A stretch of 64,000 nucleotides of DNA from Theionarchaea archaeon (GTDB taxonomy: Archaea > Methanobacteriota_B > Thermococci > Methanofastidiosales > SZ-28-30): contig JACVGT010000010.1 of NCBI GenBank assembly GCA_018992685.1, positions 1 to 64,000 of the forward strand. Reading direction: 5' to 3'. The translations under genes and the position numbers were made by a program. Under the pieces are notes generated by a model, which saw only the letters and a program-made list of their open reading frames with translations, made no database searches and had not been told where the DNA came from. Shown here in pieces: positions 1 through 64,000 of the stretch; position 1 is the first letter of the stretch; every line of letters begins with the position of its first letter.

Positions 1-81
1 TGCTTCTGTCACTGTGAGGTGTTCTTCCTCTGGCAGTTGGAGTAATTTCCATCGTTCTGTTACCACGTCCAATGGGATCAC
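1..81 (-). CDS. Transposase N-terminus, IS481-like (partial)
   Basis: The minus strand is open from about 81 to the window edge. The translated start includes LDVVTERWKLLQL and ends HLTVTEA. This resembles the first helix-turn-helix of IS481-type DDE transposases, which typically read like VVEERW...ELCRRFGISRKTGY. A GTG at 81 is in frame, but a TTG at 72 is better placed after an AGGTGAT ribosome site. The catalytic core is outside the window, so the gene could be intact or a remnant. It is a recognisable family pattern rather than a proven match. Confidence 0.45.
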   Translation of the reverse strand, partial: MIPLDVVTERWKLLQLPEEEHLTVTEA

Positions 82-144
82 CTTCTGCCAAAGTGTTACC
101 CATGTCTCTACTTACTTTTGTTACCCATGTCCCTACTTATTACA
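1..144 (-). mobile_element. End of an IS481-like insertion sequence, cut by the window edge
   Basis: On the minus strand the element appears to begin at about 144 with TGTAATAAGTAGGGACATGG. A 21-base direct repeat (GTTACCCATGTCTCTACTTA type) occurs at 95-115 and again at 120-140, a 25-base period. Similar GTTACCCATGTC repeats occur, as I recall, next to IS481/IS3-like transposase genes. A transposase-like reading frame follows directly and runs off the left edge. The rest of the element and any target duplication are outside the window, so the family call is an inference. Confidence 0.5.
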
Positions 145-163
145 TCAAACTCAAAACCGAAAC

Positions 164-172
164 CTTTATAAA
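164..172 (+). promoter_or_regulatory. TATA box of the ileS transcript
   Basis: CTTTATAAA is a near-consensus archaeal TATA box. A start site about 25 bases downstream would fall near 194, giving a leader of about 90 bases before ileS, unusually long for this window. The small ORF at 194 would then be leaderless. Confidence 0.6.
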
Positions 173-193
173 CAGTTTTCTTGAATTTAATTC

Positions 194-226
194 ATGACCC
201 CAAGGGGGAATTTATTTATCGGCTAG
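194..226 (+). CDS. Putative 10-residue leader peptide upstream of ileS
   Basis: ATG at 194 lies about 26 bases after the TATA centre, so translation would start at the very 5' end of the message. The peptide reads MTPRGNLFIG and stops with TAG at 224-226. It contains a single Ile codon (ATC, 218-220), two codons before the stop. The position before an isoleucyl-tRNA synthetase gene and the hairpin that follows suggest a regulatory leader, but one Ile codon is weak evidence and chance is possible. Confidence 0.3.
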   Translation: MTPRGNLFIG

Positions 227-252
227 CAAGGAAAGCGAGTTCTCAGGTAGCG

Positions 253-272
253 TGAGCTTTGCTCATTTTTTT
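253..272 (+). terminator. Small hairpin plus T-run in the ileS leader
   Basis: TGAGC (253-257), loop TTT and GCTCA (261-265) form a five-pair stem followed by seven T (266-272). It sits immediately before the ileS ribosome site GAGGTG (273-278). AGCAAGG (225-231) could instead pair with CTTTGCT (257-263), which would break the hairpin. This looks like an attenuator, although a U-tract alone can terminate archaeal RNA polymerase and the stem is short. Confidence 0.35.
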
Positions 273-283
273 GAGGTGGTGAC

Positions 284-3200
284 ATGAAAGAAGTCGGTGA
301 GTATTCTCCAAATCAACTGGAAGAGAGAACACTAGAGTACTGGAAGAAAAATGACACATTCCTGGAAAGTCTGAGACGAAGAGAAGATGCTCCACCTTTC
401 ATATTCGTGGAAGGACCCCCCACAGCCAACGGATTGCCTGGTGTTCACCATATTCTAGCACGTGCAATGAAAGACGCCTTCTGCAGGTACAAACACATGT
501 CAGGATACCTGGTGAAACGGAAAGGAGGATGGGATACCCATGGATTGCCGGTGGAACTTGAAGTGGAAAAAGAGCTTAACATAAACAGCAAGAGAGAGAT
601 AGAGGAATACGGAATCGAGAAATTCAACCAGAAGTGCAAGGAGAGCGTGTTCCGTTATGAAAAAGAATGGCGTGCCATGACAGAGAGGATGGCCTTCTGG
701 ATTGACATGGACAATCCATATATCACCTTGAAGAACGAGTACATGGAATCTGTATGGTGGTCTCTCAAAGAGATATGGAAGAAAGGCCTCCTGTATAAAG
801 GGCACAAGATTATCCCATACTGCCCCCGATGCGGGACTGCTCTTTCCACCCACGAAATGGCCCAGGGATACAGGACAGTAACAGAACCTTCAGTGTACGT
901 CAAATTCATGACTGAGGATAAGTCTGCCTACTTCTTGGCGTGGACTACTACACCCTGGACCCTCCTTGCCAATCTTGCTCTGACGGTGCACCCTGATTAC
1001 ACGTATGTCAAAGTAAATAACGAGGGGAATATCCTTATTCTGGTCAAGGATCGCCTGGACATACTGGAAGGTGACTTCACCATTCTGGAGGAATTCCCAG
1101 GTAGAGATCTGGAGGGAATGAGATACCATCCTCTTTTTGAATACTGCAATCCGGAAGGAAAGAGGCACGTCGTCATTCTGGGAGATTTTGTCACCACTGA
1201 CGAAGGTACAGGCATCGTGCATACTGCCCCTGCTTTTGGAGAAGAGGACTATGTCATCTGCAGGGAGAATAACGTTGCCTTCTGCCAGCCTGTAGAGGAA
1301 GATGGACGTTTCTCAAAGGATGTCGTCCCCCTTGCGGGTGTATTTGTTAAAGATGCGGATGAGCAGATTCTTGAGATGCTCGATGACAAGCGGCTGCTCT
1401 ACAAGATAGAACCGTACACCCACGAATACCCTTTCTGCTGGCGATGTGATACAGCCCTCCTGTACTATGCCAGGGAGAGCTGGTTCATCAAAATGACTGA
1501 GGTCCGGGACAAGCTCGTCCAAGATAATGACAAGGTGAACTGGACTCCCTCCCACATAAAACACGGAAGATTTGGGAATTTCCTGGAAAATGTCAGAGAC
1601 TGGTCGCTGTCCAGAGAGCGCTACTGGGGAACTCCTCTACCCATATGGGTATGTGAGTGTGGCCTGCAGGAATGCATAGGAAGTGTCCAGGAATTGCGGG
1701 AGAAAGGGGGCCACCTGCCTGAGGATTTTGACTTGCACAGACCCTATGTGGATGAAATCCTCCTGAAATGTCCAGAGTGCGGTGGAACCATGAAAAGGGT
1801 TCCTGACGTCATCGACTGCTGGTACGATTCAGGAAGCGCTCCCTTTGCTCAGTGGCACTACCCCTTTGAGAATCAGGATGTCTTCTCCTACAGCTTTCCT
1901 GCCGATTTCATCTCTGAAGCCCTGGACCAAACCCGTGGGTGGTTTTACTCACTACACGCACTGGGTACCTTGCTGTTTGAAACTGAAACCTTCAGAAACT
2001 GTGTGTGTGATGGACTGGTCTTGGGCAGAGATGGGTCCCGGATGAGCAAGAGCAGGGGAACTGCTGTGGACCCCTGGGCTGTCTTCCAGAGCTATGGGGC
2101 TGATGCCATCCGCTGGTATCTGTACAGTGTGGTATCCCCTGGGGAAAACATACGCTTCTCTGAGGAAGCTGTAGAAGATGTGTACAAAGGATTTCTTAAT
2201 ACACTGTGGAACGTATACTCGTTCTATGTGACCTACGCATTGATCGATGAGTATCATCCTGACGAGGAGAGATTGCCAGTGGAGGAACGACCTGTTCTGG
2301 ATAGATGGATGGAAAGTAGACTGCATTCTCTGGTTCAGCAGGTTGTCTCTCACCTGGATTCTTATGAGGTGCATCTGGCCACCCGGGCCATTGAGGACTT
2401 TGTCACCAATGAGGTGTCCAACTGGTATGTGAGAAGGTCCAGGAGACGATTCTGGAAGCTTGAAAAAGACAGAGACAAGAAGGCAGCGTACGATACCCTG
2501 ACTGAGGTCATGGATATGATCTCCAGGCTGATAGCACCATTCATGCCATACATCAGCGAAGAAATCTACCGGAATGTCCTGGGAAAGGAAAGTGTCCACT
2601 TCAGTGATTATCCAGTGGCAGATGTCACGAAGATTGACACAGCACTGGAGTCACAGATGGAGAAAGCAGTGGCTGCATCAGAAGCAGGGAGGGCTGCCCG
2701 CGCAGAAGCAGGCATCAAGCTGAGACAGCCAATTGCAAAGGCAGTGGTCATAACAGGTGAACCCCTGGGAGTGGTAGCATCTCTCATCAAAGAAGAGCTC
2801 AACGTAAAGGCTCTGGAGGTGAAACCCTCGTCCAGTGAGCTCATGGAGTTCTCAGTGAAATTGAACTACAAGAATGCAGGCCCGAAGTATAAGCAAAAGG
2901 TTGGAGCGGTGGAAAAGGCTCTGGCAGAATTAGATCCCCGAAAAGTGAAGGATGACCTTACAAGAGAGGGAGTTATCTCTGTGACAGTGGAATCGGAACC
3001 AGTCGAGCTCACAGAGGAGGACGTGGTGGTCAAGAGCGCAGTCACGGAAGGATATACTGGAGGGGAGTCACAGGGTGTGACCGTGTTTGTGGAAACAGGG
3101 CTGACAGAGGAACTGAAGAAGGAAGGCCTTGCCAGAGACATTGTCCGAAGAATCCAGGAAATGCGAAAGGAAATGAAGCTGGACTATAAGGACAGTATCC

Positions 3201-3370
3201 AGGTGTATTACACTGGTACTGAGACAGCAGCACAGGCAGTCCGGGAGTTCAAAGACTATATCAAACAGGAAACCCTGGCTACTATACTGGAACAGGGACA
3301 GAACCAGGGATACACAAAATCATGGACAATTGAAGGAGAAACAATAGAACTGTCACTTGCAGTACAGTAA
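284..3370 (+). CDS. ileS: Isoleucyl-tRNA synthetase
   Basis: Charges tRNA-Ile with isoleucine and edits misactivated valine, in the cytoplasm. It is a class I synthetase of 1028 residues, a normal length for the archaeal/eukaryotic type. The HIGH-type signature appears as TANGLPGVHHI near residue 48, and the KMSKS signature as GSRMSKSRG near residue 586. Zinc-binding-like Cys pairs occur near 180 (CPRC), 385 (CWRC), 457 and 496 (CPEC). The central part carries the CP1 editing insertion, and the C-terminal half has the anticodon-binding helical domain. The start is set by GAGGTG at 273-278. A long leader with a possible attenuator precedes it, and its stop lies about 50 bases before the next gene. 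Confidence 0.97.
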   Translation: MKEVGEYSPNQLEERTLEYWKKNDTFLESLRRREDAPPFIFVEGPPTANGLPGVHHILARAMKDAFCRYKHMSGYLVKRKGGWDTHGLPVELEVEKELNINSKREIEEYGIEKFNQKCKESVFRYEKEWRAMTERMAFWIDMDNPYITLKNEYMESVWWSLKEIWKKGLLYKGHKIIPYCPRCGTALSTHEMAQGYRTVTEPSVYVKFMTEDKSAYFLAWTTTPWTLLANLALTVHPDYTYVKVNNEGNILILVKDRLDILEGDFTILEEFPGRDLEGMRYHPLFEYCNPEGKRHVVILGDFVTTDEGTGIVHTAPAFGEEDYVICRENNVAFCQPVEEDGRFSKDVVPLAGVFVKDADEQILEMLDDKRLLYKIEPYTHEYPFCWRCDTALLYYARESWFIKMTEVRDKLVQDNDKVNWTPSHIKHGRFGNFLENVRDWSLSRERYWGTPLPIWVCECGLQECIGSVQELREKGGHLPEDFDLHRPYVDEILLKCPECGGTMKRVPDVIDCWYDSGSAPFAQWHYPFENQDVFSYSFPADFISEALDQTRGWFYSLHALGTLLFETETFRNCVCDGLVLGRDGSRMSKSRGTAVDPWAVFQSYGADAIRWYLYSVVSPGENIRFSEEAVEDVYKGFLNTLWNVYSFYVTYALIDEYHPDEERLPVEERPVLDRWMESRLHSLVQQVVSHLDSYEVHLATRAIEDFVTNEVSNWYVRRSRRRFWKLEKDRDKKAAYDTLTEVMDMISRLIAPFMPYISEEIYRNVLGKESVHFSDYPVADVTKIDTALESQMEKAVAASEAGRAARAEAGIKLRQPIAKAVVITGEPLGVVASLIKEELNVKALEVKPSSSELMEFSVKLNYKNAGPKYKQKVGAVEKALAELDPRKVKDDLTREGVISVTVESEPVELTEEDVVVKSAVTEGYTGGESQGVTVFVETGLTEELKKEGLARDIVRRIQEMRKEMKLDYKDSIQVYYTGTETAAQAVREFKDYIKQETLATILEQGQNQGYTKSWTIEGETIELSLAVQ

Positions 3371-3419
3371 TTTCACTTTTTTTCCATACTTTTTTATAGG
3401 CTTGCTGGAAAAAGAGGTC

Positions 3420-4439
3420 ATGGAGTATGAATCATTTACCAGACAGGCAACTCTTGTCACTGCTCAAGGAAAAGTCTCTCACACGGTGGAACACAGGAAA
3501 GATCCCCTGACGGGAAGGATATCCACCATCTGTCCTGACCTGAAGGATAAGTGGTCCAGTTTTGTGGGAGAGACTGACATGGAGCTGATTAGGGAACTGG
3601 CTGAGAATTCTGCATCCTGGTGTCCTTTCTGCAAATCTATTGAGGAAATAACGCCTGAAGCTGAATACGTCCAAGAAGGAAGATGGTATCTCAATGGTGT
3701 GTGGGTATTCCCCAACCTGTTCCCCAGGACTGCATTTGAAGCTGTTGTAACCTCATCTGAAAATCACTTTCTGTGGCTGGACCAGTTCAGTGAGGAATTT
3801 GTGTTCAACCACGTGAAAGCAGGGATTACCTGTATCATGGATGTACATGCAGCCGATCCCGCGTTAACCCATGCTGTCATTGGCTGGAATTACCTCCCCC
3901 CTGCAGGAGCCTCCCTGACCCATCCGCATATGCAGGTTTCTATGAGAGATATAGCTTTCAACAATCCTGCCTTCTTACAGGAGAAGAGCAGGGAATACTA
4001 CGAAAAAACTGGGTCCAACTACTGGAACGACTGCATGAGGGAAGAGAGGCACATCGCAACTCGAGGACGAACAGTGTGGATGACACCCTATGCACCCACA
4101 GGGTTCAATGAGATTCGGGCAGTGGTGAAAGATGTATCGAACTTCACAGAGCTGGAAGATACTGATATTAGAGATCTTGCAGCAGGCATCAGTAATTCCT
4201 TACGGTTCTATGCAGATCGGGGTTGTTCTGCTTTCAACATGCTTATCTACTCAGGAGATCTTTCACAGCACTCAGATTGGTTCTGGCTTGGTGTAACTTT
4301 AATCACCCGTTCTAATATGAGATCCCTGTACCTCAATATTGATTCCTGGTATATGCCCAAATTGCTGGGAGAGGAGATCGTGGCAGAATCCCCGGAGGAA
4401 CTGGCGCAGGCTGTCAAAGAGTATTTTGGTGGATGCTAA
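3420..4439 (+). CDS. Galactose-1-phosphate uridylyltransferase-like protein (HIT superfamily)
   Basis: Probable nucleotidyl transfer between a UDP-sugar (or other nucleotide) and a sugar phosphate through a histidine intermediate. The GalT active-site pattern HPHxQ is present as THPHMQVS near residue 183, and a CPFC pair near residue 62 could bind zinc. Length is about 339 residues, close to GalT. Reading is open upstream to 3357 inside ileS. However, a TATA-like TTTTTATAGG at about 3390-3400 puts transcription start at 3420, so ATG 3420 is probably leaderless. Some archaeal members of this family act on other nucleotides, so the substrate is open. It lies just after ileS on the same strand. 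Confidence 0.75.
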   Translation: MEYESFTRQATLVTAQGKVSHTVEHRKDPLTGRISTICPDLKDKWSSFVGETDMELIRELAENSASWCPFCKSIEEITPEAEYVQEGRWYLNGVWVFPNLFPRTAFEAVVTSSENHFLWLDQFSEEFVFNHVKAGITCIMDVHAADPALTHAVIGWNYLPPAGASLTHPHMQVSMRDIAFNNPAFLQEKSREYYEKTGSNYWNDCMREERHIATRGRTVWMTPYAPTGFNEIRAVVKDVSNFTELEDTDIRDLAAGISNSLRFYADRGCSAFNMLIYSGDLSQHSDWFWLGVTLITRSNMRSLYLNIDSWYMPKLLGEEIVAESPEELAQAVKEYFGGC

Positions 4440-4498
4440 TACTTTTCTGACGTGGAAAAGATGCCAGTTGCGGTACCATCTGGGGATCGGTGGGAAAA

Positions 4499-5764
4499 AT
4501 GGAAAAGAAGTATGACATGGTGGTTGTTGGCTGTGGCATAGCAGGTGCAGTAGCCGGGCTGACTGCCCTAAGAGACGGACTGAAGGTCTGTATCATAGAA
4601 AAAAAAGGAGTATCTCAAATTGGAACCAAACCATGTGGAGAACTGACCACACAGGAAGCACTTGACTTTCTGAAGAACATGTTCGGTCTTTCCATGAGAC
4701 ACTATCCCTTGAAAGGACTCAAGATCTGTACACCATCTGGAAGTACATCCTATGCCAGGGAGCCTTTGTGCACTATTGATCGTTCGGAAATGGGGCAAGT
4801 CCTGGTACGAGCATTGCTGGATCAGGGGGCGGATATATATCACGAATCAGCAAAAAGCCCGATGGGCACGTCATGCGTTAAGGGTGTCCAGACGTCTGCC
4901 CATACTTTTTATGGAACCGTGACACTTGATTGTAGCGGCGTGGCAGCCGCAGTCAGGAGACATCTCCCCATGATGACCCCACAGTTTGGAGCAGCCTACA
5001 AAGAACGAGTAGTGCCAGACAACCCAGTAGAGCTTGAATATGCTACCCTGGTGATTGACAAAACCATAATTCGTTCAGGTTACATGTGGTGTTTTCCCAA
5101 GAGCGAATCTGAGCTGAACGTAGGTGCTGGCGGCATACACTATAAGAAAGCCGCACTGCAGGAGGGCGCACAATTCGTGCTTGATATGCTAGACATATCA
5201 GGAAAGCGCGACCTCCCCGGCATGAGTGCAGTTCCCATCAGCGGACCACTCCCTTCTCTGGTTCACCCGGGAGTTCTAGTGTGTGGTGATGCAGCGGGCC
5301 AGGTAAATCCCCTGACAGGAGAAGGGATAGCTCCCGCAATCACAGCAGGATACTCTGCTGCCAAGACTGTTGCAATAGCTGTTGAGACTGATGACAGCTC
5401 CATCGAAACACTGTGGAGGTACAATTGTGAAGCTGCAGCCTCCTATGGGGTCGTCCATGCTTCTCTGGTACCAGCACGGGATTTCCTGCTATCCCTGGGT
5501 GACAGAGACGTCAATAGGTTCTTGCGTGATGCGGTCTCTGATGAAGACATGGCTAACCTCATCAAGGGAATCATCAACATGGATGCAGGAAAAGTGGCTC
5601 AAATCATCTATAGATGTTGGAAGGCACCACAATTTCTGCATAGACTGTACCAAGCTGCTCAACACATGAATGAAATCAGGAGCTTGTATCTTGATTATCC
5701 TCAGACTCCTGAGGAATTCCCTCTTTGGGCAGAAAAAATGGCCTCGTTGCGCCACTTTGGCTAG
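4499..5764 (+). CDS. Geranylgeranyl reductase family FAD protein (archaeal lipid saturation)
   Basis: FAD-dependent reductase expected to hydrogenate the geranylgeranyl chains of archaeal membrane lipids or of isoprenoid quinones. The N-terminus has the dinucleotide-binding motif GCGIAGAVAG, followed by a KPCGEL segment typical of the family. A second FAD motif, GDAAGQVNPLTGEGI, lies near residue 260. Length is 421 residues. GTG 4490 is in frame, but ATG 4499 with GGTGG just before it is preferred. The UbiA prenyltransferase downstream supports a job in isoprenoid lipid or quinone synthesis. The exact substrate, digeranylgeranylglycerophospholipid or a quinone precursor, cannot be settled from sequence. 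Confidence 0.85.
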   Translation: MEKKYDMVVVGCGIAGAVAGLTALRDGLKVCIIEKKGVSQIGTKPCGELTTQEALDFLKNMFGLSMRHYPLKGLKICTPSGSTSYAREPLCTIDRSEMGQVLVRALLDQGADIYHESAKSPMGTSCVKGVQTSAHTFYGTVTLDCSGVAAAVRRHLPMMTPQFGAAYKERVVPDNPVELEYATLVIDKTIIRSGYMWCFPKSESELNVGAGGIHYKKAALQEGAQFVLDMLDISGKRDLPGMSAVPISGPLPSLVHPGVLVCGDAAGQVNPLTGEGIAPAITAGYSAAKTVAIAVETDDSSIETLWRYNCEAAASYGVVHASLVPARDFLLSLGDRDVNRFLRDAVSDEDMANLIKGIINMDAGKVAQIIYRCWKAPQFLHRLYQAAQHMNEIRSLYLDYPQTPEEFPLWAEKMASLRHFG

Positions 5765-5968
5765 CCGGCAGATATTTCCTGTTGGTTCCAGAAGGGCAAT
5801 TTTGGTTTTTGAGAAGAAAACGTATCCTTTTCTGGATCAGTGATTTCCTCTTTTTCCTGTGAATATCCATGAAAGGCAGAAAGAGACCTTCCCACAGATA
5901 ACTATTTAAAAGAGCACAATATAGGAAAAGGAATCATCTTCTGCACACATGCAGCCGAGGAGAATCAA

Positions 5969-6967
5969 ATGATTCAAGATGCCAAGAAGTCAGGTCGCAC
6001 ATGGCGAGATGTCGCCAAGGGAATGTTTATGGAAATACGGATTATTCCTGTGCTGGTATGGGCCTTCACTGCCGTGCTCATTGGAACTGCCGTGGCATAC
6101 GTGGAAACCGGTACATTCATTCTGAAGCATTTTGTGCTGGCTATGGTCGTTGCCTGCTTGGTCCAGGCATATCCCACCCACGCAGCGAATGAAATCGTGG
6201 ATTGGCTGAGTGGAACAGATGCAAAGGGGCACGGGGGTTCAAAAGTCATTCGTGAAGGACTACTGACTGTTGGTGAGCTGAGACTGATCTTTCTTGGTTC
6301 CATGATTGTGGTGGGAGCTCTGGCAGCATTTGTTGTCATAACAATAGATGTGAGAATGGTCTGGTTTGGGATTGTGGGAATAGCTGCTTCAGTTTTTTAC
6401 TCTGTGCCTCCATTCAAATTGGGATACCATCCTTTTGTGGGAGAATGGGTGGGAGGATTCGTAGGTATTTTTGTGGCTGTAACAGGAAGTTATTTCATCC
6501 AGAGTTTTACCCTCTCATCCGTGGTCATCGTAACAGGTATTGCCGTTGGCATGGCAGACGTTGCAATCATGGAGATGTTTCACACGATTGATTACGAGGC
6601 TGATAGATCAGCAGATCCCCAAAAGAGGACTACAATTGTCTTTTTGGGACCGAGACGGGGACAATTCTATGTCCTGGCTCAGATCGTGGGGAGTTCCATT
6701 TTGTTCTGGGTCCTTGTAATGTATTCGTGGGAATTTGTAGTCCTGGCAGTTGCTTCTACTGCGTGCATCTATTTCTATCACAGATATAACCCTTTGAATG
6801 CATGGGACATCATCAAGAACACAAAACGAGTTACGTGGGCTACCATCAGTTCAGGAGTGGTATTTGCCAGTCTGTCATGGGTATGGTTTATTCTGCTGGC
6901 CCTTCCGGTAGTTATAGGATACTCCTCTCACAAGAAATGGGGAAAGCTGCCCAAGAGAACTGAGTAA
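5969..6967 (+). CDS. UbiA-family prenyltransferase (MenA-like)
   Basis: Integral membrane enzyme that attaches a polyprenyl chain to an acceptor. Both Asp-rich signatures are present: NEIVDWLSGTD near residue 74 and DYEADRSADPQKRT near residue 207. GGSKVIREGLLT after the first motif is a MenA/UbiA-like loop. There are about eight membrane helices in 332 residues. The start has a strong GAGGAG site and a TATA-like CTATTTAAAAG at about 5903. Next to the geranylgeranyl reductase it could make a quinone-like lipid or an ether-lipid intermediate; the MenA-like loop makes me lean to an aromatic acceptor. Confidence 0.85.
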   Translation: MIQDAKKSGRTWRDVAKGMFMEIRIIPVLVWAFTAVLIGTAVAYVETGTFILKHFVLAMVVACLVQAYPTHAANEIVDWLSGTDAKGHGGSKVIREGLLTVGELRLIFLGSMIVVGALAAFVVITIDVRMVWFGIVGIAASVFYSVPPFKLGYHPFVGEWVGGFVGIFVAVTGSYFIQSFTLSSVVIVTGIAVGMADVAIMEMFHTIDYEADRSADPQKRTTIVFLGPRRGQFYVLAQIVGSSILFWVLVMYSWEFVVLAVASTACIYFYHRYNPLNAWDIIKNTKRVTWATISSGVVFASLSWVWFILLALPVVIGYSSHKKWGKLPKRTE

Positions 6968-7050
6968 GAACATGTCTTTCTTCACATGAGGTTGGGATTC
7001 CAGCACTCAGCACTGCAAATGGTTTTATAGGTTAAGAGTGAGGGCTCTTT

Positions 7051-7665
7051 GTGAAAGAACAGAGGACTTTTGGAGAGAAAGGGTTCCTGCAGGAAATGAA
7101 GATCTACCTCATAACTATCATAGTATTCGTCAGTTTTGGATGGTTCTATCTTGAAGAACTTGGGGGACATCGACTTTTTCTTTATCAGATAGATACTGTC
7201 TGCATTTTAATATATTTAGCAGTGGCAACGTACAGCTTTGTGAGAAGACCCTCAGAAGAGAGTACACAACCGTTTGTAGGTTCCTCCTTGGAGACCAAGT
7301 GGACGAATGAATTGGGGAATAAGATCAAGAAATTCGGAGGTATTGGGACGGCAACGTGCTTTCTCGTTGCTGTCGTATACATGGGGGAGAAAGCATTGTA
7401 TGTTGCAGGGGGCGTCTGTGCTGTATTGGCATTGGCCGAGTACCTGCTTCTGGCACCAGTGGCAGGAATCATGCGAAACGTATTGGCCCTTCTCATGATT
7501 GTGGGGTTTATGGGCGGGCTGTTCTTATCGTTCGCTCTTGGTTATTTCAACGCATCACTGGATGCTCTGGCATTAGTCCTGTTTCTCATTTCCTTTGTCA
7601 TACTAGTCTGGGGCGGAGGGATGGACTATCTCTGGAAAAAAATCAAGAAAAGGTACAGGGAGTGA
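7051..7665 (+). CDS. Membrane protein of unknown function
   Basis: I do not recognise a family. The 204-residue protein has about six hydrophobic segments (near residues 17-33, 45-60, 95-110, 115-130, 138-160 and 168-187) and a basic tail ending KKIKKRYRE. GTG 7051 lies about 25 bases after a TATA-like TTTTATAG at 7024-7031, so a leaderless GTG start is plausible; ATG 7099 is an alternative just before the first helix. It follows the UbiA gene on the same strand with its own promoter, so a lipid-related role is only a neighbourhood guess. Confidence 0.6.
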   Translation: MKEQRTFGEKGFLQEMKIYLITIIVFVSFGWFYLEELGGHRLFLYQIDTVCILIYLAVATYSFVRRPSEESTQPFVGSSLETKWTNELGNKIKKFGGIGTATCFLVAVVYMGEKALYVAGGVCAVLALAEYLLLAPVAGIMRNVLALLMIVGFMGGLFLSFALGYFNASLDALALVLFLISFVILVWGGGMDYLWKKIKKRYRE

Positions 7666-7780
7666 TCTGACTGACCTCTATTGAGGGGGCCATTCTACAA
7701 CTAGAGAGACTATACATAAGTGGCTACTGCGACATAGAGGATGTCGTATGGCTGGAAATCATATATAGAGGAGGATTTAC

Positions 7781-8521
7781 ATGAATGTGAAACGGATTGG
7801 AACCAGGGGAATCGTCTTCACGTTCTTCGAGCTGGACCAGTATCCCACCAATGTCTTTGTGATAGATGGGCCGTCTCACTTTTTTGTCTGCGACACGTTT
7901 TTGGGACCTGAACCCATGACAGAAATGAAGACCTATCTGACATACCACTTCCATGAGAAACCTTTTCTCATATTCAACTCCCATTATCACTGGGACCACG
8001 TCTGGGGAAATTGTGCCTTTCCTGATTCAGTGGTTCTTTCTCATGATAGCTGCAGAGAAGCTCTGATAGAAAAGGGAGAATCTGAATTGGAACAATATGA
8101 GGAGTATGCCCAAGGTGAAGTAGAAATTCGCTTGCCAACTATCACGTTCAGTGAGCGGATCGTCTTCCCCCAGGAGAGTGTAGAGTTCTTCTATAGCCCC
8201 GGTCACACGAGAGACTCCGCTTCCTGCCGCGATCACATAGACAATACCGTGTTTGTTGGGGACAACGTTGAAGCACCCATCCCGTACCTGTTTTACTCTG
8301 GGTTGAAGGAATACCTCGACACACTGGAAGTGTATTCACGATTTCAAGCGTTCACACTCGTGCCAGGACACGGAGAACTGTGTGGGTACTCTTTGCTACA
8401 TGAAAATCAAGAATATGTCAAAGCTTTCATGGAGAACGATACAGGGAAATTTCAAGAAGGAATATATGCACACATCCACAACGTAAATGTGAAGGTGCAG
8501 GAAGACCTGATGAAAGAGTAG
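7781..8521 (+). CDS. Metallo-beta-lactamase-fold hydrolase
   Basis: Predicted zinc hydrolase of the metallo-beta-lactamase superfamily. The signature HxHxDH is present as HYHWDHVWG near residue 69. Further metal ligands appear in SPGHTRDS (near 143), GDNVE and LVPGHGE (near 198). It has 246 residues and no signal peptide, so it is probably cytoplasmic. The start follows AGAGGAGGATTTAC, a very strong ribosome site. The substrate is unknown; this branch includes thioesterases, glyoxalase-II-like and lactonase-like enzymes. Confidence 0.8.
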   Translation: MNVKRIGTRGIVFTFFELDQYPTNVFVIDGPSHFFVCDTFLGPEPMTEMKTYLTYHFHEKPFLIFNSHYHWDHVWGNCAFPDSVVLSHDSCREALIEKGESELEQYEEYAQGEVEIRLPTITFSERIVFPQESVEFFYSPGHTRDSASCRDHIDNTVFVGDNVEAPIPYLFYSGLKEYLDTLEVYSRFQAFTLVPGHGELCGYSLLHENQEYVKAFMENDTGKFQEGIYAHIHNVNVKVQEDLMKE

Positions 8522-8806
8522 ATGGTGCCACCACAATTTGCTGACTTTCTGGGAGGGTCAACGGGTCGCCTTCTGTCTTCCGGGAGTTGGTTCACTCGAT
8601 CTCGACTTTAGAATCACCTCTTTAGGATATTTTCTTTCAGAAGACCGTCATTGAAGGCTCAATTCTTTGTGTAACCTTTGGACATAGTTTCTTTTCTCCA
8701 GATTTTGCGATATGAATGACACACCTGAATATTTCGGGAAAATGAATAAACGTTCTCACCTCAAAGGCAATACTAGAATAGAACCCCTACACATGGAGGA
8801 ACGACC

Positions 8807-9793
8807 ATGAGTATTGTAATGAGTGATATTACTCCTCTTTTGAAAGGAGCACGGAAAATTGTGATAGAATGTGCACGAGTGACTCCTGGGGAAAAAGTCC
8901 TGGTGGTCACTGATTCAGGAAGAGATCTGGCAGTAGCATATGCGCTCATGGAGGCTGCCATGGAGGTGGGAAGCGAGGTTGCTGCAATCACTATGAGGGA
9001 GCGAACAGCTCCTGGTGAAGAACCTCCCCCTCACGTGAGCAGAGCCATGTTGGAATCAGATGTTATCCTTCAGGCGACATCCACGGTAATGGCATTCACG
9101 CAGGCAAAAAAAGATGCCTGCAAGAAGGGAGCGCGGTTTGCTGCAATGACTGGTATGATTCCAGAGATTCTGACATCACCCGCTCTGACCGATACGGATT
9201 TTGGAAAAGAACAGGAAACCATCAAGAAAATGAGTGGATTAGTCAATGCTGCGAAAAAGGCAAAAGTAACGACTCCTGGAGGCACAGATCTTGTAATGAG
9301 TCTGGAGGGGAGAACTTCAGATGCCTGCACTTCCATACTGGACGCTCCTGGCTGTGCATCAGGATTGCCTGATCTCGAGGTGTACATTGCACCTGTTGAG
9401 AATTCTGTCAACGGTACAGCCGTCATTGATGCAACCATCTCTTCTTCAGGACTCGTCACCTCTCCTGTGACCTTAACCATCAAAGATGGCATCGTACAGA
9501 AGATTGAAGGCGGAAAAGATGCAGAAGTCCTGCGCACTCTGCTGGAGAACCAGAGGAACCCACACGTCTATCAGGTAGCTGAGCTGGGAATTGGATTGAA
9601 CCCCAATGCATGCCTGCGGGGTGCCATCATTGAAGACGAAGGAGTCTTAGGAACAGCTCATGTTGCTGTAGGAGATAACACAGTATTTGGAGGAACAAAC
9701 AGAGCACCCATCCATATTGATATGGTCATGAAAGACCCCACACTAGAATTGGACGGCACAGTCGTACTCAAGGGCAGGAAACTCTTCTTCTGA
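8807..9793 (+). CDS. Aminopeptidase T / M29-like metalloprotein, copy 1
   Basis: Belongs to the COG2309 leucyl aminopeptidase (M29) and NicX-like dioxygenase superfamily. The C-terminal half has the family metal-site region AELGIGLNPNA, IEDEGVLGTAHVAVGDN and APIHIDMVMKDP. There are 328 residues, shorter than classical aminopeptidase T (about 410). It may act as a peptidase or on another substrate. ATG 8807 follows GGAGG at 8795-8799. A paralogue lies at 10882; the two are nearly identical in DNA over about 314 bases here (9367-9680) but clearly diverged in the first half. The upstream element TTTCGGGAAAA..AATAAA is also shared. Confidence 0.8.
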   Translation: MSIVMSDITPLLKGARKIVIECARVTPGEKVLVVTDSGRDLAVAYALMEAAMEVGSEVAAITMRERTAPGEEPPPHVSRAMLESDVILQATSTVMAFTQAKKDACKKGARFAAMTGMIPEILTSPALTDTDFGKEQETIKKMSGLVNAAKKAKVTTPGGTDLVMSLEGRTSDACTSILDAPGCASGLPDLEVYIAPVENSVNGTAVIDATISSSGLVTSPVTLTIKDGIVQKIEGGKDAEVLRTLLENQRNPHVYQVAELGIGLNPNACLRGAIIEDEGVLGTAHVAVGDNTVFGGTNRAPIHIDMVMKDPTLELDGTVVLKGRKLFF

Positions 9794-10019
9794 AACCGGG
9801 AGAGAGTACACCATACAAAGACTGTCTTATCCTGTTCATGCTGGGGAAATCTCACAGGAGTACTCATACGTTCGTGGATCCATGAGTACTTTTATGAGGA
9901 AAGGTGTGTGGACCTTCTGGTTCGAGGGACGATGCCGCATTGCCTGCAGCACTTTGCACGCAGGACTTTCCTCTGCAATCAATCCTAAGTGGTCCCTGTG
10001 CTGACGATGATTGATAGAC

Positions 10020-10670
10020 CTAATCTGCCTTATAATCAGGGACAATTTCTCCTATCAGGCGCTCTTCTTCATGAAATTCTCTTTCCAGTGCCTTCCAGAA
10101 TTCTCCTGCCCTCCTGAGACTCTCTTCCGCAAATCTCTTGCCCGCCTCTGTGCTCAAGTGTTTCTGAGGAATAATTCTTTCTTTGGGGAATTCCACCATC
10201 TCCCTCACACTCATGTCTTCCTCCCCCATGAAATGATGAAATGCCCTAGCGATACCTACGTAGCCGGCTGAACAGCTGAAGTCCACATCATAGCAGATTC
10301 TTGCTTCCAGTGTTTCTGGTTCTTCTGTTCCTCTGGGCCCGTTGCTTTTCACACAATGGACGACAGCCTCGATTTCCTTATCTGTAAATCCTGCATCTCG
10401 CAAAAAATCAGGTGCGACTTCTGCTCCCTTCATGTAGTGTTCCTTGCCAGAGTCGGGATATAGTCGTCCGATATCGTGGAGAAGGATTCCCGCTATGACA
10501 ATCTTCATGTTTGCTTTTTCTTCTTCTCCCAGGTAGATTGCTTTTGCCAGATCCCTCTGTGCATGAGTCCAGTTGTGATGAACAGGGTTCTTGGTAATAT
10601 ATTCTTGTTCTACCAGCTCATACAATGTCTTCAATTCTGGACATGTTGAAAAATACCCGGTAAGGTTCAT
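10020..10670 (-). CDS. HD-domain phosphohydrolase
   Basis: Small metal-dependent phosphohydrolase of the HD superfamily. HHNWTH near residue 31 and LLHDIGRL near residue 65 supply the His and HD ligands, with HCVKSNGPRG further on. There are 216 residues. Reading is open to 10715, but ATG 10670 directly follows AGAGGAGGTATACTC and is the clear start. It stands alone between the two M29-like genes on the opposite strand, so it was probably present before, or inserted during, the duplication of its neighbours. The substrate is unknown. Confidence 0.8.
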   Translation of the reverse strand: MNLTGYFSTCPELKTLYELVEQEYITKNPVHHNWTHAQRDLAKAIYLGEEEKANMKIVIAGILLHDIGRLYPDSGKEHYMKGAEVAPDFLRDAGFTDKEIEAVVHCVKSNGPRGTEEPETLEARICYDVDFSCSAGYVGIARAFHHFMGEEDMSVREMVEFPKERIIPQKHLSTEAGKRFAEESLRRAGEFWKALEREFHEEERLIGEIVPDYKAD

Positions 10671-10881
10671 GAGTATACCTCCTCTTTCGACAGCCATCTC
10701 AACCACAGTAATCAAGATGGGTCATAGGTTGTTTTTTGACGTGTTTTATGAGATGTTCCTTCAAATATCCTTTCTTCTTGCTCTTATCAACTTAAGAGGA
10801 TAGTGCCTGAATGTTTCGGGAAAACTAATAAAGGGTTTCTCTTCAAAGGCGATGCATAATCTTGAAACCGGAGGAATAATC

Positions 10882-11940
10882 ATGGACATTGCTATGGGAG
10901 ATATTGCTCCCCTTATGGAAGGAGCACGGAAGATTGTAGTAGATTGCGCAAGAGTGACCCCCAACGAAAAAGTATTAATCATAACTGATACGGGAAGAGA
11001 TCTGGCAGTAGCGTATGCGCTCATGGAAGCAGCCATGGACGTGGGGAGTGAGGTTGCTGTCATCACCATGAAGGAACGAGACGCCCCTGGGCTGGAACCA
11101 CCTCCTCAAGTGAACAAGGCTATGCTGGAATCGGATGTTATCCTCCAGGTCACATCAACTATCATGGGATATTCACAGGCAAAAAAAGATGCCTGCAAGA
11201 AGGGAGCGAGGTTCGCTGCAATGACCGGCATGATCCCAGATATTTTGATGTCCCCTGCCCTGACGGAAACAGATTTTAAGAAGTTGAAGCCATTTGTTGA
11301 AAAAATGAGTGACATGGTGACAGCAGCAAAGAAAGCCACCGTAACGACTCATAGGGGAACAGCTCTCACTATGAACCTGGAGGGAAGAGGTGCAGAACTG
11401 TGCACTGCGATTCTGGAAACTCCAGGCAAGCTATCGGGAATGCCTGATCTCGAGGTGTACATTGCACCTGTTGAGAATTCTGTCAACGGTACAGCCGTCA
11501 TTGATGCAACCATCTCTTCTTCAGGACTCGTCACCTCTCCTGTGACTTTGACCATCAAAGATGGCATTGTACAGAAGATTGAAGGCGGAAAAGACGCAGA
11601 AGTCCTGCGGACTCTGCTGGAGAACCAGAGAAACCCTCACGTCTATCAGGTAGCTGAGCTGGGAATTGGATTGAACCCCAATGCATGCCTGCGGGGTGCC
11701 ATCATTGAAGACGAAGGAGTCTTGGGAACAGCTCATGTTGCTGTAGGAGACAATACGCTTATGAATGGTCTGAACAAAGCACCAATTCACGTTGATATGG
11801 TCATGAAAGACCCCACCATAGAACTGGATGGAAGAGTGGTGATATCTGCAGAAGGAAAAACCATTCATTTTGCATCTGAGCTCTTCCCCCTGACAGAACC
11901 TCTGAAATCTTCAGGGTGGGACACACACAAAATCCAGTGA
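10882..11940 (+). CDS. Aminopeptidase T / M29-like metalloprotein, copy 2
   Basis: Paralogue of the gene at 8807. ATG 10882 follows GGAGGAATAATC; an upstream ATG at 10852 has no ribosome site. The protein has 352 residues, about 24 more than copy 1, mostly a C-terminal tail ending THKIQ. From PDLEVYIAPVENS to AHVAVGDNT the two proteins are identical, and I counted about 11 silent base changes in 314 (11442-11755). Residues before that block differ often, for example DCARVTPNEK here against ECARVTPGEK. The shared block keeps the probable metal-binding segments, so both may be active with different N-terminal specificity. Confidence 0.8.
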   Translation: MDIAMGDIAPLMEGARKIVVDCARVTPNEKVLIITDTGRDLAVAYALMEAAMDVGSEVAVITMKERDAPGLEPPPQVNKAMLESDVILQVTSTIMGYSQAKKDACKKGARFAAMTGMIPDILMSPALTETDFKKLKPFVEKMSDMVTAAKKATVTTHRGTALTMNLEGRGAELCTAILETPGKLSGMPDLEVYIAPVENSVNGTAVIDATISSSGLVTSPVTLTIKDGIVQKIEGGKDAEVLRTLLENQRNPHVYQVAELGIGLNPNACLRGAIIEDEGVLGTAHVAVGDNTLMNGLNKAPIHVDMVMKDPTIELDGRVVISAEGKTIHFASELFPLTEPLKSSGWDTHKIQ

Positions 11941-12013
11941 CGTACCCTTCTCTTTCTTCTTTCTTTGTATTCTGGCAGCCAGAGGGTCTCTTGAACGTTC
12001 ACACTATCTCTCG

Positions 12014-12688
12014 CTAGTCTAGTCCGTACGATTCGCCTTCTTGTAAGATGGCCACCGTGATGTCCGAGGTGGCTTCGACCTGCTCTCTGAATATCTCTGG
12101 ATCTGTGTCCCAGCGATGCATTGACAGCACGACTCCAGGGTTGATTGCACGTGCAGCCTGTGCAGCCTCAAAATTATCCATGGTGTACCTATCACCCGTT
12201 GGAAGCAGAGCTACATCCACCTTTCCCAGATTCCGCATTTCAGGGATGAAATCAGTATCCCCAGCATGATAGATCGTTTTTCCTGCAACTGTGACAAGGT
12301 AGCCGACTCCATATCCTTTGGGGTGCCAGGGGTTTCCCGGCGTTCTGAATCGTGTGATATTATATGCTTCCACAGCTCCTACGGTGATCCCATTATGGAT
12401 CTTCTCTTCTCCTGGGGCCAGTGACTCAATCTCCCCTTTAATTTTCTTAACACACTGAGGAGGGGCAATCACTACAGTGGCTTCAGTTTTAATTTTTTGA
12501 ACAGTGGCAGGCTGGCAGTGGTCACCGTGGGCATGAGTTATCAACACCAGGTCTGCTTTTTCGAAGAGTCCCCCGATCTTCTTCTCGTATTTCTTATAGT
12601 AGACCACATCAATGTAGAGAATTCCCTGGGTGGTCTTGATCTGGAACCCTGACTGACCCAGCCAAGTGAGCTGCAAATTCATACCCAT
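12014..12688 (-). CDS. UlaG/UPF0173-like metallo-beta-lactamase-fold hydrolase
   Basis: Zinc hydrolase of the UPF0173 type. It starts with LTWLGQSGFQI, has HAHGDH near residue 53, IYHAGDTDF near 140 and SMHRWDTDP near 190, matching the usual order of metal ligands. There are 224 residues. ATG 12688 is about 23 bases after a TATA-like CCCTTAAGAG (12706-12715), which favours a leaderless start; ATG 12682 is the alternative. It is transcribed convergently with the second M29-like gene. The physiological substrate is unknown. Confidence 0.8.
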   Translation of the reverse strand: MGMNLQLTWLGQSGFQIKTTQGILYIDVVYYKKYEKKIGGLFEKADLVLITHAHGDHCQPATVQKIKTEATVVIAPPQCVKKIKGEIESLAPGEEKIHNGITVGAVEAYNITRFRTPGNPWHPKGYGVGYLVTVAGKTIYHAGDTDFIPEMRNLGKVDVALLPTGDRYTMDNFEAAQAARAINPGVVLSMHRWDTDPEIFREQVEATSDITVAILQEGESYGLD

Positions 12689-12725
12689 CCCTTGTCTTTT
12701 CTACTCTTAAGGGTAACTTCTCCTG

Positions 12726-13769
12726 TCAGAGCGTAGAAAGAGCTTCTTCATTCTTGTGAGAAATCGTCTCTTCTTTCAAGAATCGGTCGAGCCAGTCGTA
12801 GGCAAGAATCCGTGCATACTGTGGGAAAGAATGATCGTTACCGTGCATGAACCAGGAGAAATGACTTTCCTTACCATATAGTCTGTATATATTATAGAGC
12901 TTTACGCCTACCTCTGCCAGAAACTCTTGATTGCCGTATGCCCGGTCATGATATGAAGATATGTTCAGGAAAGGCCGTGGTGCAATCAAAGCTGCAACCT
13001 CATGAATGTCAAAGGGGGGCTCCAGATTTTCAAGGAAGTACCTTCTCAAAGCAGGAATGTAGATATATCCATCTTCTAGTGACCATTCCATGCGAAGCTC
13101 CTCTTCCGAAAAGAGTGACATACCGCAATTACTGACACATGCCTGTATTCTGTGATCTACAGCCATGGCAAACATTGCATTGTGCCCGCCGAGAGAGTGG
13201 CCTATGACGCCAATGCGCTTAGGATCTACTCCACCCACAGTACACAGAATGTCAACAGCCGCCATTGAGTCTTCCATGTTCTTTCCCACTATGGACCACT
13301 CTGGATAGCGCTTATAGAATTCTGCTGAATCAAAAGGACTTTCACCAGGAGAAACTCGCTCTCCAGCTGTAAGATAGTCAGGAGCGAGAACGATATATCC
13401 TCGTTCTGCCAAATCATGCCCATATGCGAAATCGGTGCATCCATCCAGAGCAACTACTTCATTCTTTCCTGAATTGACTGTTTGGTGCATCGCTACAACT
13501 GCAGGAGCGGGTTTTTCCAGGGGACTGGGAATCAGTAAATACGCTGTAATTCGATCCTGCATTGCTGTATAGGAGATCCTCTGCCTCCTGTAGTGTTCCA
13601 AGTGCTCTTCATCAAGTACTACAAGATCTCGTGTCTTCCGAGGTTCTGGTGAGAACCCAAGAGTCCTATGGAGGCGCTCTCTGATGTCTTCACGGTTCTT
13701 CTCCCACTGGCCCACTGTATCGATGGTGCCATCATCCTTGGACAATAGACTCTTTATCATAGAGTTCAT
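12726..13769 (-). CDS. Alpha/beta-hydrolase (dienelactone hydrolase / acetyl esterase-like)
   Basis: Serine hydrolase with the nucleophile elbow GHSLGGH near residue 192 and a C-terminal catalytic His candidate in HGNDHSFPQ. An Asp from the APRPFLNISSYHDRA region could complete the triad. There are 347 residues, with an N-terminal helical segment before the core, as in dienelactone-hydrolase and acetyl-xylan-esterase-like enzymes. No signal peptide is seen. A TATA-like AACTTAAGTAC lies at about 13798-13808. It is followed by the UPF0173 hydrolase 37 bases on, the same strand but with its own TATA. The substrate is unknown. Confidence 0.75.
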   Translation of the reverse strand: MNSMIKSLLSKDDGTIDTVGQWEKNREDIRERLHRTLGFSPEPRKTRDLVVLDEEHLEHYRRQRISYTAMQDRITAYLLIPSPLEKPAPAVVAMHQTVNSGKNEVVALDGCTDFAYGHDLAERGYIVLAPDYLTAGERVSPGESPFDSAEFYKRYPEWSIVGKNMEDSMAAVDILCTVGGVDPKRIGVIGHSLGGHNAMFAMAVDHRIQACVSNCGMSLFSEEELRMEWSLEDGYIYIPALRRYFLENLEPPFDIHEVAALIAPRPFLNISSYHDRAYGNQEFLAEVGVKLYNIYRLYGKESHFSWFMHGNDHSFPQYARILAYDWLDRFLKEETISHKNEEALSTL

Positions 13770-13948
13770 CTCTTTTCTCTGCTGTAGTTGATGCCAGCGT
13801 ACTTAAGTTCTTTTTCAATGTCTACCATATACTGAAGGAAGATACCGCTCTGTAGCTGCTTTCCCCCCTCTGTTGAGAATCTTTCTCGTACTTGGATCGA
13901 TTTTTTCCAACGTTCCTTGACCTTTCCCTCTCAACCTTCACCCACAAC

Positions 13949-14010
13949 CTTTATAAGCAGTAATAATATGTAATGCATTGTAATTAAATATAATTAAATA
14001 TAGTTACAAG
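13949..14010 (+). promoter_or_regulatory. Promoter and candidate operator of the sulfate-activation operon
   Basis: CTTTATAAG (13949-13958) is a TATA box placing transcription near 13980. A perfect tandem decamer TAATTAAATA at 13981-13990 and 13991-14000 falls right at the predicted start, followed by TAGTTAC. Tandem AT-rich half-sites are typical targets of ribbon-helix-helix regulators, and the first gene of the operon encodes one, so autoregulation is a reasonable guess. Confidence 0.45.
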
Positions 14011-14019
14011 GTGTTGATC

Positions 14020-14244
14020 ATGAGTGACAAACGATACACAACCGTTTCTATTCCTGTCGAATTGGCAGAAAAGATAGAGAAACGGATTGAAGGGACTGGA
14101 TTTCATTCTATTTCCAGCTATGTGACGTATGTGCTGAGACAGGTGATTTCCAGTATCGAAGAAGATGAGAAAAAGGAAGTCTTCTCTAAAGAGGATGAAG
14201 AAAAGGTGAAAGAAAGACTTCGAGGACTCGGATATCTGGAGTGA
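14020..14244 (+). CDS. Ribbon-helix-helix (CopG-like) regulator
   Basis: A 74-residue protein whose first 45 residues fit a ribbon-helix-helix DNA-binding fold: a beta strand YTTVSIPVELAEKIEKRI, then a turn and the second helix SISSYVTYVLRQVI. The remainder is highly charged and ends DEEKVKERLRGLGYLE. The APS kinase next door ends with a very similar tail (DEEIIKKRLKALGYL). GTG 14011 is in frame, but ATG 14020 follows AAGGTG at better spacing. It is the first gene of the operon and probably controls it. Confidence 0.75.
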   Translation: MSDKRYTTVSIPVELAEKIEKRIEGTGFHSISSYVTYVLRQVISSIEEDEKKEVFSKEDEEKVKERLRGLGYLE

Positions 14245-14248
14245 TACC

Positions 14249-14836
14249 ATGGCATTTGTATTATGGTTTACCGGTGTCCCTGCTAGTGGAAAGTCCACAA
14301 TTGGCAGGAGAGTAGAACAACTGCTCAGAGAGCGGGGTATGCCCATTGAGAATCTGGATGCAGATGAGATCAGAGCCAACCTAAGTCCAGATCTCGGTTA
14401 TACAGAAAAAGACAGGGATATAAACACAAAGAGGCTGGCATTCCTGGCCTCCTTGCTGGAAAAACACAACGTGTCAGCCATCGTGGCGGCTGTTTCCAGC
14501 CTGAGGCGATTCAGAGACAGGGCACGTTCCATGTCCAGAAATTTTGTGGAAATTCATGTTGACTGCCCCACTGAGGAGTGCATGAGAAGAGATCCCAAGG
14601 GGCTCTATGCCAAAGCCAAGCGAGGGGAGGTCAATGACATTGCAGGACTGCATCAACCCTATGAAGCTCCCCTGAATCCTGAAGTTGTGTGTGAATCTGG
14701 CAAGTATACTGTTGAGGAATGCGCCAATCAGGTCATTCTCAAGCTGGAAGAGATGGGGCTACTCCCTCCCGAGAACTACACCTTTGAGGACGAGGAGATT
14801 ATCAAGAAGCGCCTCAAAGCGCTAGGATATCTATAG
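14249..14836 (+). CDS. cysC: Adenylylsulfate (APS) kinase
   Basis: Phosphorylates APS with ATP to give PAPS, the activated sulfate donor. The Walker A motif GVPASGKST is at residues 9-17, and the family segment DPKGLYAKAKRGEVNDI lies near residue 113. The core resembles normal APS kinases, but the protein continues about 25 residues further with FEDEEIIKKRLKALGYL. That tail repeats the end of the preceding RHH protein. It starts four bases after that gene and nine bases before ATP sulfurylase, so the operon is tight. With sat it makes PAPS rather than serving dissimilatory sulfate reduction, since no APS reductase is seen nearby. Confidence 0.93.
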   Translation: MAFVLWFTGVPASGKSTIGRRVEQLLRERGMPIENLDADEIRANLSPDLGYTEKDRDINTKRLAFLASLLEKHNVSAIVAAVSSLRRFRDRARSMSRNFVEIHVDCPTEECMRRDPKGLYAKAKRGEVNDIAGLHQPYEAPLNPEVVCESGKYTVEECANQVILKLEEMGLLPPENYTFEDEEIIKKRLKALGYL

Positions 14837-14844
14837 GTGATGAC

Positions 14845-15963
14845 ATGATATCACCACATGGTGGACGACTAGTCAATCGCGTCATAAGCCCTGACCTGGA
14901 TGACATAAGAGAGCTGGAACACGTTTCCATCCCTGAAGAGATGCAGGGGGATCTCAGGAATATCGGGATTGGCGTGTTCAGTCCACTGGAAGGATTTCTC
15001 TCCTACAATGAGACAGAGAGTGTGTTGAAAGAAGGAAGACTTCCCAATGGAGTCGCATGGACCATTCCCATACTTCTTCCGGTGGAAAAGAGCACCTATC
15101 CTGACGAGGGCAGTGATGTTGTCCTCAATGAAACGGCAGTCATGCACGTAGAAGAGGTATTCACCTTTGATAAGAAAGAAGCTGCCCGTTCCATATTTGG
15201 CACTGACTCCACAGACCATCCTGGGGTCAAGAGGTTCCTATCACTTCCTGATACCTTTGCGGGAGGAAAGATAGATCTCCTTAAGAATGAGAGAGAACCT
15301 TTCTATAATTTTAACCTGGAACCCAAGGAGACGAGAGTCTTGTTCAAGGAAAGGAAATGGAGGACAGTAGCTGGGTTCCAGACGCGGAATCCCCCACATA
15401 CTGGGCACGAGAACTTGCAGAAGACAGTCCTGGGATTGGTGGACGGAATTTTCATCAACCCCTTAATCGGGAGAAAAAAACCGGGAGACTTTACAGATTC
15501 AGTGATACTCAATTCATACAAGGTGATGATTGACCACTATCTGCCCAGAGACAGGGCAGTTCTCAGCATTCTAGCCACGGAAATGCGGTATGCAGGTCCT
15601 AAGGAAGCTGTATTTCATGCCATCTGCAGAAAGAATTTTGGGTGTACTCATTTTATTGTGGGGAGAGATCATGCAGGTGTTGGGAATTTCTACCATCCCG
15701 AAGCTGCCATTGAAGTCTTTGACCAGTACCCGGACCTGGGAGTGAAGATCATCTCCATAAGAGGAGATTTCTTCTACTGTAATGTCTGCAAACATCTGGC
15801 GTCTGAACGCACATGCCCTCATGATGAAAAGGATCACATCAACTTCAGCGGGACGAGAATCAGAGAACTCCTTCGAGAGAAGAAGAGACCCCCTGACGAA
15901 ATCATGAGGTCTGAAGTGTTTGAAGCACTATTACAAGAGGAACATCCATTTGTAGGTGAATAG
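14845..15963 (+). CDS. sat: Sulfate adenylyltransferase (ATP sulfurylase)
   Basis: Makes APS and pyrophosphate from sulfate and ATP. The signature QTRNPPHTGHE near residue 178 and GRDHAG near 272 are the nucleotide-binding HxxH and RDH motifs. A Cys/His cluster (CNVCKHLASERTCPHDEKDH near 312) is a probable zinc site of the archaeal/bacterial monofunctional type. There are 372 residues, complete. The start ATG follows GGTGATGAC. Coupled to APS kinase just upstream; its 3' end holds the ribosome site of the next gene. Confidence 0.95.
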   Translation: MISPHGGRLVNRVISPDLDDIRELEHVSIPEEMQGDLRNIGIGVFSPLEGFLSYNETESVLKEGRLPNGVAWTIPILLPVEKSTYPDEGSDVVLNETAVMHVEEVFTFDKKEAARSIFGTDSTDHPGVKRFLSLPDTFAGGKIDLLKNEREPFYNFNLEPKETRVLFKERKWRTVAGFQTRNPPHTGHENLQKTVLGLVDGIFINPLIGRKKPGDFTDSVILNSYKVMIDHYLPRDRAVLSILATEMRYAGPKEAVFHAICRKNFGCTHFIVGRDHAGVGNFYHPEAAIEVFDQYPDLGVKIISIRGDFFYCNVCKHLASERTCPHDEKDHINFSGTRIRELLREKKRPPDEIMRSEVFEALLQEEHPFVGE

Positions 15964-15964
15964 A

Positions 15965-17326
15965 TTGAAGGTTTTTGTCATAGGATTGGACTGCGCCCCC
16001 CCAGACCTGGTTTTTGACGAGTTTGATCTCCCAAATATACAGCAACTCATGGACTGTTACGGTGAACTAACCTCCACAATACCTGCCATCACGTGTCCTG
16101 CCTGGATGAGTATGGTTTCAGGGAAAAATCCTGGCAAACTGGGGTTTTATGGGTTTAGAAACAGGAAAGGATTCTCCTACACAGATATGTGGATTGCCAA
16201 CTCACTGGCCGTCAAAGAGGATACACTCTGGGACATTTTTAGCAGGGAAGGAAAGGACGTTTCGATTATTGGTGTTCCTCAGACATACCCTCCCAAACCC
16301 GTCAATGGCATCATGGTGACGAGTTTTCTCACACCCGATATCAACCATCAGTACACATATCCAGACGCACTGAAGACAGAAATCAAGGATCTGGTGGGAG
16401 AGTACATCCTCGACGTAGAGGAATTCAGGACGGAAGACAAACACAAGCTACTCTCTCAGATCTATGAGATGACAGAGAAGCGGTGCACTGTTGTCAAACA
16501 CTACCTCAAGAAGAAATGGGACTTTTTCATGTGGGTAGAAATGGGACCTGACCGTCTCCATCATGGATTATGGAAGTTCTTTGATCCAACTCATAGAAAG
16601 TACACCGAATCGGACTTACAATCTGCCATCCCTGAATACTACCAGTATCTAGATAACCAAATCGGAGAGATGCTTTCCCTTGTGGACGAAGACACCTGCG
16701 TCATGGTGGTATCTGATCACGGAGCCAAGAAGATGGAAGGGTGCATCAATGTCAATGACTGGCTGATCCAGGAGGGGTATTTGCACCTCAAGGAGGAACC
16801 CACACAGATCGTACCTATAAAGAAGGTGCAGATAGACTGGACAAAAACTAGTGTGTGGGCATGGGGCGGTTATTACAGCAGGATCTTCTTCAATGTCAAA
16901 GGCAGGGAAGATGCAGGTGTCCTGACGAGAGAGGAGTACCACGATGTCCGGGAGGAGGTCAAGAAGAAGCTTGAATCCATGAAAGATGATCGTGGGGCCC
17001 CTCTGAATACGAAAGCGTTCAGGCCAGAAGACATCTACACTGGGAAGTACGTGAGGGAAGCTCCTGATCTCATTGTCTACTTTGGCGATCTTTACTGGAG
17101 AGCAACCGAAAGCGTGGGACACGATTCGATATACTCATTCGAGACAGAGATCGGACCGGATGACTGTGTACATGCCCAGAAAGGTATTTTCATCCTGAAA
17201 GACCCTGAAGAAAGAGTGTCCGGGAAAAAAGAGAACTTGAATATTATGGATTGCGCTCCTACGATTCTCGACCTCATGGGAAGCACAAAGCCGCCCGGCA
17301 TGGATGGTCACTCGCTCCTGGAATGA
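15965..17326 (+). CDS. Alkaline-phosphatase-superfamily phosphodiesterase/nucleotide pyrophosphatase
   Basis: Predicted metal-dependent phosphodiesterase. The first metal Asp is in VFVIGLDCAPP, the nucleophile Thr is probably in ITCPAWMSMVSGKNPG, and later ligands are in MGPDRLHH, VVSDHGAKKM and CVHAQKGIF. There are 453 residues and no signal peptide, so it probably acts inside the cell. TTG 15965 is preferred because AGGTGA (15954-15959) is well spaced before it; GTG 15956 would overlap sat. Placed after cysC and sat, it may hydrolyse APS, PAP or a sulfated or nucleotide product, or act as a transferase; the substrate is unproven. Confidence 0.8.
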   Translation: MKVFVIGLDCAPPDLVFDEFDLPNIQQLMDCYGELTSTIPAITCPAWMSMVSGKNPGKLGFYGFRNRKGFSYTDMWIANSLAVKEDTLWDIFSREGKDVSIIGVPQTYPPKPVNGIMVTSFLTPDINHQYTYPDALKTEIKDLVGEYILDVEEFRTEDKHKLLSQIYEMTEKRCTVVKHYLKKKWDFFMWVEMGPDRLHHGLWKFFDPTHRKYTESDLQSAIPEYYQYLDNQIGEMLSLVDEDTCVMVVSDHGAKKMEGCINVNDWLIQEGYLHLKEEPTQIVPIKKVQIDWTKTSVWAWGGYYSRIFFNVKGREDAGVLTREEYHDVREEVKKKLESMKDDRGAPLNTKAFRPEDIYTGKYVREAPDLIVYFGDLYWRATESVGHDSIYSFETEIGPDDCVHAQKGIFILKDPEERVSGKKENLNIMDCAPTILDLMGSTKPPGMDGHSLLE

Positions 17327-17390
17327 TTTTCTTTTTCCATTTTCATTCTCTTTCTCAGGAGGTTCAGTCCTCGTGGGGTTACTGGCTGTT

Positions 17391-18122
17391 CTATAGGAGT
17401 TCTCTGGTGATATGCTGTGCAGCTTCCAGTACTCCTTCCCCGAGGTTTTTCTGAGAGACGTAACCCTCTCGTTCTCTTACAATCTCTTTGACTCTCTCAT
17501 GTGCATTTCCAACTGCCACAGGATACCCCACGCAGGACAACATTTCCAGGTCATTCATTCCATCCCCCACCCCAATCATATCCTCAAAGGGGATGTCAAG
17601 GCGCTCTCTCACTACTGTTAACCCGGTTTTCTTACTTAGCCCATTCTGCATCACATCTACTGCGTCCACATGAGCAATTACATACAGATTCAGACGTTCC
17701 TCTTGTATGATGTCCTTCAGATCTTGACTGACCTGGGGGATGTCTTCCCACTTTCTTGGGAAGAGACTGAACAGCGTCTCCTTTGGCTCTTCCCACACCT
17801 CGTATGCCGTGCTTCTATTTTCGAAGAAATGCTGTCTCACCTTCTTAATATCATTAATATGCCTGGTGTACAGTACTTTCTCTTTCTCACGAGGGAAGAA
17901 AACGTGTCCTCCCGATTCGCCAATTATTACCGTATCCTGGCGGAGCAACCCTGAAAATACCAGCCCTCCTGTAATATACCAGGGATGTTTGCCCGAGGCA
18001 AAGGAAATGTCCAGCCCTCCCCGTTCCAATTCCAGTATGCCGTCAATACTCTCCTTCTGGACTGGACATCCAGGAGGATTCAACACACCGTCAATATCGA
18101 AAACACAGAGCCTATAGGTCAT
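17391..18122 (-). CDS. HAD-family phosphatase (phosphoglycolate phosphatase-like)
   Basis: Haloacid dehalogenase phosphatase of the Cof/archaeal phosphoglycolate phosphatase type. Motif I is FDIDGVLNP near residue 9, motif II is in SFASGKHP, and the C-terminal motif is GVGDGMNDLEML. There are 243 residues from ATG 18122, which follows GGAGGGGTTGC. That ATG lies inside the end of the kinase gene upstream (11 base overlap), so the two are translationally coupled. A kinase and a phosphatase together suggest sugar-phosphate metabolism feeding glycan or cofactor synthesis. Confidence 0.82.
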   Translation of the reverse strand: MTYRLCVFDIDGVLNPPGCPVQKESIDGILELERGGLDISFASGKHPWYITGGLVFSGLLRQDTVIIGESGGHVFFPREKEKVLYTRHINDIKKVRQHFFENRSTAYEVWEEPKETLFSLFPRKWEDIPQVSQDLKDIIQEERLNLYVIAHVDAVDVMQNGLSKKTGLTVVRERLDIPFEDMIGVGDGMNDLEMLSCVGYPVAVGNAHERVKEIVREREGYVSQKNLGEGVLEAAQHITRELL

Positions 18123-19074
18123 GCAACCCCTCCACACGTACTCCATCATCAACGTGAACTGGGTAGACTGCTGACGTTTCCTCCAGAAGCCTATCTGCAA
18201 CTGATTTCTGGTTCCTCTCCCCTGAGCACAAGGCTGCAATGCACCCTCCCTGACCTGCCCCCGTCACTTTACAAGCCACCGCCCCTCCCTGATAAGCTGC
18301 CTCAATCAACTGTTCATTCTGAGGGATGGATCGACCTACTTCCCTCATTATATCTTGATTTTCCTTGACAATATCGCCCAGTTGTTCAATATCTTTGTTA
18401 ACAACGGCTCTTTTGCCTTCCCTGGTAATCCAGTCCAATCTCTCGATCAGTTCAACTACTTTTTTGTCCCCTGCTTTATATCTCCTGTACAACTCATCAT
18501 TAGAGGCTGCAGAGCTGTGGAATACACCTGTGTCAGCAACCACGAATCTTATGTCGCCTTTGTAGTGAGAGAGAGATTCTACTGTAGCATAGGGCTCCTG
18601 GTCCACAGGTCTATTGTTCTTTCCTCTGAAGTCCAGGAAGAGCAACCCTCCAAAGCTTGCTGCATACCAGTCCTGATATCCATTGAGCATGCCTAGATCT
18701 GTCTCTGCCCTCTGAGCCTGTTCTGCAATTTCGTACAAAGACATCACATTCTTGGTAAGAAGAGACATAGCGTACAGTACAGCCACACTCATGGACGCAG
18801 ATCCACCCAGTCCAGCAGACATAGGGACGTCTGTATGAATAGACAATTCAGCACTGAAGGAAGCTTTGACTCTGGCCAGAGTAGCCGTGAGTACAGGAAC
18901 CTGATCCTGAGCAACCGGGGCCCCCTCCATAATAACCGTTCCTTTCTCTGCAGAGACGATTTCACAGTATGTTCTCAAGGAAATGGCACTGCACAGCGTG
19001 CATTTGCCAAACATATCAGCAGCTCCACCTGAAAGATCAATACGGGAAGGTGCAGAGCACGTAACACGAGACAT
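18112..19074 (-). CDS. GHMP-family sugar kinase
   Basis: Small-molecule kinase of the GHMP family. All three motifs are present: PSRIDLSGGAADM near residue 8, the ATP loop PMSAGLGGSAS near 85, and KVTGAGQGGCIAAL near 270. There are 320 residues. The SGGAADM start and the overall layout recall kinases acting on heptose-7-phosphate or related sugar phosphates more than mevalonate kinase. ATG 19074 overlaps the stop of the upstream membrane gene (TGATG). The HAD phosphatase overlaps its 3' end. The substrate is not known. Confidence 0.82.
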   Translation of the reverse strand: MSRVTCSAPSRIDLSGGAADMFGKCTLCSAISLRTYCEIVSAEKGTVIMEGAPVAQDQVPVLTATLARVKASFSAELSIHTDVPMSAGLGGSASMSVAVLYAMSLLTKNVMSLYEIAEQAQRAETDLGMLNGYQDWYAASFGGLLFLDFRGKNNRPVDQEPYATVESLSHYKGDIRFVVADTGVFHSSAASNDELYRRYKAGDKKVVELIERLDWITREGKRAVVNKDIEQLGDIVKENQDIMREVGRSIPQNEQLIEAAYQGGAVACKVTGAGQGGCIAALCSGERNQKSVADRLLEETSAVYPVHVDDGVRVEGLHDL

Positions 19075-19583
19075 CACCTCTCTTTTCTGGAGCCTTTCTT
19101 AAATAGGTTTTCTCTGAGTGAGACGGTTGAAAAGTCAGTCGTTCCCAGAAGGACATAAATGACAGCCAGTCCACAAAAGAACTCAAGAACAACCCTGAGT
19201 GAGGTCAACACTGTAGTCACACTTGAAGCCTGAGGCAGAAATATGATCTTCACAAAAACTTTCTGTCCAACAACCACAAGATATGTGAAAAAGAGTACAC
19301 TAATTCCCACATAAGACATGGAAGGCGGCATCTTTCGGATCAGGAAAAAAAGACAACCTGCAGAGAGTATAACGCCTGCTAGAAACACGTATGGCAGAGG
19401 CAGATAGACCCCCACCCTCATTGCCAGAGAAGAAACCCCAAAGATTGCATAAAAAGGGAAGTACATCGCATAGGGCAATAGTTCCGATGCAGATATTCGT
19501 ATCCCTGTAATGAACAGAAGTGAGCTCACGGCAGATGAGATGACAAGGAGAGCCAAGACACCTACCCTGCTTGAGGATTCCAT
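19074..19583 (-). CDS. Small membrane protein, first gene of the kinase/phosphatase operon
   Basis: I do not recognise a family. The protein has 169 residues with about five hydrophobic helices and a basic C-terminus ending KKGSRKER. ATG 19583 follows GGAGGTGCAGCCC; GTG 19592 overlaps that site and is unlikely. Its stop overlaps the kinase start by one base, so the three genes form one operon. A transporter or glycan-assembly role is possible but unsupported. Confidence 0.65.
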   Translation of the reverse strand: MESSSRVGVLALLVISSAVSSLLFITGIRISASELLPYAMYFPFYAIFGVSSLAMRVGVYLPLPYVFLAGVILSAGCLFFLIRKMPPSMSYVGISVLFFTYLVVVGQKVFVKIIFLPQASSVTTVLTSLRVVLEFFCGLAVIYVLLGTTDFSTVSLRENLFKKGSRKER

Positions 19584-19688
19584 GGGCTGCACCTCCTGAC
19601 TGGTATCAGATGCTTCATGCTTCTCATCAGTTAGGTTCGTGAGGAAAAAGTAATAAGAAAAGAGTTAAAAAATATAAAAGAAAGTTGT

Positions 19689-20099
19689 CTAACCCTTCAC
19701 TTTGAACTTGATCTGGGTTCCTTGTTCGGTGACCAACATGCAGTCGTCTCCACCAGCATAGGTACCGGTTAACGTTACACAGGTTACACTGTCTGCTGTC
19801 AATTCTGTGCCAATGCTGGAGGCTATAAGTGATCCAGTATCGTCATACTCAGCGTCGAGTACAGCAGACGTGTTCAGGGCATTACGGATACACACTTCAA
19901 GAGCACCGCTGCTGAGCCTCTGATTTTCAAGCACGAGCTGCTCAGCTTCTCCACTCTCTGCACCGGTTTTTTCAGAAGTAAATCCGCTGGCCCATGCATA
20001 CACAATGACAGCAATGGCCACTGCAACTGCGATCATCAGAACGACTGCAATAACAGGGGATACACCCTTCTTTTTCATTAGTCTCTTGAGGAACTTCAT
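19689..20099 (-). CDS. Archaeal type IV pilin (class III signal peptide)
   Basis: Secreted pilus or adhesion subunit. After a short basic leader (MKFLKRLMKKKG) comes VSPVIAVVLMIAVAVAIAV, the classic N-terminal segment of archaeal pilins, with prepilin peptidase cleavage expected around KKG/VSP. The remaining 100 residues form a small beta-rich head with Cys near 77, 106 and 117. There are 136 residues from ATG 20099, which follows AGGAGGTATGAGCGT. A TATA box CTTTATAAGG lies at about 20143-20152. No pilus assembly genes are close, so the subunit is probably exported by machinery encoded elsewhere. Confidence 0.9.
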   Translation of the reverse strand: MKFLKRLMKKKGVSPVIAVVLMIAVAVAIAVIVYAWASGFTSEKTGAESGEAEQLVLENQRLSSGALEVCIRNALNTSAVLDAEYDDTGSLIASSIGTELTADSVTCVTLTGTYAGGDDCMLVTEQGTQIKFKVKG

Positions 20100-20142
20100 A
20101 CGCTCATACCTCCTTTCCTTTTGTATAATATTTTCAGGCATC

Positions 20143-20285
20143 CTTATAAAGGTTTCGCTTTGACATTGCGAAATTTACACGAGTAATTGAAATTCTCGCA
20201 AAAACGGGATTGATAGTTGCGAGTTCACCAGAGAACCGCAGCTTTCTTGCGAAAACCTTAAATATAGGTGTTAGTAATTTCATTC
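20143..20285. promoter_or_regulatory. Divergent promoter region with four TTGCGA sites
   Basis: The spacer between the pilin and the Lrp-like gene holds TATA boxes facing both ways: CTTTATAAGG for the pilin and TTAAATATA (20258-20266) for the regulator. Between them TTGCGA occurs at 20166-20171, 20217-20222 and 20247-20252, and inverted as TCGCAA at 20196-20201. The spacings are 30, 21 and 30 bases, close to whole helical turns. These are candidate operators for the adjacent regulator. Confidence 0.5.
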
Positions 20286-20705
20286 ATGAAAGAGAAGGAC
20301 AAGCGTATCATTGAGATTCTCAAGAAAGATTCCCGTGTTCCTGTCATTGCCATTTCCAAGAAGACCGGTATACCAGATACCACAATTCACTTTCGCTTGA
20401 AGAAGATTCAGGAGTGTGTGGACCGCTTCACGCTGTGTATGGATCATGAAAAAATGGGATACACCCTTTATATGCTTGAAGTGGAACCTGAACGCTATGC
20501 TCTTGATTTTATTACCGAAAAGAATGTAGAATCTGTTATTAACAACCTGAAAAAGATTGAAGGGGTACTTTTTGTGGCCCAGAGTAATGGTTCTATGGTT
20601 GCATTCTGTCGCAGCAAAGAACGACCGAATATTGAGATTCCCGGGGCTTCCGTCAGAAGGATTCTTCCCATAAAGAGACGATGGGGTAACTTCGCTGAAT
20701 ACTGA
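20286..20705 (+). CDS. Lrp/AsnC-family transcription regulator
   Basis: A 139-residue regulator. The first half is a helix-turn-helix (KRIIEILKKDSRVPVIAISK, then IPDTTIHFRLKKI), characteristic of Lrp/AsnC proteins, and the second half is a small alpha/beta ligand-binding-like domain. ATG 20286 lies about 24 bases after TTAAATATA, so the gene is probably leaderless; earlier starts at 20268 would precede the transcript. It probably binds the TTGCGA sites and may control both itself and the pilin. Confidence 0.82.
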   Translation: MKEKDKRIIEILKKDSRVPVIAISKKTGIPDTTIHFRLKKIQECVDRFTLCMDHEKMGYTLYMLEVEPERYALDFITEKNVESVINNLKKIEGVLFVAQSNGSMVAFCRSKERPNIEIPGASVRRILPIKRRWGNFAEY

Positions 20706-20878
20706 CTTTTTTCAGTACTAGAAATGCATGACAGAGTATGGCAAGGTTCCGTGCCTGTATTGTGCTACTGCTATGAAAACATCAATCCACGCGTACTTCC
20801 AATACACTGAATTGGTTCTTGATCTTCAACAATCCACAGGTTCTCCATCAGAAAGATGAAATCAAAAGTGAACGAGGT

Positions 20879-21337
20879 TCATGGAAGAGGAACCATGATG
20901 TCGCCCGCAAACAACAGCAACAGTACGAGAGCCAAGAGAAAGCACACAATTACCGCAATAAGATAGATCACCTGTATGATCCACAGTGAATACACCGATA
21001 ACAGCTTGATGTTCATTTCTTTGATTTTCTTTTCCCATGTCTCCCTGACTGTGAGACCCAATGCAAACAAGGCACAACTGGAGAAAAACAATCCCAAGGA
21101 AAGAAAGAATAATTCAAAACGTATGTCATACCAGATGAACGATCGGGCAACGTAGGATGCAGCGAAAAGTAGAAGACAAATGCAAAACAGGGATGCCAGA
21201 AACTCTGAGGACGGCTTGAGCTGTTCCTTGTAGAAAATTTTATAGAAAACGAATAAGATCTCTATGTACGCGAATGAATACAGAATAATCAGGCTGAACT
21301 CGATCACCAATGAAATGAATTCGACAATATCGATCAT
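20879..21337 (-). CDS. Small membrane protein downstream of tRNA-Ile
   Basis: An unrecognised 152-residue protein with four hydrophobic segments and a short charged loop (ETWEKKIKEMN). ATG 21337 follows GGAGAGGATGCT. The reading frame stays open further upstream through the tRNA-Ile gene, but that extension encodes the antisense of nothing useful and should be ignored. Only 26 bases separate it from the tRNA, so both may come from one transcript. Confidence 0.6.
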   Translation of the reverse strand: MIDIVEFISLVIEFSLIILYSFAYIEILFVFYKIFYKEQLKPSSEFLASLFCICLLLFAASYVARSFIWYDIRFELFFLSLGLFFSSCALFALGLTVRETWEKKIKEMNIKLLSVYSLWIIQVIYLIAVIVCFLLALVLLLLFAGDIMVPLP

Positions 21338-21363
21338 AGCATCCTCTCCTTGATACAGGGTAG

Positions 21364-21438
21364 TGGGCCCGTCGAGATTTGAACTCGAGACCTCCCGGTT
21401 ATCAGCCGGACGCTCTAACCAACCTAAGCCACGGGCCC
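21364..21438 (-). tRNA. tRNA-Ile (GAU anticodon)
   Basis: A cloverleaf folds on the minus strand. The acceptor stem is GGGCCCG/CGGGCCC, the anticodon loop is CTGATAA with anticodon GAT, and the T arm is TCGAG-TTCAAAT-CTCGA with discriminator A. No CCA is encoded, which is common in archaea. A TATA-like CCTTAAATAGG lies about 40 bases upstream (21473-21483). Confidence 0.93.
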
Positions 21439-21803
21439 GTGAAGGCGTGTACACCCTCTTTCATCCACCCCTATTTAAGGTTTTTCCCTTGATTTGATCA
21501 GCTGCCAGAGAAAGAACTTCGTCAGATTGGCAGGCTTCAAGTGTCTACGTCGCTGGAAGTAAGGCAAGTGCAGGAATGGCAATCCTGTGACCGTTCGTGG
21601 ATTGCTAGGGAAATGGCATCAGGATGAAAAGATGAAAGAAAGAATTCCCAGCAAACTCTTGGTGATCGACGACAAGAGTCCCAGTCTTTTGTCAAAACTT
21701 CCGCTATTGTGGAATTACTCCTGGGAAGAAACCGTTCTTTGTAGGGATTCAGATGCTGAAGGTGCCAGGGTTCACGAGTTCAGCTATTGGAGTAGCAGGT
21801 ACA
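21439..21803. other. Intergenic stretch without a supported gene
   Basis: Besides the tRNA-Ile promoter near 21473-21483 I see no convincing gene. An open frame at 21587-21841 on the plus strand has no ribosome site or TATA box at the right distance and runs into the end of the glycosylase gene. Confidence 0.5.
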
Positions 21804-22661
21804 TCAGACAAGTGAGTAGCCATCATGTATCTCTTTTATAAGTCCTTCCTTCTCCAGTTGCTTGATGATTCTCATCACCCGTTGAGATGCACCGCATTCT
21901 CGAATTAGCACTCCTGTGGATCGAGGGCCATCCAGCAGGATGTGGAGAATCTTCCCTCTGATCTGCCTGTCACTTCCTTCAAAGGGCGACTGTTTCTGAT
22001 GGTGAGCGCTCCTTCTGCTCGGGTTCTTCTCTGATTTCTTGATCATGACCCCGTAGTCCATCAGGGCGTAATACCATTCTCGAGGATTCCTCCTGTCCAG
22101 TGTCACCTTCACAAGAGGCAGAATCTCTGTGTCTCTGACAATCTCCCGATCACTGAAAAAGAAATGTATGTATACAGTCCTGATGTTAGTCTCAATGAAG
22201 ACAGCAGGCTTCAAGAAAGCAAAGGCAGCAAGTGCCCCGGCTGTGGCCTTGCCAATCCCAGGAAGTGTTTCCAGGATGGCAACATCTGACGGCAAATCCC
22301 CGTGAAATCTTGTAACTACCAGTTCTGCAGTCTTTTTAAGGTTTAGAGCTCTGCGATTATATCCCAACCCCTGCCACACTTTCAAAACGTCCTTGAAAGG
22401 GGCGTCGGCCAACGCGTGGATATCAGGAAATGCATGGATGAACTGATTGTATTTTGCTTTCACCCTCTGAGTCTGTGTCTGCTGAAGCATGAATTCAGAT
22501 ACAAGAATTCGGTAGGGATTTGTGGTTTCTCTCCACGGAAATGACCTACCACAGACTGAATAGTAGTCGTAAATGAGGGTTCGGAAAGCTGCGATGGATT
22601 CAGGTGCCAGTGGGGACGCTTGGAATTTCCTGTCTCTACCATCGTGAGACACTTCCTTCAT
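21804..22661 (-). CDS. MutY-like A/G-specific DNA glycosylase without an iron-sulfur cluster
   Basis: Base-excision repair glycosylase of the HhH-GPD superfamily, expected to remove adenine opposite 8-oxoguanine. It has the MutY-type segment FPWRETTNPYRILVSEFMLQQTQ and the helix-hairpin-helix ETLPGIGKATAGAL. The position of the usual catalytic Asp reads FIETNIR, so Glu may replace it. The Cys ligands of the 4Fe-4S cluster are absent: after ALMDYGVMIKK comes a basic stretch with no Cys. A winged-helix-like C-terminal domain follows (ILLDGPRSTGVLIRECGAS). There are 285 residues. Cluster-free relatives are, I believe, known in archaea. Confidence 0.85.
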   Translation of the reverse strand: MKEVSHDGRDRKFQASPLAPESIAAFRTLIYDYYSVCGRSFPWRETTNPYRILVSEFMLQQTQTQRVKAKYNQFIHAFPDIHALADAPFKDVLKVWQGLGYNRRALNLKKTAELVVTRFHGDLPSDVAILETLPGIGKATAGALAAFAFLKPAVFIETNIRTVYIHFFFSDREIVRDTEILPLVKVTLDRRNPREWYYALMDYGVMIKKSEKNPSRRSAHHQKQSPFEGSDRQIRGKILHILLDGPRSTGVLIRECGASQRVMRIIKQLEKEGLIKEIHDGYSLV

Positions 22662-23139
22662 GCTATTTAGACAGGTTCATACTTTAAAGACTTTCACAGA
22701 CTACCTAAAGAAAATACGTGAGCTTGTCAACGAATGACAGCACATTCTCTATGCTCTTTCACTGCTGCGCTGAGCCCGCAGTTCTAGGTTAATTGGCAAA
22801 GTGCAATCTTTGCTCCTGCCAATTCCTGGGATATTCTTATGATGAACGAGCATTGTTACCTCCTATTCATCGCATTTCCTAAATCTTTTTCTTGCTTTTC
22901 ATCTGCAACACCCCGGACTCACTAATACTACCGTACTGAAGAAGACCTCATAGCTTTTTGCGGTCAGTGCTGTTGCGATTGTAGTCATCGTAAGAAGATT
23001 CGGCTTCAGGGCAAAGGATCTCTTGAGAGAGATTAGAACCTAACACTGGATGTAAAGAATACATGAAGAACAAGAGAGGGGAATGACATAGATTCGGCGT
23101 TATTCCAAAGGCTTAAAAATCTCTACAAAAAAAAGAGGC
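22662..23139. other. 478-base intergenic region with an inverted repeat and the purP promoter
   Basis: The perfect inverted repeat AATTGGCA (22791-22798) / TGCCAATT (22817-22824) encloses a second small one (GCAAAG...CTTTGC), with AGG/CCT flanks able to extend the stem. It could be a structured RNA, a terminator or a protein site. At the right end GCTTAAAAATC (23111-23121) is a TATA box about 25 bases before the purP start. Nothing else is recognised. Confidence 0.4.
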
Positions 23140-24123
23140 ATGGTTACGATTGCCACCTTAGGCTCACATTCTGCATTGAATATCCTCGCAGGTGCCAAGG
23201 ATGAAGGGTTTAAAACACTCCTCCTGTGCGAGAGATCCCGCACTTTCTATGAACGGTTTAGTGTTGCTGATGAGATCATGTATTTGAACAGCTTGTCAGA
23301 AATCAAAGACCCGCAGCTGCAGGAGACTCTCATACAGAAAGAGGTCGTTCTCATTCCTCATGGTTCTTTCATTTCCTATCTTGATATAGACTCTTTGGAG
23401 ACTGAGTTCACTGTTCCCATTCTGGGAAATAAATACCTGTTCAGGCATGAATCTGACCGGAATTTAGAGAGAGAATGGTTCCTGAGAGCAAACGTACGGA
23501 TACCACGTACTTTTTCCCCTGACGAAATTGACACGAGAGTTATCGTGAAATACCATGGGGCCAAAGGAGGGAAAGGATACTTCACTGCAGATACTCCTCA
23601 GGAGTTTTACCACAAGCAGAAAGAGAATGAAGAAAAGGCAGAAATCCAGATTCAGGAATGGATTCACGGCGTAACAATGTACTTCCACTATTTCTACTCT
23701 CCTCTCAACAGGGAACTGGAACTGACAAGCATTGACCGCCGGTATGAAACTACTGCTGACGCCGTGGTCAGCCTGCCGAACAGAGAACCAACCTATGTGG
23801 TTGTAGGGAATTTTCCGCTGGCCATAAGAGAATCCTTGCTGGAACAGGTCTTTGATATTGGAGACAAGATGGTTGAAGCGTCTCAGACCCTTCATGAACG
23901 GGGATTGATTGGTCCTTTCTGTCTGGAGACTATTATCACAGACAAGCCAGAAATTGTAGTCTTTGAGATTTCGGCCCGAATTGTTGCGGGTACCAACATT
24001 TTTGTCCCATATTCTCCCTACTCCTATGCTAAGTATTTTGAACCCATGAGTGCAGGAAGACGCATCGCCCGGGAGATAAGAGAAGCAGTCGCCAGAGGAC
24101 GACTTAAAGACATTACCACCTAG
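23140..24123 (+). CDS. purP: FAICAR synthetase PurP (formate-dependent AICAR formylation)
   Basis: Archaeal purine enzyme that uses ATP and formate to convert AICAR to FAICAR, replacing folate-dependent PurH. It is an ATP-grasp protein of 327 residues. The first domain starts VTIATLGSHSALNILAGAK; the nucleotide-binding part has VIVKYHGAKGGKGYF near 128; the C-terminus has FCLETIITDKPEIVVFEISARIVAGTNIF. ATG 23140 is about 25 bases after a TATA box, so probably leaderless. It stands apart from the other purine genes at 55-64 kb. Confidence 0.92.
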   Translation: MVTIATLGSHSALNILAGAKDEGFKTLLLCERSRTFYERFSVADEIMYLNSLSEIKDPQLQETLIQKEVVLIPHGSFISYLDIDSLETEFTVPILGNKYLFRHESDRNLEREWFLRANVRIPRTFSPDEIDTRVIVKYHGAKGGKGYFTADTPQEFYHKQKENEEKAEIQIQEWIHGVTMYFHYFYSPLNRELELTSIDRRYETTADAVVSLPNREPTYVVVGNFPLAIRESLLEQVFDIGDKMVEASQTLHERGLIGPFCLETIITDKPEIVVFEISARIVAGTNIFVPYSPYSYAKYFEPMSAGRRIAREIREAVARGRLKDITT

Positions 24124-24197
24124 AGGGGATGGAACACACGGGACAACCGGTTCAGGAGAGGAAAGAATATTTAAACGTGGGAAAATTGATGGTGTCC

Positions 24198-24278
24198 ATG
24201 AATAATCAGAGCGCCTCTCGGAATCCCGCTGGTCAGAAGCTGGGGATCGGAGGCATCTACCTCTGGTTCATGAGGTGA
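24198..24278 (+). CDS. Putative 26-residue small ORF before the HdrD-like gene
   Basis: ATG 24198 lies exactly about 26 bases after the centre of ATATTTAAAC (24168-24177), the position expected for a leaderless transcript. The peptide starts MNNQSASRNPAGQKL and ends IYLWFMR. Its stop TGA (24276-24278) lies within the ribosome site GAGGTGATC of the next gene. It may be a regulatory leader, coupling translation of the downstream Fe-S protein, or a real micro-protein; no homologue is known to me. Confidence 0.4.
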   Translation: MNNQSASRNPAGQKLGIGGIYLWFMR

Positions 24279-24282
24279 TCAG

Positions 24283-25782
24283 ATGCTGGATACGTATATT
24301 CCGGATATCTATGCCTGCGCCCGTTGTGGTGATTGCAGAGAATCAGTGAAGCTTGAATCTGCTCACAAAGGTGTGTACCAGGTGTGTCCCATGAGAAACC
24401 AATTGGGATTCGACTCTTATACTGCTAGAGGAAAACTCACGGTGTTGCGCCACATACTTGAAGGCAAACCCATAGATGACGATGTGGCTGATCTGTTTTA
24501 CCACTGCCTGGAGTGTGGAAGCTGTGCAGAAGTGTGCATCTCTCAATTGGGTGAAGGAATCGACATCCCTTCCATTGTGGAGGATTTCAGGTCTGTGCTT
24601 GTGGACACGAACCTTATCAGGAAAGAACATAAACCCTTGATTGCGTCCATCAAGAACTATGATAATCCCTGGCAGATGCCCAGGTACCGGAAGGCTGAGT
24701 GGGCTGCTGCGTATGACCTGCCAGAGACAGGCGATATCCTCTTTTTTGCTGGGTGTTCAAGTTCTCTTTTGAATCCCCACCTGGCTGATTCAGTGATACG
24801 GATCTTCCACACTTTGGATATCCCTGTGGCATATCTGGGAAAGAAAGAAACCTGCTGCGGTTCTTTATTAAAGCGGGTGGGAGATCTTAGAGATTTTGAA
24901 CGTATCAAAGTAAAGAATGTGAAGTTATTTGAAGAATCGAAAGCTGAAACCATCGTTACCACATGTGCAGGGTGTTACCGCACGCTTTCCCGGGATTACA
25001 ATATCAGGGTTCAGCATATCTCGGAATTTCTGGATGAATACAGGAAAACACACGGATTGACCCTGACTCCTTTTGAGGAGAAGGTGACCTATCACGATCC
25101 CTGTCACCTGGGCAGGCACTGCAATATCTACATCCAGCCTCGAACCCTCATCAAGGCAATCCCCGGAATTGATTTCAAAGAGATGCCTCGAAACAGGGAA
25201 TTCTCCTGGTGTTGTGGTTCTGGGGCAGGAATAAAAACATATGATCCTCAGCTTGCCGTGGACATAGCCAAAGAAAGAGTAGAGGAGGCAGAGGGCCGAC
25301 TCATTATATCCACCTGTCCGTACTGTGAGGGCAACCTCAAAGACGGTGGAGCCCGGGTTCTGGATCTCGCTGAATTGTATGCTGACCTGCTGAAGCCTGG
25401 TGCTGCAGAAGAACAGGTGTCACATGCACTGGAAGCTTTCATGGCATATTTGCAGGACCATACAGAGATTTTTTCAGAAATCAAGAATGGCGGCATTCTA
25501 TTGTATCAGATCGAAGGTCAGTTCTTCACTGTTGAGCAAACCAAGAAGGGAACTGAAGTCAAGAAAGGAGAACACGATAAACCAGACCTTCTCATAACGA
25601 TTTCCCCTGAAGGGTGTAGTCAACTCATGTCCTGCAGGACCAAGGAAGAATACCTGGCTATGTACAAATATTTGTACAAGGAGACAGACCACCTGGATTT
25701 TGAAGTGAAGACTAACATGTTTAACATGGCAAGAAGGGGCTATGTCTTCTGGGCGAAAAAAGCAGGACTTCTTTCAATCTAG
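24283..25782 (+). CDS. HdrD/GlcF-like Fe-S oxidoreductase fused to an SCP2-like domain
   Basis: Probable electron-transfer protein. The first 95 residues hold two ferredoxin-type Cys clusters: CARCGDC with a later CP, and CLECGSCAEVC. Residues about 150-365 carry two CCG domains (ETCCGSLLKRVGD, then TCAGCYRTLS, YHDPCHLGRH, WCCGSGAG), as in heterodisulfide reductase HdrD and glycolate oxidase GlcF. The last 95 residues (GQFFTVEQTKKG to FWAKKAG) look like an SCP2/sterol-carrier-type domain. There are 499 residues. ATG 24283 follows GAGGTGATCAG. The electron donor and acceptor are unknown; no HdrABC genes are near. Confidence 0.8.
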   Translation: MLDTYIPDIYACARCGDCRESVKLESAHKGVYQVCPMRNQLGFDSYTARGKLTVLRHILEGKPIDDDVADLFYHCLECGSCAEVCISQLGEGIDIPSIVEDFRSVLVDTNLIRKEHKPLIASIKNYDNPWQMPRYRKAEWAAAYDLPETGDILFFAGCSSSLLNPHLADSVIRIFHTLDIPVAYLGKKETCCGSLLKRVGDLRDFERIKVKNVKLFEESKAETIVTTCAGCYRTLSRDYNIRVQHISEFLDEYRKTHGLTLTPFEEKVTYHDPCHLGRHCNIYIQPRTLIKAIPGIDFKEMPRNREFSWCCGSGAGIKTYDPQLAVDIAKERVEEAEGRLIISTCPYCEGNLKDGGARVLDLAELYADLLKPGAAEEQVSHALEAFMAYLQDHTEIFSEIKNGGILLYQIEGQFFTVEQTKKGTEVKKGEHDKPDLLITISPEGCSQLMSCRTKEEYLAMYKYLYKETDHLDFEVKTNMFNMARRGYVFWAKKAGLLSI

Positions 25783-25926
25783 AAAGGTGAAATATGGTAG
25801 TAGAAATCGTTCGGAAGCGTCCTAGATGCGAAAACCTCTCAAATGATGATGGTCTCACACAGTTTGGTGGGTGAGAAAACCATTTGTTAGAAAGACTTAA
25901 ATTCGTGAGATTCACCAACATTATCA

Positions 25927-26949
25927 ATGAAGGTATGGATTGACATATCGAATGCCCCCCATGCACACTTCTTTAAGCACGTAATACGTGAGCTGAAGGC
26001 AGAAGTCATTGTTACGACGAGGGCCTTTGACTCTGTGCCCAAGATCTTGGATTTGAATAACATAAAATATACTATTATTGGTAATCACGGGGGATCTGAT
26101 GTCAAGGAAAAGCTTGTGGCCTCTTCAAAACGAGTTTTAGAGCTCACTGAATTCATCGCTGCAGAAGACGTGGATTTAGCAGTATTCAAGCACTCAGTGG
26201 AAGCTCCCCGGGTGGCCTACGGGTTACAGATACCTTCTCTGTGTATTTTAGACAATGAAAATGCCGTGGCCCAGAACAAGTTGATGCTCCCCTTATCCAC
26301 CAGAGTTGTGGCTCCAAAGTGCATTTCTCCTGAAGAGATCACTCAATTTGGAGTCAGAAAAGAAGATCTAATCCAGTTCAATGGTATCTGCGAGCTGGCC
26401 CACGTGCGGAACTTTACTCCAAACCCAGAAGTACTCTCGTACCTGGGGTTAGACCCTGATGAGTCCATTGTGGTCATGCGCCCTGAGCCTGCCAAGGCCA
26501 ATTACTTCAACGGGGACCGGAAGAAGACTATCATCAAGACAATCCTGCAGAATAATTCGTTCAACCAAGTGGTGGTTTTCCCTCGATTTGATGAACAGAA
26601 ACATGTGCTCCAATTCCCGCATACCATCATACCGGATGAACCGGTGGATTCTCTCAGTCTGATGTACTATTCTGACCTGGTGATCAGTGCGGGAGGCTCC
26701 ATGAACAGGGAGGCTGTTTGCGTGGGGACCCCTGCTCTCTCCACCTATCCCGAGAAACTGCTGTCAGTGACGAGGTACTTGATGGACCTGGGATTGAAGA
26801 AGCACTCAATTGCCATCCCGGAGATTCTCACATACGCACATCAGCTCATAAAAGATAAGGGATACAGAGAGCGGGCCAACCGGATACTGTCCACCATGGA
26901 AGACCCTGTCGATGTTGTTCTGAGAGAGATCAGAGCCCTCGCAGGGTAA
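25927..26949 (+). CDS. DUF354 protein (glycosyltransferase-fold, unknown role)
   Basis: The sequence MKVWIDISNAPHAHFFKHVI and the overall 340-residue layout match the archaeal DUF354 family, which resembles GT-B glycosyltransferases and UDP-GlcNAc 2-epimerases. The segment LVISAGGSMNREAVCVGTPA is like the donor-site loop in that fold. Probably leaderless: ATTAAA-like ACTTAAATTC at about 25893-25902 is 25-30 bases upstream. Not in an obvious operon. The sugar substrate is unknown. Confidence 0.75.
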   Translation: MKVWIDISNAPHAHFFKHVIRELKAEVIVTTRAFDSVPKILDLNNIKYTIIGNHGGSDVKEKLVASSKRVLELTEFIAAEDVDLAVFKHSVEAPRVAYGLQIPSLCILDNENAVAQNKLMLPLSTRVVAPKCISPEEITQFGVRKEDLIQFNGICELAHVRNFTPNPEVLSYLGLDPDESIVVMRPEPAKANYFNGDRKKTIIKTILQNNSFNQVVVFPRFDEQKHVLQFPHTIIPDEPVDSLSLMYYSDLVISAGGSMNREAVCVGTPALSTYPEKLLSVTRYLMDLGLKKHSIAIPEILTYAHQLIKDKGYRERANRILSTMEDPVDVVLREIRALAG

Positions 26950-27009
26950 CCTTCAATTCTTGCTGAAGTGAAGTGCAACCTTTATATTCTTCTCAAAAGA
27001 GATACTCCC

Positions 27010-27627
27010 ATGAATCTGGATGAAATGGTTCATGTCTTCCGGACAGATGAGGAAAAGGCAAAACTCCTGGCCATGCAGATTGCCAATGATCGAGGACGGG
27101 AAGTCCTGGAGTGTCTTTTCAGGGGGAGACCGAAGTCAGCATCTGAAATCGCCCGGGAGCTCAACGTTCCCCTCCCCACTGTCATGTTTCATATAGAACG
27201 ATTCTTGGAGATTGGCATCATAAAAATCGCCAAGACCCGCATGTCCAAGAAACTGCGGGAAATAAAGTACTACGGCCCTTCTAAGAGAGCAATTCTCATT
27301 ATCCCCTACCAGAAGGAAGAGACAATATCTTACATTAAAGATGCCATAAGGACTTCCGTTATTACACCCATATCACTGGGATTGGCCGTGGTGATCTCAG
27401 CAATTGCAGGATATGTACTCTATCAGATCACCCAGACAGTACCACAGTCCCTTCTTGCTGCGCGAGAGGAAGCTCCTGCACTGCCTCTTGAGAAGGCGGC
27501 GGAGGGAGCAGGGCCGCAACTGAGTGAATTTCTCTCTTTGTCCAGCCCGCTGGTCCTTGTGCTCGTGGGGTGTCTCATCACCATGGGTGTTCTGGCTGGT
27601 TATTCGTTCATAAAGAACAGAAGATAA
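27010..27627 (+). CDS. Membrane-anchored winged-helix (ArsR-like) transcription regulator
   Basis: The N-terminal part (to about residue 105) is a winged helix-turn-helix: VLECLFRGRPKSASEIAREL then LPTVMFHIERFLEIGIIKI. It is followed by two membrane helices, near 119-140 and 175-200, joined by an extracellular loop of about 35 residues. So a DNA-binding domain appears tethered to the membrane, possibly sensing something outside. There are 205 residues. ATG 27010 is about 25 bases after CTTTATATTC, so leaderless. It ends four bases before the convergent MFS gene. Confidence 0.75.
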   Translation: MNLDEMVHVFRTDEEKAKLLAMQIANDRGREVLECLFRGRPKSASEIARELNVPLPTVMFHIERFLEIGIIKIAKTRMSKKLREIKYYGPSKRAILIIPYQKEETISYIKDAIRTSVITPISLGLAVVISAIAGYVLYQITQTVPQSLLAAREEAPALPLEKAAEGAGPQLSEFLSLSSPLVLVLVGCLITMGVLAGYSFIKNRR

Positions 27628-27631
27628 GTGA

Positions 27632-28855
27632 TTATGGATTGTTCTTATTCCTAAAGAAGAAGTAGAACAGTGCCGTGCCCACCACATAGATGAACCCTGT
27701 GATCTGGAATGCCTGGGTAAAGCCCCCTGCAGACAGTAGATACCCTCCAATGTCTGACCCAAATGCTCTGGAAAAGGTGGATCCAAATTGGGACAGACTA
27801 TTTGCCTTTCCACGTTCGTGCTCTGAGATTTCATCCATGAAAAAGTTCTGCTGGGCAGGGCTGGCCGTGTTCATCAAGGTGGTTCTGAAAAAGTATCCAA
27901 TGAATGATGGAAACAGTGTATCAGACACGGTGATCAGTAGCAGGAAGGGAATGGACAAGATCTGCGTCAACACAATGGAACCCACTTTCCCGTATCTTCT
28001 CACAACAAAAGGAAGCACCAGAGAGGCAATCCCCATGGACAATTCTCCCAGTGAAAACATGAATCCAATCTGAGCAGGTGTTGCCTGGAGTACCTCAGAG
28101 AAGTAAACATTGAAGAAGGGGACAATGACTCCTGCGCCAAACCCAATCAATGATGAGCAGAACACGAACTGACCCACAAACCTCTTCTTGTCCCCGAACA
28201 GATGAAGGCTGGAGGAGGAAGGGGTGGCAACTCTCTTCTTTTCTGTGATGAAAAACAGAGGGAAAAAGGCCAGCAACGTGAAAACGCCTGCAGTTAACAA
28301 CGTATACTGATACTGCACAGTCACTGTTACTCTTGCCACAGAAAACGCAGCAGGCAACAATCCGCCTATGAGACTTCCTATCATCCGGGAGAAACTCCTG
28401 AGAGCAGCATCCACACTGAAGAGGTGCATTCTCTCATATGGGTTGCTCTGCTCCATCATGAAGGGTGCAATAACCACCATGATCAAGGAATTCGACAAGC
28501 CACGGACACTGTTCCCTACGAGAAGCAGGAGTTTGTCTTGGGCAACACTTACTGCAAGAGTAGATCCAATCATCAACCCCGTAGAGAGGAGGAGCGTGTT
28601 CTTCCTGCCAATCTTATCTGAGATGGCTCCTCCAGGGAACAGGAACACGGCTGAAAAGATGAGGTTGGAGGAAATCACAATCCCCAGAAATGCGGCAGAA
28701 TAACCCAGCTCCAGGATATACAGGTTGAAAATCACATTGAAAATGCCCAACCCAACAGTCACCAGGCAGTGACTGAGTAGGAATATTTTGCTGTTTCTGG
28801 AGATGGACCTGATTCTGTCCAAGTAGTCAGTGATTTCATCCTTGATGGCGGCCAT
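27632..28855 (-). CDS. Major facilitator superfamily transporter
   Basis: A 407-residue carrier with about twelve membrane helices and the MFS loop signature GGAISDKIGRKNTLL near residue 75. The carried compound is unknown. ATG 28855 is about 25 bases after TTTTTATAGTGG, so leaderless. It stands alone, convergent with the membrane-tethered regulator. Confidence 0.82.
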   Translation of the reverse strand: MAAIKDEITDYLDRIRSISRNSKIFLLSHCLVTVGLGIFNVIFNLYILELGYSAAFLGIVISSNLIFSAVFLFPGGAISDKIGRKNTLLLSTGLMIGSTLAVSVAQDKLLLLVGNSVRGLSNSLIMVVIAPFMMEQSNPYERMHLFSVDAALRSFSRMIGSLIGGLLPAAFSVARVTVTVQYQYTLLTAGVFTLLAFFPLFFITEKKRVATPSSSSLHLFGDKKRFVGQFVFCSSLIGFGAGVIVPFFNVYFSEVLQATPAQIGFMFSLGELSMGIASLVLPFVVRRYGKVGSIVLTQILSIPFLLLITVSDTLFPSFIGYFFRTTLMNTASPAQQNFFMDEISEHERGKANSLSQFGSTFSRAFGSDIGGYLLSAGGFTQAFQITGFIYVVGTALFYFFFRNKNNP

Positions 28856-28926
28856 TGGGTGGTAGAATTTGGGCCACTATAAAAAGATATGGGTTGAAAG
28901 GCTCTGGCACTGTCTGCCAACAGCAT

Positions 28927-30159
28927 TCACAGTGCCTTCAGGTATGTGGGAGCAGCCCCGGTAATGGTAACCCTGGAAAATGACCCCATGCGACCTGTGC
29001 ACACCACCGGTTTGTAATTGAAAAGTCTGGCTATCATGGTGGAAGGAACAGTCCCTTTTTGATTGACAAGGACTTCATAAGATTTTCCCACGTATTTCCT
29101 GTTAATGGAATGAGAAATGTCCATTCGCAACTTATATAAGAGGCGGGAACGTTCTTTCTTTATCCAGTCAGGGATTTGAGGCATCCTGGAGGCCTGTGTT
29201 CCCGGACGTGGCGAGAATCGAGTAACATTTATCTTATCTGGATTAATCTTCTTTACCAGAACGAGGGTGTCGTGAAACTGTTCTTCTGTTTCGGTGGGGA
29301 ATCCTGCAATGACATCTGTACATAGGTACAGATCCGGGAATTCTTTCCTGAAAGCCATACAGACAGTCACGAATTCATCTACTGTGTATTTTCTGTTCAT
29401 GAGTTGGAGGATGTGGTCGTTCCCCGATTGAACGGGAATGTGCAGGAATGTATAGATCTTTTCATGGTGGTAGACAGAAAGAAGATCCTCCAGGATGTCA
29501 AGAGCATGATTGGGATTCATCATTCCCACCCTGATTCTGAATTTTCCTTCCAGAGAGACCAGGTTCTCCAAGAGGAGCGGGAGTCTTTCCCCTGTGTTGA
29601 GGTCTGCGCCATAGCACCCCGTGTCCTGGGAAGTGATCTGCAGTTCCTTATATTCCTGAGAAATGAACTGGGCTGCCGTCTTGACGATTGATTCTGCGGG
29701 GTAGCTGTACAAGTGACCCCGGGCGAACCGGGCAGCGCAATAACTGCAGGATCCCACGCAGCCCTCAGAAATGGGAATGAGAGCATTAATCCCATCACCT
29801 GTACGAGGATAGCACAGCTTATTCTGTTTCTCTTCTCGTATAATGCGAACAGTGTGCCCTTCTTTGACCCTCTGGACAGCTTCAACAATGTCGTAAACAT
29901 TTGTTCCCACAACGTTTACATCCAGATTGGATATCTTGGGAAGACATCCTGCCACAATCAGGCATTTGTTCCTGGCTTTGATCTCCTCAATTCGCTTCCT
30001 GATCTTGTGTTCAGTGGGTCCTTTAACCCCACAGGAATTTATAATCACAACGTCAGCTTCGTCCAGACTCTCTGTGATCTGAGGGTAGAGTAGGGCTTTG
30101 ATAATTTCCGAATCTGCTTTGTTCATGGTGCAGCCATAGGTTTCCAGGTAGATCGACAT
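28927..30159 (-). CDS. tRNA t6A37 methylthiotransferase (MtaB / CDKAL1 type)
   Basis: Radical SAM enzyme that converts t6A37 of tRNAs reading ANN codons to ms2t6A. The N-terminal domain begins YLETYGCTMNKADSE and has Cys residues in INSCGVKGPTEHKI and VAGCLPK, the ligands of the auxiliary cluster. The radical SAM motif is GCVGSCSYCAAR near residue 136. A TRAM domain ends the protein. There are 410 residues, typical of the archaeal/eukaryotic type. A TATA-like ATTATATATC at about 30180 places the start close to the transcript end. Confidence 0.93.
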   Translation of the reverse strand: MSIYLETYGCTMNKADSEIIKALLYPQITESLDEADVVIINSCGVKGPTEHKIRKRIEEIKARNKCLIVAGCLPKISNLDVNVVGTNVYDIVEAVQRVKEGHTVRIIREEKQNKLCYPRTGDGINALIPISEGCVGSCSYCAARFARGHLYSYPAESIVKTAAQFISQEYKELQITSQDTGCYGADLNTGERLPLLLENLVSLEGKFRIRVGMMNPNHALDILEDLLSVYHHEKIYTFLHIPVQSGNDHILQLMNRKYTVDEFVTVCMAFRKEFPDLYLCTDVIAGFPTETEEQFHDTLVLVKKINPDKINVTRFSPRPGTQASRMPQIPDWIKKERSRLLYKLRMDISHSINRKYVGKSYEVLVNQKGTVPSTMIARLFNYKPVVCTGRMGSFSRVTITGAAPTYLKAL

Positions 30160-30463
30160 TTGCTGATTACAGGTGTCGAAGATATATAATATTTGTTGAC
30201 AGGTGCTGCCCCTGGTTCATGAAGTGTGGAACAGGATGGTCGCCTCAAGCCTCCAGTATCTGAACACACGAGTATGAGGTATTCAGAACTGCGGCTGATC
30301 GAGTACATATTTGCGGGCAAGAGATTCTGCCAAAAGGCTTGAAGATTTATTCAAATATTGAACGCAGGACTGTACGCTACGCCCAACTCCTCTATCCAGT
30401 GTTCACTGAGAGCTTGCAGGACAGCTGCGAAAATCTATATTAGTGATGATGAGAATGTGCAGC
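30160..30463. other. Intergenic region between divergent MtaB and CLC genes
   Basis: It contains the TATA of the mtaB-like gene (near 30180) and ATCTATATTAG (30433-30443), about 26 bases before ATG 30464 of the channel gene. I see no gene in between. Confidence 0.5.
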
Positions 30464-31765
30464 ATGCCAGAACTGCCAGAGGAGCCCAGACTGCCCAGCC
30501 GACGTGAGCTTGAACAGGCGATCTGGTCTGTGATGATAGCAATTTGTGTTGTACCTGTGGTGTACTCTTTTTCTCTTTTAGTCCGAGAGAGATTTTCTCT
30601 CATTCAAGCAGCAGAGCCCATGGCGGCCTTTCCCTATCACTGGTGGTTGGTGTTCATCTGCCTGGGGGGAGGTGCAGTTGTGGGACTTATCATCTGGAAG
30701 ATCGCCCCGGAATCAGAAGGTCCAGGACTGCAGGTGGTTATTGCAGCTTTCAATAAACGGGACGGTCATTTGAGAACCAGAACGGGCGCCTCAAAGTATG
30801 TAGCCACGCTCATAACAGTAGGATCTGGCACTCCCAACGGTATTGTCAGCCCTTCTGCTGTTCTGGGGAATTCAGTGGCCAGCATGATAGGAAGAATAGG
30901 AAATACGGAAAAAGACAGAGACCTGCAGAAGACTCTTTCCCTCTGTGGAGTTTCTGCCGCCCTTTCAACGCTACTGGGAGCACCAGTGGGTGCTGCACTA
31001 TTTGCGGTTGAAGTGGTGTATGGCAATTACATATTGTATAGGAGGTTCTTCTACTGTTTGATTTCCAGCGTTACAGCGCATGCGGTGACCCATTTTCTCG
31101 GTATGGAAACAGCGTACTTTGACATCACTCTTCCGGAGTTATCGCTCACGGGGTACGGACTTTTCCTTGTGATACTCACGGCGCTGTTCTCAGTAATGAT
31201 AAATATTGGATATATTTCTGTATATCAGAGAATCCATGACTTTTTTTCAGATCTATCCCACAGAATGATTCCATGGCTTGTTCCTGCAGTAGGTATGGGA
31301 CTGGCTGCCCTTATAATGGTTCCCCTCTATCAGAAGTTGATTGACTTCAGTCTTCTGGGCGGGAGTGCTTTCAGAATTACTGCAGCTGCAGCTGCCCCCT
31401 GGTATGTGATAGCTGTACTGATTGTGGTCATCGTGATAGCTACTTCTCTGGTGGCAGGCTCAGGGGGGAGTGGCGGGCTCTTCATGCCCGTTATGACAGT
31501 AGGAGTGCTGACAGGGATTCTGGTTGGAAATGCATATCCTCCTTTCATCTTTTTCTTTATCGTGGCTGGGATGAGCGCCGCCCTGTGCACCACACTCAAT
31601 GTTCCGCTGGCATCAGCTGTCCTGGGCATTGAATTGTTTGGTCCTCCTGCTATTCTTCCTTCAATCATAGGCGCCCTGACAGGATATATTTTTGCCAAAC
31701 GTTATGTCATATATCATGAAATCCAGTGGGAGGCATTGAAGGAATCAGATCAAGAGAAAGACTAG
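30464..31765 (+). CDS. CLC-family chloride channel / transporter
   Basis: An integral membrane anion channel or exchanger of about 433 residues. The CLC pore segments are recognisable: ESEGPGLQVVI, VGSGTPNGIVSPSAVLGNS near 120-140, LGAPVGAALFAVEVVYGN and GSGGSGGLFMPVM near 340. The GREGP segment with the gating Glu of classical CLC exchangers reads GIVSP here, so that Glu is absent. This favours passive channel behaviour. I chose ATG 30464 because ATCTATATTAG is about 26 bases upstream; GTG 30443 and ATG 30446-30455 are in frame alternatives. Confidence 0.85.
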   Translation: MPELPEEPRLPSRRELEQAIWSVMIAICVVPVVYSFSLLVRERFSLIQAAEPMAAFPYHWWLVFICLGGGAVVGLIIWKIAPESEGPGLQVVIAAFNKRDGHLRTRTGASKYVATLITVGSGTPNGIVSPSAVLGNSVASMIGRIGNTEKDRDLQKTLSLCGVSAALSTLLGAPVGAALFAVEVVYGNYILYRRFFYCLISSVTAHAVTHFLGMETAYFDITLPELSLTGYGLFLVILTALFSVMINIGYISVYQRIHDFFSDLSHRMIPWLVPAVGMGLAALIMVPLYQKLIDFSLLGGSAFRITAAAAAPWYVIAVLIVVIVIATSLVAGSGGSGGLFMPVMTVGVLTGILVGNAYPPFIFFFIVAGMSAALCTTLNVPLASAVLGIELFGPPAILPSIIGALTGYIFAKRYVIYHEIQWEALKESDQEKD

Positions 31766-31900
31766 CCCACAATGATCTCCTCCTTGGAGATCATATGCGG
31801 GAAGCCAAGTCCTGGTTTGTGTACTGATTTCTCCCTGCAGATGATCTTCCAGTCTGTTGTTCGTAGGAGATTCAGTCACTTCATGTCCTCCCAATCCAAG

Positions 31901-33115
31901 TTATTCATCTCCATGGGAAGAAGCATCAGACCTCCTTAGCATGAAAAGAGCAGGTATTCCAAGCAGAATTACCACTGATGCTACATACCAGGATCCGATA
32001 ATGGAGGCTCGCTCTGCAATCACACCAAAAATGATTAACCCCAGAGCTGCAGCTCCTCTGCAGATCATGGAATCAAATGATAGAATCGTCGCCCTGGTCT
32101 CTGCTGGGATATGGTCGTTTATATACGCTTTCCGGGTGGGAAGCATGGTACCCCTCCCCACAAAGTACAGGAAGAAGAGAGGCAGCGACAACACAAAGTA
32201 GTTTGATAATCCCAGGACCAGAGGTGTGGCAGCACACAGAACAGTTGACAGGATCAGCACGTGATATCGCTTGAAGAGTGACGTCCAGTGCACCAGGAGA
32301 CTGCCCACCATCAGTCCCAGCGACAGGGCAACCCATGCGAGACCTACCTGTTGGGTGTTGGCGATCTCCTGGAAGTAGGGCTGCCAATACTGCATCACAG
32401 CCATGTATGCAAACATTGAGATGGCGCCAGGTATGATCAGGAATAACACCACCTTATTCTTTACCCCATAGGTAATGCTGAATCCAATGATTTTTTTCAT
32501 CTGTGATGCTCCATTCCTCAAAGAGAGGTTCTCCCTTCCTAGGTGCACCTCCTCCATCAGTAGATATCCTATCCAGAGAGTTGCCAGAGCCAACACCGCT
32601 CCCGCCAGAAAGGGATATGCTAAATTGCGTGAACCCAGGAATGCTCCAGAGAGTCCTGCAACAATCGACATGCCGCTTGCCAGGGTAGCCGCTCTCCCGA
32701 AGAGCCTGTCTTTCTTTTGTGTGTATCCGTTGGCATCCAGAGAGTCCACGAACCAGGCTTCCAGCGCACCCGAATGGAATGTCATGCCTATGGCAGCCAC
32801 TATTTCTGCAAGGGCAAAAAAGAGAAGAGACCCTGAGAAGAAGTAGATGAAAAAAGAAAAAGACATGAATAAGCAGGCAATCAGGAAGGAACGCTTGCGT
32901 CCAAACATGTCTGATACTGCACCTGTGGGAATCTCCAGAAGGAACACACTCCCCATGTAGAAGATATTTACCAGGTTGACCTGCAACAGATTCAGCCCCT
33001 TGGAAAGCATGAAGAGAATGTTTGTCGCCTGAATGGTGTTTACAGACAACATAAATAAGCATTCCAACAGGTAGAATGTGAGTACCGTCTTTTTCAGTCT
33101 ATGTATGAAGCCCAC
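31901..33115 (-). CDS. MFS exporter of the RiPP operon
   Basis: A 404-residue major facilitator protein with about twelve membrane helices and the loop GAVSDMFGRKRSFLI near residue 67. It is the last gene of the operon. GTG 33115 overlaps the end of the second maturase by 17 bases, which suggests coupling and a role in exporting the modified peptide or its fragments. No ATG is close, and no peptidase domain is fused. It could instead carry an unrelated solute, but the position is persuasive. Confidence 0.8.
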   Translation of the reverse strand: MGFIHRLKKTVLTFYLLECLFMLSVNTIQATNILFMLSKGLNLLQVNLVNIFYMGSVFLLEIPTGAVSDMFGRKRSFLIACLFMSFSFFIYFFSGSLLFFALAEIVAAIGMTFHSGALEAWFVDSLDANGYTQKKDRLFGRAATLASGMSIVAGLSGAFLGSRNLAYPFLAGAVLALATLWIGYLLMEEVHLGRENLSLRNGASQMKKIIGFSITYGVKNKVVLFLIIPGAISMFAYMAVMQYWQPYFQEIANTQQVGLAWVALSLGLMVGSLLVHWTSLFKRYHVLILSTVLCAATPLVLGLSNYFVLSLPLFFLYFVGRGTMLPTRKAYINDHIPAETRATILSFDSMICRGAAALGLIIFGVIAERASIIGSWYVASVVILLGIPALFMLRRSDASSHGDE

Positions 33116-34454
33116 CTTTGGTTCGTTCTTTCAAGAAGGGATAGTAGTATCGGGCGGACTCGAAGAGAACATCTTGTACATCAGTGCAGAATGGGCTGCC
33201 GATACTCCCTTCCTTTTCTGCAGCAAGCTTTGTACACCCTCCACCGCATACGAGCGCCAGGTTGCAGGACGTACATTTTTGCATGCATAGAATACTCCTG
33301 TTCCTCCATGATCCCAAGACGCTCTCATCTATTTCGAGTGTTGGAAAGAATCGTCCCACTTTGTATTCTTCAACACCAGCACTATCAACGCAGGTATAGA
33401 CATCCCCATTCAAATCAAAACAATAGCGAGTCATGTTCCCTCCACAGAATTTGAACTGGGGAGATGGAAGATGCCCAGTTTCCAAGACCTTTCTGAAGAT
33501 TTCAGCTCCGACCCAACCAACAAGGTGAATGACACTCATATCTTCACAATTTCGGTAGAAGTCAAAGATTTGATGTAGTGAGACATGTTCTGGCAGTCTG
33601 TGTTCATATTCCATGCAGCTGATGTCTCTCATGGGGGCAAGGTAGGGGACAATCAGGTTATTTCCTTTCCAGCCCTGTTCAACAAAGAAATGGGCCAGCT
33701 CAGGAAGAAGAGGTAAATTCTGAGCATCCACGTTGATGTGAATTGCTATCTTTATGTTGTTATCCACTGCCTTCTGAACTCCTCGTATGATGGGAGCAAA
33801 CGTCCCTCCAGACGTGGCAGAGATGCGCCTCTTGTTGTGTATCTCTTCAGGCCCATCCACTGTGACCTGGATATACTCCAGCTTATAGGAAGACAACATA
33901 TCGGTGTAGAATTCCAGATCCACGCCATTCGAGACAATTTTGGGTTTCCACCCGCGATTGTTGCTTTCTTCAAGGGTTTTCTGGATAACCTCAGATTGCC
34001 TCTTCCTCTTCAAGAGTGGTTCTCCCCCGAAAATCACAAAGTAGGGGAGTTCCTTTGATGGTGATCTTTCCTGAAGATAGTCCATGCTTTCAAAGGCAGC
34101 CTGAAGACATTCATCATCAATGACAGCACTTTTCAAGGCTGAATGATCCTGAAAGCAGTAGCTGCAACGGAGGTTGCATGCGTAGGTGGGGTACAGATAG
34201 AAAACGGGCAGACTCGTTCTGATCTTCTCCTCATACTCTCTGAACCGATAGTTCAGAAACCTGTCCTCGTGTTCCTCGATTTCGTACACGTATCCCTTTC
34301 TCTTCAAAGTGAGCAGTATGTTGGCATCACTTATCTCTTCACCACGTTCCAGACTCTTGAGGATTTCCACCATTTCATCATCAATGATATCCATGGCAGA
34401 AGACAGATTATTCATCAAAATGTACATTCCTTCTTCATCTACTGGCAGCAGCAA
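33099..34454 (-). CDS. Radical SAM/SPASM peptide maturase 2
   Basis: A 451-residue RiPP-modifying enzyme. The radical SAM cluster motif CNLRCSYCF is at residues 93-101. The SPASM part has CGGNMTRYC, GDVYTC, and CTSCNLALVCGGGC, followed by a last Cys (SPFCTD), for two auxiliary Fe-S clusters. It resembles maturase 1 throughout, including its N-terminus. I give TTG 34454, the first standard start. However, the similarity extends seven codons further (IHLSRYN, like MYVSRYT of maturase 1) to an ATA at 34475, well placed after GGGAGGT. An ATA start, or reading through the in-frame TAG of maturase 1, should be considered. Confidence 0.85.
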   Translation of the reverse strand: MLLPVDEEGMYILMNNLSSAMDIIDDEMVEILKSLERGEEISDANILLTLKRKGYVYEIEEHEDRFLNYRFREYEEKIRTSLPVFYLYPTYACNLRCSYCFQDHSALKSAVIDDECLQAAFESMDYLQERSPSKELPYFVIFGGEPLLKRKRQSEVIQKTLEESNNRGWKPKIVSNGVDLEFYTDMLSSYKLEYIQVTVDGPEEIHNKRRISATSGGTFAPIIRGVQKAVDNNIKIAIHINVDAQNLPLLPELAHFFVEQGWKGNNLIVPYLAPMRDISCMEYEHRLPEHVSLHQIFDFYRNCEDMSVIHLVGWVGAEIFRKVLETGHLPSPQFKFCGGNMTRYCFDLNGDVYTCVDSAGVEEYKVGRFFPTLEIDESVLGSWRNRSILCMQKCTSCNLALVCGGGCTKLAAEKEGSIGSPFCTDVQDVLFESARYYYPFLKERTKGGLHT

Positions 34455-34481
34455 ATTGTAACGACTAAGATGTATACTATG

Positions 34482-35852
34482 CTAACCTCCCTCTGCTCTT
34501 TTCTTTATGTAGGGGTAGTAGTAGTGAAACCCGAGATTCAATATCTGGTGTATTCCCACACAGGGGCTGGCCTGCAATGAACCATGTTTTGTCACCGCGA
34601 TGAACGTACAGCCTCCCCCGCACAGGAGATTGTAGGAGCAGGTGCTGCACTTTGGAAGTGTCAAGATGTTTCTCGTTTCCCATTGGTTGAGCAAGTCAAC
34701 ATAGAACTCCGATTCCGGAAAGAACTTTCCGATAACCTGACTCTTCTCCCCCGCGAATCCAGCGCATGCGTAGATGTCCCCGAATGTGTCGAAGCATAAC
34801 CGCTTCATTCCTGCCCCACAGAAGTTGAAAAGGGGAGAATACAGCCGGCCCTTTTTCACCAGGTTTTCTATGCTTTCCATCCATCTCCATCCCATCAGTG
34901 TGATGATTTTTGTCTCCGGACGCTCTGCATACATGTTCAGTACTGTCTTGAGCAACTGCGGAAGCGGAACAACATGTTCCTGTCCAATGCAACCAGAATC
35001 CCTCACAGCCGCAATGTACGGCGTGATCAACCCGGTGTCCTTCCAGCCTCTTTCTATGATAAAGGAGGCCATCTCAGGCAGTGTTGAGAGATTCTCTTTG
35101 TCCACATTGATGCGCAGTGCAATGTTCATTCCTATTTCCTTTAGAACCCTGTCTATGTTATCTGCAATTCGGTCAAAGCTTCCCGATCCATCCGCGAAAA
35201 TCCTCCTCCTGTTGTGTGTGTCTCTCGGTCCATCCAGGGTGACCTGAATATGTTTATCCACATATTTCCGGACTATGTCTATGTAATGACCAAGATCAAC
35301 CCCATTCGTAATTATTTTTGAGTGAAATCCCATATCCTGGCATTTCTTGAGGATGTATGTAACTGCTTCTTTCTGCTCTTTGCGATACATCAGTGGTTCT
35401 CCACCGAATAGGGTGAGCAAGGGCTGTTCTTTGGCTCCTCCTTCTGAATGGAATTTTTCCATGACCTCAAATGCCTTGTCAACAAGACGGGGTTTGATAA
35501 CATCTCCAATTCTCATGTCCTCTGTCTGAAAACAGTAGGTGCAGCGGAGATTGCATCCATATGTTGGATAGATAAAAAAAGACTCGGGCTCTGAAGCAAG
35601 GTTCTTGTTCCACTGCTCGAAAGCTTCTGTGATCAACTTTTCTTCATCTTCTTTTTTTAGATAAATGTATCTTCTCCTTGCCAGTTCATAGAGTATTTCT
35701 CTGTTATTCACCAACTCCCCCTGACTTAAGGTCTTGATGACGTCAATAACCTCTTTATCAACTATATCAACAGCTCCTGAAAGAGGATTCACCAAGATGA
35801 TGTCCTCTGTATCAGAAATTGGAAAAAAGAAAGTATAACGACTAACGTACAT
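34482..35852 (-). CDS. Radical SAM/SPASM peptide maturase 1
   Basis: Probable enzyme that modifies the repeat peptide encoded just upstream. Residues 1-80 form a small domain beginning MYVSRYTFFFP with VNPLSGAVDIVD. The radical SAM motif CNLRCTYCF is at Cys 100, 104 and 107, and GGEP follows. The C-terminal SPASM region holds about eight Cys (near 345, 353, 363, 402, 405, 411, 415 and 431) for two Fe-S clusters, including CSTCSYNLLCGGGC. There are 456 residues. ATG 35852 follows GGTGATC; GTG 35861 is an upstream alternative. It starts 29 bases after the precursor stop. Related enzymes form thioether links at Cys of peptides. Confidence 0.88.
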   Translation of the reverse strand: MYVSRYTFFFPISDTEDIILVNPLSGAVDIVDKEVIDVIKTLSQGELVNNREILYELARRRYIYLKKEDEEKLITEAFEQWNKNLASEPESFFIYPTYGCNLRCTYCFQTEDMRIGDVIKPRLVDKAFEVMEKFHSEGGAKEQPLLTLFGGEPLMYRKEQKEAVTYILKKCQDMGFHSKIITNGVDLGHYIDIVRKYVDKHIQVTLDGPRDTHNRRRIFADGSGSFDRIADNIDRVLKEIGMNIALRINVDKENLSTLPEMASFIIERGWKDTGLITPYIAAVRDSGCIGQEHVVPLPQLLKTVLNMYAERPETKIITLMGWRWMESIENLVKKGRLYSPLFNFCGAGMKRLCFDTFGDIYACAGFAGEKSQVIGKFFPESEFYVDLLNQWETRNILTLPKCSTCSYNLLCGGGCTFIAVTKHGSLQASPCVGIHQILNLGFHYYYPYIKKRAEGG

Positions 35853-35881
35853 GGCGATCACCAGATCAAGTAGTGTGCGCG

Positions 35882-36109
35882 TTATGGCACAGCAACTTCA
35901 AGAGCACAGAATGTTGGCTGGACTTCAAGAGCACAGAATGTTGGCTGGACTTCAAGAGCACAGAATGTTGGCTGGACTTCAAGAGCACAGAATGTTGGCT
36001 GGACTTCAAGAGCACAGAATGTTGGCTGGACTTCAAGAGCACAATACAGTGTTCCGCTTTCGTCCTTCAGGTTAAGGTTCTCGTCACTAACCACAGATTT
36101 CATGAACAT
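35882..36109 (-). CDS. Candidate RiPP precursor with six Cys in nonapeptide repeats
   Basis: A 75-residue peptide: leader MFMKSVVSDENLNLKDESG plus TLY, then CALEVQPTF five times and a final CALEVAVP. Cys sits at 23, 32, 41, 50, 59 and 68, each preceded by an aromatic residue. The first codon follows TAGGAGGTGAACAC, the best ribosome site in the neighbourhood, and a TATA-like CTAAATAC lies about 42 bases upstream. Two SPASM maturases and an exporter follow in the same operon. The spacing Cys-x-x-Glu in each unit suggests links from Cys to the Glu or a neighbour, but the chemistry is unknown. It resembles no precursor I know. Confidence 0.82.
   Translation of the reverse strand: MFMKSVVSDENLNLKDESGTLYCALEVQPTFCALEVQPTFCALEVQPTFCALEVQPTFCALEVQPTFCALEVAVP
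35895..36043 (-). repeat. Five identical 27-base repeats plus a partial sixth
   Basis: The unit (plus-strand start ACTTCAAGAGCACAGAATGT, then GGCTGG preceded by T) occurs without any base difference at 35895, 35922, 35949, 35976 and 36003. A 14-base sixth copy lies at 36030-36043. It encodes the nonapeptide repeats of the precursor. All three frames of both strands stay open across it, so open frames on the plus strand are by-products. Perfect identity implies recent expansion or homogenisation, and copy number may vary between strains. Confidence 0.95.
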
Positions 36110-36163
36110 GTGTTCACCTCCTAAAGGTTTTACTTTCCATCCCGCACGAGTATTTAGATCTAA
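36110..36163 (-). promoter_or_regulatory. Promoter and ribosome site of the RiPP operon
   Basis: On the minus strand TCTAAATAC (about 36149-36157) is a TATA-like box, overlapped by a perfect palindrome TTAGATCTAA (36154-36163), a candidate operator. Transcription would begin near 36127, giving a leader of about 18 bases that contains AGGAGGTG. This is short but allows strong translation. Confidence 0.45.
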
Positions 36164-36251
36164 TGGTTATTAGACTCTTTTTCTTTGCGAGATATTCTCA
36201 TTCGTAGGCTACTCAGATGATGTTTGAGAAAAAGCCTGAAAAAATCCTGAA

Positions 36252-37691
36252 TCAGGGTAGTCCTAAACGTTTCCTTATGATCACAGCAAACATACGAAGT
36301 CCTGTTTTCACATTCTGTGTTCTCCCTGCAGAATGTTTTGACTCCCCTCCACATCTCTTTCCGTACGTGACTGCTACCTCAACCACTGTCATGTCCGCCT
36401 TCAGCGCTTCAATCATCATTTCCACTGAGAAAGCTGCTCCTTCGTCTCGAAGGGTGTCCCGTATTCTGGCGTAGGTCCATTTCCACAGTCCCCGGTATGT
36501 GCACCCCACATCGGTGAATGAAGCACCTTTCTTCCACCACAATGTTTCCACCAGTTTTGCCAGAGCCCTATTCCCCCATCTCAGGAACCAATCCATGTTG
36601 GCCCCCGGTTCCACCAACTCCCTGAAGGTCCGGGTCCCAACAACCATGTCAGCATCTTTCAGGTGATCCACAATCATGAGGAGGTCCTTTGATCTGAAAG
36701 AGGCGTCCGCTTCTGTTATCACCAGGATGTCTCCCTTTGCGGCCTCCATGCCGCATTTCAGTGCATTCCCGTATCCCTGCTGTGGTTCCAACACTACCCG
36801 GGCTCCCTTCTTCTCTGCGATTGCTGCTGTCTCATCAATAGAATTGTTGTTTATCACAATAATTTCGTTCACAGGTTGGCTGGAGAAATCATCTATCACG
36901 TTTCCAATGCATTCTTCTTCATTGTATGCAGGTATAACAACAGAAGTATCAAAAGAATCGAAGTGGGACTGTCGCCACTGATACGTGGCCCGATTCAAGT
37001 CTCTTACTGTATTGATATTGGTGTAGAATCCTCTTAGAAAGAAAGCATAGACCTTTGACTCTTGCCTGGCAAGAATGTCAATAATATCAGTAATCTCAAT
37101 CTCATTCCGCAAGGAGGAAGGAGAAGCCTTTCTGATGTAATCGAATACCACTGGAGAAAATGCGTAGGTTCCCACACCCAGAAGATCGGTCCTCGGTGAC
37201 ACTGGCTTTTCTGTCAGAGACAGGATTCTATCACCTTCAAGGCACACGGCATAATTCTGGCTGATAGCTTTCATATCCATTGTCTTTTGAACGGCACAAA
37301 TAGCATTGAAATCACGGGAGAACAAAGAAAGCATCTCATTGTGGTTGGTGTTGATGTACATTTCATCCCCTAGAATAACGAAGAAAGGTGAATCAATATA
37401 CTCTTCACCAAGTCCAATGGCGTGGCCTATCCCTCTGGGATATTCCTGGGTAATGTAGTTGATTTCCAATCCCAGTGAGGACCCGTCTTCAAAATAAGAC
37501 CTTACCTGGTCTCCATGCTTTCCAGTCACAATGTGTATTGTTTTACAGTCTAGGTTGGTCTTGAGCAATTCCAGGTTATACTGGAGAAGGGGTTTCCCGT
37601 GAATGGTAAGCATTGCTTTTGGCTTCCTTTCTGTCATGGGGTACATTCGTAGTCCCCGCCCGGCAGCAGGAATGAGTGCTACGTTGCTCAT
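36252..37691 (-). CDS. Fusion of a sugar nucleotidyltransferase and a GT2 glycosyltransferase
   Basis: Residues 1-235 form an RmlA-like nucleotidyltransferase with the signature PAAGRGLRMYPMTERKPKAML and VILGDEMYI. Residues about 245-479 form a family 2 glycosyltransferase similar to dolichyl-phosphate mannose synthase, with VVIPAYNEEECIGNVIDD, VVGTRTFRE and TDVGCTYRG. One protein could thus make an activated sugar and move it to a lipid carrier or product. There are 479 residues. A TATA CTTTATATAAAA at about 37722-37735 and GAGAGG before ATG 37691 support the start. It is divergent from the membrane protein gene at 37832 and ends 140 bases before the RiPP operon promoter. Confidence 0.85.
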   Translation of the reverse strand: MSNVALIPAAGRGLRMYPMTERKPKAMLTIHGKPLLQYNLELLKTNLDCKTIHIVTGKHGDQVRSYFEDGSSLGLEINYITQEYPRGIGHAIGLGEEYIDSPFFVILGDEMYINTNHNEMLSLFSRDFNAICAVQKTMDMKAISQNYAVCLEGDRILSLTEKPVSPRTDLLGVGTYAFSPVVFDYIRKASPSSLRNEIEITDIIDILARQESKVYAFFLRGFYTNINTVRDLNRATYQWRQSHFDSFDTSVVIPAYNEEECIGNVIDDFSSQPVNEIIVINNNSIDETAAIAEKKGARVVLEPQQGYGNALKCGMEAAKGDILVITEADASFRSKDLLMIVDHLKDADMVVGTRTFRELVEPGANMDWFLRWGNRALAKLVETLWWKKGASFTDVGCTYRGLWKWTYARIRDTLRDEGAAFSVEMMIEALKADMTVVEVAVTYGKRCGGESKHSAGRTQNVKTGLRMFAVIIRKRLGLP

Positions 37692-37831
37692 GGGTCATGC
37701 CTCTCTTTCTGTACTTGTACCAGTATTTTTATATAAAGGTTAAGCTGTCTCCATTTTGGACTGGAGGTATCACCCATGATTGGAGGATGTGCCGTTTTCA
37801 ACCTTTATAAGCAGGCACGCCAAGAATACGT

Positions 37832-40381
37832 ATGAAGCTGAAGCACCCCACAGTGATCGCTTTTCTTATCCTGGCCCTGCTCACAGGGCTGGAAACACCC
37901 TTGAGACCTGTCTTCTCCCTGGGGTTATTCAGCTTCTTCCCTGGGCTACTCATCATATCTCTGGTTAAAAAAGAGGTTGATGTACCGGAACTTGCAGGAC
38001 TCCCACTCTTGGTGGGAATTTCCTTCTGGATTGTCTTTTATTATTTAACGTCAGGGCTTCACATCTTCACCTGGTACATTCTGGGAGGCATATCCTTTGT
38101 ATGTGCCGTTCTTGCAGAGAGGCAACCCCTGGTGGTGTCACGTGAGCACTACTGGGGGGTGTTCATCCTAGTTCTCTGCTGTCTCTTTGTTGGTTCGTAC
38201 CTGTACCCCTGGAACCAGTTTTTCCAATGGATGCCTCCCGGAGATGACATGAAGTTTCATATCCCTTTCATTGAGCATCTGGTTTCTCAACATGCGTTGC
38301 CTCAGGACTACGGTCTTTTGTACCCAGAGCTATCCACACTCACCTACTCTCTGGGATACCATATCACTGCAGGGCTGGCAGTCATCGTCGATTATTCGGT
38401 ACGTTCTCTCATGATTGCCACCTTTTTTATTGCTTCTCTTGCCTGTTTTTCCTTCTACTATTTGGGAAAGGCTTTATTTGACTGGAAGACCGGGATTTAT
38501 GCTGCTTTTTCCTTTGCCTTCTTATCCTTATTTTTCCAGCGGTTGTCTTCCACGGGGACCTATCCTAATCTACTTGCTGTCGCACTGCACGTTGTAGGAC
38601 TTTCATTGCTTTGTGAGTTGATGCTCCAGAAACCCAGTATCTCCTGCCGGTTCAGGAGAGGAGATAGTATATTCGGAATCTTCTGTGTAACGTTGGTATG
38701 TGCAGGTGCCGCAGAAACTCACCCTTATATTTTCATCATGGAGGGCATGGTCCTGGGAGGGGCATTGCTCTACTGGGTGTGGCAGAAGAATTTCGGAGCA
38801 GCTCGCCTCATTATCGCTGTTGGTGCTGGAATTCTTTTCCTGTGCATCCCCTTCTTCTTGAGGTTCAACCTAGAGCCACTCTCTGAGCTGGAATTCCTAA
38901 CGTTTGCTGCCTGGTACAGAATTGACTCTTTTGTGTCAGTACAGAACGTGATAAAATTCATCGGCATTATCAGTCCGCTCCTGCTTTTTTTGGGGGTGTC
39001 AGGGTGTATGGTGACTGAGAGAAAATGGATTCTGAGTGTATGGGGTGGGAGCATGATGGTTTTTCCCCTGTTATCGGTTTTCCAGGTACGGTACCCAGGC
39101 TGGTACACCATTTCTCCCAACAGGTTCTTTTTCTTCTTGTTCATGCCGCTCTCCATCATGTCAGGGAGACTTCTTTCCTACATGGAAGAACACATTGGTT
39201 CCAGGAAGGTTATAGGGTTCCTGGTCATTCTGATCCTTGTGTCAGCAGGGATGCACCACGCAAACCTCTTCCATTCGTTCTCGCAGGACCCACTCACGCA
39301 GGTTCAGATGAATGGTGACGACCAATTTGTCATAGATTGGATTTCCACGTATACACCCCAGAATACGGTCATTCTAAACACGGGCCCGGTGGCAGACTGT
39401 TCCTCATGGGTTCCTGTGTTGGCCGAAAGGAGGGTGGTCTTTCCCTTCTTTTCAGGATACAGGGGCGACAACTGCATAGAAAGACTGAAGGCTTACAACA
39501 GCCTGGCTGATCTAATGGTTCTCACGCATACACCTGATTCTGATCTGGCGCTCATGGCTTTGAAGAAGTACGGCATCCAATACATATACGTTCCTGCCTG
39601 GAGGGAAGTAAGATGGCTTGATCTCCACCCGGAGCTCTTACTGGATTCTCCATTGTATCAGTCAGTGGTCAAGAAAGGAGATGCATACGTGTTTGAAGTG
39701 AATTTCAATAGTCGTCACAAAACAGTGTACTATACAGTCACAGAAATAGAACAGATTCATTCGTCTGAGAACATGATCTCTCTCTTTTTCAACCCTATAA
39801 CTTCTTTCGGAGTCCATGGAGGACTGTACTTGCAGGTAGACTATGCAGATACAACGCACCAGCAGATTGACATCTACGTGAATGATACGTATGTGGAAAC
39901 TGTGTACACGTACCTGACAGATGAGGAAAGATCATTATTACTCCCTCTTTCTCACCTGGAAGAAGCAACCATTCTTTTCAAAGGAGACAGTGACTTCGTC
40001 CTGAAAAAAGTGTCCCTCCTGGTAGGAGTAGAGAACTGTCTGCAATTGTCTGAGAACGTAGGGACCCAGGGTGCATGGGTGAGAACAGACCTCGGTGTCA
40101 TTGCTCCATCATCTGAGAGGGGACTGCAACTTCTGGTGGTTAACGTGTCAGGAGGAGTAGTTGTGATGGAATACAAAGATGAAGGCATGGGGGATATTGA
40201 AATTTATGAAATTGATGCCTGGGGGAACCGTCGTCTTCTTCAGACCATCTCTAGAGAGAATACAGGAAAGAATGTGACAGTGCAGCTTCCTCTCCAGGAC
40301 GAATACACGGTTCTCGTTTTGACTGTAGAGGTCTGCGGTGATGACTTTCTCATACGTGAGATCGGGTATACTCCATCATGA
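37832..40381 (+). CDS. Large membrane protein, GT-C glycosyltransferase-like
   Basis: An 849-residue protein. The first 490 residues have about twelve to fourteen hydrophobic helices with a large extracellular loop that begins near QWMPPGDDMKFHIPF; the Asp pair GDD there resembles the first-loop acidic motif of GT-C enzymes. The remaining 350 residues are soluble and largely beta-rich, presumably outside the cell. I infer transfer of a sugar from a lipid carrier, fitting the nucleotidyltransferase/GT2 fusion next door, but family membership is not certain. ATG 37832 is 25 bases after CTTTATAAG, so leaderless. Confidence 0.6.
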   Translation: MKLKHPTVIAFLILALLTGLETPLRPVFSLGLFSFFPGLLIISLVKKEVDVPELAGLPLLVGISFWIVFYYLTSGLHIFTWYILGGISFVCAVLAERQPLVVSREHYWGVFILVLCCLFVGSYLYPWNQFFQWMPPGDDMKFHIPFIEHLVSQHALPQDYGLLYPELSTLTYSLGYHITAGLAVIVDYSVRSLMIATFFIASLACFSFYYLGKALFDWKTGIYAAFSFAFLSLFFQRLSSTGTYPNLLAVALHVVGLSLLCELMLQKPSISCRFRRGDSIFGIFCVTLVCAGAAETHPYIFIMEGMVLGGALLYWVWQKNFGAARLIIAVGAGILFLCIPFFLRFNLEPLSELEFLTFAAWYRIDSFVSVQNVIKFIGIISPLLLFLGVSGCMVTERKWILSVWGGSMMVFPLLSVFQVRYPGWYTISPNRFFFFLFMPLSIMSGRLLSYMEEHIGSRKVIGFLVILILVSAGMHHANLFHSFSQDPLTQVQMNGDDQFVIDWISTYTPQNTVILNTGPVADCSSWVPVLAERRVVFPFFSGYRGDNCIERLKAYNSLADLMVLTHTPDSDLALMALKKYGIQYIYVPAWREVRWLDLHPELLLDSPLYQSVVKKGDAYVFEVNFNSRHKTVYYTVTEIEQIHSSENMISLFFNPITSFGVHGGLYLQVDYADTTHQQIDIYVNDTYVETVYTYLTDEERSLLLPLSHLEEATILFKGDSDFVLKKVSLLVGVENCLQLSENVGTQGAWVRTDLGVIAPSSERGLQLLVVNVSGGVVVMEYKDEGMGDIEIYEIDAWGNRRLLQTISRENTGKNVTVQLPLQDEYTVLVLTVEVCGDDFLIREIGYTPS

Positions 40382-40432
40382 TAAATGAACAAGAAAAGGA
40401 AATTTTAAATGTGATCACAATAAATGTCGTAC

Positions 40433-41113
40433 ATGATTTTGTTTGATGAATCGCACAGTGAATTCTGTACAATTTCAGAGGTGAAGAAAAAACGGTCTTA
40501 TGCAGTATGGGAAAGAAGTATCAAAAAAGAGGTGACTCCACTCACATCTCGAAAAGAGTTTATGGTTCGCCTTTCTCAGGCTACCGTCATGGTGATAGCT
40601 GAACCGCATTCTTATTTCGCCCTGGATGAAACTCGAGCTCTGATTGATTTTGTGTTTCAAGGGGGATCACTGGTCCTTGTCGGGAATCACCACAATACGC
40701 CGCGATATTATTCATACGGGTGCAATGAGATTCTAAACGTGATTTCCAGTCCATTTGGAATGCGATTCAATGATGATGGAGTGGTTTTCAATGGGGAGAA
40801 TGTGATCCTGAAGTTTAGTGAACACCCCGTATGCAGAGGGGTACGACTGCTTCATTACTGGAGGGGCTGCTCAATCACGTTACTAAGGCAGAGAAGGCGA
40901 TATGCGGCTGAAGGGGTGGCTTCTGGTTCCCGGCATGACGTGTCTGAAGTGTACAGGAAAGAACCCGTAGTGGCTGCCCTGCATGAGAAGAAAGGGAAGG
41001 TATTCTGTCTGGGAGATTCCAGTGTCTGGTCAGATCCGGGCGAAGAGGTTGAAGACGATAATTTTCTCTTTGCCGAAAATGTGATAAAATGGGCTCTAAC
41101 GGACAAAGGGTAG
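40433..41113 (+). CDS. DUF4350-like / GATase-like soluble protein
   Basis: A 226-residue protein beginning MILFDESHSEFCTISE, similar to the start of DUF4350/IFT52-type domains, with VMVIAEPHSYFALDE, LIDFVFQGGSLVLVGNHHN and KGKVFCLGDSSVWSD typical of that Rossmann-like fold. Function unknown; in other species such domains sit by membrane or gliding systems. ATG 40433 is about 26 bases after TTTTAAAT (40403-40410), better than ATG 40424. It follows the large membrane protein on the same strand with its own TATA. Confidence 0.55.
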   Translation: MILFDESHSEFCTISEVKKKRSYAVWERSIKKEVTPLTSRKEFMVRLSQATVMVIAEPHSYFALDETRALIDFVFQGGSLVLVGNHHNTPRYYSYGCNEILNVISSPFGMRFNDDGVVFNGENVILKFSEHPVCRGVRLLHYWRGCSITLLRQRRRYAAEGVASGSRHDVSEVYRKEPVVAALHEKKGKVFCLGDSSVWSDPGEEVEDDNFLFAENVIKWALTDKG

Positions 41114-41233
41114 TTCAAGACCAGAAGTGCTGGCTGAATGAGAGATAAAACCTTACAAGTCACTACTCACATATGGAAATCGAGCCAGAAGACTATCAAA
41201 GAACCAATATGCGTCTTCATGTACGCGGATTGT

Positions 41234-42334
41234 TCACAGGTCAGCTTCAAAAACAGATTCCCCTTTGACAAAAGTCCTCACCACTTTTCCCCTCACCCGC
41301 CATCCATCAAATGGCGAGTGTTTTGCCTTTGATTTGAATTCAGAAGCGTCAATGACCCATTCCTTTCCCGGGTCGATCATGGTGAAATCAGCATCTGCTC
41401 CCACAAAGAACCCCTTTCTATAGCCAAGGAGCGAGTTCACGAGCTTACAAGGAATGTCGCACAATCGTAAGGCAATGTCCTCCAGAGTCAGTAACTCCTT
41501 GTGGCGGGCATGCAGCAACAGCGGCAGCATGGTCTCAATCCCTGCAATCCCGGAAGCGCCCTGCATCTTTTCTTCAAGAGTATGAGGGGCATGGTCTGAC
41601 CCAATAACATCAATACTTCCTAGATTACTCCAGAGAGCTTTTCTATCTTCCTCACGTCCCAGGGGAGGCTTCACTGTACTGAGTACATCGTCACTCCTGG
41701 TCAGGAACAGATGGTGAGGGGTTACCTCCCGGATGACCTGCTGTCCTCTCAAAAACTCGATTTCCGGCTTTGATGCTACATGGCACACATACAGAATTCC
41801 CTTATTCAATCTGCACCATTCCTTTGTGGTTTCCAGGTCGGAATGAACTGCAATCGGCTTTCCTAGAGATAGAAGTTCCCTTGAGTCTCCTCTAAAAAGA
41901 ATATGCCCTGTGGTCTCAGACAGGTACACCTTCACAAACAGTGGGGTTACTTGTGAGATCTCCTCCATTGTGTCCACAACCCCAAAATTCAATGCAAAGT
42001 CACAGACACTTTCGCGTTCAAATAGAGATTTTCTCATCTCAAATGCTTCTTTGGTGATAACGGGAGGATCAGTATTTGGCATGTCCACTACTGTTGTGAC
42101 CCCACCCGCTACTGCAGCCTCCGTGCACGTTTTCACTGTCTCCTTGTACCTTTGATTGAAATCTCTGGCATGAACGTGAAGGTCGACTATTGAAGGGAAC
42201 GTGTATGACCCTGAGAAATCAGTACCTTCGCCCGGGATATCCTTTCCTATGTGAGTGATCAACCCATGATCAACCTGAATATCACAATCGACAGTACCCT
42301 TGGACGTGACGACTCTCAGATTCTTGAACAACAT
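41234..42334 (-). CDS. pyrC: Dihydroorotase
   Basis: Closes carbamoyl-aspartate to dihydroorotate, the third step of pyrimidine synthesis. It is an amidohydrolase with the zinc motif DLHVHARDF near residue 49, NTDPP, HVASKPE, TPHHLFLT and GSDHAPHT near 245. There are 366 residues, somewhat short compared with the typical 400-430. A TATA-like TTTTTAAGG lies at about 42363-42371. It is divergent from pyrB/pyrI, suggesting shared control of the pathway through the 261-base spacer. Confidence 0.93.
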   Translation of the reverse strand: MLFKNLRVVTSKGTVDCDIQVDHGLITHIGKDIPGEGTDFSGSYTFPSIVDLHVHARDFNQRYKETVKTCTEAAVAGGVTTVVDMPNTDPPVITKEAFEMRKSLFERESVCDFALNFGVVDTMEEISQVTPLFVKVYLSETTGHILFRGDSRELLSLGKPIAVHSDLETTKEWCRLNKGILYVCHVASKPEIEFLRGQQVIREVTPHHLFLTRSDDVLSTVKPPLGREEDRKALWSNLGSIDVIGSDHAPHTLEEKMQGASGIAGIETMLPLLLHARHKELLTLEDIALRLCDIPCKLVNSLLGYRKGFFVGADADFTMIDPGKEWVIDASEFKSKAKHSPFDGWRVRGKVVRTFVKGESVFEADL

Positions 42335-42457
42335 GGCAGGTCGAGTCCGCTTGGTGCTCCTGCCTTAAAAACCATTTCACTGGATACCTAGAAAGTATAG
42401 GTGGATGTCTCAAGGTCAATTCGTGGGACATCTTGTCTAAATGCATCAATTCCTTGA

Positions 42458-43959
<1,502 letters not shown>

Positions 43960-44128
43960 TAATAAGGCCCTGGACAGTGTGTAAAGTCAGGATGTCATTG
44001 TTGCACTCTAAACATTCTATTGTTTTTCCTTTTCTGTAGTCCTGGGCCTTGAATCCTTCTTGGAATTCTCAGGAGTCGATACCCTGTCACACAATGAAGG
44101 ACACATCCAACCTTACAAGACAAAAAGG

Positions 44129-44201
44129 TGCCGCGGGCCGGGCTTGAACCAGCGACTTCCAGATCTTCAGTCTGGCGCTCTCCCAACTGAGCTACCGCGG
44201 C
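44129..44201 (-). tRNA. tRNA-Phe (GAA anticodon)
   Basis: The minus strand folds as a cloverleaf with acceptor stem GCCGCGG/CCGCGGC, D arm TAGCTCAGTTGGGAGAGC, anticodon loop CTGAAGA (anticodon GAA) and T loop TTCAAGC, 73 bases. The DNA after discriminator A reads CC then TTTTT, so no full CCA is encoded and the T-run is a probable terminator. A TATA-like CTTTTTAAAG lies upstream at about 44224-44233. Confidence 0.95.
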
Positions 44202-44431
44202 TAGTCTAGTATTCCTCGGTTCATCTTTAAAAAGGTTGTGGTCCCTTTTCCTTGAGAGTGGGAACGATGCAAGGCAGATTCACATCCGATTTCAGAATCC
44301 AGACAAAAGATATCGGTCGATTCAGGAGACCCGAATCATTCTCGATGACCAGTTTCTCAGTCGTATTACAACAGAACCAAGAGAATCCTCGCAATTTTCA
44401 GGTGCCGTGGACCATGATATAGACCAGTTCA

Positions 44432-45001
44432 TCAAGGGAACTGCTTGATCTCGCCCAAAGTTGCGTAGAGCCATTCTCCTAAAGGAAACAAAGGTCTCAC
44501 CATGTTGTACCGCTCTTCACATTGAGCTTCAAGGAACTCTTCGTCTGCAGACATAGAAACTACCTGTCCAAGAATTATGATCTCGTCTTTGTAGGTCTTG
44601 TTCCACTCTTCTCTGCATTCTAGATGCACGAGGCACTCAGCAATACGGGGTGGACCAACTGCGAAAGAAGGTATGGCAGTCAACCCCGCCTTTTCCAGTT
44701 CATTTACACCTTCTGGGTAATCCTTTGCAGTTTCCATAGCTTTCTCAATGATTTCTTCTCCAGGAATATTCACCACAAATTCGTGAGTCTGCAGAATATT
44801 CTGTGCAGTGTGGTGGGCAAGGTTACACGAGAACCCGAGGATAGGTGGTTCTGTTACCATTCGCATGAAATCTGACTTAAGTCCTGCATTGACAGTGCCC
44901 TTGTCATTTACCGTAGTGACAATGATGAGCTGTCCCGTGATAGGCAGGAGCTCTCCCATCTTGTCACGGAAATTTGTGAGGACGACTTCTTTCTTACCCA
45001 T
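44432..45001 (-). CDS. Flavin reductase-like FMN-binding split-barrel protein
   Basis: A 189-residue cytoplasmic protein of the flavin-reductase-like (split-barrel) family, with ITGQLIIVTTVNDKGTVNAG, PPILGFSCN and the HEFVVNIPGEEI segment. It binds FMN and may reduce flavin or another small substrate. ATG 45001 follows AGAGGTGAGAAC, with TTTAAATGG at about 45032-45040 as TATA. The next feature is tRNA-Phe on the same strand, but 230 bases away. Confidence 0.82.
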   Translation of the reverse strand: MGKKEVVLTNFRDKMGELLPITGQLIIVTTVNDKGTVNAGLKSDFMRMVTEPPILGFSCNLAHHTAQNILQTHEFVVNIPGEEIIEKAMETAKDYPEGVNELEKAGLTAIPSFAVGPPRIAECLVHLECREEWNKTYKDEIIILGQVVSMSADEEFLEAQCEERYNMVRPLFPLGEWLYATLGEIKQFP

Positions 45002-45179
45002 GTTCTCACCTCTGGGATAGGGAACTCAAACCATTTAAACTTTTCACATAGTCTAGCATAGTCGAGCAGAATCTAGTATTGCATGCAATTTATGAAGATT
45101 GCATGTTTTAAGAGTCACATTTGACACGAGTAACCTGGAAGCGACATCTTCCGAGGTTTCTCTTCAACAACAATGAAAA

Positions 45180-45596
45180 TTAGAATACTCCCATGGCTGT
45201 TCTAATAGATTCTCTGAGGTTCTCTCTGGTGATTTCGTTGAATTGAAGCGTATCCCCGTTTATCACCACGGAGGGAGTGATGTTGAGGCGAGCTTTCTTG
45301 AATTCATCCCATCCCCCTTCGGTGGTGACATCCACGTATCTGATGAGAATTCTGTCACCGTATTCTCTCTTCAATTCTTCGCACCACGCTTCAACCTGGA
45401 TACAGAAGTCGCAACCGGGAGTAGTGTACACTGTGAGAGTAACCTTGTCCGCATACTGAGGGATTTCAATATGCTGTTCTTTTTGCCTGACAGAGATAAT
45501 ATCAGTGCATCCAGAAGTCAGAAGTATTATGAGAACGATGACTATGCCGCCCACGGTCATCTTTCGGGTATTTGGGTCATGGATTGTCCTTTTCAT
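45180..45596 (-). CDS. Thioredoxin-like lipoprotein
   Basis: A 138-residue protein with an N-terminal hydrophobic helix and lipobox LLTSGC, so probably anchored by lipid on the outside of the membrane. The soluble part has a thioredoxin-fold start TLTVYTTPGCDFCIQVEAWCEEL with the active-site pair CDFC and the cis-Pro region NITPSVVING. It probably handles disulfides of exported proteins. ATG 45596 follows GGAGAGTGTACC; a more distal ATG at 45626 is less likely. It is divergent from the DUF2157 gene. Confidence 0.78.
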   Translation of the reverse strand: MKRTIHDPNTRKMTVGGIVIVLIILLTSGCTDIISVRQKEQHIEIPQYADKVTLTVYTTPGCDFCIQVEAWCEELKREYGDRILIRYVDVTTEGGWDEFKKARLNITPSVVINGDTLQFNEITRENLRESIRTAMGVF

Positions 45597-45694
45597 TGGT
45601 ACACTCTCCACGAAAAGCATTAACATAACTGAGAGCTTTCATGGTTTTAAGGTTTTCGGAAAAACCTAATAAGTGCAGCTGACCATAGAATAGT

Positions 45695-46960
45695 GTGGAA
45701 CAGAAAGAGACGTGGCTTGAAAAAGAAGTTGCAGGATGGGAAACAGAGGGAATTATTACTGAGTACCAAGCACGTGCAATTCTGTCAAAGTATGGTCTGG
45801 CTGAACCTCCTACTTCTGAAAAGACTAGAGACAAATCAAGACTGACCACCGTAGTTTCAGTGCTAGGTGCATTTCTTATAGGAATCGGGGCAATTCTGGC
45901 CGTCGCTTCCAACTGGGAGAAGATTCCTGATTCTCTTAAGCTACTCTTGTCAACTGGTACAACATTTGCCACGTACGTGGTGGGCTGGAGCTTGAAATAT
46001 GATACCAGATTGCATCCAAGAGTGGGAAGTGCTCTCCTCTTTTTGGGTTCCATACTCGTCGGTGCAACGCTCTTCTTGATTGCTCAGATATTCAACGTGA
46101 ACGCGGGTACCCACTGGTTAGTATTCTTGTGGTTTGTAGCTATATCTCCTCTGGGGTATGGGTTCAATCAGAAATCTATTCTGGGGCTAAACATTTTCAC
46201 AGCTGCTCTGTGGATGATCCTTTATGCCTCAAACATGAGACAGTTCTACCAGAGTACATTTGAGACATTTATGCTGTATCTTTTGTTTGGCATGTGCCTC
46301 TATGGTCTTGGACAGGTGCATACAACAATCACATCCTATGCCCATTTTCGCCTCACGTACCAGAATTCTGGGTTATTTTTCATTTTGCTATCCTATTTCT
46401 ACTTCAGTCTGAGAACAGCGTATGAAAGGATCTTTGCAGAAATTGGCCCGAAGAACTGGACACTTCAGCTGTTGTTCATTCTGTTTGGCACGACTGCCTT
46501 GCTTTCAATTGGCTACACTCGATTGAGATACAAGGAATTCAGAACGGTACGACACGAGTTCTATATTCTTTTGCTGGCATTTTCAGGATGGGTTGGTGTT
46601 TGGCTGCTGACGATTTTTCGGGAGAATGTAACGACATCAGTCACATACGGTAATCTTACCTACACTGAACTAAGTTCCACCGTGGCTACGCTGCTGTTTG
46701 TAGTGTTCACTGTGATGTTCTTTGCGTTATCCATTGGTAGTATCTTGATAGGGTACTACAAAGCTGTCACTTCTTTTGTTAATCTTGGAATGTCCTTTTT
46801 TGTGCTGGGAATCCTGCATTTATACTTTACGACATTGTATCGGTTCTTACCCAGGGCACTTGCTTTTATCACTGGTGGATTCATACTTCTGGGGATGGGC
46901 TGGTATCTGGAGAGAAAGAGACGCTCTCTCATACAGGATATGGAGGCTCGCCATGAATAG
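45695..46960 (+). CDS. DUF2157 membrane protein
   Basis: A 421-residue protein with about eleven helices. The start (EKEVAGWETEGIITEYQARAIL) is the soluble N-terminal DUF2157 signature, followed by helices from about residue 55 on. The GTG start is near a TATA-like CCTAATAAG (45664-45673), so probably leaderless. The gene pairs with a GDYXXLXY protein in the next frame, an arrangement I recall as frequent in bacteria. Function is unknown. Confidence 0.8.
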   Translation: MEQKETWLEKEVAGWETEGIITEYQARAILSKYGLAEPPTSEKTRDKSRLTTVVSVLGAFLIGIGAILAVASNWEKIPDSLKLLLSTGTTFATYVVGWSLKYDTRLHPRVGSALLFLGSILVGATLFLIAQIFNVNAGTHWLVFLWFVAISPLGYGFNQKSILGLNIFTAALWMILYASNMRQFYQSTFETFMLYLLFGMCLYGLGQVHTTITSYAHFRLTYQNSGLFFILLSYFYFSLRTAYERIFAEIGPKNWTLQLLFILFGTTALLSIGYTRLRYKEFRTVRHEFYILLLAFSGWVGVWLLTIFRENVTTSVTYGNLTYTELSSTVATLLFVVFTVMFFALSIGSILIGYYKAVTSFVNLGMSFFVLGILHLYFTTLYRFLPRALAFITGGFILLGMGWYLERKRRSLIQDMEARHE

Positions 46961-47471
46961 GAGGCGATTTATTCTGATGATGTCTGTTCCAGCAGTAGTC
47001 ATATTGGCGTTTATCAGTGTGAACTTGTACATCGTATACACCGGACAGGAAATCCTGCTGAAGGTGGCACCGGTCGATCCGCGAGATTTATTCAGAGGGG
47101 ATTACGTTGCTCCGACATATGAGATTTCAGCAATTGATTTGGGAGATGTATCCTATGACACTGTGTTTTCACCTGGAGAGACTGTCTATGCGATTCTGTC
47201 AAAAAAGGAGAAATTCTGGACTGTTGATTCTACTCATCATGCGAAGCCCTTGCTGAGCAATGATCAGGTATGTATGAAAGGAAGGGTAACACGAACGTAC
47301 GGGAGTCTCGTATTTGTCGAATGGGGAATAGAGAGTTATTTTGTTCCTGAGGGGGAGGGCAGAGGTATTGAGGATATGAGGGACGCTGAAATTTCTGCGA
47401 TAGTTTCAGTAGATTCTACTGGTTCTTCAGTTCTCAAGGAATTACTCATAAATGATGAACCGATATCCTAG
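46953..47471 (+). CDS. GDYXXLXY-motif membrane-anchored protein
   Basis: A 172-residue protein with one N-terminal membrane helix (FILMMSVPAVVILAFISVNL) and an outside domain having PVDPRDLFRGDYVAPTY, the family motif, and a later IESYFVPEGEG. It overlaps the preceding DUF2157 gene by eight bases, so the two are coupled and probably work together. Function unknown. Confidence 0.78.
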   Translation: MNRRRFILMMSVPAVVILAFISVNLYIVYTGQEILLKVAPVDPRDLFRGDYVAPTYEISAIDLGDVSYDTVFSPGETVYAILSKKEKFWTVDSTHHAKPLLSNDQVCMKGRVTRTYGSLVFVEWGIESYFVPEGEGRGIEDMRDAEISAIVSVDSTGSSVLKELLINDEPIS

Positions 47472-47527
47472 CCAGTAGGTTCCATTGCAGCCCATGGGAT
47501 GTCAAATCACCATCATGAGGAATCTTT

Positions 47528-48607
47528 TCAGATCTGTTGTACTGCCCTTTTCCCAACCAGGCAGTAAGTGGAGAAAGCATCCACTATGTCCGAGACCATC
47601 ACATATTCATCAGGGCCGTGGGCCACTTCCAGCAGTCCAGGACCATACGCGACTGCAGGAATACCTCTGTGAGCGCAGTGTCGTATATCCAGGAACCCAG
47701 GACACTCAGCAAACTGGACGGAGCCCTTCACCTCCTTGACAGCATCAGCCACCCATGTGCAGATTTCCGCATCTTCCGGTGTTAAGAACCCTTCACTTTC
47801 CAGAAGAGTCTCTGATTCAATGGTGACCCCTTTCTTTCTCATGGTGTCAATGAGTGAACATATACTGTTTCTTATGTCATCCAGAGATTGAGAAGAAGGA
47901 AATCGCCAATCCACACTGAATGAGCATGATTCAGGGACCATGTTAAACTGCGTTCCTCCCCTTACTGAACCTCCCAAGAGTACTGTACCCCTACCCGGGT
48001 CGATTTCACGGAACGTTTCAGCAGTGTCAACCATGGCTTCAAAAGCATTTGATCCCTGCTGGGGGAAGACAGAATGAGCGCTCCTTCCCTTTATTGCTAG
48101 TTCCACAGCCAAGGCTCCCCGACAGGCATTCCATATCGTGTTGGAGGAAACCTCAGGCATGATCACGGCCTTGGGAGATATCAACCCCTTATCTAGAAGA
48201 CATGCGAATCCGTGGAGGCCTCCTGTCTCCTCATCAGGCGTTATGGAGAAGCTAATATTGGGGTGCTGCACCTCAGAGATGGCATATAACATGGCAGCTA
48301 GTCCTCCCTTCATGTCAGACGAGCCTCTCCCATAGAGCTTTCCTTCTCTTACTACAGGAGTGAACTGGGATTTATTTCCTCCAACGACATCGTAGTGTCC
48401 ATGAAAGTGAAGAACCCCTTTCCCATCCCCACCGATTATGGAAGGGAGACCATCACACGTATCCACCGTGGTTTCCAGCCCCAGTTCGTCACATTTTTTC
48501 TTGAGAAATGCTACACACTCCTTATAGCAGTCACCAGGCGGGTTGACAGTGGGTATTCGTATCAGTTGTTCAGTGAATTCAATAATCTCATCCTTAACAG
48601 CATGCAT
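47528..48607 (-). CDS. M20-family peptidase (ArgE/DapE-like deacylase)
   Basis: A zinc hydrolase that removes acyl groups or cleaves dipeptides. The metal site includes HFHGHYDVV near residue 66 and GRGSSDMKGG, the acid pair TPDEETGG near 123, and a late His in CPGFLDIRHCAHRG. There are 359 residues. ATG 48607 is about 25 bases after AGTTAAAAGGG, so leaderless. The substrate (acetylornithine, succinyl-diaminopimelate or another) is not fixed by sequence. Confidence 0.87.
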   Translation of the reverse strand: MHAVKDEIIEFTEQLIRIPTVNPPGDCYKECVAFLKKKCDELGLETTVDTCDGLPSIIGGDGKGVLHFHGHYDVVGGNKSQFTPVVREGKLYGRGSSDMKGGLAAMLYAISEVQHPNISFSITPDEETGGLHGFACLLDKGLISPKAVIMPEVSSNTIWNACRGALAVELAIKGRSAHSVFPQQGSNAFEAMVDTAETFREIDPGRGTVLLGGSVRGGTQFNMVPESCSFSVDWRFPSSQSLDDIRNSICSLIDTMRKKGVTIESETLLESEGFLTPEDAEICTWVADAVKEVKGSVQFAECPGFLDIRHCAHRGIPAVAYGPGLLEVAHGPDEYVMVSDIVDAFSTYCLVGKRAVQQI

Positions 48608-48647
48608 GGCCAGACTTCACATATACCCTTTTAACTTTTCTCAGAGC

Positions 48648-49475
48648 TCAGAGCGTATTCAGCCAGTTCAGTACTGTTCTGGTTAGAGCAATCCTCTTGT
48701 CCAGAAACAGGTGGTCACTCTCCAGAATGACGCTTGAAAGTTTGTTGGGATGTCCCTTGATAGCTCTCGCTAGTGGAAAATGATGCACAGACACGGGTGC
48801 CACCTCATCTCGGCTCCCCCCTATGAGCAGCATGGGATTTCTTGCCAGTTCTTCACTGTAGGTGAGGAGGTTCCAGGATTCTGCATGAGAAATCATCTCC
48901 TGGATCAAGGCCTTCCCCGATGTTCCCTGCAAAGGGGCCAGATCTTTCTCGAAGGATGCAATGGCCAGTTTCTCTGCCTCCTTGTTCCCTATGATGCTCT
49001 GGGCAAAGAGCCCAATATTGAACCCTGCAATTGACCCTACAGCAGAAATACCGGGATTGTTCACTGCTGTCATCATACTGGCGAATCCCCCCATACTGTA
49101 CCCAACCAACACGATCTTGTCAGGGTTCACCCGGTATGCTTGACTCCATTTTTCTGCTCTTAGGAAGGAGAGAGCTGAGGATACATCCTCCACACAGTTG
49201 GAAAAGGAGAATGAGCCCTTGCTTCCCCAGGATCCCCTGTAATGGAAGACCAGTACATTCCATCCTGCCCTCCGCAGCACGTGTGCCATATCATAGTTGC
49301 ACTCACTTCCAGGAAATCCGTGGAGCAGTACTACCACGGGGTGGGGACCTTCTCCACGTGCAACGTAGAGATTTCCTAGCATATCTGACCCTTTACTTCT
49401 GATGATAACAGGTTCTAGGGCAGCGGGATACACAGGGTCTGGGGCAGGATCATCTGTAACAGGATCGAAATTCAT
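48648..49475 (-). CDS. Alpha/beta-hydrolase (acylaminoacyl-peptidase/esterase-like)
   Basis: A serine hydrolase with the oxyanion segment VVLLHGFPGSE near residue 46, the nucleophile GYSMGGF near 120, and a late catalytic pair (GGSRDEVAPV and LESDHLFLD). There are 275 residues. ATG 49475 follows AAGGGATAACT and lies near the transcript start predicted from TTTATATGG (about 49500-49512); an earlier ATG at 49520 precedes this box. Substrate unknown. Confidence 0.8.
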   Translation of the reverse strand: MNFDPVTDDPAPDPVYPAALEPVIIRSKGSDMLGNLYVARGEGPHPVVVLLHGFPGSECNYDMAHVLRRAGWNVLVFHYRGSWGSKGSFSFSNCVEDVSSALSFLRAEKWSQAYRVNPDKIVLVGYSMGGFASMMTAVNNPGISAVGSIAGFNIGLFAQSIIGNKEAEKLAIASFEKDLAPLQGTSGKALIQEMISHAESWNLLTYSEELARNPMLLIGGSRDEVAPVSVHHFPLARAIKGHPNKLSSVILESDHLFLDKRIALTRTVLNWLNTL

Positions 49476-49568
49476 AGTTATCCCTTGTTCTTTCAAGAGG
49501 GCCCATATAAAGATTTTCAAGAGATCTGGGAGAGGAATATCTCCTCGACAACACCTGCACGTGATAGT

Positions 49569-50162
49569 CTATGACCTGCAGAAGTAGACCTTCCAACCCT
49601 TAATTGTCATCTCGATTCTCTTCGCCACTCCTCTCATTTCGATGAAATACACAGCACAATTGACCATGAACCCGATTCTCATCACTATCCTGTTGTACAC
49701 TCGTATGGACCCAATGAAGTCCCCGTGGGTTCGTGCTGCTCTCAATTGCGCCAGTTCAGGGGTAACTGTGTTGAGAGCGGTAGGGTGCTTAGCCAGACAC
49801 CCTTCCAGGTCTTTGAATACTTCCAGGAGTACGCTCCATGATCTGATTACCCCTTTGGCTTGGTGCACAAAAAGGAGTCTTGGTCCTCTGTACTCCATTG
49901 TCATATAAGATTCTGCCTTCAGGTCCTTGATTCTGCTCCGTATCTGGCCATCGCTCAATACAGAACACAACCCCATTGATCTCAATTCTGCAGTCACTTC
50001 AGACACCGTCGTTGTCGATCCTCCGAATGTCAGACTGCCAATTGTTATCAAGATCTCTCCATAGTGCCGCGAAGCTATCCGCGGGTGGCGTCCTCTCATG
50101 GTCTTAACAAGCTCACGGAGAACTCCTCTGCATGTTCGGGGCGGTCTCACAATTGCCATCAT
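49569..50162 (-). CDS. Hypothetical protein, possible winged-helix regulator
   Basis: A 197-residue protein I do not recognise. It is basic in its first 40 residues (RPPRTCRGVLRELVKTMRGR). The segment YGEILITIGSLTFGGSTTTV followed by QIRSRIKDLKAESYMTME could form a winged helix. ATG 50162 follows GGAGGTAGTAGT. It lies between two metabolic genes on the same strand. Confidence 0.5.
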   Translation of the reverse strand: MMAIVRPPRTCRGVLRELVKTMRGRHPRIASRHYGEILITIGSLTFGGSTTTVSEVTAELRSMGLCSVLSDGQIRSRIKDLKAESYMTMEYRGPRLLFVHQAKGVIRSWSVLLEVFKDLEGCLAKHPTALNTVTPELAQLRAARTHGDFIGSIRVYNRIVMRIGFMVNCAVYFIEMRGVAKRIEMTIKGWKVYFCRS

Positions 50163-50333
50163 ACTACTACCTCCATATTCATGACTTACAAAAAGTCATG
50201 GACTGCCTGTTTTTAAATTTCTGGTATGTCACAACCGGTACAAAGTGGAGCAAAGAAAAGCCAGTGGCTGTCTATACAGGAGAGAACACTCAAGAGAAGA
50301 CCTCCTGCACCGTGGAACTTACTCTTGTGAATC

Positions 50334-51581
50334 CTACCGATTTACAAGATCATATGCATGCTCTCGTGCCTTTTCAACAATGTCCTCTTCATGAAGGGTC
50401 TTTAGTACCCTATTTTCCATGATGACTTCTCCATCTATGATGACCGTGTCCACTGCCGAGGAATTTGCAGCATACACTACATTTGAAAGCACATCATGTC
50501 GGGGAGTCATGCACGGGTTCCTTAAATCTATTAATATAATATCTGCCAGGAACCCTTCTTCTATTCTTCCTATTTTCCACTTCAGTGCAGTGCCGCCGTT
50601 TTCAGTGGCAATCTTCACTGCTGCACGTGACGTCATAGCAGAAGGGTCGTTCAATTTCTGCAACAAGGTCATCAACCGCATTTCCGCAAAAAGGTCCAGT
50701 GTATTATTTGAGGCCGCTCCATCTGTTCCCAGGGCAACACAGATCCCTTTCTTGATCATGCTAGCCACAGGAGCAATCCCATTGGCCAGTTTCAAATTGG
50801 AAGAAGGGCAGTGCAGCACTTTTACTCCATGTGTTTTCAGGATGTCCAGTTCCTTGTCAGTTGCGTGAACCACGTGGGCTGCGCACACATTATTCTTCAG
50901 AAATCCTGAAGATTCCAGAAATTCAATGGGTGGTTTCTCGTGGGCTTTCGAGAAGTTCTCAACCCAATCTTTTGACTCATGAAGGTGGATGTGAACGAGT
51001 TTGCTCAACTTCTGGGCATGATCCTGTACTTTGAGTAGATATTCTGGCGAACAGGTCGAGGGGGAGTGGGGACCAAATGAGGTATCAATCCGGGATTCAG
51101 TGCGTAGTGTGTCCATGAATTGCAGTCCCGCTTGTAGCATGTGCCCTGCTCGCTCTGGATTTCCAAATTCGGCCAAAGGGTAAGAAATGACAGCTCGCAT
51201 TCCTGATTCCTTGACTGCCTTTACGGCTTGATCAGGGTAGAAATACATGTCGTGAAAACACGTGGTCCCGGATTTGATCATTTCAACACTACCCAGCAGA
51301 TTACCGTAGTAGCAGTCTTCAGGAGTCAGGTTCATCTCCCTGGGCCAGATGTAGTCTCTTAACCATTCAGTGAGCGGCACATCATCTGCATATCCTCTGA
51401 GAAGCGTCATGGCTAAATGAGTATGAGTGTTAACCAGACCGGGCAGAACCAGATGGTTGGAGGCATCTATGACATCGGAGCCTGAAAGGGATGTCCCTAC
51501 TTCGGTTATGGTAGTACCGTCTACTGCAACATCCTTCTTTTCCAACCTTGTGGTGAGAACCCAGCCATTCTTGATGAGCAT
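50334..51581 (-). CDS. Amidohydrolase, 5'-deoxyadenosine / S-adenosylhomocysteine deaminase-like (MtaD type)
   Basis: A metal-dependent deaminase of the MtaD/SAH-deaminase group. It begins MLIKNGWVLTT, has the HxH metal pair in GLVNTHTHLAMTLLRG near residue 54, HIHLHESKDW, VVHATDKE and the catalytic ALGTDGAASNNTLDLF near 279. There are 415 residues. Reading is open to 51692, but ATG 51581 is the sensible start for the fold. In archaea this enzyme salvages SAM-derived nucleosides, which would suit a genome with several radical SAM proteins. Confidence 0.85.
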   Translation of the reverse strand: MLIKNGWVLTTRLEKKDVAVDGTTITEVGTSLSGSDVIDASNHLVLPGLVNTHTHLAMTLLRGYADDVPLTEWLRDYIWPREMNLTPEDCYYGNLLGSVEMIKSGTTCFHDMYFYPDQAVKAVKESGMRAVISYPLAEFGNPERAGHMLQAGLQFMDTLRTESRIDTSFGPHSPSTCSPEYLLKVQDHAQKLSKLVHIHLHESKDWVENFSKAHEKPPIEFLESSGFLKNNVCAAHVVHATDKELDILKTHGVKVLHCPSSNLKLANGIAPVASMIKKGICVALGTDGAASNNTLDLFAEMRLMTLLQKLNDPSAMTSRAAVKIATENGGTALKWKIGRIEEGFLADIILIDLRNPCMTPRHDVLSNVVYAANSSAVDTVIIDGEVIMENRVLKTLHEEDIVEKAREHAYDLVNR

Positions 51582-51741
51582 ATAAAGAAAGGAAATACGG
51601 AACATATGAAGGTATGCACAGGGGTTCCAGCACCACCTCTTGGAGGAAAAAGCAAATACCGTAAGGAAGAAGCCCCTCCAGCACGACATCACGCACGGTG
51701 AACGGAATCTGCTGAACTACCTGAGAGAGTGGAAAAGGAGT

Positions 51742-52182
51742 TCAGGCACCTGCACCGCTGTTGCTCGCATAGGTAGCGAAGGATACGAAAGCCCACACCA
51801 CCACCATAAGGGCCAGTTTCCACTTGTTTCTGCCCAGTTCCCTGTCGACAATCCATTTCGGAACAAAAACCAGAAAACTGTAGAGCGAGATCCCCACAGG
51901 TATGGCAAGCACCATGATAGGAAGTGTGAAAAGAAGCGCGTTTTGAGTGAAGACTATCTCCACAATGAAGACTTCCATGAGGGTCGCCATGAAGATTCTA
52001 TGATTACTCCACATTCTCTTATAGATGAGAACTGCAAAAATCAGTGGAAATCCAATATAAAAAATCCATATTTCTGGCCAGAAACTCAGCCATCTCTGTA
52101 AATCCGGCTGGAAAGCAGTAGTCCATTCAACAATCAGCCAGAAAATCACACTTATAGCAAAATACTTCACGAACTTGCTCAT
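51742..52182 (-). CDS. Small membrane protein
   Basis: Unrecognised, 146 residues with about four hydrophobic helices. ATG 52182 lies about 25 bases after TTAATAG (about 52204-52210), so it is probably leaderless. Its end is near the deaminase start on the same strand, but the promoter regions suggest separate transcripts. Confidence 0.6.
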   Translation of the reverse strand: MSKFVKYFAISVIFWLIVEWTTAFQPDLQRWLSFWPEIWIFYIGFPLIFAVLIYKRMWSNHRIFMATLMEVFIVEIVFTQNALLFTLPIMVLAIPVGISLYSFLVFVPKWIVDRELGRNKWKLALMVVVWAFVSFATYASNSGAGA

Positions 52183-52417
52183 GAAGCATATGGCAGCCCT
52201 GGACTATTAAGGTTATCGCTCTTGGATTGATGTCGCTGTTTTCTGTATGAGAGAGGTTTCCTGCCCTGAACATTAGGTCCCCGTGTTTTCCTTTCATGAA
52301 AGAAGAGCTGCGGATTTTGGGGAGATCCACCCTGCATGAGACAGGTGACATCTCTGCAAAGCGAAGACACAGAAAAGAGAGGATTTATACTATTCTTCAG
52401 GTGCTTCTTCCCCATTT

Positions 52418-52699
52418 TCAGGGCCGGGGGCTCTGTCTTCCAGAGTGCTTCTTATGACGAACATAGGAAGCATATTCAGATCTGAGAGCTTCTACATAGA
52501 TATTTTCAGAAGGTGGGCTCACGTAATTCCTCTTTCTTACGCCCTCTAGTATCTCCTTTTCTTCTAGAGTGTCAGGCATTCGGTCCTTAGACATCCATTC
52601 GTCGAACAGATCTGTCAGTCCAATGAGACCTACCATCTGGGTTCCCATTTTAACCATGATCACAGCAGGATCTCTCTTACACGAACATCCTCGTTCCAT
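52418..52699 (-). CDS. Small CxC-motif protein of unknown function
   Basis: A 93-residue protein beginning MERGCSCKRDPAVIMVKMG. The CxC near the start could bind metal or be redox-active, and VGLIGLTDLFDEW follows. ATG 52699 follows AGAGGTCGAGACT and a TATA-like TTTATATG (52748-52757). It lies 60 bases downstream of the DUF362 gene on the same strand, but has its own promoter-like box. I do not know the family. Confidence 0.5.
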   Translation of the reverse strand: MERGCSCKRDPAVIMVKMGTQMVGLIGLTDLFDEWMSKDRMPDTLEEKEILEGVRKRNYVSPPSENIYVEALRSEYASYVRHKKHSGRQSPRP

Positions 52700-52762
52700 A
52701 GTCTCGACCTCTGATTTCCTTTTGCTGCACTTCCTGAAGCTCAATGAACATATAAATGTTTT

Positions 52763-53578
52763 TCAATATATCAGTATATCAGACTCACTGATTCTCCTTC
52801 TTGCACACTCAAGATCTCCCACTATCTCCATTTTTCGGACGTCGCCTTCCCCTAACCCCCTCCTGGCAGCTTCCTGTATCACAGGCATCTCAAGAGGGTC
52901 CAGCCCACAGAGTGAAGCTCCTATGGCTTCCACTGCTACAGCATCCCTGCCCACCACAAGAATATTGAGTTCAGCCTCCCTGTTCTCACCATCTGGTGTC
53001 TCCACAAACATGTACGTCCCATCTAGAACGGCAAGGTCTATCCCCTTGACTGCTTCATAGGCATCAAGCAGTGTGTCAACAAGCTTCTCATGAAATCTCT
53101 CTTTTTCTCGATCGGGGACCAGCCCCAGGAGATTCTTCAGGATACTCCCCACCTGAGCTCTTCGAAGGACGTGCGTACTCACGAGAATATGTGGGTTGAA
53201 CAGAATGTGAGAAAATTCCAGGGATTCGTGAGCTACAGCCACAGGTCTCTTTTCTGGATCTCCAGATAGGTCGAAGGGGACCACCTTGTCACTGAAGACT
53301 TCCTTATAGATCTGCAGCCTGTCTAGGGCCTTTCCTTTGTAGTTGTCTGACTCAGCTACGTGAACTACTGGCGCTCTATCAAACCACCGGGCGATAGCAT
53401 TCACAGCCTGCGGGGTCGTATGGTGGTGTCCTTCCATATGGTTGAAGATGCCTACTTTGACAGTGACGGGGTTCGCTTTAGTGTTTATGTCATCAAGCCC
53501 TCCTATGAGGGTAACTGCCCTTTCGAAAGCCTTGTATACATCCTTCCCAATATCAACCACAGCAACTCTTGGTTTCAT
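52763..53578 (-). CDS. DUF362 family protein
   Basis: A 271-residue protein of the DUF362 family. Typical segments are NPVTVKVGIFNHMEGHHHTTPQ (in two parts), VHVAESDNYKGKAL, FDLSGDPEKRPVAVA, LAVLDGTYMF and VVGRDAVAVEAIGASLCGLDP. Many relatives carry a ferredoxin domain; this one has none. Role unknown, possibly redox-related. Confidence 0.75.
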   Translation of the reverse strand: MKPRVAVVDIGKDVYKAFERAVTLIGGLDDINTKANPVTVKVGIFNHMEGHHHTTPQAVNAIARWFDRAPVVHVAESDNYKGKALDRLQIYKEVFSDKVVPFDLSGDPEKRPVAVAHESLEFSHILFNPHILVSTHVLRRAQVGSILKNLLGLVPDREKERFHEKLVDTLLDAYEAVKGIDLAVLDGTYMFVETPDGENREAELNILVVGRDAVAVEAIGASLCGLDPLEMPVIQEAARRGLGEGDVRKMEIVGDLECARRRISESDILIY

Positions 53579-53767
53579 ATTCTGGCATTACCCGCATTCA
53601 CTAAAACCTTTCTACACCTTTATGAGTTACCTGACGAATTGCGCAATTTCTTCATGCACAACCTATATATTCCCAGATCCGCGAAAAGAGGGTTTGAGAA
53701 AGTCCCTGTGAGGGCTGGAAGAGTTGCGCATTCCCTGTGACAACACTCTGGAATGGGAGGCTAGAAA

Positions 53768-54142
53768 ATGGCAAAAAAATCCAAAGTTGAAGAGTTGACA
53801 GATCTCTTGAAGATCCTAGAAGCGACAACTCCGGATATCGAGGCGTCTGCCGTAGTATCGGTGGACGGGTTAATGATCGCATCAGCCCTGCCACGAGATG
53901 TTGAAGAGGATAGGGTAGCTGCTATGTCAGCTGCTATGCTGTCGCTAGGTGAGAGAACAGCTAGGGAGCTAGCGAGAGGAGGACTCTCTGAAGTCTATGT
54001 GAAGGGAGAGAATGGGTACGTGGTCTTGATGGCATCTGGTGAAAATGCAGTGTTAACGGCTCTCGCACGAAAAGATGCAAAACTGGGACTGGTATTCCTG
54101 GATATGAAGAGGACAGCAGAAGAAGTGGCAGAACTGGTGTGA
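53768..54142 (+). CDS. Roadblock/LC7-domain protein (MglB-like)
   Basis: A 124-residue alpha/beta protein matching the Roadblock/LC7 fold: VEELTDLLKILEATTPDIEA, ASAVVSVDGLMIASALP, and NGYVVLMASGENAVLTAL. Such proteins regulate small GTPases (MglB) or act as scaffolds. The start follows GGGAGGCTAGAAA. It lies ten bases upstream of a V4R-type sensor gene, so the two probably act together. No MglA-like GTPase is in the window. Confidence 0.82.
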   Translation: MAKKSKVEELTDLLKILEATTPDIEASAVVSVDGLMIASALPRDVEEDRVAAMSAAMLSLGERTARELARGGLSEVYVKGENGYVVLMASGENAVLTALARKDAKLGLVFLDMKRTAEEVAELV

Positions 54143-54152
54143 GGGTGTGAAG

Positions 54153-54773
54153 ATGCCTGAAGCTAAGAGAGTCTCCAACTATGCAATGAGAAATTGGTTG
54201 GAATCAACCGAGTCCATTCTAGGGGCTAATGGACTCAAATCCGTCCTGAATCACAGCAATCTGAAAAAGTATATTGACAACTTCCCCCCGCCTGATTACG
54301 AAATGCAGATTCCTGAAGAGGATTTTAGAGGGTTTTTCAACTCTCTCATGGAATTGTTTGGGGAAAAAGGCAGTCGCAGTCTGCAACTCCGGATGGGTCG
54401 AGAGACGGTGAGGATAGACATTGAGAAGTATAACCAGAGACTCGTGAAGGCAATCTTACTGGCAGCGCGTCTCGTTCCAGAAACAAAGAAAATGCGATTG
54501 ATACTGGACAGATACAAAGAAGAGTATGAACGGTCCTATCACGACTCAATTGATATTCAGGAAAACGATGACCACTTCTTGGTGATTCAAAAAGCCTGTT
54601 TCATGAGTGAAGGAGTTACATCTCAGGTTTCCGTCTGTGGTGTTTTGGTGGGTGCGATCGAGTACTCCATAGAATGGGTCACAGGGCATAGGCATAAGGT
54701 AGAAGAGATTGAATGCAGAGCCATGGGACATCCTGCTGATGTTTTCAGGATTTCAAAGGCTGTAGAAGAGTAG
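54153..54773 (+). CDS. V4R-domain sensor-like protein
   Basis: A 206-residue protein. The C-terminal half fits the V4R fold: CGVLVGAIEYSIEWVTGHRH, then EEIECRAMGHPADVFRIS, where V4R proteins usually bind small hydrophobic or metal ligands via Cys/His. ATG 54153 with GAGGGTG before it is preferred to GTG 54147. A degraded copy of its first 55 residues follows downstream. The Roadblock partner upstream suggests a signalling module. Confidence 0.72.
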   Translation: MPEAKRVSNYAMRNWLESTESILGANGLKSVLNHSNLKKYIDNFPPPDYEMQIPEEDFRGFFNSLMELFGEKGSRSLQLRMGRETVRIDIEKYNQRLVKAILLAARLVPETKKMRLILDRYKEEYERSYHDSIDIQENDDHFLVIQKACFMSEGVTSQVSVCGVLVGAIEYSIEWVTGHRHKVEEIECRAMGHPADVFRISKAVEE

Positions 54774-55285
54774 GGGTGATTTCAGAAGAGCCTCTCTTTG
54801 TGATCAGAAATGGATCGTGTGTTTTAGGAGAGATAAATAGTTGTTTTCTTTCTATTTTCCTGCGAACATTCCTCTTTTCAGGTAATATTTCTTCTCAGGG
54901 AAACGCGAGGTGTGTCAAATGACTCTTGTAACGAAAACTGACAACTTTCTCATGAGAACTTATTTGACGACTGTTCAAACCGTTCTCGGACCTAACGGGC
55001 TAAAATCAATCCTGATTTAGAGCCATCTGGAAAAATACATTGATTCTCTCCCCCCGGATAACAACGAGCTGGAAATTCAAGTATCCTTTGCAAGTCTCCA
55101 ATCGTGTCTCTAGAAATCTGTCTAAAGGTTGTTGGATTCTAAACCTTTAAATGCATAAACCCATGAAACATCACCAAACCCATGGAACTATTCATATGGT
55201 TCTTACACATATTTATGTTAATTCTCAAGTGGATAGGCATGGAAATGTACAAAAACGTTTATAAATCAGCAACCGAAGAAAAAGC
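54774..55285. other. Region between V4R gene and purC: pseudogene, small ORF and two promoters
   Basis: Besides the pseudogene (54919-55113), this stretch has two TATA boxes on the plus strand: ACCTTTAAAT (55143-55152) and GTTTATAAAT (55257-55266). The second fits a leaderless purC start at 55286, the first a transcript beginning near 55173, which would carry the small ORF at 55182. Confidence 0.6.
54919..55113 (+). pseudogene. Broken N-terminal copy of the V4R gene
   Basis: ATG 54919 with AGGTG before it opens a frame similar to the start of the gene at 54153: VLGPNGLKSIL here against ILGANGLKSVL, and SHLEKYIDSLPPDNNELEIQ against SNLKKYIDNFPPPDYEMQI. A TAG at 55018-55020 interrupts it, a second TAG comes at 55111-55113, and the sensor domain is missing. 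It looks like decay of a tandem duplicate. Reading through the first TAG would restore only a short fragment. Confidence 0.7.
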
Positions 55286-55289
55286 ATGA
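55182..55289 (+). CDS. Putative 35-residue small membrane peptide before purC
   Basis: ATG 55182 is about seven to ten bases after the transcript start expected from the TATA at 55143-55152. The peptide starts MELFIWFLHIFMLILKWIG and ends with a charged tail (KSATEEKA). Its stop TGA (55287-55289) overlaps the purC start as ATGA, the arrangement used throughout the purine operon. It could be a membrane micro-protein or a regulatory leader; no ribosome site is visible. Confidence 0.4.
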   Translation: MELFIWFLHIFMLILKWIGMEMYKNVYKSATEEKA

Positions 55290-56191
55290 AACTCTGGAAA
55301 GTGGGGAAAGTCAAGAAAGTCTACGAAGTGTCCCCCACGGAGCTCGAGTTTGAGTTTACCGATCAAATTTCTGTCTTTGACAAAATTATCCCATCATTGA
55401 TACCTCGGAAAGGGGAGACCCTATGCCGGACCAGTGCATACTGGTTTCAGCGCGCACACGCCATGGGATTGAAGACTCACTTTCAGGAAATGAAAGCTCC
55501 CAATAGAATGAGAGTATCCAGAGTGAAAATGCTTGAATCACCTTCTCAATCTGACATGGGTTATTTAGTACCTTTAGAGTTTATCGCTCGCTACTACGTG
55601 GCAGGTTCTCTGCTGGATAGAGTGAAGGCTGGAGACATTGCTCCTAGATCACTGGGAGTAACCCAGGTGGAGTACGGGACTCCATTACCAGACCCTTTCA
55701 TTGAAGTGACCACCAAACTGGAGAAAGTTGACAGACCACTCAAGAAACAGGAAGCCCTTCACCTTGCAGGACTGACCAGTCAGGAGTATGACGAGATTGT
55801 AGAGATCATTTTGAAGATTGATAGAGATATTGATGAGCAAGTTACGAAGAGGGGATTAATCCATGTAGATGGAAAAAAGGAATTTGCGTTCAATAGTAAG
55901 AGGGATATCATGGTGGTAGATACCTACGGGACCGCCGATGAAGACAGGTTCTGGGATCTTCGTTCGTATGAGGAAGGAACATGCATTGAGCTGAGCAAGG
56001 AGGTTGTGCGTCAATATTACAGAGACACAGGATATCATAAAGCTCTGAATGATGCTCGGGCAAGAAGAGCTCCCGAACCAGATATCCCACCGTTGCCGCC
56101 AGATGTGGTGGAAAAAACACGCCAATTGTACCAGAAGTTGTACTTCCAAATTACAGGAGAGACCATTCATGAAGGCAGAAATCAAAGTTGA
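55286..56191 (+). CDS. purC: Phosphoribosylaminoimidazole-succinocarboxamide synthase
   Basis: Joins CAIR and aspartate with ATP to SAICAR. The start MKLWKVGKVKKVYEV and ISVFDKIIPSLIPRKGETL are family signatures; VPLEFIARYYVAGSLLDR and DPFIEVTTKLEK near 135 follow. There are 301 residues, longer than most bacterial enzymes (about 240), with a C-terminal helical extension. ATG 55286 lies about 24 bases after GTTTATAAAT, so the gene can be leaderless, or be coupled to the upstream small ORF. First enzyme gene of the operon. Confidence 0.95.
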   Translation: MKLWKVGKVKKVYEVSPTELEFEFTDQISVFDKIIPSLIPRKGETLCRTSAYWFQRAHAMGLKTHFQEMKAPNRMRVSRVKMLESPSQSDMGYLVPLEFIARYYVAGSLLDRVKAGDIAPRSLGVTQVEYGTPLPDPFIEVTTKLEKVDRPLKKQEALHLAGLTSQEYDEIVEIILKIDRDIDEQVTKRGLIHVDGKKEFAFNSKRDIMVVDTYGTADEDRFWDLRSYEEGTCIELSKEVVRQYYRDTGYHKALNDARARRAPEPDIPPLPPDVVEKTRQLYQKLYFQITGETIHEGRNQS

Positions 56192-56390
56192 GTTAAAGGA
56201 GGGCGTTTTCGACCCTGAGGGAGAGAATATAAAGAAAGCGCTCCATTTGTTGGGATTTTCAGGAGTACAGAATGTCAAACTGGCCAAAGTATACACCATT
56301 GAAATGGACAAGGAAGAGAATGTGCAGGAGATGTGCACCAAGCTGCTGACCAACCCTGTTATCCACATGTATGATATCAGGAAGGGATGA
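56169..56390 (+). CDS. purS: FGAM synthase subunit PurS
   Basis: Small structural subunit that joins PurL and PurQ into the FGAM synthase complex. It starts [20 protein letters not shown], has [18 protein letters not shown] and ends [10 protein letters not shown], all typical. There are 73 residues. ATG 56169 lies inside the 3' end of purC (23-base overlap), so expression is coupled. Confidence 0.93.
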
Positions 56391-56391
56391 C

Positions 56392-58656
56392 ATGGATGTG
56401 CCAGTCTTAACCTCAAACGAGGAAGAACTCAAGGAGATCAGTCGGGCAACAGGTGTTGGCCTGGAACTGCAGGAGATGCAGCAGGTCAAAGAATACTTCC
56501 AGAGGAAGAAGAGAAACCCCACGGATGTGGAGCTACAGGCTCTGGGCCAGGCCTGGTCAGAACACTGCAGCTATAAGACGTCCATGCCCATTCTGAAAGA
56601 GGTCTTGCTGACCATTGAGGCGTCCCAGAACATGGTGGTAGTGGAAGAGGACGCCGGGGTTGTCACATTTGACGAAGACCATGCGTATGTCATTGCATTT
56701 GAGAGCCACAACCATCCCTCTGCCATTGAACCCTATGGTGGAGCAGCCACGGGAATTGGAGGAATCCTGAGAGACGTGGTATGCATGGGAGCCCAGCCCG
56801 TGGCTTTGATTGACCCTCTGTTTTTTGGCCCTCTTGACTATGCTGACTCTCTACCCAGAGGGGTCAAGCATCCCAAGTTCTTGTTTTCAGGTGTGGTGGC
56901 AGGCATAAGGGACTATGGAAACAGAGTGGGCATTCCCACTGTGGCAGGGCAGGTATGCTTTCATCCGGGATATGTGTCTAACTGTATTGTCAACGTGGGA
57001 TGCATAGGCATTGTCAAGAAGGAGGACATCATCCATAGCAGGGTGGGGGCGCCTGGAGATTACTTTGTGTTGGCGGGAGGACGCACGGGAAGAGACGGTA
57101 TTCACGGGGTGACCTTTGCTTCTGCAGAGCTCCATGAAAACTCAGAGCACGAATCCCGGAGTGCTGTGCAGGTGGGGGATCCCATTCTCAAAGAGCCCCT
57201 GATTCACGCGTGTCTGGAAGCCAATGGGAAAAAGTTGCTCTCAGGGATGAAAGACCTGGGAGGAGGAGGATTGTCCTGTGCCGTGGGTGAAATGGCCTAT
57301 GCAGCAGGATATGGAGCTGAGGTGACGCTGGATACTGTCCCACTGAAGGAAACAGGAATGGAATCGTGGGAGATCTGGGTTTCTGAATCCCAGGAACGAA
57401 TGATGCTTTCTGTTCCTGTGGAGAACGTGGATGAAGTAAAGAGCATTTTTGATGGATGGGATGTTCCCTGTACTGTCATTGGAAGAGTTATCCCGGAAAA
57501 GGTATTGAGAATTACTCACAAGGGAAAGAAAATTTTGGAGATGGAGCTTGATTTTCTCACCAAGTCTCCCCGGTACAGGAGACCCTACACTGTAAGAACT
57601 ATTCATCCTGTGGTGCCGGAACTGGAACCACCCACAAACTATAATGAGGTACTGCTCGAATTGCTATCATCACCCAATATTTGTTCAAGAGAGTGGGTAA
57701 TCAGGCAGTATGACCATGAAGTGAGAGGTTCTACTGTCATCAAGCCCTTGAATGGGAAGATCGGGTACTACACTCACGGGGATGCTGCCATCATGCGGCC
57801 TTTGAGGAGTTCATACCAGGGACTGGCCATCACTGCGGACGTCAACCCCCGGTGGGTGGAACTTGATCCCTATTGGGGAGCAGCAGCCACCGTGGATGAA
57901 GTGTGCAGAAACCTGGTCTCAGTGGGCGCTGTACCTCATTCTCTGGCAGACTGCCTCAATTTTGGCAACCCTGAAAAGCCCGAACGCTTGGGTGATTTCT
58001 TCCAGGTGGCAGAGGGACTTCACCTGGTGGCAAGCGCTATGAATATTTCCTTTGTCTCAGGGAACGTGAGTTTCTATAATGAGAGCCATTCTGGAGCCAT
58101 CCCACCCACCCCAACCATTCTGGGAGTAGGCATTGTGAGGGATTTACGCTGCGCCGTTACAGCAGATTTGAAAGCGTCAGGTAACAGCCTGTACCAGGTG
58201 GGCACTGCACAGGAGGAGATGGGCGGTTCAGAGTATTACCAGGTGCGACACGTTACAGGAAATCAGATCCCGCAGACATCCCCCGGTGTTCTGAGAAGGA
58301 GGACATCAGCTCTCCTGGCTGCAATAGAGAAAGGCTGTGTGGCCAGCTGCCATGACATATCCCACGGTGGGCTGGGTGTCTGTCTTTCTGAAATGGCTCT
58401 TGGGGGAAACCATGGCGTTTCAGTAACAGTTGATGACAGGAACCTGGAGACTGCTTTATTCAGCGAATCTCCTTCCCGATGGGTAGTAGAGGTTGTGAGA
58501 GGAAAAGAAGATGAGTTTGAACACGTGCTAGGGGAAGATGCCCACAGAATAGGTGCGGTCACTGATGGATTTCTTACTATTAACCCCGTTATTAACCTGC
58601 CTTTGGACCAGGTTCGAGCTGCATGGGAGGACACCCTGTGGAGGATGATGGGATGA
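56392..58656 (+). CDS. purL: FGAM synthase large subunit PurL
   Basis: ATP-dependent synthetase that makes FGAM from FGAR with ammonia from PurQ. The 754-residue small-type PurL (with PurS and PurQ separate) has [16 protein letters not shown] near residue 50, [19 protein letters not shown] near 105, [16 protein letters not shown] and a second half with [13 protein letters not shown] and [21 protein letters not shown] 56392 follows GGGATGAC; an upstream ATG at 56371 is inside purS. Stop TGA overlaps purQ. Confidence 0.96.
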
Positions 58657-59417
58657 GCCCCATTAAAGTATGTATTCTGCGCATTGAAGGCACCAATTGT
58701 GAACAGGAAACGTTTGATGCATTTCTGGAACTTGGTGCCCACCCTGAAATGATCCATCTAAAGGAATTAACACCGGAAACCCTCTTAGAGTATCAGTGCT
58801 TGATGATCCCGGGAGGATTTTCCAGTGGCGATTATGTGCGGGCTGGAGCCATTTTTGCGGCTCGCATGAAGAGCAGGCTCTTTTCTGCACTAAAAAAGTA
58901 TGTCGAACACGGGTATCCCGTGGGGGGGATTTGCAATGGATTTCAAGTGTTGGTGGAGCTGGGATTCTTGCCTCGTCTTTCAGATCACCCCGAGGCATGC
59001 TTGGCCACCAATGATTCTGCACGGTTTGAGTGCAGGCCGACCCTCCTTAAACTGGAGAACCACTGTGCATTCACCCAGAAAATGGACATCGGCTCGATCT
59101 ATGAAATACCATCAGCACACGCTGAAGGGAAGTTTGTGTCACCATATATTGAAGAGCTGATGGAGAATGGACAGGCCATCTTCAGGTATGTGAATCCCCA
59201 AGGGGAATACGCGGGGTACCCGTGGAACCCCAATGGGTCACAGTACAGTATTGCGGGTGTGACGAACGAGCAGGGGAACGTGTTCGGTATGATGCCCCAT
59301 CCCGAGCGAGCATTTCACATATATCAAAATCAGGAATGGACAAGACACAGCAGTACAGCAGGCGGTCATGGCCGGCTTGTCTTTGAGTCTGTTATAGAAT
59401 ATGCCAGGAGGCTTTAG
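58653..59417 (+). CDS. purQ: FGAM synthase glutaminase subunit PurQ
   Basis: Class I glutamine amidotransferase that supplies ammonia to PurL. The nucleophile Cys is in [15 protein letters not shown] near residue 90; the His and Glu of the triad are in MMPHPERAF near 215. There are 254 residues, including the usual insertion [13 protein letters not shown] 58653 overlaps the purL stop (ATGA), with GGAGGATG before it. purF begins directly after the stop. Confidence 0.95.
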
Positions 59418-60785
59418 ATGTGCGGGATTGTGAGTATTGCGGGACAGAAAGATAATGCCTCTCAGTTGGCGCTGGAGAGTCTCATGAGCATCCAGCACCG
59501 GGGACAGGATTCCTGTGGCATTCTCTGCTATAATGACACGATCGTCCTGAAGAAAGGGACTGGACTCGTTTCTGATGTATTCTCAAACTGGAACGCCCAG
59601 AAGAGCAGACTGGCCATAGGTCATGTGAGATACCCTACTATAGGGACTGATCCAGCCAGAGATGCCCAGCCCTTCTATGTCAACTATCCCTACGGGCTGG
59701 GGCTGTGCCACAACGGGAATATTGTCAACTATTGCGAATTGCGTGAAGAACTTATGGAGAGAAAGAGGAGGCTGCAGTCCAGTTGTGATGGTGAGCTATT
59801 GCTGAATGTCATGGCCGAGGAGCTCATTGACAATGAACTGGATCAAGCAGTAGAAAATGTAATGAACAGGACACTGGGCAGTTACTCGGCTGTTTCTATC
59901 ATTGCTGATAACCAGGGAAAAGTCGTTGTGTTCAGGGATCCGTGGGGAATCAGACCGCTGGTGTTCGGGGAGAAGGGAGGGTTCATGGCAGCTTCAGAAT
60001 CCGTAGCCCTGGACAAGTTGGGTATCCCTGCCAGTGATGTCCACCCCGGCGAAATGATCGTCCTGGACGGGTCAGACCTGATTCGGACCCAGTTGAGAAA
60101 AGAAAGACACGCTCACTGCATGTTTGAATGGGTGTATTTTTCTAGGGCAGACTCAGTTATTGAAGGCAGCAGCGTGTATCAGGCACGACTGCAGCTGGGG
60201 AAGAACCTCAACCTGGAACAGGATGTCGACGTTGTCATTCCCGTTCCTGACACTGCCCGTCCAGCGGCTTTAGGGTTTGCGGAACAACACAGTATTACCT
60301 ACCGTGAGGGATTGATTAAGAACAGGTACGCAGGGAGAAGCTTTATCATGGGCACACAGCAGAAGCGAGAACGTGCCGTATCCAAGCTCAATGTCATCAA
60401 GTCTGAGGTAAAAGGCAAGAAAATCGCGCTAATTGATGACTCCATTGTGAGGGGGACAACCTCTCGGAAGATTGTATCCCTCATCAGGAAGGCCGGTGCA
60501 AGAGAAGTTCATGTGTACAGTTCGTGCCCCAGGATACTATATCCCTGTTTCTATGGTATTGATTTTCCTTCTAAAAAGGAACTCATTGCATCAAGAGACG
60601 AAATTAACTCAATAGGAGCAGATTCTGTCACGTACCAGACGCTCGATGGTCTCCGAAAGGCTGTGGGACTGGATGACTTATGCATGGCCTGCCTAGACGG
60701 AGATTATCCAGTAGAGTGCTGCACTGCTCAGTTTGAGACGTTGAGAGAAAAAGAACGGGAGGAATGTATATGGCAGGAATATTAG
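59418..60785 (+). CDS. purF: Amidophosphoribosyltransferase
   Basis: Transfers ammonia from glutamine to PRPP, the first purine step. The mature N-terminal Cys is present (MCGIVSIAG). The glutaminase part has HRGQDSCGI, GHVRYPTIG and GLCHNGNIVN, and the phosphoribosyltransferase part has IALIDDSIVRGTTSRK near residue 335. The C-terminus has CMACLDGDYPVEC, Cys typical of the Fe-S-containing class. There are 455 residues. The start codon follows the purQ stop directly (TAGATG). Confidence 0.96.
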   Translation: MCGIVSIAGQKDNASQLALESLMSIQHRGQDSCGILCYNDTIVLKKGTGLVSDVFSNWNAQKSRLAIGHVRYPTIGTDPARDAQPFYVNYPYGLGLCHNGNIVNYCELREELMERKRRLQSSCDGELLLNVMAEELIDNELDQAVENVMNRTLGSYSAVSIIADNQGKVVVFRDPWGIRPLVFGEKGGFMAASESVALDKLGIPASDVHPGEMIVLDGSDLIRTQLRKERHAHCMFEWVYFSRADSVIEGSSVYQARLQLGKNLNLEQDVDVVIPVPDTARPAALGFAEQHSITYREGLIKNRYAGRSFIMGTQQKRERAVSKLNVIKSEVKGKKIALIDDSIVRGTTSRKIVSLIRKAGAREVHVYSSCPRILYPCFYGIDFPSKKELIASRDEINSIGADSVTYQTLDGLRKAVGLDDLCMACLDGDYPVECCTAQFETLREKEREECIWQEY

Positions 60786-62011
60786 GAATTTATGCATTTG
60801 AAGAGATATGGAACGTTTCCCGGTTCCTCTATTACGGGCTGGTAGCCATCCAAACGCGGGGAGAAGAAGTTTCTACCTTGGCAGTGGGGAATGATTCTGC
60901 TGTGGCTAAAGGGACAGCAGATAACCTGGATGTTTCTCCTCTCAAAGGATACTGCGGAGTGGCAGGAGCATTCACCCGCAATGAGGGTTACTACTTCGAT
61001 GATGGGATCACCGTAGTGTATGACGGCAGTATTGATGTTTCACGACTTGTAACCCAGATAAAGAGTGGGAAAGAGGTTGAAGACTGCCTTGCCGATCTGG
61101 ATGGTGCCTATGCCTTATTGTTGCTCAAGGATAATGTAATGTATGCTGCCCGCGATCCTTATGGTATCAGACCTCTATGCATTGGAGGGATTGGCTTTGA
61201 TATGGCAGTTATTTCTTCGGAGAGTTCAGCTCTGGATGTCATTGGTGCTGAATACTCCAGAGACATTAAACCTGGTGAAGTGGTTGTGGTGGACCAGTTC
61301 TACATTGATTCTCTGGAGAACAAGGCGAAACAGAAGGCTGTCTGCGCCTTTGAATTTGTATATTTCTCACGGCCTGATTCGCAGGTTTTTGGCAAGTCTG
61401 TGCACACCGTGAGGAAGCTAATCGGAGAGACACTGGAACCTCATGATGCAGATGCAGTAATCGGTGTCCCTGAAACTGCTATTCCCTTTGCCATGGCATA
61501 CGCAAGTAAGAATGGAATCCCCGTAGACCTGGGATTTGTTCGCACAGGAAGACCCACCCGGACAGCAATCAAGCCCACTCAACTGGAGAGGATGATTGGT
61601 GTACAGCTGAAGTTAAATCCCGTCCGGACAGCAGTCGCCGGAAAACGGGTGGTACTCATTGATGACTCTGTGGTCAGGGGGACGACCTTGCGGAATACGG
61701 TGTCACTGTTGCGCAGGAGAGGGGCCAAGGAAGTCCACGTGAGAATTGCCTCTCCCAAATTGATAGCTCCCTGTCCCTACGGAGTGGAGGTACCCACCAA
61801 AGATGAGCTGATTGCTGTGGATAACACAGAAGAGGAAATTTCCAGGATTGTTGGAGCTGATTCCTTCAGCTACCTGAAAGTTGAACAGCTCACATCCCTC
61901 ATAGGGATGCCGGTGTGTACGGGGTGTATGACTGGAGAATATCCCACAGAACAGGGGGAGTGTTGTTCATGCCAACCAGGCAGTGAGTGTCCTGTGGAGG
62001 TGTCGCAATGA
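60770..62011 (+). CDS. PurF-like protein lacking the glutaminase cysteine
   Basis: A 413-residue paralogue of PurF encoded right after it, overlapping its 3' end by 16 bases. ATG 60770 follows GGGAGGA with six-base spacing. The chain begins MAGILGIYAF: the position of the catalytic N-terminal Cys is Ala. The HVRYPT and CHNGN segments are also gone (YDGSI stands where HNGN should be). The transferase half is kept: VIGVPETAIPFAMAYA, VVLIDDSVVRGTTLRN and CTGCMTGEYPT, plus extra Cys at the end (CCSCQPGSEC). It may use free ammonia, form a complex with PurF, or have a regulatory role. Confidence 0.85.
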   Translation: MAGILGIYAFEEIWNVSRFLYYGLVAIQTRGEEVSTLAVGNDSAVAKGTADNLDVSPLKGYCGVAGAFTRNEGYYFDDGITVVYDGSIDVSRLVTQIKSGKEVEDCLADLDGAYALLLLKDNVMYAARDPYGIRPLCIGGIGFDMAVISSESSALDVIGAEYSRDIKPGEVVVVDQFYIDSLENKAKQKAVCAFEFVYFSRPDSQVFGKSVHTVRKLIGETLEPHDADAVIGVPETAIPFAMAYASKNGIPVDLGFVRTGRPTRTAIKPTQLERMIGVQLKLNPVRTAVAGKRVVLIDDSVVRGTTLRNTVSLLRRRGAKEVHVRIASPKLIAPCPYGVEVPTKDELIAVDNTEEEISRIVGADSFSYLKVEQLTSLIGMPVCTGCMTGEYPTEQGECCSCQPGSECPVEVSQ

Positions 62012-63435
62012 AATTCCTGCTAGTCGGGGGCGGTGCACGGGAGCATGCTATTGCCAAGAATGCAGCACAGTACTATGATGTGTACGCTGCTGTCCCCTAT
62101 GTGAACCCGGGTATTGCCCGCCTCGCTTCATACAAGGTGGTGGACATCCTGAACCCTCAGAAAGTGGCAGAGTACTGTGATGACGTCTCTCCTGATCTGG
62201 TGTTCATCGGCTCAGAAGAATCATTGTTCCACGGCGTTTCTGATGAAATCATGAAGAGAGGACACGTGTGCATTGGTGCCAAGAAAGAAGCAGCCGAGAT
62301 TGAACGGTCCAAGGCATTCATGCGTCGATTGCTGGAGAAGAATAACATTCATGGATCGTTGCGGTTCAAAACCTTTACTGATGCAGATACTGCACTCCGG
62401 TACATTGACGAATATGCAGGAAGCATTGCCATTAAGCCCGCCCGACAGGCAGGAGGAAAGGGGGTCAAGGTTATCGCCGACCTCCAGGCTTACCTCAAGG
62501 AAGAGAAAAAGGATGCCAAGAAGAAACATGCAGAACAGATCATGCAGGAGCATCTTTCGCAGGATCTGGAAGACCAGATTCTCATTGAGGAACGGGTGGA
62601 GGGTGTGGAGTATTCGCTGCAGTGTTTTACTGATGGGTCTTGCGTGATTCCACTCCCACTGGTGCAGGATCATCCCCATGCATTTGAGGAAGATATTGGC
62701 CCCGAGACTGGGGGAATGGGTGCCATATCAGGACGGGGGACACTACCATTCATTGAGGATTCTGAATACAAGAAGTCACTGGAGATCATGGAGCAGTCAG
62801 TCCAGTCTATCAAGACAGAAACAGGCGAGATGTACTGTGGTGTCATTACAGGGCAGTTCATGCTCACAGACAAGTGGGGTCCCACCATAATTGAATATTA
62901 CGCCCGGCTGGGAGACCCGGAAGCGGTCAATGTCATGAATATTCTGGAGAACTTTGACGAGGTCTGTGAAGGGTATCTCACGGGAAGCCTTGCCAAGGTG
63001 AAGCCACGGATACGGGAAGTGGCCACCGTGGTCAAGTGTGTCTCTCCCAAAGGGTACCCCAATGAACGGGGGACAGGCAGGGGAAAGAAATTGCAGATAG
63101 ACTTCGAAGAGATACACAATCTGGGAGCAGAGGTGTTTTTTGGATCTGTCTATCAGGATACAGGGGAATTGTACACAGGGGGTTCACGGGCTGTGGAAAT
63201 CTATGCAGAAGCTGACACAATCGTCGAGGCAGGGGCTATTGCGGAAAAGGCTACTCACTGTGTGACTTCTGACTGGAAGCTCTTCCACCGCCATGACATT
63301 GGGTCCCAGGACCTTCTAGACAAGAGAGTGCGGACTGCTCAGCTGGTGCGTGACGTCTACCAGTACAGAGGGCAGCATGGGCTCATTGGCCGCAATATTG
63401 ACTGGATCCCAGGAATCGGGAAAATCGAAACGTGA
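62008..63435 (+). CDS. purD: Phosphoribosylamine-glycine ligase
   Basis: ATP-grasp enzyme joining phosphoribosylamine and glycine, the second purine step. It starts KFLLVGGGAREHAIAKNA; IAIKPARQAGGKGVKVIAD is the nucleotide-binding segment near 155; YYARLGDPEAVNVM near 300 holds the metal/ATP site. There are 475 residues, a little longer than bacterial PurD (about 425), with an insertion of Lys/Glu-rich sequence (KEEKKDAKKKHAEQ). ATG 62008 follows GGAGGTGTCGCA and overlaps the stop of the PurF-like gene (ATGA). Confidence 0.95.
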   Translation: MKFLLVGGGAREHAIAKNAAQYYDVYAAVPYVNPGIARLASYKVVDILNPQKVAEYCDDVSPDLVFIGSEESLFHGVSDEIMKRGHVCIGAKKEAAEIERSKAFMRRLLEKNNIHGSLRFKTFTDADTALRYIDEYAGSIAIKPARQAGGKGVKVIADLQAYLKEEKKDAKKKHAEQIMQEHLSQDLEDQILIEERVEGVEYSLQCFTDGSCVIPLPLVQDHPHAFEEDIGPETGGMGAISGRGTLPFIEDSEYKKSLEIMEQSVQSIKTETGEMYCGVITGQFMLTDKWGPTIIEYYARLGDPEAVNVMNILENFDEVCEGYLTGSLAKVKPRIREVATVVKCVSPKGYPNERGTGRGKKLQIDFEEIHNLGAEVFFGSVYQDTGELYTGGSRAVEIYAEADTIVEAGAIAEKATHCVTSDWKLFHRHDIGSQDLLDKRVRTAQLVRDVYQYRGQHGLIGRNIDWIPGIGKIET

Positions 63436-63444
63436 GGTGATCGT

Positions 63445-64000
63445 ATGAAAATGATGTTGTTGGGTTCAGGAGAATTGGGTAAAGAAGTGATTATTGAAGC
63501 CCAGAGACTTGGGCTGGAGACAGTTGCTGTTGACCGATACATGGGTGCTCCCGCCCAGCATCCAGCAGACAAAGCCTATACTGGTAATATGACGGAAAAA
63601 GGGTTCCTCAGGTACCTGGTGGAGAGGGAGAATCCAGATTTCATTGTGCCTGAAATTGAGGCTATTAATCTGGAGGCTCTCAGTGAATTTGAGGACCAGG
63701 GCATTTTTGTCTCTCCCCGAGCTGAAGCACAGAAGATCGCCATGGATCGATTCAAGTTGCGGGAAACTCTGGACACAGCAGGTGTCAGAGTGTCGAAGTA
63801 CCATTTCACGTCTTCTGCTGAGGATTTTGAGTCTGCATGCAAGGATTTCAACTACACGTGTATTACCAAGGCTAGGTTTTCTTCATCAGGACATGGATCC
63901 TACATTGTCAACAGCAAAGAGGATGTAGAGGCAGCGTGGGACGAGCGCAAGAAGGCTCGAAAACCTAGTGAGGACGTCATTGTGGAAGAATACATACCCT
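63445..64000 (+). CDS. purT: Formate-dependent GAR transformylase PurT (partial)
   Basis: Makes formyl-GAR from GAR using formate and ATP, the folate-free route. The first 185 residues are seen: KMMLLGSGELGKEVIIEAQR, VAVDRYMGAPAQHPA, FIVPEIEAINLEAL and the start of the ATP-grasp domain (ITKARFSSSGHGSY). ATG 63445 follows GAGGTGATCGT, nine bases after purD. The rest lies beyond the right edge. Together with PurP it shows this organism uses formate at both one-carbon steps. Confidence 0.93.
   Translation, partial: MKMMLLGSGELGKEVIIEAQRLGLETVAVDRYMGAPAQHPADKAYTGNMTEKGFLRYLVERENPDFIVPEIEAINLEALSEFEDQGIFVSPRAEAQKIAMDRFKLRETLDTAGVRVSKYHFTSSAEDFESACKDFNYTCITKARFSSSGHGSYIVNSKEDVEAAWDERKKARKPSEDVIVEEYIP

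Follow-up and report, generated by a model that had tools for sequence, protein, structure and literature searches.

The question raised by this locus is whether a small ORF with regularly spaced Cys codons, located beside genes for two SPASM maturases and a transporter, encodes the precursor of a RiPP, and which modification the two enzymes would introduce into it. The window is the whole 64 kb stretch of DNA that was analysed, and an earlier note on it had proposed an archaeal RiPP operon. The genome confirmed the archaeal origin: one of its proteins is a replication factor C small subunit of archaeal type, which scored 493 bits where the cut-off is 303. Identity as a methanogen was rejected, as mcrA was not found in the assembly.

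Gene order and the precursor array

The genes follow one another on the minus strand in the order precursor, maturase 1, maturase 2 and MFS transporter.

36150..36156, minus strand: TATA-like box TAAATAC, 5' of the precursor (TAAATACTC kept in the congeneric genome, within diverged surroundings)
36114..36122, minus strand: strong Shine-Dalgarno sequence AGGAGGTGA of the precursor (from the sequence; identical in the congeneric genome)
35882..36109, minus strand: precursor peptide gene, 75 aa, comprising a 22-aa leader MFMKSVVSDENLNLKDESGTLY, five units CALEVQPTF and a terminal CALEVAVP
35895..36043, minus strand: tandem array of 5.5 identical 27-bp units coding C-A-L-E-V-Q-P-T-F (TRF, 100% match)
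34482..35852, minus strand: maturase 1, RRE, radical SAM and SPASM, 456 aa, ATG start (Pfam PF04055, AF2, CteB match)
33099..34475, minus strand: maturase 2, RRE, radical SAM and SPASM (Pfam Radical_SAM, alignment, model)
31901..33115, minus strand: MFS transporter, GTG start, overlapping maturase 2 by 17 nt (Pfam MFS_1; 84% orthologue in the congeneric genome)

The precursor and maturase 1 were spaced by 29 nt, as the earlier note had given, and the overlap of maturase 2 with the MFS gene (17 nt) was likewise borne out; the gap between the maturases, described there as zero or nearly so, is corrected to 6 nt. The four genes are presumably co-transcribed, and the TATA-like box is a putative promoter element. 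Maturase 2 has ATA at 34475-34473 where the congeneric orthologue has ATG. Its translation may begin at this rare start codon or at the downstream TTG at 34454, or the ATA may be a base error.

The ORF, its 22-residue leader, the five CALEVQPTF units with the final CALEVAVP and the Cys at every ninth residue had all been read correctly before, according to the sequence, the ORF list and TRF. The array was the single tandem repeat detected by TRF in the whole 64 kb (period 27, 5.5 copies, 100% match), and therefore it is not due to chance. Other reading frames were also open over the array, at 35851-36075 (+) and 35873-36124 (+). Because the period of 27 is a multiple of 3, openness alone is weak evidence. 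The precursor matched no model in Pfam or NCBIfam.

Conservation of the operon in a congeneric genome

G001, the sole congeneric genome compared, carried the whole operon in synteny, with the same gene order and the same flanking neighbours; the search of relatives for a conserved homologous operon thus recovered a complete one. The maturase orthologues were 87% and 78% identical and the MFS orthologue, in the same place, 84%. The precursor orthologue (L037 8550-8726) reads MFMKSVVSDKNLNLRDESGTLY-(CALEVQPTF)x4, with a TGA where the terminal unit would have its Cys codon. Between the two genomes, dS was about 1.0-1.1 for the maturase and MFS genes. The dN/dS value was 0.019 for the precursor (dS 0.76), compared with 0.069 and 0.097 for the maturases and 0.091 for the MFS gene.

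The sequences indicate that the array is under concerted evolution with the unit peptide held constant. Its units were uniform in DNA within each genome, and two synonymous sites per unit differed between the genomes (GTC/GTT and ACA/ACT). Unit number was 5 plus 1 partial here and 4 in G001, as counted in two fragmented assemblies (45 and about 150 contigs). In a cross-species frame test the claimed frame alone was conserved, while the other five changed residues or carried or gained stops. A simple-repeat artefact and a wrong frame were ruled out by this test.

Architecture of the two maturases

The CxxxCxxC motif and the full SPASM Cys sets ascribed to both maturases were present, with all seven SPASM Cys, and these 10 cluster cysteines were invariant in alignments of 28 homologues. 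Both proteins were modelled confidently by AlphaFold (pLDDT 90.3 for maturase 1 and 89.7 for maturase 2), and the motif and the seven SPASM Cys lie in a radical-SAM fold, as in SPASM peptide maturases. Each N-terminus was predicted to form three strands and helices in the strand-strand-strand-helix arrangement of RREs, and each protein matched CteB over nearly its full length, so that both may bind the leader. CteB (5wgg, 5why) was the nearest PDB entry in sequence and in fold, at 21-23% identity and with a best match of E 2e-23 for maturase 1. The title of the CteB entry mentions thioether bond formation.

None of the NCBIfam thioether-maturase models was matched at its cut-off. The top family for both maturases was NF038107 (CefB, the 'Cys-every-fifth' maturase), at 159.4 and 132.7 bits against a cut-off of 600, followed by TIGR04463, PapB, geopeptide, Clo7bot and SCIFF. 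Scores were 130.9 and 115.5 bits for the PapB family NF047865 (cut-off 340) and 108.8 and 83.1 bits for the SCIFF maturase model TIGR03974 (cut-off 425). Both maturases scored far under the cut-offs of the sactisynthase models.

An encoded precursor with leader and core thus adjoins modifying enzymes and is conserved together with them, which is the general mark of a RiPP. The proposal of a RiPP operon with SPASM maturases and a Cys-bearing core gained support from the conservation of the operon, the strong purifying selection on the precursor, the concerted evolution of the units, the RRE-type N-terminal fold and CteB as the nearest structure. Taken together, the sequence evidence argues strongly for a RiPP operon, whose peptide would be modified post-translationally.

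A sister operon and the relationships of the maturases

A sister operon was located on contig C132 of G001 (L038). Its 79-aa ORF is preceded by a strong Shine-Dalgarno sequence and contains three F-C-A-T-L-P-x-E units at a spacing of exactly 17 residues. Downstream lie a SPASM maturase that is intact and shares 36% identity with maturase 1, and then a second SPASM protein.

L038 2598-3734: SPASM protein without the radical-SAM CxxxCxxC region, paired with the intact maturase

Codons of the FCATLPxE motif vary synonymously in this array (TGT/TGC, GCA/GCT/GCG, ACT/ACG, CTT/CTC, CCA/CCC/CCT and GAG/GAA) while the linkers diverge, and the motif is therefore under selection. The only tripeptide common to the units of both operons is [F/Y]-C-A. 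Glu has a fixed place in each unit, at +3 in CALEVQPTF and at +6 in the sister operon, where Leu stands at +3. The similarity of the two leaders was not significant (p 0.42), and a leader common to both operons was dropped for this reason. The sister operon retains the degenerate SPASM protein, so a second catalytic activity does not appear to be always needed.

Maturases 1 and 2 were 38-39% identical. In a tree of 55 sequences they were sisters (98/93) and grouped with the two SPASM proteins of the sister operon (95/88); this grouping weakened in a smaller tree, where a single long branch was dominant. An ancestral pair was also considered, in which maturase 1 would correspond to the intact sister enzyme and maturase 2 to the degenerate one. 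The AU test spoke mildly against it for maturase 2 (p 0.04); for maturase 1 the AU p was 0.12, with a long branch in the tree.

Distribution

Among the relatives searched, the precursor was found only in G001 and was absent from 59 others. It was not found in viral contigs, and plasmids gave no plausible match, only partial ones of 34% identity. A widespread operon was rejected, as searches of relatives, viral contigs, plasmids and further genomes gave two carriers only; records very near the window are possibly missing from some collections, so this rarity is an upper-bound statement.

Maturases this close were confined to the genus among 115 genomes of the phylum, with 11 per genome here and 14 in G001 against at most three in the other 113. 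Other genomes of the same class had up to three more distant maturases each, and no repeat precursor lay beside those examined. The maturases were also sought in two other groups, of 392 and 227 genomes, at strict thresholds and with no positive control, and no match was obtained. Relatives in Bacteroidota (L047-L049, 29-30%) had no repeat precursor; their neighbours were a methyltransferase and a thioredoxin-like gene. Plasmid and phage records contained distant relatives only.

Other Cys-rich ORFs near maturases

Many of the maturases in the two genomes (L009-L014 here, L037-L045 in G001) occur in pairs or triples beside short, Cys-rich ORFs preceded by Shine-Dalgarno sequences, for example MKALRVNKKLWTNV...CGCGGCCCAFYC (L011 7931-8089) and ...KCGGCACGCFVVNC (L010 4963-5157). 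Both genomes have duplicated tiny ORFs ending in ...EIDQCMCCA... (L012 7155-7232 and 7539-7637; L044 7390-7467 and 7764-7862). These adjoin a SPASM maturase, a PqqD-like protein (L012 5412-5666), a methyltransferase-like gene and an MFS gene, and their neighbourhood is likely another RiPP cluster. Downstream of a SPASM maturase at 10576-12009 lies an ORF of 166 aa (L041 12741-13241, +) whose N-terminus is signal-like and whose C-terminal half is dense in Cys; it has a GTG start without a clear Shine-Dalgarno sequence. Two related precursor-like ORFs, at 3109-3273 and 9243-9410 of L039, start with MKAISLNKKLW(T/R)DV and have Gly/Cys-rich tails; both are on one contig, among several maturases.

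Archaeal RiPPs are little characterised: PMC12144867 reports 24 lanthipeptides, and archaeal radical-SAM RiPPs are represented there by bulk predictions. A genus with 11-14 related maturases per genome, many of them beside different short Cys-rich ORFs, should therefore be rich in RiPP chemistry that is as yet unexplored.

Proposed chemistry and its alternatives

We propose, at a probability of roughly 0.55, that the operon makes a tandem-core RiPP on which the paired maturases form one thioether per unit, most likely from Cys to Glu, and that the product is exported. The two SPASM maturases, which are related by duplication, would hold the 22-aa leader with their RRE domains. The pair, probably acting jointly, would then make one intramolecular thioether in each 9-residue unit by means of SAM-derived radicals. 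Cys would be the donor and the Glu three residues on (C-A-L-E) the most likely acceptor, giving a link of the ranthipeptide type from Cys to the gamma-carbon. The modified chain would leave, whole or cut into 9-mer units, through the MFS protein, a putative exporter that may instead serve self-protection. The operon contains no peptidase.

Family resemblance makes a thioether the likeliest chemistry. Naming Glu +3 as the acceptor is guesswork, and we would put its chances between one in three and one in two. Thioethers between Cys and Asp/Glu are made by PapB in six CX3D motifs, and CXnD substrates with n of 0-6 are also accepted (PMC9413430); this tolerance of spacing, together with the use of Glu, makes CX2E chemically plausible. 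Joint action has a precedent in TrnC and TrnD of thuricin CD, two radical-SAM enzymes that work as a complex and of which just one requires its radical cluster (PMC12093266). Such an arrangement seems to have its natural end-point in the degenerate partner encoded by the sister operon, and that operon is a natural test of the second SPASM partner as a mere scaffold. Several observations count against the favoured reading: no maturase reached the cut-off of a thioether family, the units of the sister operon lack the Glu at +3, the leaders of the two operons show no significant similarity, a peptidase gene is absent from the operon, the operon occurs in two genomes only, and MFS proteins mostly transport small molecules. 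The aromatic-Cys-Ala tripeptide, as the sole element common to both operons, could mean another acceptor, or recognition. Six near-identical substrates in one chain would allow the modification to be read as a loss of 2 Da times n.

It is possible, though we hold it doubtful, that the maturases act sequentially at different sites, each introducing its own modification, and not as one complex. The full CxxxCxxC and SPASM sets in both enzymes would fit such a division, and radical-SAM pairs that act in one RiPP pathway are described, namely RumMC1 and RumMC2 (PMC8188230). Sequential action is harder to reconcile with the sister operon, which retains two SPASM proteins though one has lost its radical-SAM site.

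Different acceptors would give a sactipeptide. The Cys sulfur would then be joined to the alpha-carbon of another residue, such as the Phe/Tyr before Cys, the Thr at +7 or one in a neighbouring unit, and the units would be chained or looped instead of each closing on its Glu. We regard this as unlikely: [FY]-C-A is indeed the sole tripeptide common to the sister operons, and thuricin CD, whose enzymes also pair, is a sactipeptide, but the sactisynthase models stayed far under their cut-offs and CteB, the nearest structure, forms a non-alpha thioether link in SCIFF chemistry.

Rather less likely still is a chemistry other than thioether formation, either a C-C cross-link (a cyclophane at Phe/Tyr), epimerisation or a cyclopropane, with the Cys left free or binding a metal. 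The aromatic residue at -1 is kept in both operons, and TvgB, a SPASM enzyme with a repetitive precursor, makes cyclopropylglycine on TVGG repeats (PMC9062424). Against these, every unit in both operons is centred on a Cys that does not vary and is under purifying selection, and the closest fold is that of the thioether-forming CteB. That the repeat ORF is unexpressed, or is a non-substrate repeat lying by chance next to the maturases, is highly improbable in view of the conserved Shine-Dalgarno sequence and TATA-like box, the dN/dS of 0.019 over a dS of 0.76 and the single conserved frame.

Returning to the paired-maturase thioether reading, an enzyme that places the same cross-link in unit after unit of a tandem array would be a useful tool for peptide engineering.

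Comparison with known systems

Freyrasin, made by PapA-PapB of Paenibacillus, resembles the present system in its six regular Cys motifs, an acidic residue close downstream and a SPASM maturase. It differs in that the motif here is C-x2-E and not C-x3-D, that two maturases are present and not one, that the tandem units are identical, that the host is archaeal and that scores stay below the cut-off. CefA/CefB (NF038107) was the best-scoring curated family and, going by its name, has a precursor with periodic Cys, but Cys is not at every fifth position here (every 9 residues, 17 in the sister operon) and the maturases stay well under 600 bits. SCIFF/CteB (5wgg, 5why) shares the RRE-radical SAM-SPASM architecture and is the nearest solved sequence and fold; identity is only 21-23%, and SCIFF has one maturase and a core whose Cys lie close together in a single motif that is not tandemly repeated.

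Thuricin CD also has two adjacent radical-SAM maturases and small Cys precursors, and the radical site that is dispensable in one of its enzymes has its parallel in the site lost from the sister operon; unlike the present system, it has two precursors, sactionine links and no tandem core, and joint action of the maturases here is only probable. TigE is a repeat-precursor SPASM RiPP enzyme, and its structure 8vpo appeared among the structure-search matches. TvgA/TvgB is similar in that a SPASM enzyme modifies the units of a tandem-repeat precursor, but its TVGG units have no Cys and its chemistry is that of cyclopropylglycine (PMC9062424).

The earlier note had held that a strictly periodic archaeal precursor seems new, which goes too far. 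Periodicity itself is known in bacteria, where CxxxC-repeat and SCIFF-type ORFs were found among the relatives fetched; what had no counterpart in the libraries and genomes searched is the particular precursor built of [FY]CA tandem units. Judged by its sequence, the precursor represents a new family, accompanied by a maturase pair and so far confined to one archaeal genus. Possible, though less likely than not, is a new and so far archaeal class of tandem-core RiPPs. Its [F/Y]-C-A units, fixed at 9 or 17 residues, would each be cross-linked singly by an obligate SPASM pair whose second subunit can lose its radical-SAM site; unequal exchange would change the number of units and leave the peptide of each unit as it is. 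Since membership in the CefB, PapB and SCIFF families fails, and SPASM precursors with periodic Cys and with repeat cores are known, the operon is best described as a new variety within a known RiPP class.
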